From a virus, in IMG/VR virus record IMGVR_UViG_3300007541_000003, positions 1-42,201 of that record: 42,201 bases of DNA; one strand, given 5' to 3'. Under the pieces are notes generated by a model. That model was not told where the DNA came from. It made no database searches and saw only the letters and a program-made list of their open reading frames with translations. Position 1 is the stretch's first letter. Each line of letters starts with the position of its first letter. Shown here piece after piece: positions 1 to 42,201 of this stretch. The translations under genes were made by a program, and so were the position numbers.

Positions 1-123
1 GCATTAGCACTCCGGTGTCGGTCTGCATCGACATCAGCAGGTCAGAAATCTGGTTGCGGACGTGGAACGCGGGGAAGTACGAGGTGACACCGGCTCGGAA
101 GTTGCTCATGAACTTCTGCCAGA
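1..123. repeat. Terminal direct repeat, copy 1 (circle closure)
   Basis: These 123 bases are identical to 42079-42201. The reading frame of the giant minus-strand gene passes through the overlap without a break, which shows that the two ends of the window are the same place on a circle of 42,078 bp. The overlap is most simply an assembly artefact of a circular or circularly permuted genome, not a biological terminal repeat. Confidence 0.95.
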
Positions 124-3100
124 TCCCCCAAGCTCCCGAACGGTAGAAGCTGTCCCAATCACCGATCCGTAGTATCTCTGCGCGCATGTCGCGCATTACG
201 TCGGTTGGCAGGAGCCGGTCAGCGCCAATGGCGCTTTTGATTCGGTCGGTGTTGGCAGCTATGTTGGCGCCTCGCTGTCCAATGATGTTTGCCAGCTCGT
301 CCGCGCGCTTGTATTCGCGTCCGGTGTTTGGGTCGTACCAGATAACGGGGTTGCCGGTCCCGGTTTCGCGCGCAAGCGGTATCAGAGTTCGCTCGTGAAA
401 CACAACGTCGCCGACCGGCAGCATCTCTTCGGTGTCACGGAGCTTGTAGCCAATAAGAGTGGAGAGATCATTCGGGTCGTACACGGGCACTAGGTCACTT
501 GCCCGGCCGCTTACATCGCCTGTCTTGGTGGTGAACTGATCGACAGTGTCCTCCATAGATCGGCCAGCGATCTTGTCGATAGCGCGGACCCTGGCTACGT
601 CGCCGGTTGTACGCGCTTCCGATTGAACGCGCCAGCGGTACGCGTCGCGAGGATTGAGCACGGGGAAGTTGTCGGCCCATTCGTCTTTTGTGCGCGGGTC
701 AAACACGCTTTGCGCATATTCGTCAGTTGGCTTGAACGGGAAGTTTGCGTCGCGCTGAACCTGAGCTCGCCTAGCCTGCGATTGAATCCAGCGCTCTGCT
801 TCCTGCTTGCTCTTGAAGTACTTGACCTCCAAGTCAGGGCTCGTAACACGGAAACGGTTGGTGTCGGAGCTGTGTCGCACCGATCTACGCGTTCGCTTAG
901 CTTTGCTCTGGCGGTCTTTACGCGTCCGGCGACCGGCTTGGGCAACGCGTTCGATCTGGTAGTTCTCAGTTCGGGCCGCTTCTCTTGCTACTTGAAGCCC
1001 GTCGATCTCGTCTCGCAACTGCTGAGCCATCGTCTCAAAGCTCGCCTGCAACTTCGCAGCGTCGTCGGTGCCTGCTCCGCTTAGACCAAACGCAAGTTCT
1101 TCGGCCCGAGCAAGGTCAGCCTCGGCCTGAGCCAGCCGCATAAGATCGCCCTGCTCCGTCGGCATGTCGTCAAAGAGGCGCGGGGTGACACCAAACACGG
1201 GGTCTGCGTCGCGTGAAAGCTGCAAGATACCTTCGGTGTTTGCCAGGGGGCTAAACAGCCGCCCATCCATGCCGTTGGTTTCATCCCACTTCAACAGCTG
1301 AAACTGAATGTCAGCCATTTGCTCTTCGGTCAGCAGGTATCCTCGCTGCACCTGGCGCGCCGTAAGGTCCGTTGCCGCCCGGATTCGACCCGCCTCAAAC
1401 AACTGATCCGCTATTCGCAGCGCAGCGACTTCATCTATGTCCCAAAGTTGCGAAAGGACTTTTGCGGTGTTCTCAGGCGACAGCATTGAAAACATCTCAT
1501 ACTCAGATCGTCCGGCCTGCTGGCCGCCGCTGCCAGGGAGGTTTCTAGTTGATTGCAGCGTTTCGTCGGCTGGGCCTAGACCACCAAAAATCGAAAGGGA
1601 CTTTTGGTACTGACGCGGAATGTAGTTGCCATCGCTTAGGAAACGGGTCAACGTGCCTAAGCTGCGTCCGTTGCGTTCCAGGCCGCGAGCCACTATTTGC
1701 AGGTTCTTCATTACTTGCTCTTCGGTTTCGTTCAACCGGAGTGCTTCAACCGCTTTACCGCCGCCGGTGGCGGACTCGGCGTTCATCCGAATAACTACGC
1801 GGCCTAGCGACTCGGCATTGTTGTTGAGCGGTCGGATTGCGTCTTCAACAAACTGCGTCCACTGCGCGGTCAACTGCCGATCAAGGTTGCTCGCAGCCAG
1901 CTGAATCGAATGGGCTACGCGCTGTCGATTTTTGAGTTCTGTCAACTCGCCGAGAGTGGCGCTGCGTGGCCTTTCAGTCACCGCTGCGGCTGCGTTTCTC
2001 GCTTCAACTCGCATAGCTGCCTCGATGTCGGCGACGGCTTTCTCGGCGGCTTTGACTTCCGGCGAATCGGCCGAGTGCCGTTTGAGTGTGTCGCTCAACG
2101 CGTCTAGCGCGTCTGTGTGCTGTTCGGCATACTTGACTCGCACCTCCTCCTTAGCTTTTGCGGATCGCAGATCAAATAGCCGCTCACCCTTTGTAAGCGG
2201 CGAGTCGCTTTGCTTTTCAGCGGGGCTTACGCGCGCGTACTTGGCGATGTCGAATCCGTAAAGGAATGTCGGCGTGCTTTCAGGCAGCCGAACTCGAAGC
2301 AAAGACCGGCTTGGTGCGCGTATGCCGGTTCCCACACGCAGCTCAAAGCCGGGAACGCGCTGATTGCGGTTGGCCCAGGCGGCTGCCTGCTCTACGTTCT
2401 TGACTGCGGCCGACGATGGGGCGAATGATTCAGTAGGCCGAGCGGCTGACGCGTTGTCGATGACGTCACCGGCTCGCTTCGCCGCTTCGCGCTCGTCGAT
2501 GGCCTCCTGCATGATTCGCAGCTGGTCAGCAAGCTCGGCGTCAAAGGTGTTCATCTTGATGTCGAGCAGCTCTTGCTTGGCTTGCTGGTTTCCGAACCGC
2601 GCTTTCCACTTGCGTACGGCGCCCGGTTTGTTCTGCACTATCGCCGCAATCATCTTGTCTTCGTCAGTCTTGCCAAGATCGGCGAGGTCTACGCCCCCAT
2701 CATCAGCAATCTTGGTGAGTTGGGTTTCCAGGTCGTTCCAGGTGCTCCGCTCCGCGGCTCGCCGCGTAAGCTCCGCAAGCCGCGGCGCATCGAAACCAAC
2801 GTTTGCGCGTTCAATGCGTCGGGCGATCTGCGCTGCCCGGACAGATGCCTTACCTCCGGCAGCGATCGCGCCGACACCGATGTAGGTGATCGGGTCAAGA
2901 AGAATGTCGAACGCGAGCCCGGCGGTTGGCGTACCGAACAACCCTTCGGAGATGTCGCCGCCCGATACGGTGTTTTCGTCGGTCCAGCCCTTCATAAACG
3001 CTTCGCCGGGGCTGTTGGCGTTACGAATCCGGTTAGCGGTAACGCCGTTGATGATGTTCAGATCAACCAGAGTCTTTGCGACCAGCGTAAGCGAGAAGTT

Positions 3101-4069
3101 GCCTGGCCGCATCAGGTAGTCGAACACCGTCATGAGTCCGTCAAACGATGACCCTGCTCCCCCGACGCCTCCGGTGTTGACCATCATTCCGCTAGATGCG
3201 ATGGCGTTTCTGCTTTTTTCCGGCAGCGGCAACTCATTAGCTACGGTTTGGCGCACGTCGTCGAACGTGTCAAACACGAACTCGGCGCCCTGGGCCAAGC
3301 GTCCTAGCACCTGAATCACGGAGGGAGCTTCCTCAAAAATCTTGGGGTCGTACTTGCCCTGAGCAATCTTGCGCTGGGTGTTGTTGACCTGGTCAAGCTC
3401 CGTTTTGAGCTGCTGGCGAGGTACTTTGAGGATTGGCTGTTCCCTGCGCTGCGACTCAAAGTACTTCTGCACGTAGCGATTGTTGAGTCGCAGCTTGTTG
3501 AGCTCGCCCTTGTATTGCGCGTCAGCCGTTGTACGCGGCTTAGAGATGCGGCGGTCAATCTTGCGAATCCGATCGGCCAGCTTCTTGCCCTCATCTATGG
3601 CAGCCTGAACGTCAACTTCCGGTTTGAGTATCGGCAGGCCGTTTTCGTCTTTCTTGGGCACCAGAGCCGGACGCACTTCCACCGACTGACTCATGATCTG
3701 CGACTTGCGGAAGTCAGACCACTTCTTTGCCGTCTCGCGGTTGATCTCGTCGGTGCGGCGATCTTGCGTGTCCCGCAGCGAGTCCAGCTCAACGCGACGA
3801 TCGCGTATCTCCGGCGTTTCGCGCAGTCCGCCTGCCCGTCCCAGGCCGAACGGATCGGAGCGCCTGGGCGACGAGCTCAGGGACTTTTGGCGGTCGTAAG
3901 CGCTAGGACGAGACGGGCGGCTGGTTGGGCCATCGAACGTCGAGCGACTCGGGCGATCGTAGCGCTGCTCGTACGGGCGAACCGTGGACGACGAGCTCGC
4001 GCTTCCGTAAGACTTAGGCCGCTTCTTCTTGACCCGGCCTTTCTTGTCGTAGCGTACCGGACCCGGCAC
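1..4069 (-). CDS. Giant ejection/internal virion protein, N-terminal part
   Basis: This is the first part of a protein of about 2,430 residues that continues across the circle junction into 42078-38855. I translated the frame by eye from the GTG at 4069 down to base 1 and met no stop; it runs directly into the methionine at base 109, which is base 42187 in the right-hand copy. The start is a GTG three bases after the TAG of the 408-residue gene upstream, with GAGGG just before it. The first 120 residues are rich in Arg, Ser, Tyr and Pro. Long charged helical stretches follow, with a hydrophobic stretch (FDILLDPITYIGVGAIAAGG) near residue 390. Proteins of this size after the tail genes of short-tailed phages are usually ejected with the DNA, as T7 gp16 is. 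No enzyme motif was recognised in this half; the lytic domains are at the C-terminal end. Confidence 0.85.
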   Translation of the reverse strand, partial: MPGPVRYDKKGRVKKKRPKSYGSASSSSTVRPYEQRYDRPSRSTFDGPTSRPSRPSAYDRQKSLSSSPRRSDPFGLGRAGGLRETPEIRDRRVELDSLRDTQDRRTDEINRETAKKWSDFRKSQIMSQSVEVRPALVPKKDENGLPILKPEVDVQAAIDEGKKLADRIRKIDRRISKPRTTADAQYKGELNKLRLNNRYVQKYFESQRREQPILKVPRQQLKTELDQVNNTQRKIAQGKYDPKIFEEAPSVIQVLGRLAQGAEFVFDTFDDVRQTVANELPLPEKSRNAIASSGMMVNTGGVGGAGSSFDGLMTVFDYLMRPGNFSLTLVAKTLVDLNIINGVTANRIRNANSPGEAFMKGWTDENTVSGGDISEGLFGTPTAGLAFDILLDPITYIGVGAIAAGGKASVRAAQIARRIERANVGFDAPRLAELTRRAAERSTWNDLETQLTKIADDGGVDLADLGKTDEDKMIAAIVQNKPGAVRKWKARFGNQQAKQELLDIKMNTFDAELADQLRIMQEAIDEREAAKRAGDVIDNASAARPTESFAPSSAAVKNVEQAAAWANRNQRVPGFELRVGTGIRAPSRSLLRVRLPESTPTFLYGFDIAKYARVSPAEKQSDSPLTKGERLFDLRSAKAKEEVRVKYAEQHTDALDALSDTLKRHSADSPEVKAAEKAVADIEAAMRVEARNAAAAVTERPRSATLGELTELKNRQRVAHSIQLAASNLDRQLTAQWTQFVEDAIRPLNNNAESLGRVVIRMNAESATGGGKAVEALRLNETEEQVMKNLQIVARGLERNGRSLGTLTRFLSDGNYIPRQYQKSLSIFGGLGPADETLQSTRNLPGSGGQQAGRSEYEMFSMLSPENTAKVLSQLWDIDEVAALRIADQLFEAGRIRAATDLTARQVQRGYLLTEEQMADIQFQLLKWDETNGMDGRLFSPLANTEGILQLSRDADPVFGVTPRLFDDMPTEQGDLMRLAQAEADLARAEELAFGLSGAGTDDAAKLQASFETMAQQLRDEIDGLQVAREAARTENYQIERVAQAGRRTRKDRQSKAKRTRRSVRHSSDTNRFRVTSPDLEVKYFKSKQEAERWIQSQARRAQVQRDANFPFKPTDEYAQSVFDPRTKDEWADNFPVLNPRDAYRWRVQSEARTTGDVARVRAIDKIAGRSMEDTVDQFTTKTGDVSGRASDLVPVYDPNDLSTLIGYKLRDTEEMLPVGDVVFHERTLIPLARETGTGNPVIWYDPNTGREYKRADELANIIGQRGANIAANTDRIKSAIGADRLLPTDVMRDMRAEILRIGDWDSFYRSGAWGIWQKFMSNFRAGVTSYFPAFHVRNQISDLLMSMQTDTGVLM

Positions 4070-4072
4070 GGC

Positions 4073-5299
4073 CTACCCTCGGAAATCGCCGCGCGTCTGT
4101 TTGGGGAGCTTCTGCACCCCTCCGATCAGACGCGGAATACCACCAGCCCCAATAATGGCCTGTTTTGCAGCACCCGAGAGCTTGCCGGTTCGCATCATCG
4201 AGAACAGCGCGGGGAACAGGAACGGCGGGAAACCGTAGGTGCCTTGCATCTGTTTGCGAATCTGCGAGAGGTTGCCGCGGTTCCACGCGTTGCGCAGTTT
4301 CTTGTTGCTGCGAATGATCTGCGAAGCACTCGACAGAGTGGCGCTCATGTTGCGCGTGTTCTTCTTTCGGGCGCGAAGGTCAACCGGGTCGCCGCCTCCG
4401 CCTCCGCTGCCTCCGCTGCCTCCGCCGTCCATTCCGGCGACAGTGATGTCGGTTGCGTTGTCGGCTGCGTTCATCGCAAGGTCAGCGTCAATCCTTGCTC
4501 TATCGAGCCTGAGCGCCGCCTTTTTGAGCCTGATCTCAGCCTTTGACATCCTGCGGTCAAACCTGATCTCGGCCTTATCGAGTTCGAGGTTCTTCAACTT
4601 CAAGTACGTCTCTGATTGGAGAGCTCCGCGCTCAGCGAGTGCCTTTGTCCTGGCGTCGCGAATCTCCGTATCGGCGGTGCGGTAGGCGTCTTCTTCGCGG
4701 GATGCCAGCGAAGCCAGGTACGCCGCGGAGTTCTGCGATAGAGCGCCGCGCATCCCAGCGCTAACTGTTGCCAGGCGCGCCAGCTGTTCGCGCGAGAGTT
4801 GCAGCTGATCCTGGGCCTGCTGATTCGCGACGTCAGTATTGAAGCCTGAGTAGCCTTCAAGATTGGTGTTGCCGGTGCCGTACTGCTGGGCCCGTTCAAG
4901 CAGCCCAGCTCGCATGGCGTCGTACTGCGACTGAGTGTCTGCCATGGACTGATCTATCTTGCTTTCAGTTGCCGCCTCCGTGGTCCGCGCGGACTGGTCG
5001 TATTCCGCAAGTCGACGATCGAGCCAATCGCGAAAGTAAGCAGTGTCAGCTCGCCGCTTTTCGATCAGCTCGTCGTTTCGCTTGCGCGCGCTTGCAAGTT
5101 CGACCATCGTGGGCTTGTACGCAGCTTTTGCCGCCGCCGCTGCGCGCTTCTTCAACTGCTTGTCGGTCAGCGGCCGAAGATGGTTACGCTGGCGCTGCTT
5201 AGCCTTTTTGGCGCGTGCTCGCTCTTTGCGCTTTTCTTCACGCTTGCGCCTGGCTTCTTCTTTCTTCTTGATCTGTTCGGGAGTTAGAGGTTTAGCCAT
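4073..5299 (-). CDS. Coiled-coil internal virion-like protein (408 aa)
   Basis: I do not recognise a named family. The N-terminal 60 residues are extremely basic and Lys/Glu/Arg-rich (KKKEEARRKREEKRKERARA). A long helical, Gln/Ala-rich coiled-coil region covers roughly residues 70-285. A glycine linker (GGSGGSGGGGGD) lies near residue 300, and a short basic C-terminal domain ends the protein. The gene starts 2 bases downstream of the 322-residue gene and ends three bases before the GTG of the giant gene. All three look like members of one ejection-protein operon, comparable in position to T7 gp14, gp15 and gp16. The stop is TAG and the giant gene is in the same frame, so amber read-through would fuse the two proteins. 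Functional assignment rests on position only. Confidence 0.7.
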   Translation of the reverse strand: MAKPLTPEQIKKKEEARRKREEKRKERARAKKAKQRQRNHLRPLTDKQLKKRAAAAAKAAYKPTMVELASARKRNDELIEKRRADTAYFRDWLDRRLAEYDQSARTTEAATESKIDQSMADTQSQYDAMRAGLLERAQQYGTGNTNLEGYSGFNTDVANQQAQDQLQLSREQLARLATVSAGMRGALSQNSAAYLASLASREEDAYRTADTEIRDARTKALAERGALQSETYLKLKNLELDKAEIRFDRRMSKAEIRLKKAALRLDRARIDADLAMNAADNATDITVAGMDGGGSGGSGGGGGDPVDLRARKKNTRNMSATLSSASQIIRSNKKLRNAWNRGNLSQIRKQMQGTYGFPPFLFPALFSMMRTGKLSGAAKQAIIGAGGIPRLIGGVQKLPKQTRGDFRG

Positions 5300-5301
5300 G
5301 A

Positions 5302-6270
5302 TCAGGTGTTGGTAGTGGGTTGAACGATGCGGCCCTTGACAATGGCGCGCTTCTTCTTGGCTCTCTTGATCTTTTTCGTCAAGTTAGGGTTCTTATCCGG
5401 CTTGGCTCCGCGAGCCTTCTTCATCTGCTTGATGCGAGTCGTGATTGCTTGCACCTTCTTGCGGCGCCTAGCGTTGGCGGCAATCTGTGCAGCCGTCAGA
5501 CCGCGGTTTTGACCGGGGTTGTTGCCGCCTCCGTTGTTGCCGCCTCCGTTGTTGCCGCCTCCGTTGTTGCCGCCTCCGTTGTTGCCGCCTCCGTTGTTTG
5601 GCGGCGGCGTAGGATCGGGCGGCTGCGTGCTGCCTGCCTGATTCTTCTGGTTCTCTATTCGCTGCGGGTCGAACACGCTCTGCTGCATGTCCTGGAATCC
5701 CAAGACCTTCGTCAGTTTGTTGGTGTTGTTCTGAGCTTCGAGCAGGCGGAGTCGATCGTCTAGGCTTGTCTGTTCTAGCGTGGCAGTTGCGTCAATGTCT
5801 GCCAGCGCAACGTCGCGGATTGACGAGCGCTCGATGCCCCGCGAAGCGCTGTCCCAGGCTGTGCGGTTCTGGTTTTCAACGGCGCGCTTCCGAATGTTGC
5901 GCTTAGCTTCGGCTGCGGAAAGATTCTGCTGCGCGAACTGATCGTCAAGCTGCCCGATGTAGTCCGCGACGTTGCGCCGTTCTTGCAGGAAGACAGCGGC
6001 CTGCTCCGGCGTCAGAAACCCCTTTTCGTTTGAGGGGGCCGAACTCATCATCCAGTTGTACAGCTCCTCAAACGACGAGCCCGGACCAGGGGTAGTGCTA
6101 GGTGGCGGCGGCGGCGTAAAGCCAGGCGGTACGTAACCGATATTCTCCCACCAGTTCGGCGGCATGATTGGGCCCAACGAAAACCCAGGCGGGAATATCT
6201 GGAACGGGTTATCGTCGCCCCAATCGCTTTGCGTGCGAACTTCGCCTGGTGTGCCCTTCTTACTCGCCAC
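5302..6270 (-). CDS. Virion-associated protein with Gly-Asn repeat linker (322 aa)
   Basis: No named family is recognised. The protein has a Pro/Gly-rich N-terminus to about residue 75, a helical middle (residues 85-205), then a low-complexity linker of repeated NNGGG units encoded by five perfect 15-bp repeats. It ends in a strongly basic tail rich in Lys and Arg that could touch DNA. The start is GTG at 6270, overlapping the end of the upstream 85-residue gene. The helical middle with Ala/Gln/Asn resembles that of the next gene (408 aa), and both may be internal or ejected virion proteins. This role comes from location between the tail tube genes and the giant gene. Confidence 0.65.
   Translation of the reverse strand: MASKKGTPGEVRTQSDWGDDNPFQIFPPGFSLGPIMPPNWWENIGYVPPGFTPPPPPSTTPGPGSSFEELYNWMMSSAPSNEKGFLTPEQAAVFLQERRNVADYIGQLDDQFAQQNLSAAEAKRNIRKRAVENQNRTAWDSASRGIERSSIRDVALADIDATATLEQTSLDDRLRLLEAQNNTNKLTKVLGFQDMQQSVFDPQRIENQKNQAGSTQPPDPTPPPNNGGGNNGGGNNGGGNNGGGNNGGGNNPGQNRGLTAAQIAANARRRKKVQAITTRIKQMKKARGAKPDKNPNLTKKIKRAKKKRAIVKGRIVQPTTNT
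5518..5592 (-). repeat. Five perfect 15-bp tandem repeats inside the 322-aa gene
   Basis: The plus-strand unit GTTGTTGCCGCCTCC is repeated five times without a mismatch, followed by a partial copy. On the coding strand it reads as Gly-Gly-Asn-Asn-Gly units, forming a flexible linker. Perfect identity at the DNA level points to recent slippage expansion, so copy number may vary between relatives. Confidence 0.95.
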
Positions 6271-6517
6271 CTAGTCTCCTAATCTGGTTAGTAATCTCGG
6301 CTAGGTACTTTTGCCTCCGCATACGGTGGAGGTTCCAGGCCATGCGAGCTACGGGATCGGCGAGATCAGTCTGCGACGGTAGGGCTGGCCGCTTGGACTT
6401 GGGCTTGCGAGGCTTTCTGGTGCGCTTGCGCCCATCTTGAAGAATCTCGCGTACGTTAGTAAGGCGGCGAGGATGGACGAAGGGGCGCTGGCTGGCGTAA
6501 CCGATTCCGGCTGGCAT
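6260..6517 (-). CDS. Small basic protein (85 aa)
   Basis: No family is recognised. The protein is very basic (RKRTRKPRKPKSKRP in the middle) with a predicted helical C-terminus (AWNLHRMRRQKYLAEITNQI). It lies 36 bases after the tail nozzle-like gene and overlaps the GTG of the 322-residue gene, so it belongs to the tail/ejection operon. The basic core suggests nucleic-acid contact inside the virion, but nothing specific shows it. Confidence 0.6.
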   Translation of the reverse strand: MPAGIGYASQRPFVHPRRLTNVREILQDGRKRTRKPRKPKSKRPALPSQTDLADPVARMAWNLHRMRRQKYLAEITNQIRRLGGE

Positions 6518-6553
6518 AGCCCTATTTTACGTCGTTGGCGCGTTACTGTGGAA

Positions 6554-8401
6554 CTAATCTGGCCTGGGAACCGTAGTTCTGCGCTGCCGTGTGACTTGGT
6601 ACTCCACGCCGCCCGAATAGAGCTCTGCTCGCGCCGGTTGCGGCGCCGGAGAGCTTGGCGGGTCGTACTCGACAATGAAGAAAAGATCGTCCGTTTCGGA
6701 AAAGGTGTCTACGACGGTGCGGCGGCCAAGCCAATACTGACTGTCGCTCAGCCCAATAGGTGTAGACGGGAGCGTTCGGCCCTGGGACTTGATGTTTTCG
6801 GTGAACAGGGGGTTGTAGACACCCGCCATGTACGACTCTTCGGTGCTAGTAACAGCTTGCCACGTCCATACGTCCGTAGCGTCGTCATCGTCGCCGTTGA
6901 AGAAGATTGCTTTCGTATCGAGGAACGCCCGATGCAGCTGAGCCGAGTAACGCGGCTCAGCCAACGAAACTCGTGGATAGATCACGCGCGCAGCCGGGCG
7001 AGGGTAGTCCTGAATCATGCCGACTGTCGAAAAATCTGACACATCAACATTGTCGAACCCGCTCGTTCCTACTACGCCTGGTCCGCCGGTCCCGTAAGGC
7101 GGGATCGACGAGATGCCGTCACCGGTCAGGTGCGAAAAATGGCCTTCTACCAAGTACGAGCCCCACTGATAGTCCTCGCTGATGAACGCTCGAATCCCGC
7201 GAATCCAATAGCCGCGCTTCTCAAACGCCGTTCCAGAAGCAACAGTCCAGGTTCGATCGCTTCGATTCATCCAGAAAGCGATGTACTCTTCGCCCGGCAC
7301 GATGTTCTGAATCCGAAACTCGATGAAGTTCGGGCCGACAACTCCGGCTGTGGTTCGGGTCAAGTAGAAGGGAAACGCGACCGAGTCCTCAAACACAGGC
7401 GTCAAGCGGCCCGAGACAACCGAGCAAGACGCGCCGTCGAAGAACTCGATTCCGCGGCGCGACCGAAAGTAGATGCCTCCGTCAGCTTCGACGATCGAGT
7501 CGCGATCCATGCAGCCGACGCTGTCAACGGCTTTACGTAGCGTAAAACTGTCGGGTGAACTGCCGTAAAGCACCCATATCGACTCTTCCTTGAAGATAAC
7601 GAGGTACTGATTCAGCGGCACAACGGCCTTACCGACGTCCGGCCCCGGTATGTCGATGCGGTTTGTAACGCCGGTGATCGTTTGCCAATCCGTGATTGTG
7701 CCTGTCAACGGGCCGCCCGACGCGTCAAGGTCTGTCTCCATAAAGAAAAGGCAAGAGAACGACCAGGGCTCTGACGTGACGCCCGGCGGATACCCGCCCA
7801 AGACAAACAGCCTGTTGAGATGAACGGTAACGTCGATGCCGCACGTCGGAGCGTCAGCCGCGCTGTACGTCTCGGCAGCGTCGGCGGCCGTAATCCTAAT
7901 CAGATGGCGCTGCCACTGCCGCGGACCCACCAAACCAAGATCGACGGTGCTCGTGCTTGTTGGAGAATCGTACTCAAAGCCCCAAACTGAACCATTGACC
8001 TGAGCTCCTGGTCCGTAAAAGGTGCGTATAGAAGAGCCATCCGACAGATTGCTAAGGCCAGCGATGTTGTAAGTGTTGCCTGTGTCGAGCTGCGCGTTCG
8101 AGTTAGCCGGACGCTGAAAAACTTCGTCGGGACGGCGGCAATCAGGTGCGTCAGTTGATCGTGTTATCCAAGTCGCGTTAGTCGCAAAGTTGTAGGTCGC
8201 GCAAACAACCGGTTTAGACGAGTGGCCTGAGACGTCTTGTTGCATCGTCGTAACAGGGCCACGAACCGGGAGTTTGCCCGGAACGCCGGGCAGAAAGTTC
8301 TCCATCCAGGGGGAGAACGCCGAGCCCATATCGTCCGGAGCTGAGACAAGGTCAATCCCCCCCGTTGGCGGCGGTATGTTCGCCAGCCTGAGCTCGGACA
8401 C
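6554..8401 (-). CDS. Tail tubular protein B-like / tail nozzle protein (615 aa)
   Basis: The product is a long beta-rich protein with many aromatic, Gly and Asp residues and a start typical of podoviral nozzle proteins (short leader, then PPPTGGIDLVSAPDDM...FSPWMENFLPG). Proteins of this kind form the distal tube of short tails, as T7 gp12 and P22 gp10 do. Middle segments such as NQYLVIFKEESIWVLYG and the following blades suggest a beta-propeller. The gene overlaps the upstream connector gene by a single base, a pairing that mirrors T7 genes 11 and 12. The assignment is from length, gene order and sequence character; I cannot run a profile search. Confidence 0.7.
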   Translation of the reverse strand: MSELRLANIPPPTGGIDLVSAPDDMGSAFSPWMENFLPGVPGKLPVRGPVTTMQQDVSGHSSKPVVCATYNFATNATWITRSTDAPDCRRPDEVFQRPANSNAQLDTGNTYNIAGLSNLSDGSSIRTFYGPGAQVNGSVWGFEYDSPTSTSTVDLGLVGPRQWQRHLIRITAADAAETYSAADAPTCGIDVTVHLNRLFVLGGYPPGVTSEPWSFSCLFFMETDLDASGGPLTGTITDWQTITGVTNRIDIPGPDVGKAVVPLNQYLVIFKEESIWVLYGSSPDSFTLRKAVDSVGCMDRDSIVEADGGIYFRSRRGIEFFDGASCSVVSGRLTPVFEDSVAFPFYLTRTTAGVVGPNFIEFRIQNIVPGEEYIAFWMNRSDRTWTVASGTAFEKRGYWIRGIRAFISEDYQWGSYLVEGHFSHLTGDGISSIPPYGTGGPGVVGTSGFDNVDVSDFSTVGMIQDYPRPAARVIYPRVSLAEPRYSAQLHRAFLDTKAIFFNGDDDDATDVWTWQAVTSTEESYMAGVYNPLFTENIKSQGRTLPSTPIGLSDSQYWLGRRTVVDTFSETDDLFFIVEYDPPSSPAPQPARAELYSGGVEYQVTRQRRTTVPRPD

Positions 8402-9066
8402 TAGATGACTTCCTCGTAGACTTCCACCTCGAAGGGATCAAAGAACCCGGAGTTCACAACGCTACGAGAGGTCTGCCGCTGCTCCATGCCGTGCTCGGAC
8501 ATGCACTCAGCCAGCAGCAAGTTGTAGTCCTGCTGTGCGACAGCGCGCGCATCCCAATCTCGCTCTCTGAACGCCATCTCCTTGATCGCACCCAAGACAA
8601 CGAGCTCGTCGTAGGGGTCGGGTAGCGCAATCTCGTCTACCGACGGGTTGAGGGAAGACAGCGCGTCGGGCCGCTCGTTGTAGTCAATCGAGACGTCAAG
8701 CGTGACGGTCGACGTCGGGTGAAAGAGAACCTCGCCGTTGCGAACCGTCCAGAGGCGGGGGATTCCGGTCGATCCGTCCTGTGAGTCGTGCATGAACTGC
8801 TGATACGGCAGGAACCGCGGATCATCGTAGTCGTCAAACCGAACCGCATCAAGGAACCGAACGTCACCGGTGAGGTCGATCGCCAGGTCAATGTTGCTCT
8901 GACCGGCTGGGAGCTGCACAGTCTCAGTCGTGTCCAGGAACGTCCAGCGGCGCGAGTTCAGAATCCGGTTGTAGGCCGATTCGAGCAGCTGCGTCTGAAC
9001 CGAGTCCAAGTCGAAGCCGTACCCGCGCGCTTGAAGCTGATCTAGGAGCTGGTTCACTGTCGCCAT
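8401..9066 (-). CDS. Tail tubular protein A-like head-tail adaptor (221 aa)
   Basis: The N-terminus (ATVNQLLDQLQARGY) and the segment LLESAYNRILNSRRWTFLD are typical of podoviral adaptor or tubular protein A families, in which short helices and the RRW motif precede a beta domain. The beta part reads GIPRLWTVRNGEVLFHPT, and a helical C-terminal part has ELVVLGAIKEMAFRERDW. The length is close to that of T7 gp11. The gene overlaps the nozzle-like gene downstream by one base and the 153-residue gene upstream by 13 bases. In the virion it should join the portal to the tail nozzle. Confidence 0.72.
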   Translation of the reverse strand: MATVNQLLDQLQARGYGFDLDSVQTQLLESAYNRILNSRRWTFLDTTETVQLPAGQSNIDLAIDLTGDVRFLDAVRFDDYDDPRFLPYQQFMHDSQDGSTGIPRLWTVRNGEVLFHPTSTVTLDVSIDYNERPDALSSLNPSVDEIALPDPYDELVVLGAIKEMAFRERDWDARAVAQQDYNLLLAECMSEHGMEQRQTSRSVVNSGFFDPFEVEVYEEVI

Positions 9067-9515
9067 TTCTTGCTCCTGACAATCGGGTAACTAGCGCCGC
9101 GGTCAATGAAGTTGTCCTTTGCAAGCTGGGTGTACATCGGGCCGCCGAGCCGCTCGTAGAGCTCGTCCATCGCCTCTTCGTTGCGCTTGCGGTTAGTCTC
9201 CATCTCGCGCTTTTCGAGTTCCTCAAAGCGCTTCTCAAAGGGAATGGCCTGAATCTCGCGCAGCCGATCTACTACTCTGGCGTCTAGCTCGGCGACCTTG
9301 AAGACGAGTCGATCGACGCCGTCTTCACAGCGCTCCATAATGGCGAAAGCATCCTTTTCGCCGTGAGCCAGGTGAACAATGAAGAGACGCGGGTCGATCT
9401 CTGCGATGCGGTCACAGATGTGGTACAGATCGCTGTCAACCAGCGTTGTCTGCGTCGCATCGGGCAGATGGAGGTTAGTCGGGCGGCCTGCAATCGTAAG
9501 GCTCATACCCCACAT
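9054..9515 (-). CDS. Conserved head-tail region protein (153 aa)
   Basis: No named family is recognised. The first half is mixed alpha/beta (LVDSDLYHICDRIAEIDPRLFIVHL) and the second half is a charged coiled coil (FEKRFEELEKREMETNRKRNEEAMDELYERL). Two Met starts are possible, at 9515 and 9506; GTGGGG just before the second favours 9506. The gene is the first after the coat-protein terminator and overlaps the adaptor gene, so it is probably made in step with tail proteins. A small tail-assembly or head-completion role is plausible but not shown. Confidence 0.6.
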   Translation of the reverse strand: MWGMSLTIAGRPTNLHLPDATQTTLVDSDLYHICDRIAEIDPRLFIVHLAHGEKDAFAIMERCEDGVDRLVFKVAELDARVVDRLREIQAIPFEKRFEELEKREMETNRKRNEEAMDELYERLGGPMYTQLAKDNFIDRGASYPIVRSKKWRQ

Positions 9516-9521
9516 TATGAA

Positions 9522-9562
9522 GAAACCCCGCCCCGATATGTAACGAATCGGGGCGGGGTTTC
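9522..9562 (-). terminator. Perfect 16-bp stem-loop after the coat protein gene
   Basis: The arms at 9522-9537 and 9547-9562 are perfectly complementary over 16 bp around a 9-base loop. The arms carry G/C runs flanked by A/T, so on the minus strand the stem ends in GTTTC and is followed by a T-rich stretch (TTCTTC). It lies 21 bases past the coat-protein stop. It fits an intrinsic terminator that could work in either direction. Confidence 0.85.
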
Positions 9563-9583
9563 AGGCGCTACGGAGCTGCTGGA

Positions 9584-10849
9584 TTACCGAACGTCGTCGG
9601 TGATTCCGGTGAGCTTGAAGTGAGCGCCGCGGTGGGTAGTACCGAGCTGGCAGTACTTGTACAGCACAGCCAGGTAACGGTCCTTACCAGCGTCCCACTT
9701 CAACACCTTGCCGTCCTCTTCCAGCCACTCCCAATCGCTCATCTGCGACCAGAACAGCCTGTTGAGGGCGAGTCCGTACATGGTGCCGGGGGTGGTCTGG
9801 TCGTCGGTGAAGATGGGGTTACCATCAAACGTGACGACCTCGTAGCCACCGTGCACCTTGGTGACGTTGGCGTCGTTGAACCGGCGGGTGTTGGTCTGCA
9901 ACAGCTTGGCGAACCTCGACCGGATGCCGCGCGTGGTGATCAGCGCGAAGTCCAGGCCGTTGTCCACGTCAAGCCCCTGCTCGAAGCCAACCGCGTCCTT
10001 GGCGTCACGAATGACGTCCTCGGAGATGGCTCCACCGACAGCGTCCACGTACGACTTCCACCAGGTGTAGTTGGCGGGGTTGAGTCCGTGGAGAACTCCG
10101 CTGTCCGACACGATCGAGTCGAGCCCCTGAATCTCGCGGTTCTGCGAGTTGTTCGGAGCAGCGACAGTCGAGTCGCTCGATGCACGGACGAGGAAGTCCG
10201 TCGCGGCATCGACGTTGGCGCCCAGGGCCGGAGCCAGGGTCAGTTCGAGCCCGGCCCGGTCGATCGCGGTGACGGTGTGCGCCGCCGAGATGACAGCACC
10301 GGTGGCATCGACGACATCGACGATCTCGCCGCCGTAGAAGTTGACGGTCGTGTCAACTTCCAGGGTCGTACCCCCGGAGCTCTGGTTCACCGTGACATCA
10401 GCGACCTTGCCCGAGCCGTCGCCGTGAGCGGCGCGGTTCACATCGAGTTTCAGAGCGAGGGTCGTGTCTTCCATCTCCGCCTTGAACGCAGACTTGAAAG
10501 CACCCTCACTCGACTCGCTGGCCTTGATCAGCTGACCGGTGATGTTGAACGAGGCGTACGCGTACCGCATCGGCTCCTGCAAGTAGGTGTACGTCGAACG
10601 CCCAGGCGCGGGAAGGTTCTCGTTCTCAGAACGGAAGCCGACCGCGTTGTTGCGCTCTGCCTTCTGCGGGATGCGGAACTCGTTCCCCACGAAGTCAATG
10701 CCTTCGGCGCTGGGCATAATGCCCTTGAAGTCGGTGGGGTTCGCCTCAGGGTCGCCGAACAGAAGCGGCTTGCCCTTCGGAATGTGGTCACGAATCGGCC
10801 CGATGAACTTCGTCTTCATCGCGGCCGAGAAAGAAGCGGTATCAGCCAT
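9584..10849 (-). CDS. Major capsid protein (421 aa)
   Basis: This is the most likely HK97-fold coat protein. It follows a scaffold gene and has an N-terminal helical arm (SFSAAMKTKFIGPIRDHIP), an extended segment with FRIPQKAERNNAVGF and LPAPGRSTYTY, and a spine-helix-like stretch (YASFNITGQLIKASESSEGAFKSAF). A beta domain follows with an inserted Ig-like stretch (VTVNQSSGGTTLEVDTTVN) at about residues 150-220. A perfect AAGGAGGT Shine-Dalgarno sits at the usual distance before the ATG, the strongest ribosome site in the window, as expected for the most abundant virion protein. Terminator-like hairpins lie on both sides, so it probably has its own transcript. I could not see a convincing promoter in the 196 bases before it. 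Confidence 0.88.
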   Translation of the reverse strand: MADTASFSAAMKTKFIGPIRDHIPKGKPLLFGDPEANPTDFKGIMPSAEGIDFVGNEFRIPQKAERNNAVGFRSENENLPAPGRSTYTYLQEPMRYAYASFNITGQLIKASESSEGAFKSAFKAEMEDTTLALKLDVNRAAHGDGSGKVADVTVNQSSGGTTLEVDTTVNFYGGEIVDVVDATGAVISAAHTVTAIDRAGLELTLAPALGANVDAATDFLVRASSDSTVAAPNNSQNREIQGLDSIVSDSGVLHGLNPANYTWWKSYVDAVGGAISEDVIRDAKDAVGFEQGLDVDNGLDFALITTRGIRSRFAKLLQTNTRRFNDANVTKVHGGYEVVTFDGNPIFTDDQTTPGTMYGLALNRLFWSQMSDWEWLEEDGKVLKWDAGKDRYLAVLYKYCQLGTTHRGAHFKLTGITDDVR

Positions 10850-10993
10850 GAGGCTTTACCTCCTTGGTTTAGCGATTTACGTTGTCTCGTCCGACGATGC
10901 CTTGGGTCGAATATGACCTGTGCAAGCCGTATGTCTGTGGAACCCTGGGCCTTGGCGCGAAGCTGTACCGTAAGTCCTAAGTGTGATTACAGC

Positions 10994-11034
10994 AAAAAGC
11001 CGCGCCCTTTTGGAAAAACCTCAGGTGCGCGGCT
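10994..11034 (-). terminator. Intrinsic terminator between scaffold and coat protein genes
   Basis: AGCCGCGC at 10998-11005 pairs with GCGCGGCT at 11027-11034. Read leftward, the stem is followed at once by a run of five T. It sits 12 bases past the end of the scaffold gene, separating it from the coat protein gene. The rest of the gap 10850-10993 holds the coat protein ribosome site and no promoter I can support with both boxes. Confidence 0.8.
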
Positions 11035-11045
11035 CTTTGCTGCTG

Positions 11046-11894
11046 CTAAACAGAGCCCATAGTGGGCGGCGGCTGCTTCTGTTCAGCAAAGAACGAGTCG
11101 ATCGCATCATCGAAAGAGGTGAACTCTTCCTGCTGCGGCGGCGCTCCGCCTCCGGCAGCTTGCGTATCGGACCCGATCGTGGGCGGCGGCTGCAACTCGC
11201 CTGGCTTTGGCAGATTCAGGCCAAACGTCTGACGGGCCTCGTTGACCCATTCGACGTAAGCGGCCTTTGCGGCTTCCAGATCGCCGTCGTAAGCAATCAG
11301 GTACGGCTCAAACTGCGTGGACTTGAACGGGACCGGCGGGTCAAGCTCGCCCATCTCCTTCTCCACGTCCGAAAGCATGGCTTCGTACTGCTGCCGCTCC
11401 TTCTCGCGAATACCTTCTTCGACGTACTCACGCACTTCGGGCGGCAACTTGTCCATGTCGATCGTGTCGTCGTCATCATCGCCTAGCTCAGCGTCAATGT
11501 CGATGTCGGAGAGATCGTCGTCGTCGCTCTGACCGCGCACGGCCGCCATGATCCGCTCGGCTTCTTCCTCGCCGTATATCTCGCGCGTGACTTGCTCGTA
11601 CGTCGCAATCGGGTCGGAGTGAAAAGCATCCCAAAGCCGCGACGCGTTGCGATCCGGGGCGCTTTCTTGTTCGAGCTTCGTGATGTACGGCTGAATCTTC
11701 GACCGCAAGAACTCGTCAACCTGGCCGCGCGTCGCGTCGTCCGCGAATATCTCGGCTAGGTCGTTTGCCCAGGGAGTATCGGCAGCGGGAGCTTCTGGCT
11801 CGGGAGCAACAGCTTCCTCAACCGGCGGAGCTTCCGTCGTTTCTGGCGTGGGGTCATCGACCTGTGTCTCGTCCACCGGGGTTTCGTCAGACAT
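11046..11894 (-). CDS. Capsid scaffolding protein (282 aa)
   Basis: The protein is strongly acidic and helical. It has a Pro/Glu/Thr-rich disordered N-terminus (residues 1-40), a charged helical core with an Asp run (ELGDDDDDTIDMDKLP) near residue 140, a coiled-coil segment (EEGIREKERQQYEAMLSDVEKEM), and a C-terminal stretch rich in Pro, Gln and Gly. Position between the portal and coat genes, acidity and low complexity are the hallmarks of podoviral scaffolds that assemble the procapsid and then leave it. No protease gene is visible nearby, so release without cleavage, as in P22 and T7, is more likely. Confidence 0.78.
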   Translation of the reverse strand: MSDETPVDETQVDDPTPETTEAPPVEEAVAPEPEAPAADTPWANDLAEIFADDATRGQVDEFLRSKIQPYITKLEQESAPDRNASRLWDAFHSDPIATYEQVTREIYGEEEAERIMAAVRGQSDDDDLSDIDIDAELGDDDDDTIDMDKLPPEVREYVEEGIREKERQQYEAMLSDVEKEMGELDPPVPFKSTQFEPYLIAYDGDLEAAKAAYVEWVNEARQTFGLNLPKPGELQPPPTIGSDTQAAGGGAPPQQEEFTSFDDAIDSFFAEQKQPPPTMGSV

Positions 11895-11898
11895 CTAT

Positions 11899-12165
11899 CT
11901 ACGCACCCATTGAATCCACAGCCTCGCCAATAGTGGCTGGCTGGGCGGGGTCAGTTGCCTCGGGAGCGGGAGCGGCCATCATCGCGGCCTCTTCCTCTGC
12001 CACAGGCTCACCAAGAGCCTTCACAACTTCACGCAGAACCTCTGCCATCTGAGTCACACCCTGAACCGTCTCCGGCGGAGCTCCGGCCTCGCCGAGAGCT
12101 GTCGCCAGCTTTTCGAGCGCGCCTTCCGCGGTTACGGCTAGGCCATGCAGATTGTTCGGTCCCAT
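11899..12165 (-). CDS. Small Ala/Glu-rich head-region protein (88 aa)
   Basis: No family is recognised. The protein is helical and Ala/Glu/Pro-rich (ALEKLATALGEAG, MAEVLREVVKALGE), ending in a disordered Pro/Ala tail. The ATG at 12165 is chosen because AGGAGG lies directly upstream; longer versions would cross the end of the neighbouring gene. It stops four bases before the scaffold start and is probably co-translated with it. It may be a second scaffold or head-assembly factor, but only its position and acidity speak for this. Confidence 0.6.
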   Translation of the reverse strand: MGPNNLHGLAVTAEGALEKLATALGEAGAPPETVQGVTQMAEVLREVVKALGEPVAEEEAAMMAAPAPEATDPAQPATIGEAVDSMGA

Positions 12166-12176
12166 CTGCCTTCCTC

Positions 12177-12446
12177 CTAGTCGTTGTAGTAGAAGATTCG
12201 GAGCACGCCCGAACCTGATTCGGTAATCCACTTGCTGTACACGATCTCGTCTTCCTTCAACTCAACAACGCTGTCGGTCGGAACACGAAAGCCGACCGAG
12301 TTGGTCGGGGCAGTGTCGTCAATACGAAAACGAACCGGGGTCGATGGCTGCACCAGGGCACGCCAGCCGAAGTCAGGCTTGGTCAGCGAAACGGCGGCTG
12401 AGTCCGAAACCGAAACTTCTACGTAGCTCATGTTCGATGTAGGCAT
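12177..12446 (-). CDS. Small beta-rich head protein, possible decoration protein (89 aa)
   Basis: No family is recognised. The sequence alternates polar and hydrophobic residues (YVEVSVSDSAAVSL, SVVELKEDEIVYSKW, GVLRIFYYND), which suggests an all-beta sandwich. Such small beta proteins between portal and coat genes are often head decoration or fibre-base proteins. An upstream gap of 76 bases holds a possible minus-strand promoter with TACTAT as a weak -10 at 12483-12488. The decoration role is inference. Confidence 0.55.
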   Translation of the reverse strand: MPTSNMSYVEVSVSDSAAVSLTKPDFGWRALVQPSTPVRFRIDDTAPTNSVGFRVPTDSVVELKEDEIVYSKWITESGSGVLRIFYYND

Positions 12447-12522
12447 TAGTTACCTCGGGTCGCGAATCGACGAACTGAACGTATAGTACTTGGCAAGTTG
12501 GACACCGTGGAAAAAGTTGGGA

Positions 12523-14418
12523 CTACGCTCCTGGCGGCATCATCGCGCCCGGAGCCGGGGGTTCAGCGGGTTCCTCGCCTTCGGTTGGCGGCTGTGCCCC
12601 AGGGGCAGGCATCCCCTGGGCCTGCATCGCGAGAGCCTGTTCTTCGAGCTGCTCCTGCATCGCCTTCATACGCAAGTCCTTGTGCGTCTGGACGTGGAAC
12701 TCGAACTTCTGCTTGACGTCGTTGGGCAGCGCCTCAAACTCGGACGTCTTGCGGAAGTTGTTGTGCTCCCGAATGTGAATGTCGTGGTCGTCCCAGGAGT
12801 TCGGAACTTTGGCGGTGCCCTTGTGGCCGTCTTCGTCTTCGCCCTCAATCATCATCAGGTTCTCGTTGCGCGCTAGGCGCACGTCGTAGACCTTCTGCGG
12901 AGTGAGCGTGCCGACCGGAATGTCGAGCAGGTCGGCCATGACCTCGGGATCGGTGATGATCCCGTTCTGCCACATCAAGAGCGCCTGATCCTGGCGAGCG
13001 GCACGCGTCGTCGCAAGTCCGCTGCCCATCAGTACGCGTACGCGCATCCCTGGCTTGATCTCTTCCTTCATGAACCGCCGCACCTCGGGGATACCTTCGC
13101 GGCTGTACGTCTGGACGATGGTCTTCTCGGGCCCGTACTGCTTTGCCAGCATGAGCAGCTGCCAATAGCCGTCAGCCAGGGACGACGAGATCGTCCTGGT
13201 CAGCTCGGCCAGGTGCGAGTCGTCGGCCTGTTTGAGCATCTCGATCGCCCGAGCGGCCTCGACCCGGCCAGGTACGCGGCCCTGCGACGTCTCGTGCTGA
13301 CCGGCGACGTCCATCATCTCTTCGCGAATCCACTGTCCGTCGGTGTTCTCCGGGAATACGGACGGCTGAATGATCTCGGGTCGGTAGAGGCCCGAAGACG
13401 AGTTGCCCCGGAGAATCTGGTTCGGCGAATCGTCGGGGTCAGCTTCGAGTTCGAGCTCGGTCGGCAGCCACCACTTCGGACTTGCGAACGCCTCGCGCAC
13501 GCTGATTCGCTGCGCGTGGTACTTGTTGAGCTCCATCTGCGGTGAGCGCAAGTACTTGACCGTGCAGGTGTAGTGCGGAGAGCCGGGGCGCGGAATCGCG
13601 CCGATGATCGTGAACGGCAGCTTGCCGTGCTGGTAGGGGAAAGGCTGCGCTTCGACCAGAATCTCGTTCCCGGCCCACACGACGAAGAGCCCGTCGGGCC
13701 AGCGCTGATCAACGCCTGGCTTGACCCAAAGCTCATTGACCAACACGCCTTCCAAGACCGGGGCCATACCCATATCGCGCAGCAGGGCGGCCTTCGCAAC
13801 GTCGGCCTTGCTGGTGGTCGTCGGCGACACCTTCTTGCCGTACATCTTCTCCACCTGGTGAACGTCAAGGAACTGCTCGTGGATGATGTAGCGCGCGCCC
13901 TTGAAGCGCCGCGCGTACGGGTCGACGAATATCTCGGTGGGAGCGCAGGCCGTTACGTCGCCGCGCTTCTCGTCAGAGTTCCAGCCCCACTTCAAGTAAC
14001 CCTCACCGCCTGCGAGCGCCCACAGGGTTGCCTCAGACAGCTCGCCGTCGATGTCGGCAACCTGCGGCTCAGACAGCCAGCGCAGGTAGGCCAGCGCCAC
14101 GGAGGCCACGCTCATGTCCACCGGGTCATCCGTCGCAGGCAGCACGTCTACGGTCGGGTGCGTTTCCAGAGCGGTCGCCCTCTGTTTGAGGACGAAGTGC
14201 ATGATCTTGTTCGTTACGGGCCGGGGCGATGAACGGCGGTTATTCGGCCTTCTTGCGATCTCGATGGCCTGTGCATCTGAGTTCCAGACCGCGTACTGCT
14301 GGTCAAGAAAAAACGCGAGGTTCAGCAGAATGTCTTTGTCGTACGGCAGCCGCGCGCGAGCAGCCTCTTCTTTGAGGTCATCAAACTCGGCAACAAGCTG
14401 TTTGGCCCTGGGGGCCAC
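12523..14418 (-). CDS. Portal protein (631 aa)
   Basis: The length and order after the terminase match podoviral portals. Visible features are an N-terminal helical clip region (LNLAFFLDQQYAVWNSDAQAI), the segment RPVTNKIMHFVLKQRATALETHPTVDV, and a wing domain with GDVTACAPTEIFVDPYAR. Aromatic-rich beta strands and a helical stem/tunnel region (MMDVAGQHETSQGRVPGRVEAARAIEML) are typical of the P22-type/SPP1-type superfamily. The C-terminus is a helical Met/Gln/Pro-rich barrel-like tail. The GTG start overlaps the TAG stop of the upstream gene by one base. Twelve copies should form the DNA channel, bind the large terminase during packaging and carry the tail adaptor. Confidence 0.85.
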   Translation of the reverse strand: MAPRAKQLVAEFDDLKEEAARARLPYDKDILLNLAFFLDQQYAVWNSDAQAIEIARRPNNRRSSPRPVTNKIMHFVLKQRATALETHPTVDVLPATDDPVDMSVASVALAYLRWLSEPQVADIDGELSEATLWALAGGEGYLKWGWNSDEKRGDVTACAPTEIFVDPYARRFKGARYIIHEQFLDVHQVEKMYGKKVSPTTTSKADVAKAALLRDMGMAPVLEGVLVNELWVKPGVDQRWPDGLFVVWAGNEILVEAQPFPYQHGKLPFTIIGAIPRPGSPHYTCTVKYLRSPQMELNKYHAQRISVREAFASPKWWLPTELELEADPDDSPNQILRGNSSSGLYRPEIIQPSVFPENTDGQWIREEMMDVAGQHETSQGRVPGRVEAARAIEMLKQADDSHLAELTRTISSSLADGYWQLLMLAKQYGPEKTIVQTYSREGIPEVRRFMKEEIKPGMRVRVLMGSGLATTRAARQDQALLMWQNGIITDPEVMADLLDIPVGTLTPQKVYDVRLARNENLMMIEGEDEDGHKGTAKVPNSWDDHDIHIREHNNFRKTSEFEALPNDVKQKFEFHVQTHKDLRMKAMQEQLEEQALAMQAQGMPAPGAQPPTEGEEPAEPPAPGAMMPPGA

Positions 14419-14720
14419 TAGATCGACGGAACGCCTTCGTCGTTATCGGGGGTGACCTCGACGACTTCCAGCTCGGGCTCGGGCTGTTGGACTACGTCGC
14501 CGACCGGCAGAATGTTTCGCTCGTCGTCCATCTGTTCGAGCGCCGCCTCAATGCAGTTGCGGCAAGCCACCGGGTGTGGTGACGACTCGTCGAGCAGTTC
14601 GTCACCGTGGAACACCACAAAAGGTGGGCGACAGTCGCGAGAGTGGACGGGCGAGCAAAGACAGCCTCGACCTCCGGTTGATTCGTTCGGGTTAGTCGAG
14701 CTGATCGTGAAGTTCTCCAT
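14418..14720 (-). CDS. Small Cys-containing protein between terminase and portal (100 aa)
   Basis: No named family is recognised. The sequence has a Cys/His cluster (GCLCSPVHSRDCRPPF and ACRNCIE) consistent with one zinc site, followed by an acidic tail (VVEVTPDNDEGVP). The chosen start, ATG at 14720, gives MENFTISSTN; a longer version would begin inside the terminase gene. It abuts the portal gene by a one-base overlap, so translation is coupled. A role in packaging or portal assembly is possible but unproven. Confidence 0.6.
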   Translation of the reverse strand: MENFTISSTNPNESTGGRGCLCSPVHSRDCRPPFVVFHGDELLDESSPHPVACRNCIEAALEQMDDERNILPVGDVVQQPEPELEVVEVTPDNDEGVPSI

Positions 14721-14730
14721 GTTGCCAACT

Positions 14731-16158
14731 TTACAAGACCACCGCGTCATCATGGGATGGATTCACTGCACCTTCGACGCGTTCACGCTGCTGCTTACGT
14801 ATGGCGCGGTGAATCTCGTCAGTAGTGTTGCTTGGAGGCGCGGCCTGGGCTTCTTTCATCGGCGGCACCCAGCGGCTTGCCAAGTATTGCGCGCAGTCCA
14901 CTAGGTGATCGTTGGACTTCACGGGCCGCTCGGGCGCGTCGAGGTTCTTTGCGCGCTGCTGCGGAGTCAAGTCCACCCACTTGTAGTCCTTGATCGCCTC
15001 ATACGTCTTCGGGCAGTTCTGAGTCACCCGAAAGCGGCCCATCTTGATCAAAGTGCCCAACATCGGGATTCGATCGGTGTGATTCTTGGGCCCAAGCTGG
15101 AAGTTGAACCCGATCCGCGCGTATTGGGAGTGCAGGCTCATGTTCGTGCCGCGATCGCGGGTCATGATGGAGGGATCGGCGATGCGCTGGCGCACATTCG
15201 GCGCGTATGCCGCTTCGAGCTTGCGCCAATCCTCGGCGTGCTCCTGAACGGCCCGTTCGGCTTGCTCATACTCGGCGACGCCCAACAAAGATCGCGGTTG
15301 GCCCGTCAGACTTCCGTCCTTGTCCACGACTACCCATAGACCGGCGGTTGGATTCCGGGTTCCGGGGTCCATCCCCATCCAATACGTCTGGTATCGGCTC
15401 GGATCGTGGCGCTGCATGACCACGTGGGTGTCCCAGCCCCAATCTTCGTAGACCTGGCCTGCGAAGTCGTCGAACTGACACAGCACGTACCGCCGAATCC
15501 AGGGGTCAGGGTATTGAAGAAGGGATTGAATGTACTCAGGGGGTAGGTAAGGGTTGTCAAAAGACGTCGAGCGCCAGAATCCGGTGCCTTCGGCCTTGTT
15601 TTTGTCGTCTACGAACCGCTTGTACAGCCAGTTGTGGCCGCCGGGGTTCGAGGCAGACCAAACGCCCCGCCTGGCGATGCGGGTAGCGCCGTATTTCTTG
15701 CCTTCGGGGGTTGGGTCTTTCTGTCGGACGCGCGAAAGCATCCCTTGATACGTCTCTTCGTCAAACTCGTCGGCCTCGTCGAAGGCAATAAAGCCGACGT
15801 TCAGCGATCGGTGCTTATTCCAGTCGTCGATCGACCGAAAAAGCACAGTTGAGCCGTTCGGGAAGGTGAACTTTTCGACATGTCCACCGATTCGCCGTAC
15901 TTCGCCGCGATCTCGTAGCTCTGGTGGCAGTACCTCAAAGAAAACGGTTTCCGTGGTGTCCCGGAGCTCGGGAACCGTCTTACGAGTGATCAGTCCGCGG
16001 ATACCAGGCTGTTCTAAGCACCACGCGATTGCCTCCGCGGCGATCGCGTACGTCTTTCCGGACCCAAAGGCACCGAACAGGGCGCGTTCGTACGCCGTCG
16101 AACGGTGAAACTCCCCGTGAATGGGAAGCGGTCGGTACTCGAAGTTGATCGTCGTCAT
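14731..16158 (-). CDS. terL: Terminase large subunit, packaging ATPase-nuclease (475 aa)
   Basis: The ATPase half shows a Walker A loop GAFGSGKT at residues 29-36, an adenine/arginine-type segment GLITRKTVPELRD, and a Walker B FIAFDEADE with Asp127-Glu128. The nuclease half begins with YWMGMDPGTRNP near residue 262, where the first metal-binding Asp of the RNase H-like fold is expected, and ends with the typical LVDCAQYLASRW segment. The enzyme pumps DNA through the portal and cuts the concatemer. Its ATG overlaps the stop of the small-subunit candidate by four bases. Confidence 0.93.
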   Translation of the reverse strand: MTTINFEYRPLPIHGEFHRSTAYERALFGAFGSGKTYAIAAEAIAWCLEQPGIRGLITRKTVPELRDTTETVFFEVLPPELRDRGEVRRIGGHVEKFTFPNGSTVLFRSIDDWNKHRSLNVGFIAFDEADEFDEETYQGMLSRVRQKDPTPEGKKYGATRIARRGVWSASNPGGHNWLYKRFVDDKNKAEGTGFWRSTSFDNPYLPPEYIQSLLQYPDPWIRRYVLCQFDDFAGQVYEDWGWDTHVVMQRHDPSRYQTYWMGMDPGTRNPTAGLWVVVDKDGSLTGQPRSLLGVAEYEQAERAVQEHAEDWRKLEAAYAPNVRQRIADPSIMTRDRGTNMSLHSQYARIGFNFQLGPKNHTDRIPMLGTLIKMGRFRVTQNCPKTYEAIKDYKWVDLTPQQRAKNLDAPERPVKSNDHLVDCAQYLASRWVPPMKEAQAAPPSNTTDEIHRAIRKQQRERVEGAVNPSHDDAVVL

Positions 16159-16799
16159 GAAGTCCGGTCAAGAATGTCCTGGGCCTGCTTCTGCTGGGCG
16201 TTGAAGCACTCCAAACAGCGGTCTGACGACTCGACAAACTCCGATTCGAGCTTGTCGGCCCCGCAGGCGTCGCATTGACGCGTCTCGGAGGGCACTTCGA
16301 CTGCCTCGACTTCGGCTTCGACGATCTCCACGGGCTGTTCTTCGGGCCGGGGAAGGGCAAAGTTGATCTGAATGGGCTGCGTCTTGTCCTGATCGGGCGG
16401 CTGAACGAGCGCCGGGTGCCCGACCGTGTACTTCAAGATCAGCTCGCCTGCTTTCTGCCGGACTTTGGCGTTCTCGTCGGCCAGATCGGAGGTCAGATTG
16501 GCGATGACCTGGGGCGTGAGCTGCACCATCGAGTGAATCGAGGCCAACACGTCATCGGTCAGCGCCTCCCGGACGAACGGTTTGAGCTCGTCCTGGATTA
16601 CGTCTTGTGCGATGTCAACAATGTCGCCACGAACGCGGTCAGAAAGCTCTTTTTGGTGCTCAGGAAGTTCTGCGCGTTCCTTTTGGAGACGTCGTAGACG
16701 ACGGGAACGAGCTGAGCGGCAAGCAGTAGAGCAAGTCTTGGCACGCGCGTTGCGGTTCGGAAGAGATTCGCCGCACTCCGAACAATGACGATTAGCCAT
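16155..16799 (-). CDS. terS: Probable terminase small subunit with zinc knuckles (214 aa)
   Basis: Its four-base overlap with the large subunit and its helical middle support a small-terminase role. The N-terminus has a zinc-ribbon-like CSEC...CSTAC set (residues 7-29), followed by a very basic stretch (RSARSRRLRRLQKER). Helices at residues 55-130 could form the oligomeric ring. The C-terminal tail is acidic and Pro/Glu-rich and carries a second set, CDAC and CLEC. Zinc-binding ends are not universal in small terminases, so DNA recognition through the N-terminal knuckle is a reasonable guess. Confidence 0.65.
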   Translation of the reverse strand: MANRHCSECGESLPNRNARAKTCSTACRSARSRRLRRLQKERAELPEHQKELSDRVRGDIVDIAQDVIQDELKPFVREALTDDVLASIHSMVQLTPQVIANLTSDLADENAKVRQKAGELILKYTVGHPALVQPPDQDKTQPIQINFALPRPEEQPVEIVEAEVEAVEVPSETRQCDACGADKLESEFVESSDRCLECFNAQQKQAQDILDRTS

Positions 16800-16863
16800 T
16801 GTCCGGAGCTACGACGATGGTTGAGCGCAAGCTAAGCTCACACGCAACACGTAGGAGGCCACG

Positions 16864-16872
16864 AGCTTAGCA
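16864..16872 (-). promoter_or_regulatory. Extended -10 promoter candidate before the terminase genes
   Basis: Read leftward the sequence is TGCTAAGCT: an extended TGC plus a TAAGCT -10 of the TAnnnT type. It lies just past the stop of the 58-residue gene and about 65 bases before the small-terminase ATG. No good -35 box is visible. The same motif occurs at 17525, 18104 and 25879. Confidence 0.4.
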
Positions 16873-16882
16873 GACGGCGGGA

Positions 16883-17059
16883 TTACTCGCCGACGATCGC
16901 GCTTTCGGCGACGGTGACCGTGATCCCAGGAACGGCGTCCTCGATGCGATCCTCGGCAGCACCGCGAGCAGCGGTGGCCTGCGTCTCGGAGCCAGGGAAC
17001 TTGATGTTGGTCTTAGTCGCGTAAGCGGTGTCGGGCGAAAGAACGATGGGAGAAGCCAT
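16883..17059 (-). CDS. Small acidic protein (58 aa)
   Basis: This short gene has an ideal ribosome site (GGAGGT, about five bases before the ATG) and reads MASPIVLSPDTAYATKTN at its start. It has no Cys and no membrane segment, and its C-terminus is beta-like (PGITVTVAESAIVGE). No family is recognised. It sits between the zinc-finger gene and the terminase genes on the same strand. Confidence 0.6.
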   Translation of the reverse strand: MASPIVLSPDTAYATKTNIKFPGSETQATAARGAAEDRIEDAVPGITVTVAESAIVGE

Positions 17060-17090
17060 GATCTACCTCCGGGTCGTTGGACGTTGCCCA

Positions 17091-17492
17091 CTATACAGCA
17101 GCAGCGTCTTCCCGTTGGAACTTTTTGCGGTTCTCTTCCTGCTTCTTCGCCAGGGCTCGGATGATCAGATCGCGCTTCTCTGGATCAGTCGCTACGGCGA
17201 GGCTAATCCTGACGTCCTCGTGCAGCAGTGTTCCCTCGACGCCGCTGACCGCGCAGGTGCCCTCCACGTGGCCGCGCTTGCCCCAGGGCGAGTGCTCACC
17301 GCAGAACGGTGGGTCTTTGACCGCGAGGGGCGCGTACTCCTTGTCGCAGATCAAACAGGTCTTTGTGCGCCCGTAGGCGTACGACATATCTCTGACGAGC
17401 TGGCAGACGCGGCAGTACTTCGTATTGGACCGGATGGTCTTATACGGCGCTCCGCACTCCTGGCAAGCGATCGTCGTCTCGTTGCTTGGCAT
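17091..17492 (-). CDS. Zinc-ribbon protein, first gene of the leftward block (133 aa)
   Basis: Three Cys pairs (CQEC near residue 10, CRVC near 27, CLIC near 46) and further Cys/His residues (FCGEH) indicate one or two zinc sites. A helical, basic C-terminus (KRDLIIRALAKKQEENRKKF) follows. The gene is the first after the divergent control region, so it is the promoter-proximal gene of the late block. Such a position suits a regulator of late transcription, but no specific family can be named. The stop at 17091-17093 is 31 bases before the next gene. Confidence 0.65.
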   Translation of the reverse strand: MPSNETTIACQECGAPYKTIRSNTKYCRVCQLVRDMSYAYGRTKTCLICDKEYAPLAVKDPPFCGEHSPWGKRGHVEGTCAVSGVEGTLLHEDVRISLAVATDPEKRDLIIRALAKKQEENRKKFQREDAAAV

Positions 17493-17524
17493 CTAGTCTC
17501 CTAAGGTTGCGTACTGAGCAAAGC

Positions 17525-17533
17525 ACCTTAGCA
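17525..17533 (-). promoter_or_regulatory. Leftward promoter candidate of the late block
   Basis: Read leftward, TGTGCTAAGGTGC carries an extended TGC and a TAAGGT -10 box, 33 bases before the first gene of the leftward block. The flanking GCCAAG-TGTGCTAAGGTGC is nearly the same as the rightward sequence at 18095-18115, which makes the two a matched divergent pair. A -35 is not clear. Confidence 0.5.
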
Positions 17534-17540
17534 CACTTGG

Positions 17541-17624
17541 CTACCCCATAACCCCCCCTAACCCCACAGAACGCTTTCAAGCGTTCTGGTGGGGGAGGCT
17601 TTGGGATAGGTAAGGGGTAGAATC
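17541..17624 (-). repeat. C-rich / hairpin / G-rich element, copy 1
   Basis: Read leftward, this begins GATTCTACCCCTTACC, passes through AAGCCTCCCCCACC, then a perfect 9-bp hairpin (arms 17568-17576 and 17579-17587, 2-base loop), then a G-rich tail with GGGGTTAGGGGGG and TTATGGGG. A second copy with the same order but different hairpin bases lies at 27346-27425 on the plus strand. The G-rich tail could form a quadruplex. The element stands directly upstream of the late promoter candidate. Confidence 0.7.
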
Positions 17625-18103
17625 GTTATACGTGTCACGAGGACACCGACAGACCCCTGGGCAGCGTTGCAGAAAGTGGGTTCCGCGGCTGCTGTGTTGC
17701 GCGATGAGGTTTTCGGATTCGGCTTGGCTACGCGGATTCTGCCACACAGGGCGCTTTTTCAGAGCTCCCGTGTATTTCAGTTATGAGACTCATACGTGCT
17801 CGTATCCGCGCGAGGGGGCCGCCCCGGCCTCGCGTCACGGGCGCACGGTGCGTTCGCATAACGCGCGCGCGATCACGCGCGGGGTGGTGTGGCGGTGACA
17901 CGTCGGCGCGGTGCGATCGTGCGACGGCGCCGCGCGGGTGGGGCGCGCGTCACGCGCGTGCGACGCGCACGTCACGCGCGCACGCGTGAGGCGGCGGCAC
18001 CGTCGAACCGTGCCGCGGTGTCCCGGTGCCAACCGTGGCAAGGCGGCACCGAACGGCCGCAATCCCAATAGTAGCGCCGAATCTGCGTGCCGCCGCCAAG
18101 CTG
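17625..18103. other. GC-rich gene-free divergent control region
   Basis: I see no convincing gene in this stretch between the two gene blocks. From about 17800 to 18060 it is made largely of CG-rich words (CGCGCG, GTCACGCGCG, GACGCGCACG), with many short inverted repeats. Base composition is much richer in G+C than in the flanking structural genes. An origin, packaging site or operator array would fit here, but nothing proves any of these. Confidence 0.5.
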
Positions 18104-18112
18104 TGCTAAGGT
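18104..18112 (+). promoter_or_regulatory. Rightward early promoter candidate
   Basis: TGCTAAGGT gives an extended -10 (TGC) plus TAAGGT, 55 bases before the ATG of the first rightward gene. The surrounding CCAAGCTGTGCTAAGGTGC matches the leftward promoter candidate at 17525 almost base for base. The -35 region is weak, so an activator or a special sigma factor may be needed. Confidence 0.5.
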
Positions 18113-18167
18113 GCCGGGACCGGCGGGGCGATCGGCGCCCCACCACGCACCACGAGGAGGGCCAGCA

Positions 18168-18614
18168 ATGGCAACCAGCAAGAGCAACACCAGCAAGGCG
18201 AAGGCGAAGCGGCCGACCGTCGCGGACGCTATGGCGGAGACGGCGGCGCTCGGCGCGAAGGTCGACGCCCTAGTCGCCGCCCTGTCCGGCGAGACGGCCG
18301 AACCGGCCGCCCCGAAGGCGAAGGCGAAGGGGCGCGCGAAGGCGAAGGGTGGCGCGAAGGGGCGCGCGAAGGTCGCCGTCCCGGACGGGATGGTCCCGGT
18401 TCGCGACCCGGATTCGGGGCGCCACGTGTGCTACGTGGGGCGCGACCCGCAATCGGGCGAGCTCGTCGCCGCCCTGTGCTCCGCGGAGGGCGCCCTGTCC
18501 GTCGCGAAGGGGGAGGGCGCGCGGCACGCGTTCCGAGTCCGGAAGGGTTTCCCGGACGCCGCCCTCCCGGCCGTCGCGGCCGTACTCGCCGCGGAGGGTA
18601 TCGCGGCCGAGTAG
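18168..18614 (+). CDS. Basic Lys/Ala/Gly-repeat early protein (148 aa)
   Basis: No family is recognised. After a Thr/Ser/Lys start comes an acidic helical stretch (residues 15-45), then a basic low-complexity linker built from KAKAKGRAKAKGGAKGRAK. A compact C-terminal domain of about 75 residues follows (DGMVPVRDPDSGRHVCYVGRD...). The histone-like tail suggests DNA binding. The ATG follows GAGGAGG. Codons are almost all G/C at the third position, more extreme than in neighbouring genes, as is the flanking DNA, so the gene and island may have come from a different background. It is the first rightward gene and ends at a strong terminator, so it is probably expressed alone and early. Confidence 0.7.
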   Translation: MATSKSNTSKAKAKRPTVADAMAETAALGAKVDALVAALSGETAEPAAPKAKAKGRAKAKGGAKGRAKVAVPDGMVPVRDPDSGRHVCYVGRDPQSGELVAALCSAEGALSVAKGEGARHAFRVRKGFPDAALPAVAAVLAAEGIAAE

Positions 18615-18659
18615 CGCCGCCACCTAGCGCCCTAGCAGGGCGCGCACCGTAGCGCCGAC

Positions 18660-18697
18660 CGGGCGCCCGATCCCTCCGCGGATCGGGCGCCCGTTTT
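18660..18697 (+). terminator. Strong intrinsic terminator after the basic early gene
   Basis: Arms at 18660-18673 and 18680-18693 pair perfectly over 14 bp around a 6-base loop and are followed by TTTT. The stem is almost all G/C. It ends the single-gene transcript of the 148-residue protein. Confidence 0.9.
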
Positions 18698-18747
18698 CGT
18701 GGGAGGGCGAAGGCGGCCGCCATACCGGCGCGCCGTCCTCCGCCCTC

Positions 18748-18840
18748 CTAACGGCCGCGGCCGTCTCCCGAAGGGTTGACCCTTAGGGCGGCGCCGAACG
18801 GCCGTTAGGGGCGATCTGACGGCCGTTAGCGGCCGTCTCC
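18748..18840. repeat. Repeated CGGCCGTTAG / GCGGCCGTCTCC words
   Basis: CGGCCGTTAG occurs at 18799-18808 and 18820-18829 and in inverse orientation at 18748-18757. GCGGCCGTCTCC occurs at 18757-18768 and 18829-18840. The words contain the palindrome CGGCCG. The arrangement resembles short binding-site arrays (iterons or operators) but is small and has no A/T-rich partner. No gene is seen from 18615 to 19146. Confidence 0.5.
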
Positions 18841-18882
18841 GGCGCCCCGCCGATCGGGACCGGGCGCCCGATCGGGCGCGGT

Positions 18883-18917
<35 letters not shown>

Positions 18918-19146
18918 GCGCACGCGATCGCACGCACGCACCCGCGCGCGCACCCGCGCACGCAGGTGCGCACGCCCGGACGCGCACCCGCGCGAGGGCT
19001 ACGCCTGCGCGTGGAGGCTGGTCACGGACCTTCGAGCCGCGACGTGCTGGTCACGTCAAACGCGGTCACGTCGGCCCCGAACGGCTGGTCACGGCGCGTA
19101 AGTCAACCGAGCCAAAACGGCTCACGTAACACGAGGAGACACACCA

Positions 19147-19344
19147 ATGGAACACAGCAACACAGAGGTACACGTGTACGAGTCCACCGACGAAAACAGC
19201 CGCCGTGCCGCGTTGGCGCAGAACACGATCGGGGTGCTGCTCGACCAGCATCCCGCGTGGGAGCTCCGCGAGTTCGGGGAGTTCGGCGACACGGCTGACG
19301 TGATCGACCGGTTCCGCCTCGCCAACGTGCGGAGGATCGCGTGA
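19147..19344 (+). CDS. Small early protein (65 aa)
   Basis: No family is recognised. The protein is acidic and mostly helical (RRAALAQNTIGVLLDQHPAWELREFGEFGD), with no Cys and no membrane segment. GAGGAG precedes the ATG by about ten bases. A short hairpin (GAGCC-AAAAC-GGCTC) lies at 19109-19123 in its leader. Its stop overlaps the GTG of the next gene by four bases, so the two are translationally coupled. Confidence 0.65.
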   Translation: MEHSNTEVHVYESTDENSRRAALAQNTIGVLLDQHPAWELREFGEFGDTADVIDRFRLANVRRIA

Positions 19345-19496
19345 GCGCCGGTGAGCTGGTAGTCCAGCGCAACTCCACACGTACGGGCATCGTGCTCGCG
19401 GTCTACGACGACGACCCGACCCCGCTGCTCTACGTGTATTGGGACGACGACTCGACCGGCTACGTCAACGCGGCCGAAGTCGCCTCCCTCTCGTAG
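19341..19496 (+). CDS. Very small SH3-like protein (51 aa)
   Basis: The gene is short but well supported by the GTGA start-stop overlap with the previous gene. The sequence alternates beta strands (ELVVQRNSTRTGIVLAVYDDD, LLYVYWDDDSTGYVNAAEV), consistent with a small SH3/KOW-like barrel of the kind found in many actinobacterial and phage small proteins. The function is unknown. It ends just before a perfect stem-loop. Confidence 0.6.
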   Translation: MSAGELVVQRNSTRTGIVLAVYDDDPTPLLYVYWDDDSTGYVNAAEVASLS

Positions 19497-19503
19497 CACG
19501 CAC

Positions 19504-19533
19504 CGCCCGACCGGCCTCACCGCCGGTCGGGCG
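19504..19533 (+). terminator. Perfect 12-bp stem-loop after the two-gene early unit
   Basis: CGCCCGACCGGC pairs with GCCGGTCGGGCG around a 6-base loop, 7 bases after the stop of the 51-residue gene. No T run follows, so termination may be weak or the stem may protect the 3' end. Confidence 0.6.
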
Positions 19534-19544
19534 CCTGGGCGAAC

Positions 19545-19570
19545 GTGAGCGGCCCTTCCCAACAGCTCAC
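19545..19570 (+). promoter_or_regulatory. Covarying leader hairpin, copy 1
   Basis: GTGAGC (19545-19550) pairs with GCTCAC (19565-19570) around a 14-base loop containing CCCTTCCC. The element sits 22 bases before the ATG of the 82-residue gene. The element at 20156-20181 has the same size and loop words but a compensated base pair. The loop CCTTC can pair with the GAAGG of the downstream ribosome site, which would hide it. Confidence 0.55.
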
Positions 19571-19592
19571 ACGGAACACGAAGGAGACACAG

Positions 19593-19841
19593 ATGACCAC
19601 GATGGCAGCTGACGCACCGATGCCCGAGCGCCCGTTGCGGCGGTGGAAGTTCGAGTTCGTTGACACGTACGACTCGTGCCGCCCCGAGCCGAAGGCTGTC
19701 TACGTCGCGAGCGCAGAGACACGCGCGTCGCGGTGGGCCGCCGAGCAGCTCTGCCGCTTCCTCGCGGCGAACGAGGCGAACCTCCCGCACGAGCGTCTCG
19801 CGTTCTGGGCCTCGCACCCCGTGGAGGTGGTGCGTGACTGA
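19593..19841 (+). CDS. Early protein (82 aa)
   Basis: No family is recognised. It begins with Met/Ala/Pro-rich sequence, then a beta-like stretch (RRWKFEFVDTYDSCRPEPKAVYVASAE) and a helical C-terminus (RASRWAAEQLCRFLAANEAN). The ATG at 19593 follows GAAGGAG at the normal distance. Its 3' end overlaps the start of the next gene by eight bases. Placement among small early genes suggests a host-takeover or regulatory role, without direct evidence. Confidence 0.65.
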   Translation: MTTMAADAPMPERPLRRWKFEFVDTYDSCRPEPKAVYVASAETRASRWAAEQLCRFLAANEANLPHERLAFWASHPVEVVRD

Positions 19842-20112
19842 GCCAACGCTTCACGAAGTCGAAGTGTGGCTCGAACGAATGATGTGGGAACACCCGCGTA
19901 GCTTCGGCCGTGGCAACCTACATATGCGTTCGATCCCCAGCTGGTTGATGCGTCAAGAGTACGAGCGCGCTTTCGGCGAAGCCGCTAGTCACGTCACTCT
20001 CGCGCACGCCAGAACCATCCTGACACGTCGCGGCGACCTCGTTATGCGTCGCTTGTACGGCGGTCGTCCGGGCTGGCTTCATCGGCACCACAACCAGCGC
20101 CTCACGCAGTAA
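19834..20112 (+). CDS. Basic early protein (92 aa)
   Basis: No family is recognised. The GTG start lies inside the end of the previous gene. The sequence is basic and rich in His, Arg and aromatic residues (VEVWLERMMWEHPRSFGRGN, RPGWLHRHHNQR) and probably helical. The opening may suit protein binding and the basic C-terminus nucleic-acid binding. It is closed by an intrinsic terminator five bases after the stop. Confidence 0.6.
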   Translation: MTEPTLHEVEVWLERMMWEHPRSFGRGNLHMRSIPSWLMRQEYERAFGEAASHVTLAHARTILTRRGDLVMRRLYGGRPGWLHRHHNQRLTQ

Positions 20113-20116
20113 CGCA

Positions 20117-20149
20117 CGCGAGGCCGGTTTCATCGCTGGCCTCGCGTTT
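20117..20149 (+). terminator. Intrinsic terminator after the 92-aa gene
   Basis: CGCGAGGCC (20117-20125) pairs with GGCCTCGCG (20138-20146) around a 12-base loop, followed by TTT. It lies five bases past the stop codon. Confidence 0.75.
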
Positions 20150-20155
20150 GGGTAC

Positions 20156-20181
20156 GTGAGTGACCTTCCCCAACTACTCAC
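20156..20181 (+). promoter_or_regulatory. Covarying leader hairpin, copy 2
   Basis: GTGAGT (20156-20161) pairs with ACTCAC (20176-20181) around a 14-base loop containing CCTTCCCCAAC. Compared with copy 1 at 19545, the closing C-G pair has become T-A, so pairing is kept by a double change. It lies directly after a terminator and 37 bases before the next ATG. Confidence 0.55.
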
Positions 20182-20218
20182 ACAGCAACACGACAACCAG
20201 CAACACTAGGAGACACGT

Positions 20219-20518
20219 ATGCCAGCAATACCAGCAGACTCAATGTTCGCGGCGCTCGACGCGTCCGACGAACTCAATCCCAAAGTGCGCTCGCGCGTCG
20301 TCGGCTCCTTCGTGAGCCTCGGCGGCCGAGTGCCCACGTTCGCGCAGCTACGTGACACGGCGGCGCAGATGGCAAAGCACGGACTCGACCCGCGTGACAA
20401 CTCGGTGCTCGAAGTCGGTCTGCTTTTGCCAACGCGTGAATACGAAGCACTTGCCAACTTCGTAGATGCGCTAGACGTGAAAGCCAATGGCAGCAAGCGC
20501 CGCCGACGCCGCGCGTGA
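20219..20518 (+). CDS. Early helical protein with Arg-rich tail (99 aa)
   Basis: No family is recognised. The sequence is helical (SMFAALDASDELNPKVRSRVVGSFVSLGGRV, TFAQLRDTAAQMAKHGLDP) and ends in a tail of Lys and Arg (GSKRRRRRA). AGGAGA precedes the ATG by five bases. The stop lies within the first unit of a 22-bp tandem duplication. A DNA- or RNA-binding role is possible given the tail. Confidence 0.65.
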   Translation: MPAIPADSMFAALDASDELNPKVRSRVVGSFVSLGGRVPTFAQLRDTAAQMAKHGLDPRDNSVLEVGLLLPTREYEALANFVDALDVKANGSKRRRRRA

Positions 20519-20544
20519 CAATCGCCGACGCCGCGCGTGACAAT
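20501..20544 (+). repeat. Perfect 22-bp tandem duplication across a stop codon
   Basis: The 22 bases 20501-20522 are repeated exactly at 20523-20544, and the next five bases continue the pattern. The first unit includes the last codons and the stop of the 99-residue gene, the second unit lies just before the ribosome site of the next gene. It looks like a recent slippage or recombination product. Confidence 0.95.
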
Positions 20545-20573
20545 CGCCGCCGGAAGGAGTAGCGCAATCTCGT

Positions 20574-20869
20574 ATGGACGAGAAACGTTTGACGACGCGT
20601 CAACACTTGTTGTTGACGCGTCTGAAACAACGAATGGCAGTAACGGACGTGTCGCTCGATCTCGACGTGACACGCAACGACGTGTATCAACAGATGGCTG
20701 CCCTCAAACGCAAGTGCGTGCTTCCGCACGACTTCACCGCTAGTGGCAGGCCGCCTCGCAGCTCGGGTCGCACGAGTCACCCGTCCTGGTCGCGTTGCTC
20801 GACGAGGTGGACGCCTGCGCTCGCGAGCTCGAACGCGTGGCGATACGACTGCGTGCGTTGGCGCGATAA
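20574..20869 (+). pseudogene. Helix-turn-helix-like protein, possibly frameshifted
   Basis: The ATG follows GGAAGGAG. The first 55 residues (TTRQHLLLTRLKQRMAVTDV, then LDLDVTRNDVYQQMAALKRK) look like a small helical DNA-binding domain of helix-turn-helix type. After about 20735-20750 the frame turns into unlikely Arg/Ser/Trp/Pro-rich sequence that would run to 21071. A neighbouring frame becomes clearly protein-like instead, reading VLVALLDEVDACARELERVA and stopping at 20869. A one-base insertion or deletion, a programmed frameshift or an assembly error would join them into about 98 residues. The same DNA downstream of 20870 contains a promoter and not coding sequence, which supports the shorter, frameshifted product. 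Confidence 0.45.
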
Positions 20870-20972
20870 CAAGCCCGACATAGGCGCGCCCGAAGCCGGT
20901 TCCTCGGGACCGCCGACCGGCCGATCTGACGGCTCCGGAAAGCCACTTCCAGAGCCAAGTTTTGCCAATCGC

Positions 20973-21001
20973 TTGACAACCGCCGATCGGTTCGGTAATG
21001 T
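20973..21001 (+). promoter_or_regulatory. Strong sigma-70-type promoter for the ubiquitin-like cassette
   Basis: TTGACA at 20973-20978 is a perfect -35 box. A 17-base spacer leads to TAATGT at 20996-21001, a TAnnnT -10 box. This is the best promoter match in the window and lies about 280 bases before the ubiquitin-like gene, leaving room for a long structured leader. Confidence 0.7.
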
Positions 21002-21102
21002 TGGTAAAGGCTGGTCGGAGGCCGATCCTCCGGCTGGCCGGGATTCCGCCGCCCCGCGCGTGGCCTGCTGATTGCCTCGCCGACAGGGGCCGGAGTCCCG
21101 TA

Positions 21103-21264
21103 TGTGTGTCTCCTCACACACACGCCTGCGTGAGCGGGTTCCTCCTCCCTTTCGCTCGCTCACGTAGGTCCGCTCTCGCGCTGCTTCATCGCGGCGCGAG
21201 AGCTTCGCCGTCGTCTGCCGTTTGGCTAGGACGCAGGCGGCGGCGTGTACTAGCCCCTAGCCAA
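21103..21264 (+). ncRNA. Four-hairpin structured leader before the ubiquitin-like gene
   Basis: Four consecutive stems are visible. TGTGTG pairs with CACACA (21103-21120). CCTGCGTGAGCG pairs with CGCTCACGTAGG (21125-21168, one G-T pair; the 20-base loop contains CCTCCTCCC). TCTCGCGC pairs with GCGCGAGA (21174-21201). TTGGCTAGG pairs with CCTAGCCAA (21222-21264). The second contains the GTGAGC/GCTCAC core of the leader hairpins at 19545 and 20156, and its loop is complementary to a ribosome site. The region could be a regulatory leader or a separate RNA; no known riboswitch is recognised. Confidence 0.5.
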
Positions 21265-21290
21265 CCGCAACACGAATAGGAGAAAGCAAC

Positions 21291-21542
21291 GTGGAGAACA
21301 CGACGATCACCACCACCGGAAAGACCATCAAGATCGCGGGAGCGGGCTTCACCCACGAGGTCGAAGTCGCCGACGGTCAGACCGTCCAGGACGCGCTGAC
21401 GGCCGCAGGCATCGACGCGGAGGCGCTCGGCGTCGATCTGCTGGTCGGCGGCCAGCGCGTAGACGCGGCGGACCTCACGTCCGACGACGTCACCACCGGT
21501 GCCACCTACTCGGCACCGCCCAAGAGCGCGTCGCTCGGTTGA
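21291..21542 (+). CDS. Ubiquitin-like beta-grasp modifier protein (83 aa)
   Basis: The sequence has the layout of a small beta-grasp protein like ThiS, MoaD or prokaryotic ubiquitin-like modifiers. Two N-terminal strands (TITTTGKTIKIAGAGF, THEVEVADGQTV) lead to a central helix (VQDALTAAGID). A strand with the turn VGGQRVDAADLTSDDV follows, then a final strand and a flexible tail ending in Ser-Leu-Gly. The last residue is glycine, as needed for C-terminal adenylation by an E1-like enzyme, though only one Gly is present instead of the common Gly-Gly. The protein has no Cys. The GTG start follows AGGAGA at 21278. It is followed by a terminator, so it may be made in excess over the enzymes encoded at 22235-25058. 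Similar modifier genes beside E1, E2 and JAB genes are known from bacterial operons. Confidence 0.8.
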   Translation: MENTTITTTGKTIKIAGAGFTHEVEVADGQTVQDALTAAGIDAEALGVDLLVGGQRVDAADLTSDDVTTGATYSAPPKSASLG

Positions 21543-21567
21543 GCTGACGGCCTTTCCACCATTCGAG

Positions 21568-21605
21568 CGTGGGCGTGACCCCTTCGTGGGTCACGCCCAC
21601 GTTTT
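21568..21605 (+). terminator. Perfect 14-bp terminator between modifier gene and enzymes
   Basis: CGTGGGCGTGACCC (21568-21581) pairs exactly with GGGTCACGCCCACG (21588-21601) around CTTCGT, followed by TTTT. It lies about 25 bases after the modifier stop. The downstream enzymes would need read-through or a weak internal promoter; no clear promoter was seen in 21602-21640. Confidence 0.9.
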
Positions 21606-21639
21606 CGTGGAAGGACAAACAATCTCGATTGGAGGTCGT

Positions 21640-21945
21640 ATGAACGCAAAACGCGTTCAGCAAGCCACCGTCTTGGCACTTGCTCTCACGTTAGAGCGGT
21701 TGTTCGAGGCGCTGGAAAACGACAAACCCGAGCGCGCTATCGAGCAGGCGCTCATTCTCGAACAGGGCACGTCCTTGCTGACTGCGTCACTCGCAGAGAC
21801 GCAGGGCGTGACCGACGAGGCGCTGTCTGACTTGCGTCGCGAGTTGACACGTCTCATTGACGAGGCACCCGACACGGCGGAGGTGTTCTCCGTCGCGGTG
21901 GATGCCGCTTTCATCGAGCAGCGCAATAACGCGAAGCTCAACTAG
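21640..21945 (+). CDS. All-helical protein of the ubiquitin-like cassette (101 aa)
   Basis: No named family is recognised. The protein is predicted to be fully helical (QQATVLALALTLERLFEALEN, DEALSDLRRELTRLIDEAPDT), acidic, and free of Cys. GGAGG precedes the ATG at 21640 at the usual distance; a longer version would begin inside the modifier gene. Lying between the modifier and the enzyme genes on the same strand, it may be an adaptor or target of the modification system, but its position is the only argument. Confidence 0.65.
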   Translation: MNAKRVQQATVLALALTLERLFEALENDKPERAIEQALILEQGTSLLTASLAETQGVTDEALSDLRRELTRLIDEAPDTAEVFSVAVDAAFIEQRNNAKLN

Positions 21946-21968
21946 CCCAAAGGAAGGTGACACGAAGA

Positions 21969-22238
21969 ATGGCACGCAAGCTACGCAGCTATCAGTTTGG
22001 TAGCCGACACGTAGGACGTCCCGCTCTGTACCCGTGGGACGAGTGGCTCGACGGCAGCATCGTCGAAGTCACGGAAGGCGAGGACGTACCCAACATAACC
22101 AACTTCCGTTCGACGTTACATCAGGCAGCCGAGCGCAACAACAAGTCGGTTCGGTCGCGTCGTGAACGGCGGTCAGACGGTCCCGATCGTCTCGTGTTTC
22201 AGGCGAAGCGTCGGTACCGCAAGCAGGTGTCGTCGTGA
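21969..22238 (+). CDS. Basic DNA-binding-like small protein (89 aa)
   Basis: The sequence resembles short actinophage proteins with an N-terminal beta part (LYPWDEWLDGSIVEVTEGED) and a helix followed by a basic strand (FRSTLHQAAERNNKSVRSR, LVFQAKRRYR), which probably bind nucleic acid. No catalytic residues are apparent. The ATG at 21969 is preferred, with AAGGAAGG upstream; an in-frame GTG at 21957 is possible. Its stop overlaps the GTG of the E2-like gene by four bases, so it is coupled to the modification enzymes and may control them or tie them to DNA. Confidence 0.65.
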   Translation: MARKLRSYQFGSRHVGRPALYPWDEWLDGSIVEVTEGEDVPNITNFRSTLHQAAERNNKSVRSRRERRSDGPDRLVFQAKRRYRKQVSS

Positions 22239-23530
22239 CTTCGGTTGCGGAAGCACCGAGGACGTGGAGCGCGGAAGTCGATAGCGACTTCGGTTGGGAC
22301 ACAGCCGAAGCGTTTCGGATTCGCGAGGAATGGCTCGCGGGTCAGCGCAGCCGCTTTGGCGACTCGGACGACGAGGGGATTCCATTCCGGTTCGGCTCGT
22401 GGACGCGTTGGGAGATGCTTTGGCCGATGCTCCCGCTGCTACAAGAGCAGCTCGACGTAACGATTCTGTTCGGCTCTGACGAGTCGGGCTCTCGTACGCC
22501 GCCCGAGTGGTGGCGCGCGCAGTCTCGCGTCGACTTTGACGCCGAGCCTCGCACAGTCATAATCGCCGGTGACGGGTATCTGTACTCGTCAATCGGTGCC
22601 GAGCGACAGATGGTCGACCCCGATGCGTTCCTAACGACGGTACGTGACCGCGTCATCGAGACTCCGGCATTAGACGCCGGGTTGACGTGGTCCCGGCCGA
22701 TTATGCCGGACGAGAGTCTGGACGTGAACCGGAAGCTCGGCTCGATCGGGCCGAACGTCGTCTCGTTGGCGTGGTGGTGGCGAACCGACTCGACGGCGGC
22801 GGATCAGCTGTCACTGCTGTACGACGCCCTGGCATCCGCCATCGAGAGAGCTCTCGACCCGTCACTCGCCGAGACGTACGAGATGCTGACGGCGGAACGT
22901 ATCGAGCAGCAGCTCTACGAGATCATCAAGGGTCGTGGCACTCGTGAGCGCCGCGAACTCGAAGCGAAGGTGCCGCATCTCGTGTCGTCGTCAGCCGAGG
23001 CGGAGCAGCTCATACGTACCAACGAGCAGCGCCTCACGGAGATTCGTGCCCAGCTCAAAGCGATGGGTGAAGCCGAGATCGCCGACGAGGAACTCGCGTC
23101 GGTCGTCGTCGCCGAGCTGGCCGAGCTTCGCAAGCACGAGGACATCGTGTCGATCGACTCGATGGCCTCCGCCTCCGAGGAAAGTGCGACTCTGACAGTC
23201 ACGACTCGTGACTTGCCGCTCGTGAACATTGACGACGGCGAATCGACGATCGGCGGCTCGTACCGAATCGACGTCAACTTCGCGTACGACTCGGCACGAG
23301 TTCGTGTGACCAACCTGACCCGGCGAATCGGTTCTTACGATCACCCGCATATCTCCGACGGCAACTTCTGCTTCGGCGATCAGCGGCGACTCGTGGACGG
23401 ACTCGTCGAACGTGGGCAGATCAGCGCGGCGGTGTCCGTCATCGTCGATCTGCTCAAACAGGTCAACCCTGACGATGTGTACACGCAAGAGTGGGAGGCG
23501 TGGTTCCAGCTTCCCGAAAGTGAGGTGTGA
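22235..23530 (+). CDS. E2-like ubiquitin-conjugating protein (431 aa)
   Basis: The C-terminal domain (about residues 320-425) has the E2/UBC signature of prokaryotic E2-like proteins: three beta strands (ATLTVTTRDLPLV, SYRIDVNFAY, ARVRVTNLTR), then DHPHI with His370 and His372. The active-site loop is GNFCFG, with candidate catalytic Cys379, and final helices follow. The N-terminal 210 residues form an unknown alpha/beta domain (GIPFRFGSWTRWEML, PRTVIIAGDGYLYSS), and residues 210-310 are a charged coiled coil. Cys379 should accept the activated modifier from the E1-like enzyme (24375-25058) and pass it on to a target. The GTG start overlaps the upstream stop by four bases and the stop overlaps the JAB gene by four. 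The long N-terminal extension is unlike stand-alone E2s and could select substrates. Confidence 0.8.
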   Translation: MTSVAEAPRTWSAEVDSDFGWDTAEAFRIREEWLAGQRSRFGDSDDEGIPFRFGSWTRWEMLWPMLPLLQEQLDVTILFGSDESGSRTPPEWWRAQSRVDFDAEPRTVIIAGDGYLYSSIGAERQMVDPDAFLTTVRDRVIETPALDAGLTWSRPIMPDESLDVNRKLGSIGPNVVSLAWWWRTDSTAADQLSLLYDALASAIERALDPSLAETYEMLTAERIEQQLYEIIKGRGTRERRELEAKVPHLVSSSAEAEQLIRTNEQRLTEIRAQLKAMGEAEIADEELASVVVAELAELRKHEDIVSIDSMASASEESATLTVTTRDLPLVNIDDGESTIGGSYRIDVNFAYDSARVRVTNLTRRIGSYDHPHISDGNFCFGDQRRLVDGLVERGQISAAVSVIVDLLKQVNPDDVYTQEWEAWFQLPESEV

Positions 23531-24378
23531 ACGTGGCAACCCTAGTGCTGACCAACGAAGTGTACGACCGCATTACCGAGTACGTGCGACTCATCGACGC
23601 CGAGATCGGAATGTTCGGCTACGTGACAATGCGAGACGGTGACTTCTACGTGGACGATGTGTTCCTCGTGGAGCAGACTGTCACCGGTGCGTCGGTGGAC
23701 TTCGCCGACGAAGGCTTGGAGTACGCAATCCAGCGTGCGATCAAGGACGAACGCATCAGCGACCTGATGTTCTGCTGTCACTCACACGTCAATATGGGAG
23801 CTTTCTGGTCCCAAACTGACGAGGATATGATCGAGGGGATGAACAACGGGATGACCCCGTATCTCGTCTCCCTCGTGATCAACAAGAAGGGCGAGACGGA
23901 GCAGCGGGTTGACTTCTACAATCCCGCCGGTCCTCTCGGTGACTTCACGTCGCAGGTCCGATACGACCTCGACCTTCGGGTCGAACGCGAGGACGACGAC
24001 GTGATCCTGGACGAGATCGACCGCCTCGTCAAGCGTCGGTTCTCACCTGTGGCGCGTAGCAAGGGCAAGCGGTCCATCTACGACGACTACTCGTGGGGTG
24101 CGTCGATGGGTGGTGTGTCGATGGGTGACGATTGGTTCCTACCAAGCCAAACGTCCAACCTGTTGACGTCAGCTGACGTGACGACTGACGACGACATCGT
24201 CGCCACGGTTCACACGACCAACGCTGCCGGTGACGTCATCGGCACCGAACACGTCCCGATTCAGGAGCTTACCGACGACGAGTTGGAGCGCCTGTTTCTC
24301 GATCCGCGAGACGAGGCGCTGGTGGATGCGTTCACCGACCCTCGTAGTGACAAGACCAACCGGAAGGAGAGCAAGTGA
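23527..24378 (+). CDS. JAB/JAMM-family metalloprotease, deubiquitinase-like (283 aa)
   Basis: All residues of the JAMM zinc site are present and correctly spaced: Glu26 in DAEIGMFGYV, then CHSHVNMGAFWSQTD with His85, His87, Ser95 and Asp98 (H-x-H-x7-S-x2-D). Enzymes with this motif cut isopeptide or peptide bonds after the C-terminal Gly of ubiquitin-like proteins, removing or maturing the modifier. The first 140 residues form the MPN domain. The rest (helical, then Gly/Met-rich around residue 195, acidic at the end) is unassigned. The GTG start overlaps the E2-like stop; a GTG two codons later is also possible. The modifier already ends in Gly, so release of conjugates is a more likely job than trimming. 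Confidence 0.88.
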   Translation: MNVATLVLTNEVYDRITEYVRLIDAEIGMFGYVTMRDGDFYVDDVFLVEQTVTGASVDFADEGLEYAIQRAIKDERISDLMFCCHSHVNMGAFWSQTDEDMIEGMNNGMTPYLVSLVINKKGETEQRVDFYNPAGPLGDFTSQVRYDLDLRVEREDDDVILDEIDRLVKRRFSPVARSKGKRSIYDDYSWGASMGGVSMGDDWFLPSQTSNLLTSADVTTDDDIVATVHTTNAAGDVIGTEHVPIQELTDDELERLFLDPRDEALVDAFTDPRSDKTNRKESK

Positions 24379-25058
24379 GCACCGTTACGTACACGCGACA
24401 GCTGGGATTCTTCGACCCTGCCGACCACGCGTCGGCAGCCGTGTCGGTAATCGGGCTCGGCGGGATTGGCAGCTTTGCTGCCGTCTCGCTGGCGAAACTC
24501 GGCGTCCCGAGGTTGACGCTCGTGGACTTCGACTCGGTCGAAGCGCACAACGTACCGAATCAGTTCTACTCGACTGACGCGATCGGTAGTACCAAAGCCG
24601 AAGCGATCGGCGCTACGTGTCGAGACTTCGGCGGCATCGAACCGAACGTACTCGTCGGCAAGATGGGCGCCGACGGACTCGACGAGTGGGAGCCAACCGA
24701 GGTCGTCGTGAGCGGCCTCGACTCGATGGCCGCACGTTCCGACGTGTGGGCCAACGTCAAGATGAACCCTCGAATCAAGATGTACCTTGACGCGAGGATC
24801 GCCGGTCAGCTCATCGTGATCTACGCCGTCAACCCGATGAACCTCGACGACCTGGACGCGTACGAGCGTACTCTCCACTCCGACGACGAAGCGATGCCAG
24901 CGGCGTGTACCGAACGCGGCGTGATCGACGTCGGGATGGTCGTCGGCGGTCTGCTGACGCGCCTCGTACGAGCGCACTTCGGCAACGACGACGTCGAACC
25001 GGTGACCGTAATGAACCTGTCATCGCTGACGCTGAACCGCGGGGGGTGGGTACTGTGA
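24375..25058 (+). CDS. ThiF/E1-like adenylating enzyme (227 aa)
   Basis: The Rossmann nucleotide loop is GLGGIGS at residues 27-33, followed by an acidic DFDSVEAHNVPNQ (Asp51, Asp53) and STKAEA, the usual ThiF/MoeB/E1 landmarks. A second half carries GLDSMAAR and PAACTERGVIDVGMVVGG, with Cys178 as the candidate thioester residue. At 227 residues it is a minimal enzyme of roughly ThiF/MoeB size, without extra C-terminal domains. It should adenylate the C-terminal Gly of the modifier at 21291-21542 and hand it to Cys379 of the E2-like protein. The GTG start overlaps the JAB stop by four bases. Sulfur transfer is an alternative reading, but the neighbouring E2-like and JAB genes argue for conjugation. 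Confidence 0.88.
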   Translation: MSTVTYTRQLGFFDPADHASAAVSVIGLGGIGSFAAVSLAKLGVPRLTLVDFDSVEAHNVPNQFYSTDAIGSTKAEAIGATCRDFGGIEPNVLVGKMGADGLDEWEPTEVVVSGLDSMAARSDVWANVKMNPRIKMYLDARIAGQLIVIYAVNPMNLDDLDAYERTLHSDDEAMPAACTERGVIDVGMVVGGLLTRLVRAHFGNDDVEPVTVMNLSSLTLNRGGWVL

Positions 25059-25615
25059 GCAACGAACCTACTTCGACACGTCGGCAGTGTATCCATTGTC
25101 GCCGTCCCGTAATGTGGAATCGGCGTCAATGCCGTGCCCACCAACGGATGACGGTGTGGGATGAACACTACGCGGGGCGTCACGGCACCGATGGCTACGG
25201 CTGTCCCGAGTGCGGCCACGGCACCGCTGAGATCACGTTTGACACGTACTTTACTCCGTTCGGTGCCGATTCTGCCGATTCACTCGAACGCGTGAGGTGC
25301 GCTACGTTCACGACCGACATCAGCGAACACGAACACGAGGGTTCATACCTCAGCCTGTACATCGACGCTGATTGGGGTCGGGACAGGGTCGCCGTTGCTG
25401 TACGTGAGTGGATGACTTACGGGAGTAACACCGGAGTACCGTGGCCGTTCGTTGACTCGAACGGTAACGAGATCGGTAGAGAACGCAGCCCTGACATATT
25501 CAGCACTAGCGACGCCGAGATCGAGCGAGTCATTGACGAGTTGTGGGAAAACCGTGAAGCTATCGAGTACCGATGCTCGTACTGCGAAGCTCTCGTCATC
25601 GAGTTGGAGTGGTGA
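25055..25615 (+). CDS. Zinc-knuckle protein of the ubiquitin-like cassette (186 aa)
   Basis: The GTG at 25055 overlaps the E1-like stop by four bases, so this gene belongs to the enzyme operon. Cys12-x2-Cys15, Cys26-x2-His29 and Cys50-x2-Cys53 form N-terminal zinc ligands in treble-clef-like pairs. A last pair, Cys174-x2-Cys177, lies at the C-terminus. The middle is beta-rich and acidic (HEHEGSYLSLYIDADWGRD). The spacing does not match a classic RING, but zinc-binding treble-clef proteins act as E3-like partners in other prokaryotic ubiquitin-like operons. That role here is inference. The alternative is a general metal-binding or transcription-factor-like protein. Confidence 0.7.
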   Translation: MSNEPTSTRRQCIHCRRPVMWNRRQCRAHQRMTVWDEHYAGRHGTDGYGCPECGHGTAEITFDTYFTPFGADSADSLERVRCATFTTDISEHEHEGSYLSLYIDADWGRDRVAVAVREWMTYGSNTGVPWPFVDSNGNEIGRERSPDIFSTSDAEIERVIDELWENREAIEYRCSYCEALVIELEW

Positions 25616-25617
25616 CG

Positions 25618-25884
25618 ATGGACGACTCGTTGGAATACCTCGACGGACCCGGCTTTGTCGAGTGGGTGATGCGTCGTCGGCCCGACCTCGACGGCAAGCT
25701 ACGTGTCATCCTGGGCGATTCGCAGGCGCGTAACTTCGGCCGCTGGCGACACGGCGACAAGGTCAGTCTCCAACAGGCCGATCGTCTTTGCTGCGACTTG
25801 TATCTCCATATCAACGAGATACCGGACGAGCTTTGGGTCGAAGCTCCGGCCCGAGGCGGCACGCGTAAAGCGGCTAGTTGCTAA
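25618..25884 (+). CDS. Small DNA-binding-like protein at the end of the cassette (88 aa)
   Basis: The ATG at 25618 lies two bases past the stop of the zinc-knuckle gene. The helical sequence (GFVEWVMRRRPDLDGKLRVI, RNFGRWRHGDKVSLQQADRL) resembles a helix-turn-helix with a recognition helix near RWRHGDKVSLQQADRLCCDL, similar to small phage MerR/Xre-like or excisionase-like proteins. No close family can be named. It could regulate the cassette or the replication genes just downstream. Confidence 0.6.
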   Translation: MDDSLEYLDGPGFVEWVMRRRPDLDGKLRVILGDSQARNFGRWRHGDKVSLQQADRLCCDLYLHINEIPDELWVEAPARGGTRKAASC

Positions 25885-25887
25885 GCT
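25879..25887 (+). promoter_or_regulatory. Extended -10 promoter candidate before the TOPRIM-ATPase gene
   Basis: TGCTAAGCT (extended TGC plus TAAGCT -10) lies about 12 bases before the ATG at 25900. Transcription from it would give an almost leaderless message, which is common in actinobacteria. No -35 box is evident and the ribosome site is poor, which agrees with leaderless start. Confidence 0.4.
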
Positions 25888-25899
25888 GGGCAATCGCAG

Positions 25900-27342
25900 A
25901 TGGGTGAGAGCAACGGCACGTGGGGGAGTTTGGTCGAGCACGACGAGGATGCTGCGGCCACGTGGGACACGTACGCCCCGCTCCCCGACCCCGGTGAGAA
26001 CCCGGTGCTGGACGCGTTCTGCCGCCGCAAGCGGTTGACGATTCCTGCGCTGGTCAGGGTCGGCGCGAAGCTGGCCGATGACCACGTGCTCGCGTTTGGC
26101 TACGACCGGGCGATCAAGTACCGGGATATGAACGACGGCCGCCGCTGGTCACGTATCGGTTCGACCTTCCCGACCCTCAAACTCGTGCGCGCAGGGCTGG
26201 ACCCGACGCCTCGGGTCGTCGTTTGCGAAGGCGAGACGGACGGCGCCCGTCTCACGGCTGCCTACGATTGCGACGTCGCGATCCTCCCGGCCGGTGCTCG
26301 GGCGATCACGTCGGCATACGTCGATCAGCTCCGCCCGTACCTGGACGTGCTGGTCGGGCTGGACGATGACGAGGCTGGTCACGCAGGACGGGACAAGCTG
26401 CTGTCGGCGCTGCCGCAGGCCCGTGAGTTTCGACCGGAGGGCGGCGACGATTGGTGCGGCACCGAAGACGACGGGCTGCCCACGCTGCCCACGGACGTGC
26501 CCGAAAACGACGGGCTGCCCACGCTGGTCGTACCGGCAGGCGAGATGCTGGTTATGGAAGTCCCGGAGATTTCTTCGTGGTTCGAGCACGACATTCTGCC
26601 GGTCGGCGGCTCGCTCGTCGTACACGGTTGGGTCAAGTCGTTCAAGTCTTTCCTCACGTTCGACATGCTGTCCTCGCTGGCCCAGGGCGTGCCGTGGTGC
26701 GAGTTCGCACCGACGGAGGAACCTTGCCGGACGCTGGTCGTTCAGTACGAGGTGCCGTGGCAGTACTACCGGGACCGGGTTGCGACCCTGCGGGAGAACG
26801 CCAAGCACCCCGAGCTGTTCGACGAGCACTTCTTCACGTACTCACCGCTGGTCAGGCCGCAGCTGGTCGCAGGCAACACGCAGCAGGAGGACGCCTTTCT
26901 GCGTGAGATCGAAGGCGCGGGGATTCAGGTCGTCCTATTCGACCCTCTCAGACGAATGGCTGGTCACGCCGATCTCAACGCAGAGAACGAGATTCGCAAG
27001 CTGCTGGGCTTCTTCGAGCGGATCAACAACTTGGGTATCACGGTCGTCTACACGCACCACGACAGCAAGGACTCGGCCCGGTCACGAGGCGGCGACGCCC
27101 TGGGCATGACCGGGTCAGGCGCTATCGCCGGTGACCCGGACTCGATCGTCTCGATTGCTCTTCCGCCCGGCGACACCTGGGGCGAATCAACCCGCCGCAA
27201 TCTTCACTTCACGCTTCGCAACTCGCCAGCCATCGGCAGCCGGTCAATGGCGATTCACGAGTCCGGCTACCTGACCTATTCGACCGAAGCCTACGGAGAC
27301 TTCTCGACTGATAGCGATGACCAAGACCTTCCCCCGATCTAA
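25900..27342 (+). CDS. TOPRIM-ATPase replication protein, primase/helicase-like (480 aa)
   Basis: The N-terminal third has a TOPRIM domain: VVVCEGETDGARL (catalytic Glu near residue 110) and VLVGLDDDEAGHAG (DxD motif). A linker contains the duplicated phrase DDGLPTL/ENDGLPTL, encoded by a DNA repeat. The C-terminal RecA-like ATPase has a modified Walker A, GWVKSFKS near residues 240-247, and a Walker B VVLFDPLRRM. HHDSKDSARSRGGDALGMTG follows, which fits the RepA/DnaB-like AAA_25 type. No zinc-finger primase domain is present, so priming may depend on another protein. The enzyme probably loads or drives the replication fork with the family A polymerase. Confidence 0.75.
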   Translation: MGESNGTWGSLVEHDEDAAATWDTYAPLPDPGENPVLDAFCRRKRLTIPALVRVGAKLADDHVLAFGYDRAIKYRDMNDGRRWSRIGSTFPTLKLVRAGLDPTPRVVVCEGETDGARLTAAYDCDVAILPAGARAITSAYVDQLRPYLDVLVGLDDDEAGHAGRDKLLSALPQAREFRPEGGDDWCGTEDDGLPTLPTDVPENDGLPTLVVPAGEMLVMEVPEISSWFEHDILPVGGSLVVHGWVKSFKSFLTFDMLSSLAQGVPWCEFAPTEEPCRTLVVQYEVPWQYYRDRVATLRENAKHPELFDEHFFTYSPLVRPQLVAGNTQQEDAFLREIEGAGIQVVLFDPLRRMAGHADLNAENEIRKLLGFFERINNLGITVVYTHHDSKDSARSRGGDALGMTGSGAIAGDPDSIVSIALPPGDTWGESTRRNLHFTLRNSPAIGSRSMAIHESGYLTYSTEAYGDFSTDSDDQDLPPI

Positions 27343-27345
27343 CCC

Positions 27346-27425
27346 GATTCACCCTTTACCCCTACCTAAGCCCTCCCCCACCGAATCGTTCTACGAACGA
27401 TTCGGGGGTTGGGGGTGGCAAAGGT
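27346..27425 (+). repeat. C-rich / hairpin / G-rich element, copy 2
   Basis: It begins GATTCACCCTTTACCC four bases past the TOPRIM-ATPase stop and continues AAGCCCTCCCCCACC. It then forms a perfect 11-bp hairpin (27381-27391 with 27395-27405, 3-base loop) and ends in GGGGGTTGGGGGTGG. The order of parts matches copy 1 at 17541-17624, though the stem bases differ. It may end the upstream transcript, hold a protein site, or both. Confidence 0.7.
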
Positions 27426-27447
27426 GGGCTTTCTGAAAGGAGCAGCG

Positions 27448-27663
27448 ATGAAGTACCAAGCAGTCGCCTACCTCGCCAACAAGCACGGCAGGAGCGACGA
27501 CGCAGTAGCCAACTCACGGCTGATGGAGTCCGTGTCCGCAGCGTTGACCGATGTGGCCGACTCGATCCAGCCTGTGCTCAACCTGGCGCAAGAGCAGACC
27601 GGGAATCCCGGCGACCTCTTTGCCGTCATTGAGATCAAGACCAACAACACGAAGGAGAACTGA
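27448..27663 (+). CDS. Small acidic-helical protein (71 aa)
   Basis: No family is recognised. The ATG at 27448 follows AAAGGAG; earlier in-frame starts would lie in the repeat element. The sequence is helical (DDAVANSRLMESVSAALTDVADSIQPVLNLA) with a C-terminal strand (LFAVIEIKTNN). Three small genes follow each other here in a compact unit ahead of the SNF2 gene. Confidence 0.6.
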   Translation: MKYQAVAYLANKHGRSDDAVANSRLMESVSAALTDVADSIQPVLNLAQEQTGNPGDLFAVIEIKTNNTKEN

Positions 27664-27664
27664 C

Positions 27665-27820
27665 ATGGGACCGGAGTGGTGGACCGAGGCATACCTGTGG
27701 CTGGAAGAGGCTGACCCTGAGTTCAGCGACCTGCCCGACGAAGAGCAGCACGAGCGCATCCTTGACGCGATGCGCGCCTCAGCTGAGGCTTACCTCGACA
27801 TGGAGAAGGAGGGCTCATGA
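27665..27820 (+). CDS. Very small acidic protein (51 aa)
   Basis: It begins one base past the previous stop region, with AAGGAG eight bases upstream. It is Trp/Glu-rich and helical (EWWTEAYLWLEEADPEFSDL, EEQHERILDAMRASAEAYLD). Its stop overlaps the next start by four bases (ATGA). Function unknown; tight packing and ribosome site support it as real. Confidence 0.6.
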   Translation: MGPEWWTEAYLWLEEADPEFSDLPDEEQHERILDAMRASAEAYLDMEKEGS

Positions 27821-28050
27821 TCTCGGTTTCACGAGACGCGATGGAGCGTGCGGTCATCTATCTGGCCGCCGACCTCAGCAACGGTGGTCCGTGGTGGCTG
27901 GGCTGGGACGAAGAACAGGACGGCCCCGACCCCGACCGGAAGGCGATACTCGAAGTCATCGCCGCTATCCGGCAGGCGTTGGAAGACGGCGAGCAACTCG
28001 TCATGCCTGACGGCAAGGCCGTGCGCGTCCATCTTCCAGACCTGGGCTAA
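27817..28050 (+). CDS. Small protein (77 aa)
   Basis: The ATG overlaps the previous stop (ATGA). The sequence is helix-rich at the start (SRDAMERAVIYLAADLSNG) and ends with a beta-like stretch (QLVMPDGKAVRVHLPDLG). No family is recognised. It precedes the SNF2 gene by a gap of about 20 bases. Confidence 0.6.
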   Translation: MISVSRDAMERAVIYLAADLSNGGPWWLGWDEEQDGPDPDRKAILEVIAAIRQALEDGEQLVMPDGKAVRVHLPDLG

Positions 28051-28069
28051 GTCCGGTTTGCCAAGTATC

Positions 28070-29749
28070 GTGTATGCTGTGCAAACTACGGCGGAGCTAC
28101 GGACAGAGCAGATCAAGCTGACCGACAGCTATGCGAAGGCCAAGATGGCCCGAGCGATTCCCGGTGCCGTGTGGGACCGGGACGAGCGGTATTGGGTACT
28201 GCCGGTCGAAGCGATCACGCCTCGGACAGCAGCCGTCACCCTCAAACTGTTCCCGTCACTCGGCTTAGAGTGGCCGGAACTCGTCGAGGCCCGTGATGCG
28301 CTCGCGGCCGGTGTACGTCCGTTCGATAACGCGACCCCTTTTGCGACCCCGATTCAGGCACCGCTGGTTCAGGAGCGGTTGGCCGACGAGGGCGGAGGGC
28401 TGTTCGAGTTTCAGTCGCTTGACCTGGGCTACCTCCAAGCTGTCCTTGCGGAACACGGCGGGGCGTACCTGGGCTGGGAGCGTGGGCTGGGCAAGACGCT
28501 GGGAGCGTGTGCGTTGATCGACGCCACCGATGCGAAGCGTGTGCTGGTCGTAGCACCGAACACCGCAAAGGGTCCGGTGTGGGAGCCGGAGCTTGCCCGT
28601 TTTCTTCCGAAGCACAAAGTCATTGTGCTGCCTAACGCCAAAGCCAAGCGCGAACGCACGCTGCAATACGTTCGCGAAGAGTCTCCCGAGCCGTTCGTGC
28701 TGGTTGTTCACTACGAGCAGCTCGCAATCATCGGCGGCAAAGACGGTCGGGGCTGGAACAAGTTCGGCGTGTGGGACATGGTCGTAGCTGACGAGGTTCA
28801 TCGCATCAAGAACCCGAAAGCGAAGATGAGTCGCGCGATCAAGAAGGTGCCGACCAAGATGAAGCTCGCGCTGTCGGGTTCGATCATCGAGAACCACGCC
28901 GAAGAGCTGTTTAGCGTTCTCCAATGGCTGTTCCCCGATCGTTACCGCTCACGCTGGCGCGATTGGAACGACCGCTACCTGGACTACACCGAGGGCGGCT
29001 TCGGCAAAGTCTTTGTCGGCATCAAGCTCGACAAGCTGACTGACTTACAGGAAGAGCTCGGCGTCTTCATGGTCTACCGCCGCAAGGAGGACGAGCTTGA
29101 CCTTCCGACCCGCACCGATCAGACCCTTTTTGTGCCTCTGTCGCCGAAGCAGCGCGAGGTCTACACGCAGCTGGTTCAGACGTGCATGGCGCAGCTCCCC
29201 GATGAGTCGATCGTCAAGGCGGCGGACGGCCTAGCCATGCTTACGAAGTTGCGCCAGGTCGCAACGGGGCTTGACCTCTTGGCTGACGAGATTGCCGATT
29301 CCTCGAAGCTCGATCTTGCGGTAGACCTGATCAACGACGCCGAGGACGAGGCTTTCGTTGTGTTCTGCTGGTACAAGGCCACCGCTTACGCGCTTGCTGA
29401 GCGGCTCGGCGAAGATGCCTTCGTCGTTACCGGCAACGTCAAGCACGAAGACCGCACCGACATGATCGCCCGATTCCAGAATGGCGAGGGCCGGGTGTTT
29501 ATCGGCACTCTGAGCACGCTAGGCGAAAGCGTCAACTTGCAGCGCGCAAGTCAGGCCATTCTTTTAGACCGGTCGTGGAACCCGGCGACTAACACACAGG
29601 CCGAGGACCGAATCTTTCGCATGGGGCAAGACAAGCCTGTCACGATTACTCACATCATCGCCAAAGACACGGTAGACGAGCATCGAGTACTGCCCACCAT
29701 CACTAACAAGGAAGCGTTGCGGAACATGATCCTGGGGATTCGACAATGA
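28070..29749 (+). CDS. SNF2-family DNA-dependent ATPase (about 559 aa)
   Basis: The two RecA-like lobes of SNF2 are clear. Motif I is WERGLGKTLGACALI. Motif II is VADEVHRIKNPKAK, a DEVH box in the SNF2 DEAH position. Motif III is LALSGSIIENHAEELFSVLQ. The C-terminal lobe has FVVFCWYKATAYALAERLG, the segment LSTLGESVNLQRASQAILLD, and arginine-finger motif VI AEDRIFRMGQ. The N-terminus (PGAVWDRDERYWVLP) resembles HARP-like DNA-binding segments. SNF2 enzymes translocate on DNA and remodel protein-DNA complexes; in phages they are common in replication blocks. The start is uncertain: GTG at 28070 gives VYAVQTT, and no strong ribosome site is seen. The TGA overlaps the next ATG by four bases. Confidence 0.85.
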   Translation: MYAVQTTAELRTEQIKLTDSYAKAKMARAIPGAVWDRDERYWVLPVEAITPRTAAVTLKLFPSLGLEWPELVEARDALAAGVRPFDNATPFATPIQAPLVQERLADEGGGLFEFQSLDLGYLQAVLAEHGGAYLGWERGLGKTLGACALIDATDAKRVLVVAPNTAKGPVWEPELARFLPKHKVIVLPNAKAKRERTLQYVREESPEPFVLVVHYEQLAIIGGKDGRGWNKFGVWDMVVADEVHRIKNPKAKMSRAIKKVPTKMKLALSGSIIENHAEELFSVLQWLFPDRYRSRWRDWNDRYLDYTEGGFGKVFVGIKLDKLTDLQEELGVFMVYRRKEDELDLPTRTDQTLFVPLSPKQREVYTQLVQTCMAQLPDESIVKAADGLAMLTKLRQVATGLDLLADEIADSSKLDLAVDLINDAEDEAFVVFCWYKATAYALAERLGEDAFVVTGNVKHEDRTDMIARFQNGEGRVFIGTLSTLGESVNLQRASQAILLDRSWNPATNTQAEDRIFRMGQDKPVTITHIIAKDTVDEHRVLPTITNKEALRNMILGIRQ

Positions 29750-30240
29750 GCGTAGTAGACGCCGTAAGAGAAGCACGTAACGCCCAGGAGGCGATGCTTG
29801 CGCTTGCCGATGCCGTCGAACGGATCGAAGTTATGCTGCGTGAGTTCACCCCTGACAGCGTGTCTGGTGAATGGGAGTCTTGGGAAGCCCCGGCTGAACC
29901 GGAGGGCATCAAAACTGAGACGGGCGCCGACGGCGAGAACGTCGTGGTGCTTCCGACCCCCTCGGCCGAGCAGTACAACGCGCGCTTGACGCTTGCGAAG
30001 AAGCACATGCACTTGGACGAAGCCTTTCCGAAGGTTGACTTTGACCCGATCGAGGTCTACGCCAAAGGCGGCCCGTCGTGGCTGTACATCTACGACCGCG
30101 ATCTTGTGCTTGGCATGAGCGATTCGATCAAGCGTGAGCTGGTGCGTGACCTCATGGCCGACGATCCCGAAGCAGCGTCAGACATGGCGCGCGACATCTT
30201 GAAGGACACCCACGCCAATCCCCCACACTTGGACGTCTGA
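29746..30240 (+). CDS. Unknown acidic protein (164 aa)
   Basis: No family is recognised. Helical N-terminus (DAVREARNAQEAMLALADAVERIEVML), a Pro/Glu-rich linker (residues 38-75), and a C-terminal domain with YAKGGPSWLYIYDRDLVLGM. It overlaps the SNF2 stop by four bases and the tail-collar gene by one base, so it is translated between them. It could be a chaperone or partner of the collar protein, but this is only from position. Confidence 0.6.
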   Translation: MSVVDAVREARNAQEAMLALADAVERIEVMLREFTPDSVSGEWESWEAPAEPEGIKTETGADGENVVVLPTPSAEQYNARLTLAKKHMHLDEAFPKVDFDPIEVYAKGGPSWLYIYDRDLVLGMSDSIKRELVRDLMADDPEAASDMARDILKDTHANPPHLDV

Positions 30241-31295
30241 TGGCTGAGCCAATGAACGAACTCGAAAAGCTGCGCGCCGAAGTTGAGGCGCTCAAAGCTC
30301 GCAAGATCGACGTAGACGATCTGCCGGTCAGGGCGCTGCGGCAGAAGATCATGTTCACCCAGGAGCCGCTCGACTCGCCCGAAGTCTTGATGCCCAGGTC
30401 GGTGACCCGTGACCTGCTTCGGGCCGATCTTGTGGCTCAGATTGACGCAGCGGCCCCGCCTCCTACGGGGGCCATGATGATGTTTGGTGGCGCGTCGGCC
30501 CCGACCGGCTGGCTGCTTTGCGATGGCGCGCCGGTAACGGCCAGCACCTATCCAGCTTTACACGCCCTGCTTGCGGCGGCTGGCTACCCGTACGGCGGCA
30601 GCGGTTCTAGCGCCAACCTCCCTGATCTGCAAGGCCGCATGCCTGTTGGGCTGGGCACGCACGCAAGCGTCAATGCGTTGGGCCTTGATGACGGCACCGT
30701 TCTTGGTAGCCGCCGCCCTGAGCACGCTCACTCTGGCGTCACATCATCTGATGCTACGGGCGCGACTGTTGATTCGGCGACGACGGGGATCAATGTGCTA
30801 CACAATGCCACGGGCCTTACGGTTGTATCGGGCGGAAGCCACTCGCACACGATAACTGACCCCGGCCATGATCATTGGCGGTACGATTCGTCGGTCGGGT
30901 TTTCGCGCGCTGGTTACACGAACGCAGCTGGTTCTCACAGCCACACGACTTACGGCAACCGAGTGAACAATCGCCAGGGAAACCTTTCAGGCGGCGTGAT
31001 TACGCAGATGAATCTGTCCACCGCAGGTAACACCGGTACGACTTCCTCGAACGGCAGCCACAACCACAACCAAGTAACCATTCTTTCGGACACAACGGGC
31101 ATCTCGATCAACACTACGAACAGTAGTCACGGGCATAGCGTCAGCGACCCTGGACACGATCACCAGCTTACAGACCCAGGACACGGGCATACGCTGACTG
31201 ACCCAACCCACGATCACACCGTGTCCGTAGGGTCCGGCGGCGGAACGGCAGACGCCCCGTCTTTCATCGTCGTTCAGTTCATCATCAAGGCTTAG
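30240..31295 (+). CDS. Tail-collar domain protein, possible receptor-binding tip (351 aa)
   Basis: An N-terminal coiled coil (NELEKLRAEVEALKARKI) precedes a Phage_Tail_Collar domain: GAMMMFGGASAPTGWLLCDG, then ALLAAAGYPYGGSGSSANLP and DLQGRMPVGLG. The C-terminal half is rich in His pairs (HSHT, HSGV, HNHN, HGHS, HDHQ, HGHT, HDHT), spaced like the metal-binding HxH repeats of T4 short tail fibres and other trimeric tips. Collar proteins trimerise and touch the host surface. It lies among replication genes, 14-24 kb from the tail cluster and on the opposite strand, which is unusual. No other tail-fibre gene was recognised, so it is the best candidate for receptor binding. Confidence 0.8.
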   Translation: MAEPMNELEKLRAEVEALKARKIDVDDLPVRALRQKIMFTQEPLDSPEVLMPRSVTRDLLRADLVAQIDAAAPPPTGAMMMFGGASAPTGWLLCDGAPVTASTYPALHALLAAAGYPYGGSGSSANLPDLQGRMPVGLGTHASVNALGLDDGTVLGSRRPEHAHSGVTSSDATGATVDSATTGINVLHNATGLTVVSGGSHSHTITDPGHDHWRYDSSVGFSRAGYTNAAGSHSHTTYGNRVNNRQGNLSGGVITQMNLSTAGNTGTTSSNGSHNHNQVTILSDTTGISINTTNSSHGHSVSDPGHDHQLTDPGHGHTLTDPTHDHTVSVGSGGGTADAPSFIVVQFIIKA

Positions 31296-31341
31296 ACACT
31301 TACCACCCAAGAAGAACAACACGCAACACTAGGAGAACCAA

Positions 31342-31737
31342 GTGACCACGATCCACACCAACTCGATTGAGGACGAAGCGCGTGCGCTCCGCTCTCTGCG
31401 AGAGAAGCGCGACCAGCTCAAAGCTGAGTTCGAGGAAGCCGACGAGGCTTACAAGGGCGCAGTCGAACGGCTGTACGAGCGCATGGATGAAACCGGAGTA
31501 GACGGGTTGAAGATCGACGGCATCAACTTCGTGCCGTCGGAGACTGTCTACGCCAACGTTCAGGACCGCGCGGCTTTTGTCGAGTGGGCCCGGACGCACG
31601 ACGAAGAGCTCGTCGAGGACCGGGAGCGAAAGGCTCTGCTCAACCAGCTGGTCCGCGAACGGCTCGACAACGGTGAGCCGATGCCTCCCGGCATTGGGTT
31701 CTACGTTCGAGAAACCATAGCCCAGCGCTCGTCCTAA
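31342..31737 (+). CDS. Coiled-coil protein of the replication block (131 aa)
   Basis: No named family is recognised. An N-terminal coiled coil (ALRSLREKRDQLKAEFEEADEAYKGAVERLYERM, residues 14-48 or so) is followed by an alpha/beta part (DGINFVPSETVYANVQDRAAF) and an acidic helix. Similar short coiled-coil proteins precede SSB or nuclease genes in many phages. GTG start at 31342 with AGGAGA eight bases upstream. Confidence 0.6.
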   Translation: MTTIHTNSIEDEARALRSLREKRDQLKAEFEEADEAYKGAVERLYERMDETGVDGLKIDGINFVPSETVYANVQDRAAFVEWARTHDEELVEDRERKALLNQLVRERLDNGEPMPPGIGFYVRETIAQRSS

Positions 31738-31744
31738 GCGGCGA

Positions 31745-31774
31745 TTGGCTTCTGACAGGCCGATGTGCTAGTCT
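31745..31774 (+). promoter_or_regulatory. Promoter candidate with overlapping hairpin before the SSB-like gene
   Basis: TTGGCT (31745-31750), an 18-base spacer and TAGTCT (31769-31774) with an extended TGC form a plausible promoter. A perfect stem, GACAGGC with GCCTGTC (31754-31760 and 31775-31781, 14-base loop), covers the -10 box. A second hairpin TTGCC-AAGCTA-GGCAA follows at 31783-31798. The stem could be an operator or a terminator of the upstream gene. Confidence 0.5.
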
Positions 31775-31826
31775 GCCTGTCGTTGCCAAGCTAGGCAAAC
31801 ACACAACACGCAAGGAGAAACGCAAC

Positions 31827-32477
31827 ATGAGTAAGGCAGTAACGAAGAAGGAGTCCAACCTCCCGGCTCTGACCCACACCCCGGCGATGGAGATTACGGC
31901 GGAAGACGTCGCGCTCCCTCGCATGAAGGTGGGGCAGTACATGACCGAGCAGGTGAAGCAGCAGAGCGTTCAGTTCGGCGATCTGTTCGTTTCGCTTGGC
32001 GAGGACGACCCGGACCCGATCATCCTGGCTTCGCTGGATGACGAGAAGGGCGCCATCGTCCACGTGCTCGACATGTACAAGGGCAAGTCGTTGAGCGAGG
32101 GCGGAGAGCTGACCCTGTACGACTACGACGATCCGGCGGCTCCGCCGGAGGCGTGGGTGACGTACAACTACACAGTCGCCGTCCCTGAGGCGGACGACTA
32201 CCTGCCGTGCAAGTGGATGCTGACCCGTACCGGGCGCACCACCGCGCAGCAGATAAACACCATCCTCAAAAAGAACGAGGCAGCTGGTCCGGCGTACGTG
32301 AACGCTTTCGAGGTTACGACCTTGAAGCGGGAGAACGCGAAGGGCGAGTTCGCTGTTCCGAGGGTCCGGCTGGTTGAAGCCGATCCGAAGAACGTCGAGA
32401 TTGCCGCCAAGATGGCCGAGATGATCTCGGGTCGTCCGGCTCCGGCAGCCGCTTCGTCGGATGAACCGGCGATCTGA
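31827..32477 (+). CDS. Possible single-stranded DNA-binding protein (216 aa)
   Basis: The sequence has the layout seen in phage SSB-like proteins of this genome position: a beta-rich body (SVQFGDLFVSLGEDDPDPII, GGELTLYDYDDPAAPPEAWVTYNYTVAV), then the segment WMLTRTGRTTAQQINTIL, a helical end (EIAAKMAEMISGR), and an acidic Ala/Pro/Ser-rich tail. The acidic tail would fit partner binding as in bacterial SSBs. I am not certain of the family. AAGGAG precedes the ATG. The stop overlaps the small membrane gene by one base. Confidence 0.5.
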   Translation: MSKAVTKKESNLPALTHTPAMEITAEDVALPRMKVGQYMTEQVKQQSVQFGDLFVSLGEDDPDPIILASLDDEKGAIVHVLDMYKGKSLSEGGELTLYDYDDPAAPPEAWVTYNYTVAVPEADDYLPCKWMLTRTGRTTAQQINTILKKNEAAGPAYVNAFEVTTLKRENAKGEFAVPRVRLVEADPKNVEIAAKMAEMISGRPAPAAASSDEPAI

Positions 32478-32605
32478 TGCGCCGGGAACCTGATCCCAAG
32501 AACGACGTTCTGTTCTCGGTCGGCCTCGTCGCGTTCGCGGCGATGGCTGGCCTGGGGTCGGCGCTTGTCCTCTACACGCTGCTTGCGGCGGTGGGGCTGG
32601 TATGA
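32477..32605 (+). CDS. Tiny membrane protein (42 aa)
   Basis: The start overlaps the previous stop (TGATG) and the stop overlaps the polymerase start (ATGA), so it is translated as part of the operon. A charged N-terminus (RREPDPKND) is followed by one long hydrophobic segment (LFSVGLVAFAAMAGLGSALV, then YTLLAAVGLV). It is probably inserted in the host membrane with its N-terminus in the cytoplasm. Function unknown. Confidence 0.65.
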   Translation: MRREPDPKNDVLFSVGLVAFAAMAGLGSALVLYTLLAAVGLV

Positions 32606-34317
32606 CGACTATCGCGTTTGACACGGAGACTCGTGGCCTGGCGTGGGATGACCCCGAAGAGAGGGCTTTCCTTGCGACTTGGGCCGACGAGAGCAACGAG
32701 TACGTAGCCGATCTATCAAAGGCTGATGAGGTCGAGACGTTCGTCAACGCGTTGGACAGCGCAGACGTTTTGGTGGCGCACAACGCGCCGTTCGACGTCC
32801 ATCAGACGCGCGAGACAGTGGGTTACGACCCGCTGTCTCGCGCGGGTGCGCTTCACGACACGAACATCATGGCGCGCGTGGCGATGCCTGCGGGTCAGTC
32901 GCGCCCGAGCTACAAGCTCAAAGACCTAGCGCAGACGTTCGTGTCCGACGATGCAAAGGACGCCGAAGACGACATCGCTGAGATGGCGAAGTCGGCCGGG
33001 ATCAAGCTCAAAGCAACCGGCGGCTACTACGACACCTGGCGCGCGTATCCCGAGGTGATGGAGAAGTACGCGCGCCTCGACGCTCGCTACACGTACGAGC
33101 TGCACAAGAAGTTTGCTGCGGAGCTCGACGGCAACGGCGCGTGGGAGTTGGAGCAGAGGGTTCAGCCGATTCTGATTGAGGCTGAGAAGCGTGGCATCGC
33201 GCTTGATCAGGACGTCGTGACCGATCTGAAAACGGAGTACGAGAAGCGGCGCGATCAGGCGCGTGCGACGCTGACTGAGTTCTTGCCCGAAGAGGCGTTG
33301 GGCGGACCCGGCTCCGAAGAGGCGCTGGCCGATTCGCTCTTGGGCCTGGGCGTTCCGCTTCATCGTAAGACGCAGAAGACCGGCAAGTATCAGACCAGCA
33401 AGTTCGCGCTTCAAGAGTTCGAGAATGACTACCCGGTGGTCGGCGCTCTCTCTGACTACCGGACGGCCGACAAGTTTCTTTCGACCTACATTGAGCCGAT
33501 GCTAGGCCGCGACGTCGTTCACACGTCGTTCGGCCAATGCGAGGCTTGGACGGGGCGCATGTCTTCGTACCGCCCCAACATGCAGAACATTCCGTCTCGG
33601 GGCGGGGCACGAGTCCGGGCGATGTTTGTTCCTCGTGAGGGGCACAGCTTTGTTGTCTGCGACTACGACTCAATCGAGGTCCGCTTGCTGGCCTACTACA
33701 TGGGACAGGCTGGTTATCGAGAGATGATCGCGAAAGGTCTGGACCCGCACGCTTGGATGGCGGCGCAGATTCACGGCGGCCGGATGGAGGACTACGTCAA
33801 GGGCAGCGACGGTGAGTCGCTTCGATCGCAGGCGAAGAACACGATGTTTGCGATCACGTACGGCGCAGGCGCGCCGCGTGTTGCCGACATGAATCAGATG
33901 ACGCGCGAGGAAGCGAAAGCGCTGATCGCCAAGATCAAGAAGTCTTTGCCGGGCTACTACCGGCTCAATAAAAGGATTCGGGAGAAGGTCGAAGCGGAGG
34001 GTCACGTGACCACGCTCTTCGGCCGCCGCCAGCCGGTGAGTCCCGAGAAGTCGTACGTCGGACTCAATGCCTTGATCCAGGGCAGCGCAGCCGACGTCAT
34101 GAAGCAGGGGCTAGTGAACGTAGCCGAGGCTGTCAAGCCTTACGGCGGCGTGCCCCTGCTGGTCGTGCACGACGAAGTTGTTGTCGAGGTGCCGACTGAG
34201 AACGCGCAACACGTAGCACAGATCACGGAACAGGCCATGACGGAGGCGTTCGAGCTGGACCCGCATCTTGCGGTGAGCGGCTCGATCGTCGACACCAACT
34301 ATGCAGATGCCAAGTAA
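32602..34317 (+). CDS. Family A DNA polymerase with 3'-5' exonuclease (571 aa)
   Basis: The N-terminal 3'-5' exonuclease starts with AFDTETRGL (Asp7, Glu9) and HNAPFDVHQ. The polymerase has motif A VCDYDSIEVRLLA near residue 352, motif B RSQAKNTMFAITYG near residue 410, and motif C LLVVHDEVVVE near 521. Catalytic Asp residues in A and C are present. No 5'-3' exonuclease domain is present. At 571 residues it is shorter than T7 DNA polymerase (704) and compact like other phage Pol A enzymes. It should copy the phage genome with the TOPRIM-ATPase and SNF2 protein from the same block. Confidence 0.93.
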   Translation: MTTIAFDTETRGLAWDDPEERAFLATWADESNEYVADLSKADEVETFVNALDSADVLVAHNAPFDVHQTRETVGYDPLSRAGALHDTNIMARVAMPAGQSRPSYKLKDLAQTFVSDDAKDAEDDIAEMAKSAGIKLKATGGYYDTWRAYPEVMEKYARLDARYTYELHKKFAAELDGNGAWELEQRVQPILIEAEKRGIALDQDVVTDLKTEYEKRRDQARATLTEFLPEEALGGPGSEEALADSLLGLGVPLHRKTQKTGKYQTSKFALQEFENDYPVVGALSDYRTADKFLSTYIEPMLGRDVVHTSFGQCEAWTGRMSSYRPNMQNIPSRGGARVRAMFVPREGHSFVVCDYDSIEVRLLAYYMGQAGYREMIAKGLDPHAWMAAQIHGGRMEDYVKGSDGESLRSQAKNTMFAITYGAGAPRVADMNQMTREEAKALIAKIKKSLPGYYRLNKRIREKVEAEGHVTTLFGRRQPVSPEKSYVGLNALIQGSAADVMKQGLVNVAEAVKPYGGVPLLVVHDEVVVEVPTENAQHVAQITEQAMTEAFELDPHLAVSGSIVDTNYADAK

Positions 34318-34330
34318 GGAGGCACATTCC

Positions 34331-34687
34331 GTGAGCGGAAAGATTCTCGGAGAAAAGGACGCGCAGGACTTGATGGAGCTCAGCGACGACGAGCTCAACG
34401 AGCTGTACCGACAGCAGGAGTTTGCCAAAGTCTCGACCGCCGATCAGGGCGGTTCAGAGATTCTGCCTCCTGCGTCGATCACGCTGGTCACGCAGGAGCG
34501 GATCACGTCGAGCGAGCTTCGCTCGGTCATCTACACCCGTCTCGGGGTCTACATCGAGGGCACGTGGGAGGGCCAGGACGAGGCTCAGCACGTTCTGATT
34601 CCCTGGGACCGAGTCTCGTATCTCTCCTTCAACTTCGAGCTGATGAACGAGCTTCTCGAAGCTGAGCAGGACGAGGGTGATGCCTGA
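34331..34687 (+). CDS. Unknown acidic protein after the polymerase (118 aa)
   Basis: GTG at 34331 is chosen because AAGGAGG ends about ten bases earlier; an in-frame ATG at 34301 lies inside the polymerase gene. The start is helical and acidic (EKDAQDLMELSDDELNELYR). A beta part follows (ITLVTQERITSSELRSVIYT, VYIEGTWEGQDEAQHVLIP). No family is recognised. Its stop overlaps the next tiny gene by a few bases. Confidence 0.6.
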   Translation: MSGKILGEKDAQDLMELSDDELNELYRQQEFAKVSTADQGGSEILPPASITLVTQERITSSELRSVIYTRLGVYIEGTWEGQDEAQHVLIPWDRVSYLSFNFELMNELLEAEQDEGDA

Positions 34688-34748
34688 CCTGTTTCTACTT
34701 CTGATGCTCGCGCTGGCGATGCTCTTTGCCTGGGCGGTTGTCTCGTGA
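34680..34748 (+). CDS. Tiny hydrophobic peptide (22 aa)
   Basis: The peptide is MPDLFLLLMLALAMLFAWAV plus VS, almost entirely a single membrane segment. It begins eight bases before the end of the previous gene and ends by GTGA overlap with the resolvase gene. The two-sided overlaps make it plausible as a translated small membrane peptide or a coupling device between the flanking genes. Confidence 0.4.
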   Translation: MPDLFLLLMLALAMLFAWAVVS

Positions 34749-35179
34749 CGGTACGCGTCATGGCAATCGACCCCGGCGAGCGCACCGGCTGGGCGATCGG
34801 CGAGATTGACCCCGAGGCACCCGAGCTCACGATTGTGGAGCAGGGAGTCGATCAGCTCCGCGACTTCGCGTTCCTTCTGCGAGAGAAGATCGAGGAAGTA
34901 GACGTCGTGGTCTACGAGACGTGGCGGTTGTACCCGCACATGGCGCGCAAGCTGATTGGCAACGACATGCAGCCGTCACAGCTTGTCGGAATCATCCGGT
35001 TTGTGTCCTGGCTGAACCCCGAGGTTGCCCTTGTCAGCCAGGGGGCCACAATCAAGAAGACGGCGTTCAAGACGATGCCCGACGACATGAAGCGTCGGCT
35101 GGCAAACAGCAGCGAGCAGCACGATCAAGACGCCGTGATGCACCTGTGGTTCTACTTTTGGAGCAAGTACGTTGGCTAG
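34745..35179 (+). CDS. RuvC-like Holliday junction resolvase (144 aa)
   Basis: The RNase H-like fold is marked by AIDPGERTGWAI with Asp9, VVVYETWR with Glu58, and HDQDAVMHLW with Asp127 and Asp129. These are the acidic residues of RuvC-type resolvases. The size is close to bacterial RuvC. It probably cuts branched replication or recombination intermediates before packaging. GTG start overlaps the tiny hydrophobic peptide. Confidence 0.8.
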   Translation: MTVRVMAIDPGERTGWAIGEIDPEAPELTIVEQGVDQLRDFAFLLREKIEEVDVVVYETWRLYPHMARKLIGNDMQPSQLVGIIRFVSWLNPEVALVSQGATIKKTAFKTMPDDMKRRLANSSEQHDQDAVMHLWFYFWSKYVG

Positions 35180-36110
35180 ACAGAGTTCCCTCATTCACGA
35201 TCACACGACGATCGAGACGATGCTGGCCGCGGGAGTGTCGAAGCGGCAGATTGCCAAGGAGCTTGGCGTAGCACGATCGACGCTGACTGACTATATTCGC
35301 AACCACATAGCCGTAGACAGGGACGTCAAACACGATGGCTTAGCAACGCATGTAGCTGATGGGTTCACGGAGATTCCCGTCATTGAGCGTTTTTACGGAG
35401 ATGAGGGGGAGCATTACGTGTATCCGCTTGGCGACGTTCACATTGGTAGCCCCGCGTTCGCAGCCGACCGATTCGGCGAATGGATTGAGTATCTGACCGA
35501 TCGGCAGGACGCGTCGATGCTGGGCACCGGCGACTTTCTCAACTCGGCGATCAAGACGTCCGTGTCAGAGACGTACGACGAGGTCTTTACGGTGGGGCAG
35601 GCCAAGCGACTGCTTCGGGACTTGCTCGAACCGCTGGCTCATACCGGCCGGATTGACCTTCTGATGCCAGGAAACCACGAGGACCGCATCTATCGGTCGG
35701 TCGGGGATTGCCCGATTCAGGACGTCTCAGACTTTTTGGAGACTCCGTATTGCCGGGTTGCCTGCATCGTGATCTACCACGTTGGCAGCCAGCGCTACGA
35801 GTTTGCGGTGAGGCACGGTACGGGCGGCGGAATGATCGGGGCTCGCGCAGGGCGCCTCGCCCGACAGGCGCAGACCGTTCTGGCTGACGTCTACGTGAGC
35901 GGCCATACGCACAGCCAGCTGGTCTTTCCCCAGGAACTTTTTGTAGTTGATGGAAACCAAGTCAAGCGGCGACGGCAGTACTTCGTTTCGTCCGGCAGCT
36001 TCTTGGCTTACGAGGAATACGCGGCGCGGCAAGGATTCGCCCCCCAAAAGATAGGTGCTCCGCGCATCCGGTTGGATGGCGAGCGCCACGACGTTCACGT
36101 GTCGATATGA
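35172..36110 (+). CDS. Metallophosphoesterase with N-terminal HTH (312 aa)
   Basis: The N-terminus has a helix-turn-helix (MLAAGVSKRQIAKELGVARS...TLTDYI, residues 17-45). The calcineurin-like domain has all key blocks in order: GDVHIG near residue 88, GTGDFLN near 118, MPGNHED near 167, RHGTGGG near 215 and SGHTHS near 245. Such enzymes hydrolyse phosphate esters or DNA with two metal ions. The HTH could place it on DNA. The start is TTG at 35172, overlapping the resolvase gene. The best match in role is the SbcD/Mre11-like or Icc-like phage phosphoesterase group; substrate unknown. Confidence 0.8.
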   Translation: MARQSSLIHDHTTIETMLAAGVSKRQIAKELGVARSTLTDYIRNHIAVDRDVKHDGLATHVADGFTEIPVIERFYGDEGEHYVYPLGDVHIGSPAFAADRFGEWIEYLTDRQDASMLGTGDFLNSAIKTSVSETYDEVFTVGQAKRLLRDLLEPLAHTGRIDLLMPGNHEDRIYRSVGDCPIQDVSDFLETPYCRVACIVIYHVGSQRYEFAVRHGTGGGMIGARAGRLARQAQTVLADVYVSGHTHSQLVFPQELFVVDGNQVKRRRQYFVSSGSFLAYEEYAARQGFAPQKIGAPRIRLDGERHDVHVSI

Positions 36111-36139
36111 CGTCGGCGCGCGGAAAGGAAAGAGGACTC

Positions 36140-36361
36140 ATGGAACACATGGACCCGGTGCTTGACGTTGCCATTGGCATGATCAAGAAGACTGATGATC
36201 TGACGTATGCGCTGCGCGATCTTGTGTTGAACACGGTTGCGTCAGGAGCGATCTCCGCGGCGGAGGCGCTGTCGTCGGTGGAGGCGGTGCTCTCAGAGGC
36301 ACAGTCGGTGGCGCGTGACTCGGCTGCGGCCTGGAAGGACAGCGATACCTCAGCTGTTTGA
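36140..36361 (+). CDS. Small helical protein (73 aa)
   Basis: AAAGAGGA sits just before the ATG at 36140; an ATGA overlap with the previous gene at 36107 gives an 84-residue alternative. The protein is fully helical (VLDVAIGMIKKTDDLTYALR, SAAEALSSVEAVLSEAQSV). No family is recognised. Confidence 0.55.
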   Translation: MEHMDPVLDVAIGMIKKTDDLTYALRDLVLNTVASGAISAAEALSSVEAVLSEAQSVARDSAAAWKDSDTSAV

Positions 36362-36539
36362 CAGTCCGTACCCCGGCTGGATTCAGACGGTAAAGATCAA
36401 GGTGCCGATGGCGCTTGCCCTCGGACTCTACGAGCATCTCACCGACGACCAGCTGTTCAACCACTTTTGGGACATCTCTCACGAGTGCGAGAGGCGTCAA
36501 CTCGATGTCGAAAGCGGAGAGCGGATCGTTGCGGACTAA
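36315..36539 (+). CDS. Small protein with uncertain start (up to 74 aa)
   Basis: The certain part is the C-terminal 61 residues, from LFDSPYPGWIQTVKIKVP through LYEHLTDDQLFNHFWDISHE. A beta strand followed by helices looks like a genuine small globular protein. The start is unclear: the GTG at 36315 is inside the previous gene, and GGAAGGA at about 36332 has no good start codon after it. Its 3' end overlaps the kinase gene by 35 bases. Confidence 0.5.
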   Translation: MTRLRPGRTAIPQLFDSPYPGWIQTVKIKVPMALALGLYEHLTDDQLFNHFWDISHECERRQLDVESGERIVAD

Positions 36540-37071
36540 CCTGGCTTTGATTGGCAAGATGGGGTCCGGCAAGTCGGCTGTTGCCAACGTGCTGTGCGAC
36601 TCTTACGGCTACCGCGCAGAGCACTTCGCGCAGAGCTTGAAGGACGTGGCGCGCCATATATGGGGCGAGGGTGCCGAAGTCAATCGCGACTACTTGCAGC
36701 GCTTAGGCGTGCTGGTCAGGACGATCGACGAGGCGGCCTGGGTCAACATCTTGGTTCGCCGTCTGGAAGAGCTGGAATCCGAGGGCACGCCGGTCGTCAT
36801 TGACGATTGCCGTTTCCCAAACGAGTACGAAGCGCTCGCTAAGCGGGGCTTCATGTTTGTGGAAGTGTCGGCGCAAGAGTCGCGCCGCGTCGATCGGCTT
36901 CAACGAATCGGCAAGCTCTCGGACTTGGAGCAGCTGACCCACGAATCGGAGACGGCGCTAGATGACACAGAGCTGTTTCCGCGGGACTTCGAGATCGTCA
37001 ATAACGGCGACTTGGGGGCGCTTCGTGAGCAGGTTAGCGACGTCGCGTTCAGGCTTGAAAGCCGTGTCTAG
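36505..37071 (+). CDS. Deoxynucleoside monophosphate kinase (188 aa)
   Basis: P-loop IGKMGSGKSAVA at residues 16-27 is followed by DSYGYRAEHFAQSLKDVARHI and by LGVLVRTIDEAAWVNILV. The segment VVIDDCRFPNEYEALAKRG is typical of T4 gene 1-like dNMP kinases. The enzyme phosphorylates dNMPs released from host DNA to feed replication. The ATG at 36505 overlaps the previous gene. The 3' end overlaps the deoxyribosyltransferase gene by eight bases. Confidence 0.8.
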   Translation: MSKAESGSLRTNLALIGKMGSGKSAVANVLCDSYGYRAEHFAQSLKDVARHIWGEGAEVNRDYLQRLGVLVRTIDEAAWVNILVRRLEELESEGTPVVIDDCRFPNEYEALAKRGFMFVEVSAQESRRVDRLQRIGKLSDLEQLTHESETALDDTELFPRDFEIVNNGDLGALREQVSDVAFRLESRV

Positions 37072-37546
37072 CCCGTCGGTCTACCTTGCTGGGCCCATTA
37101 CGGGCCTGACCTGGGATGAGGCGGAAGCCTGGCGGCTGCCGGATTCGCAGACCGCTACGACGATTGCGCGATACGGCGGCGCGGTGCTGAATCCGATGCG
37201 CGACCAGCACAAGTGGGACACGGGCGGCCCGTTGCCCGACAACTTCGATGGCTCGACCGGCATCCAGGAGGACTTTCGGATGATCGAAGAGTGCTCCGCC
37301 ATTCTTGCCAACTTCGTTGGGGCCAAAGCCGTGAGCCTCGGCACTATTGCCGAGCTCGGCTACGGCTACGCCATGCACAAGCCGATTGTCGTTGCGATGG
37401 AGCCGGACAACATTCACAACCACGCGTTCATTCGGGAGATGGCGACCACGATTCGGCCTACGCTGGTCGGAGCTGCGAGCGCCGTTGGTTTCCTGATTGA
37501 GACGACGCCTGTCTACCGCGATGCCGTCGCAGTTCCTTACGCCTAA
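37064..37546 (+). CDS. Nucleoside 2-deoxyribosyltransferase-like enzyme (160 aa)
   Basis: SVYLAGPITGLTWDEAEAWR at the start and SAILANFVGAKAVSLGTIAE...LGYGYAMHKPIVVAME in the middle match the nucleoside deoxyribosyltransferase family. The likely catalytic Glu lies in GTIAELGYG. Such enzymes exchange bases on deoxynucleosides or split DNA precursors, and in phages help nucleotide salvage or base modification. The GTG at 37064 is the last start before the conserved part. It is the last rightward gene before the convergent boundary. Confidence 0.75.
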   Translation: MSSPSVYLAGPITGLTWDEAEAWRLPDSQTATTIARYGGAVLNPMRDQHKWDTGGPLPDNFDGSTGIQEDFRMIEECSAILANFVGAKAVSLGTIAELGYGYAMHKPIVVAMEPDNIHNHAFIREMATTIRPTLVGAASAVGFLIETTPVYRDAVAVPYA

Positions 37547-37610
37547 ACAAGTCGCGGAAGCTACGCAGCTTTTGTATAGGAGAGGAAATCGACGCGACTG
37601 ACAGAGCCAA

Positions 37611-37632
37611 GTTTCGCTCAACCAAGCGAAAC
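37611..37632. terminator. Stem-loop at the convergent boundary
   Basis: GTTTCGCT (37611-37618) pairs perfectly with AGCGAAAC (37625-37632) around a 6-base loop, in the gap 37547-37767 between the rightward and leftward blocks. No T run follows in either direction, so it may be a weak bidirectional terminator. I see no gene in this gap. Confidence 0.5.
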
Positions 37633-37767
37633 GCGTGTACTCAGAACGACCTACGTGACCGCTTAGGACGCCCCCGTTGTGTCCGTTTTGTGTCCTTCTT
37701 GCGCTTAGCTAACTGCGACGCGCGCGACTGATTGCGGTGCCGCACGTTGCCGTTCCGGCGGGGCACT

Positions 37768-38265
37768 TCACCAAGACGACCAGCGCGCGCGATACGGGCG
37801 CGCGTCGGTATGAACGTTGCCGCCTGGGTAGATGCCAATGCCGTTGTTCGCCCATATCGTGTTCACTGCGGCCAGGAACTTGTCGCGGCCTACTCGGCTG
37901 ATCAGGCTGACGTCCCAATCGCAGGCGTCAGCGGCCATGTGCCGAGACTGACTTGCTCCCCCGACGGCGGCGTTGTGGGCCGGTGAGCGGTAGTAAGAGA
38001 GCGCGCCGATCGGGCGGTCACCAAGTCGATGCCTAAGCCGCTCGCACTTGAAAGCCTGCCTCTGAGCGTTAGCGCGGAGTGCGACCGGCACCGCCGTGCC
38101 GTCCTTGCTGGCCCACTCGTCCTTCGTGAAGTTAGGGCTCATGTAGCCGTGCCGCCAGCAGAACCGCTTGAACTTGGCCGAGCGCTGAGCGAGCTTGCCC
38201 CAGGGGTGCTTCCACATGTGGCGGAAGGGGTGGAGCTTGCCGTGCTTGCCGGGGAACTTAGCCAT
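37768..38265 (-). CDS. Endolysin, M15-family peptidase (165 aa)
   Basis: The C-terminal domain (residues 75-165) shows the LAS/M15 zinc motif: SRHMAADACDWD with His109 and Asp116, and VHTDARPYRARW with His152. ALSYYRSPAHNAAVGGAS precedes it. The first 60 residues are basic and His/Lys-rich and may target the cell wall. M15 peptidases cut D-Ala-D-Ala or L-Ala-D-Glu peptide bonds in peptidoglycan. The gene follows the holin-like gene with an 8-base overlap, as in a lysis cassette. No second endolysin domain is present. Confidence 0.82.
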   Translation of the reverse strand: MAKFPGKHGKLHPFRHMWKHPWGKLAQRSAKFKRFCWRHGYMSPNFTKDEWASKDGTAVPVALRANAQRQAFKCERLRHRLGDRPIGALSYYRSPAHNAAVGGASQSRHMAADACDWDVSLISRVGRDKFLAAVNTIWANNGIGIYPGGNVHTDARPYRARWSSW

Positions 38266-38479
38266 TCTTGACGGCCTCGTCGTAGCTGTCCAGCAGATCG
38301 GCGAGCTCGTTTGCCTCCGCCTTGTCGGCCGGAACGGTGAAGTGCCTCGCTATGACAGCGGAAACCGCGCCAACAGCCGCGACGACCTCAGTCGGCAGGC
38401 CAATGACCGCAACGACGGCGGTCACCAGGGCGGCGGCAAAGATCGGCTCGTGGAGGAAGGCTTTTGCGATGGCAGTCAA
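38258..38479 (-). CDS. Holin-like membrane protein (73 aa)
   Basis: Two hydrophobic segments (IFAAALVTAVVAVIGL and VVAAVGAVSAVIA) joined by a short turn and a charged C-terminal tail (DKAEANELADLLDSYDEAVKNG) fit a small two-span holin. The start is TTG at 38479 and overlaps the previous gene by four bases (TTGA), so translation is probably kept low. It lies next to the endolysin and should make the membrane holes that release it. Confidence 0.7.
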   Translation of the reverse strand: MTAIAKAFLHEPIFAAALVTAVVAVIGLPTEVVAAVGAVSAVIARHFTVPADKAEANELADLLDSYDEAVKNG

Positions 38480-38619
38480 TCAGTCAATCCAATGGAGTCG
38501 GTGTCCAGAGTTATTGTCTCACGCGGTATCTCTTCCGTGGAAGAACTTTTGCCCCGCGCCGACCACACTAGGTACACCAGCAGCAGTGTGTTGAGGCTGA
38601 GTAGGGCGGATTCAATCAT
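38476..38619 (-). CDS. Small membrane protein of the lysis cassette (47 aa)
   Basis: It starts MIESALLSLNTLLLVYLVW, a single N-terminal membrane segment, followed by a polar tail (SARGKSSSTEEIPRET...). It overlaps its neighbours by one base (TAATG) upstream and four bases downstream. The layout suits a holin partner, antiholin or small spanin-like anchor. No family is recognised. Confidence 0.6.
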   Translation of the reverse strand: MIESALLSLNTLLLVYLVWSARGKSSSTEEIPRETITLDTDSIGLTD

Positions 38620-38849
38620 TAGCCGGTAAGGATTGTAAGAATGGCGATCGCAATAGTGACTGCCAGAGTCGCCAGCGCACCGGCCACTGCGCCCAGCGTG
38701 CGGATCAGGTCGGTAATCCGCTGGTCGAGCTGGGCGGTGTCTTTGGTCTGCTCAATCTGCATCGTCTTGATGGACGCGATGTCGGACTTCATAGACGACG
38801 CTTCCTGTTCGAGCGAGTACACACGACTGTCAAGGGAAACGGCACTCAT
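38619..38849 (-). CDS. XhlA-like holin/hemolysin protein (76 aa)
   Basis: A coiled coil (SLEQEASSMKSDIASIKTMQIEQTKDTAQLDQ... in the first 50 residues) is followed by one C-terminal membrane span (TLGAVAGALATLAVTIAIAI). This is the arrangement of XhlA proteins, which act with a holin in Bacillus-type lysis. The gene lies six bases past the end of the giant gene and ends by a one-base overlap with the 47-residue gene. XhlA-like is the best label; a late membrane-attached accessory is the alternative. Confidence 0.65.
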   Translation of the reverse strand: MSAVSLDSRVYSLEQEASSMKSDIASIKTMQIEQTKDTAQLDQRITDLIRTLGAVAGALATLAVTIAIAILTILTG

Positions 38850-38854
38850 GCGTC

Positions 38855-41800
38855 CTATTTTACTAGCTGCCTAAGTCTCCGTTTGAGCTCTTCCGGCAGC
38901 AGATCACCAGGCACCGTCAGGTCAAAGTCGTCACTCGAAACACGGCGGCCAGCGTTACCCGACACGTCTAAGTACGGCTCGTCATCGGCGGCGTCGGCCT
39001 GCTCGTCAAGTTGGAGGTTGCCAAACAGCGAGTCACTTAGCGGGATTGAGCTGGTTTGCAGGACGCCCTGAGAGTCGAGGTACTCAAACAGGCCGCCGCC
39101 TGCGGTACCGCCACCACCTCCACTGCCGGAGTACCCGCCACCACTGCCAAACGATTGCAGCCCGGACAGCACGCCCTCACGTATGACGCCGCCGGTCGTG
39201 TCGAATACTTTCTCGCCGCGGCCGGGGTTCTCCACGGCTACGTGTACGTGGTCTTGATGATCGCCGTCGCCTTTCCATAAAAACTCCAACGTGTGTCCAT
39301 TCGGTGATTCGACTTCGAGATAGCCAACTTGACCGGACGCCAGGGAAGCCGCTTGCTCTTTGGTTCCGCCTGCGGCCAAGACGGCAGCGTAGGCGATTGC
39401 GTCTCCACGCAGCTCGCTTTCAGGCGTCCCGCCTGCTGATTGTGCGAGAGCTCCGATGTCCAGGGCGCCGCCTTCACTGTGGTTAGAGTCGTAATCCGTG
39501 CCGCGGTAGGCGCTGGTGATCTGCAAAGGCTCACCGCCAACCCACTTGGAGATCATGTAACCCAGCCGCACGATGTCGGGGTTGAGCTGATCAGGCGACG
39601 TGCCGTTGACCCAATCCATACGCGGCTTGCCCTTTGGCTTGTTGGGCGGCCGCCAAAGCGTCGGCTTCTTGTACTTTCGGGGGCCGCCAATGTAGAGGCC
39701 CAGCTCGTCGGCCTTCTTTTCGAGCTTGTCTAGTTCCCGTTCCAGGGGCTTCGTGTTCTTGTTCGGCTTCTTTGACACTTGGATGCCCTCGAACTTGTCG
39801 AGGAAGTCGCCGGTGCCCCACTGCGAGCTACCGATGTAGGCCGCCTGCTGTTGTGCGGACTGATCCACGGTGCCCATGATTCCGAGGATGCTGGGCGAGT
39901 TGACGAATAGGTCGTTTTTTCCTTTGAGCCCGTCGGCGGTGTACTTAGCTGCCTGCTCTGGCGTTCCGTATAGCTCCGGGGCTTCCCAATGTGGGCCGAT
40001 GTTCAACCAGTTGTTGTAGCCGCGCTGAACGTACTTGGAGTACGACCAGCCCTGTTCGGCTCGCACCCAAGCACCGACCATTAGCGGATCGAGGCCCGTC
40101 TGTCGAACTAGCTCTTCGGCAAAGCGGGTCATCTCAGGCGATAGCGACTCGTGCCGGATCGTGACCCCGCCTTTCTGTCGTATCTGCTTACGCAGCTGAC
40201 GAATCCGCTTGACGATCTGCTTACGACGCGCCTCAGAAGTCTTGGGCTTGGTGTTTAGAATCTTTTCGTCGGTCTTGTCCGGGGCGGTGCGGGTCGGCGG
40301 CTTGTTGGTGGGCGCCGAAACGGTTGCGGTGCGGCCGTAGATGTTGTCCACGATAGCCTGAGCCCTGGCCGACACTTCGGGCGTAACGGCAACGTCAAGC
40401 GATCGACCCGATGGCAGGTTGAGGTCAAGACCACCCAGCTCAAACGACAGGTCTACTTTTGGCTTGTCTTTCTTGTCCCGGCCTTGTGCACGGTCAAGCG
40501 CCTTCTCGGAGGGGCTTTGGTAAGCCTCTTCTTCGTCTTTGGTCGAGCCGTTTCCTGACCAGTCAATCGCACCCATCCCCGAGGAACCAAGCGACAGGTC
40601 GTACTTGACGGGGGAGTCGGCCTTGGACTTGTAGAACTCTGGCCCTAGCTCGGGAATGATTGACCAATAGCTCTTCGGCACTTTGTTGTCGATCAGCCAC
40701 TTTCGCGTCTCGCGATCGAACTTGGCGAACTGTTTATCGCGCCACTTGTTGTCGTCGTCGTTCTTGACTCGTGGCAGCTCTTGGGAGAGGTTCAACCGCT
40801 CGTACCCTCGGGCCATCAGCATCTCGATGTAGGCCAGGTCGAGCCGCTCGTTTTGACCGAACTCGGCGTTCTCAGGCGTGACGTAGATGTTGAGCCCCGT
40901 CAGCAGTCGGCCAGCTGGTCCGCCGACAGTTGAACGGAAACGCCCCTGATCCTGTTCAGACGGTACTCGCTGGTTGAAGTACGACGTACCGCGACCGGCG
41001 ATTGGGGCGAGATTCATAGCGACGTTGAGCGCCCAGGGCAACATCGGCCGCCCTTCACGATCTTCGAGCAATACGTCGCCCAACCCAGCAGCCTGCGCGA
41101 TGCCCTGAATGATTGAGGCGGTGCCGCTCGGCTCGAACTTATCCAACTTACGCCCGGTCAGCATGTCTTGCCGGGTGACTGCCTGCGTGACCGTAGTGAT
41201 TACCGGGTTACCTAGCGCGAAAACGGGGCGCACCAGGTCTTCGATGCTGCGGCCACTGAAAATGCCGTCAATCAGCGTCAGGTCGGCCCAGGGAGCGCCA
41301 AAACCGATCGCAGCTGTATGACCGTTCCAGTTAGTTACGATCGGCGCGTAACGCGTCAAGTACTCCGGTAGCAATCCGTCAAGTTTGACCTGGCCGCTCA
41401 TGTCAGGCAGCCAGGGCGCGATCTTTGACCAGTCCTGGTTGATTGGGCTGCTGCCTTCCGCAATAGCGCCGTACGTGTAACCAATCGCGTTGAAGAAGCC
41501 CGGACGCAGCGCAATCTGCATCAGCTGCCTCGGAATGTTCTTTCTGTACCAGGTGTAGAAAAGGAACAGGTTCCGAATGACGGTGCGCTCGCGGAGGGTC
41601 AGATCGCCGTAGTCAAAGTGCGTCTGAACCATGACCATGAGCGAGTCCGCTACGTCGCCGTTGTTTCGGCGCATGGCCTGCATGAACGTCATAAAGCGCA
41701 CCGTGTCTTCACGAGCCGATGAAAACGACTGAGCTCCCCGGCCGATCTTTCCGGTACGGCCGAGCCCGAAGAATCCGCCCTGGGCTTTCGGGTTGGCGAT

Positions 41801-42201
41801 CTGTGCGATCTTGCGAACCGGGGTGCGCCACGAGGCAGCGATTGGGGCGCCCTCCATGTAGCGCGTAGCGTCAAGCATCAGGTCGGCGACCTGCAAGTTC
41901 GACCTGCCGCCAAACACGTCCATCATCAACAGGAAGTCCTCGTTCTTCATGCGTCCGATGCCAGGAACGTTGATTGTTCCGGAGAACGGCAGCTTGCTCA
42001 GCGGGGCACCGAACCACTTGGACATGCGTGAATCCCGCCCGAGCGCCAGGGCAAACAGCTTGGCGTTTGCGATCGGGTGCATTAGCACTCCGGTGTCGGT
42101 CTGCATCGACATCAGCAGGTCAGAAATCTGGTTGCGGACGTGGAACGCGGGGAAGTACGAGGTGACACCGGCTCGGAAGTTGCTCATGAACTTCTGCCAG
42201 A
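38855..42201 (-). CDS. Giant ejection protein, C-terminal part with two muralytic domains
   Basis: This is the rest of the 2,430-residue protein that begins at 4069; base 42078 joins base 1 in frame. Residues about 1320-1900 are long helical and hydrophobic stretches (for example LLMSMQTDTGVLMHPIANAK and IALRPGFFNAIGYTYGAIAE). Near residues 1995-2130 a lysozyme-like (glucosaminidase-type) domain has VGAWVRAEQGWSYSKY with a likely catalytic Glu, and GYNNWLNIGPHWEAPELYG. Near residues 2170-2300 an M15/LAS-type peptidase-like domain has NHSEGGALDIGALA and DHQDHVHVAVENPG. A Gly-rich linker and an acidic tail end the protein. It probably opens the cell wall during DNA entry, like T7 gp16, and may also form the channel. 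The gene ends six bases before the XhlA-like gene. Confidence 0.85.
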   Translation of the reverse strand, partial: WQKFMSNFRAGVTSYFPAFHVRNQISDLLMSMQTDTGVLMHPIANAKLFALALGRDSRMSKWFGAPLSKLPFSGTINVPGIGRMKNEDFLLMMDVFGGRSNLQVADLMLDATRYMEGAPIAASWRTPVRKIAQIANPKAQGGFFGLGRTGKIGRGAQSFSSAREDTVRFMTFMQAMRRNNGDVADSLMVMVQTHFDYGDLTLRERTVIRNLFLFYTWYRKNIPRQLMQIALRPGFFNAIGYTYGAIAEGSSPINQDWSKIAPWLPDMSGQVKLDGLLPEYLTRYAPIVTNWNGHTAAIGFGAPWADLTLIDGIFSGRSIEDLVRPVFALGNPVITTVTQAVTRQDMLTGRKLDKFEPSGTASIIQGIAQAAGLGDVLLEDREGRPMLPWALNVAMNLAPIAGRGTSYFNQRVPSEQDQGRFRSTVGGPAGRLLTGLNIYVTPENAEFGQNERLDLAYIEMLMARGYERLNLSQELPRVKNDDDNKWRDKQFAKFDRETRKWLIDNKVPKSYWSIIPELGPEFYKSKADSPVKYDLSLGSSGMGAIDWSGNGSTKDEEEAYQSPSEKALDRAQGRDKKDKPKVDLSFELGGLDLNLPSGRSLDVAVTPEVSARAQAIVDNIYGRTATVSAPTNKPPTRTAPDKTDEKILNTKPKTSEARRKQIVKRIRQLRKQIRQKGGVTIRHESLSPEMTRFAEELVRQTGLDPLMVGAWVRAEQGWSYSKYVQRGYNNWLNIGPHWEAPELYGTPEQAAKYTADGLKGKNDLFVNSPSILGIMGTVDQSAQQQAAYIGSSQWGTGDFLDKFEGIQVSKKPNKNTKPLERELDKLEKKADELGLYIGGPRKYKKPTLWRPPNKPKGKPRMDWVNGTSPDQLNPDIVRLGYMISKWVGGEPLQITSAYRGTDYDSNHSEGGALDIGALAQSAGGTPESELRGDAIAYAAVLAAGGTKEQAASLASGQVGYLEVESPNGHTLEFLWKGDGDHQDHVHVAVENPGRGEKVFDTTGGVIREGVLSGLQSFGSGGGYSGSGGGGGTAGGGLFEYLDSQGVLQTSSIPLSDSLFGNLQLDEQADAADDEPYLDVSGNAGRRVSSDDFDLTVPGDLLPEELKRRLRQLVK
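42079..42201. repeat. Terminal direct repeat, copy 2 (circle closure)
   Basis: These bases repeat 1-123 exactly. They lie inside the giant gene, whose frame is continuous across the join. Confidence 0.95.

Follow-up and report, generated by a model that had tools for sequence, protein, structure and literature searches.

A candidate ubiquitin-like conjugation cassette beside phage replication genes, with relatives in crAss-like and Flavobacterium phages

Genes and features at the locus

The window analysed here is the IMG/VR virus record IMGVR_UViG_3300007541_000003 over its whole length of 42,201 bases (positions 1 to 42,201). Its minus strand carries terminase, portal, internal-virion-protein-like and capsid genes, and its plus strand primase/helicase-like, helicase and DNA polymerase I genes. 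Adjoining the latter, on the plus strand and so opposite to the terminase, portal and capsid genes, lies a module encoding a ubiquitin-like protein (Ubl) together with E2-like, JAB and E1-like proteins. The host is uncertain, as the best-covering DNA polymerase matches are to actinobacterial phages at 27-29% identity. IMG/VR contigs L099-L101 are >99.7% identical to the window phage, and all stop short of the module, the features of which are as follows:

21278..21283, plus strand: Shine-Dalgarno-like AGGAGA, 7 nt upstream of the Ubl start (sequence)
21291..21542, plus strand: Ubl, predicted 83-aa beta-grasp modifier, C-terminus PPKSASLG (phmmer, clade-A HMM, PDB profile, AF2)
21568..21601, plus strand: intrinsic terminator hairpin, 14-bp stem and TTTT, immediately 3' of Ubl (z = -6.6)
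21640..21945, plus strand: 101-aa ORF between Ubl and E2, without relatives, pathway membership unproven (sequence)
21969..22238, plus strand: 89-aa ORF with a 4-base overlap with the E2 start, without relatives, pathway membership unproven
22235..23530, plus strand: E2-like protein of 431 aa with a UBC-like domain (about 284-431), HPH-x6-C379-F-G (family HMM, hhalign, AF2)
23527..24378, plus strand: JAB/JAMM protease, 283 aa, E26 and H85-x-H87-x7-S95-x2-D98 intact (Prok-JAB, PDB profile, invariant residues)
24375..25058, plus strand: E1-like ThiF-fold adenylating enzyme, 227 aa, GLGGIGS and C178 (Pfam ThiF, PDB profile)
25055..25615, plus strand: Cys-pair (zinc-ribbon-like) protein, 186 aa, membership not supported (4-base overlap with the E1 stop only)

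An initial annotation of this DNA had proposed a complete five-gene pathway at 21291-25615, comprising modifier, E2-like protein, JAB protease, E1-like enzyme and a zinc-knuckle protein. The ORF list and translations place all five ORFs, with their overlaps, at those coordinates, and the residues it had named are present: GLGGIGS and C178 in the E1; E26 and H85-S-H87-x7-S95-x2-D98 in the JAB; the final Gly83 of the Ubl; and, with C379, the E2 motif HPHISDGNFCFG. Homology, active sites, structure prediction and blocks conserved in dozens of phages support a gene set of modifier, E1, E2-like protein and JAB. The zinc-knuckle protein, which is the Cys-pair protein listed above, has to be set apart, having no homologue among phage records or fetched loci and being tied to the set by its overlap. 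The two small ORFs (21640-21945 and 21969-22238) likewise yielded no relatives.

GTG starts at 22235, 23527, 24375 and 25055 each share four bases with the preceding stop, and the resulting chain of E2, JAB and E1 genes suggests coupled translation. The Ubl gene stands outside the chain that had been described, since the terminator hairpin and the two small ORFs separate it from the E2 gene; the four-part set spans 21291-25058.

Folds and active sites of the four proteins

The E1-like protein gave the only strong single-sequence Pfam match in the set (ThiF, 3.6e-20). A profile of its family, built from phage relatives, matched UBA5 in the PDB (3e-17), then MccB, MoeB, Uba1, Cap2 and BubCD. It therefore has an adenylation domain with a nucleotide-binding motif and a conserved Cys, as found in Ubl conjugation systems, C178 being present in 44 of 45 representative phage relatives. 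In the E1 tree the window protein is the second-longest branch, no other E1 being more than about 30% identical to it, and the E1 alignment is too divergent for use as a search query.

For the JAB, the single-sequence Prok-JAB match was weak and under the cutoff (0.0011), and its family profile matched the archaeal SAMP protease JAMM1 in the PDB (1.3e-4), then CSN5, AMSH and RPN11. The JAMM motif E...H-x-H-x7-S-x2-D, a further feature of Ubl conjugation systems, is complete, and E26, H85, H87, S95 and D98 are identical in all 45 representative phage relatives.

Neither the Ubl nor the E2-like protein was recognised by single-sequence Pfam, and family profiles were required for both. The window Ubl matched Ubls adjoining phage E1/JAB/E2 modules by phmmer (5e-5; 36% identity to that of contig L061) and an HMM of clade-A Ubls (8e-14). 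The profile of its family found SAMP2 in the PDB (5e-5), and family members match ThiS and Ub-Mut7C. The proposed fold also came through structure prediction, with an AF2 model of moderate confidence (mean pLDDT 65) whose elements follow the beta-grasp order; its top Foldseek matches are mostly SUMO, NEDD8, ubiquitin and RBD folds, none of which reaches significance by itself (E 0.05-0.25).

Sequence and model describe a putative beta-grasp modifier with an apparently activatable C-terminus at Gly83. Its tail, SASLG, has no Gly-Gly and is unlike the KGN/KGA/RGA tails of its own clade; as it already ends in Gly, trimming would not be needed. Elsewhere in the family Ubls occur in tandem (L026, L063, L075), as fusions (L042, L044, L067, L073, L087) or with C-terminal extensions, suggesting maturation by the JAB. 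Clade-B Ubl tails mostly finish in Ala (KADNA). Both this Ala and the Gly of the window Ubl are compatible with conjugation, in view of the Cap2 system, in which the conjugated cGAS has Ala at its C-terminus and the substrate finishes in Gly or Ala (PMC10097602).

The hairpin that follows the window Ubl has counterparts across the loci, not all of which are independent: a terminator-like element lies 3' of 28/65 Ubl genes versus 1/204 E1, E2 and JAB genes, and of 60/1006 other genes. This placement would be expected to let the modifier be made in excess over the enzymes.

That the 431-residue protein belongs with E2 enzymes was the assignment most dependent on profiles, and its C-terminal core does match UBC enzymes by family profile-profile alignment. 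A family HMM recovers the window protein at 3.8e-16, a partly circular value as the HMM was built from motif-bearing neighbours with the window among the seeds. Aligned by hhalign with four UBC enzymes, the core scored 36.3 over 108 columns (prob 79%), placing HPH/C379 on HPN/C85, against a maximum of 15.2 for 60 column-shuffled profiles and probabilities under 1% for unrelated control profiles. The family profile without the window sequence scored 27.2, whereas the window core alone reached a prob of 1.5%, which is not significant, so the match is a property of the family. The clade-B E2 profile gave no direct UBC match, but it matches the clade-A E2 profile.

The AF2 model of the domain (about 284-431; pLDDT mostly 80-95) shows a helix, strand meander, Cys loop and two helices, and this order of elements, together with the controlled profile-profile match, supports a UBC fold with a catalytic Cys. 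Among relatives chosen partly by this motif, H372 and C379 occur in 41/41. Sequence profiles of the core against the PDB gave no significant match, the motif-level hit being to a human ubiquitin-conjugating enzyme (E 1.9). Foldseek ranked the E2 Cdc34/UBE2R1 first among PDB folds, short of significance (E 0.095), in a search of the full model that was hampered by its low-confidence N-terminal half. Weak matches of the protein to NapD and NrdR lie within a long helix of the model and were put down to chance.

Occurrence in phages and relation to known systems

The full set had been considered striking for a phage, a view that its distribution does not support. IMG/VR scans with the window E2, E1 and JAB, each used singly, found nothing; a scan with two JAB sequences, from the window and a gut-phage relative, yielded at least 150 contigs with a related JAB. 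E1 adjoins JAB in 78 of the 80 viral contigs retained, nearly all intact contigs among the 80 also have an E2-like gene and a Ubl, and in most of the 80 the E2-like gene has the motif [HN]PH...C-x-G and the Ubl falls in clade A or clade B. As the contigs were picked by JAB alone, the E1, E2 and Ubl neighbours are independent evidence. The group of L021 and L090 has a variant HFG-x-GHLCGG protein at the E2 position. A similar scan of 84,980 cellular genomes matched only two contigs.

Cultured phages carry the block too. A tblastn search with E1 matched 91 phage records, and a four-gene block in the order Ubl - E2-like - JAB - E1 is carried by Steigviridae crAss-like phages (crAss001, DAC15, cr126, cr111 and others) and Flavobacterium Fpv phages, where it adjoins DNA primase and usually also uracil-DNA glycosylase (UDG). 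Among the open-licence papers searched, none was found to describe a full set for Ubl conjugation in a phage.

The components have diverged together. Mirror-tree correlations are r = 0.81 for E1-JAB, 0.80 for E1-E2 and 0.72 for JAB-E2 (Mantel p = 2e-4 each). On the E1 tree, Ubl clade requires 4 changes versus 16.8 when shuffled. E1, JAB and E2 co-diverge, with Ubl clade tracking E1, as parts of one functional unit would.

The products of crAss001 gp76-gp79, DAC15 gp048-gp051 and FpV4 gp50-gp53 have the same order near replication genes, with E1 and JAB homologous by sequence to those of the window. The Ubl is an N-terminal Ubl-like segment of its protein, ending ...KKIKSG, and unlike the window Ubl the protein extends past this point, with A as the next residue. 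The E2-like proteins have HSH-x15-C-x-G, whereas the window has HPH-x6-C-F-G, and with this different motif and an hhalign value of only 19% their E2 identity is less certain. The clade-A IMG/VR cassettes (L036, L046, L047, L063, L061) share with the window a clade-A Ubl, JAB, E1 and a UBC-like E2 that has PH...C-x-G. Their E1s are only about 25-30% identical to the window E1, and they have Ubl tails KGN/KGA/VGN/KGE, variable gene order and, in some, two E2s.

Bacterial systems share the component types and differ in architecture. The type 6d operon (Iyer 2006), like the window, has Ubl, JAB, E1 and E2 as separate genes. Its JAB has an extra N-terminal alpha+beta domain, for which the window JAB has no room, with its catalytic Glu at residue 26; and its E2 has a downstream but no upstream His, whereas the window E2 has the upstream HPH and no downstream His. 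BilABCD and Cap2/Cap3 have E1, E2 and JAB functions in common with the window. A single protein combines E1 and E2 in Cap2/Cap3 (CBASS) and in operon types 6a/6b, whereas in the window they are separate ORFs (24375-25058 and 22235-23530). Bil has a two-domain Ubl (BilA), a two-lobed E1 with inactive and active adenylation domains, and a CEHH E2 motif (PMC11354881); in contrast, the window has a single-domain 83-aa Ubl, a single-domain 227-aa E1 and an E2 with no His after C379.

Lambda TAPI/TAPK pairs a Ubl with a JAB-NlpC protein in the tail cluster, whereas the window set includes E1 and E2, lies on the replication side and gave no NlpC match. ThiS/MoaD sulfur-carrier relays have a sulfurtransferase or cofactor partner and no E2, whereas the window has an E2-like gene and no rhodanese-like match among the scanned genes. 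Since the set has the sequence and predicted-fold features of Ubl conjugation systems and lacks those particular to Bil, Cap2/Cap3, type 6d and TAPI/TAPK, it appears to be a distinct phage-borne variant, of which the window set classifies by sequence as a divergent member.

Possible mechanism and role in infection

The window probably carries a phage-borne Ubl conjugation cassette that would act as follows, in a scheme whose gene identities, active sites, conserved co-occurrence and co-divergence are seen in the sequences, and whose catalysis, C-terminal chemistry, timing and targets we infer. The ThiF-type E1 would adenylate Gly83 at the Ubl C-terminus and hand the Ubl, probably via C178, to the E2-like protein, a separate polypeptide, at its C379. 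The E2-like protein would join the Ubl to lysines or another nucleophile on targets, without a recognisable E3. The JAB would take the Ubl off again and, in relatives with tandem, fused or extended Ubls, may also mature it, while the hairpin 3' of the Ubl gene probably holds the modifier in excess over the enzymes. Gene position, beside primase and apart from the genes for the virion, is the guide to timing, and by it the cassette most likely works early or midway through infection, its targets being proteins of replication or host takeover and not virions.

Defence against other phages, with components of competitors tagged as Bil does on tails, could instead lead to superinfection exclusion, at the phage or cell level. 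Bacterial systems of the same component types, Bil and Cap2/Cap3, are antiviral (PMC12135933, PMC11354881, PMC10097602), and the cassette is modular and occurs in several gene orders. By analogy with these systems such a role is conceivable, if unlikely, as distantly related phage groups keep a fixed block beside core replication genes and not in a variable cargo region, and PADLOC matched no model except generic E1-E2.

The kinship of the E1 family with Cap2 and BubCD, and the deconjugase type of the JAB, might instead point to counter-defence, in which the JAB and a decoy Ubl, E1 and E2 disrupt ubiquitin-like immunity of the host (CBASS Cap2, Bil, Bub). A mere blocker needs no intact E1, E2 and Ubl of its own with catalytic residues conserved in 41-45 lineages, which makes this reading improbable.

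Virion modification, with the phage attaching the Ubl to its capsid or tail and so affecting assembly or adsorption, was among the roles first put forward, in keeping with the targeting of phage tails by bacterial Bil (PMC12135933); of those roles it is the one that gene position favours least. The module lies opposite the terminase, portal and capsid genes, relatives have it beside primase, and the cassette products gp75-79 are not among the virion proteins named for crAss001 (PMC6235969), in a gel survey that could miss low-abundance adducts. We consider virion modification quite improbable.

A sulfur-carrier relay of the ThiS, MoaD or Urm1 type, with E1 thiocarboxylating the Ubl and sulfur donated for tRNA, base or cofactor modification, would accord with the resemblance of the Ubl profile to ThiS, SAMP2 and Ub-Mut7C and of the E1 to ThiF and MoeB. 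It is very unlikely: such relays do not include a UBC-like E2, which here is conserved and has an invariant Cys, and a scan of genes near the module, which was not exhaustive, revealed neither a rhodanese nor a cysteine desulfurase nor a cofactor enzyme. The microcin C precursor ends in Asn, as do many clade-A Ubls (KGN), and the E1 profile also matches MccB, yet nucleotidylation of a small protein's C-terminal residue to give a toxin-like product is scarcely credible here, with a window Ubl that finishes in Gly, and E2 and JAB accompanying Ubl and E1 nearly everywhere.

What is known of prokaryotic Ubl conjugation comes mostly from operons of bacteria and from defence against phages. A four-part cassette conserved in the replication block of many phages would mean that phages themselves use protein tagging. 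It is quite possible, if somewhat short of probable, that these cassettes are a large, ancient, virus-restricted branch of Ubl conjugation in tailed phages, including the crAss-like phages, that tags host or replication proteins to control infection.

In current records the genes of the phage block are mostly annotated only as "thiamine biosynthesis" (ThiF), "metalloprotease" or hypothetical.

The conjugation reading would reassign the "thiamine biosynthesis" and "metalloprotease" genes of a highly abundant group of gut phages, and cultured representatives (crAss001, DAC15, FpV4) make a role in infection testable by genetics and mass spectrometry. If such a virus-restricted branch exists, phages run a ubiquitin-like post-translational code of their own, beyond merely evading one.

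Cassette variants and genomic neighbours

In some phages, components are multiplied within one cassette, which then holds two E2-like genes, two JABs or as many as three Ubl genes (compared loci L063, L047, L022, L035, L087 and L046). A reverse transcriptase-like gene repeatedly adjoins clade-B cassettes (eight E1 clusters), and in the Xanthomonas jumbo phage PhiXhv-12 the gene for an 892-aa E2-like protein adjoins a ThiF gene, the pair lying upstream of topoisomerase genes. No recognised JAB is present at this PhiXhv-12 locus.

L004 6954-8291: reverse transcriptase-like gene beside a clade-B cassette
L081 8639-9805: reverse transcriptase-like gene beside a clade-B cassette
L010 1313-4687: E2-like/ThiF pair of PhiXhv-12

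A related JAB was found in only two cellular contigs, L097 and L098; one is a scaffold from Clostridium and one a contig from an archaeal MAG, and they could be prophage or binned phage.

Other genes of the window

Two further genes lie towards the end of the window, the first possibly with a role in nucleotide metabolism or base modification, and the second without a match in PHROG or Pfam.

36962-37546: nucleoside 2-deoxyribosyltransferase-like gene (Pfam, 2e-10)
38855-42187, minus strand: 1110-aa ORF at the contig end

C-termini of the Ubls

Many clade-A Ubls, the group to which the window's Ubl belongs, end in Lys-Gly-Asn; the JAB may remove this final Asn, or the residue could be a hint of MccB-like chemistry, the nucleotidylation of a C-terminal residue. 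Most clade-B Ubls end in Ala (K-A-D/N-N-A), not Gly, and a few relatives have an NG end or GG plus a tail, a hint that Ala may have replaced Gly at the reactive C-terminus.

L024 6533-6751: clade-A Ubl
L049 6006-6233: clade-B Ubl
L082 5455-5682: clade-B Ubl
L006 1247-6469: Ubl/E2-like/JAB/E1 block of crAss001 (MH675552.1, gp75-gp79), with genes that bear the labels thiamine biosynthesis ThiF and metalloprotease

In the Ubl of the crAss001 block, a Lys-x3-Ser-Gly site is invariant across relatives and precedes a long C-terminal extension, a sequence arrangement which suggests that this Ubl is processed, or carries fused cargo.
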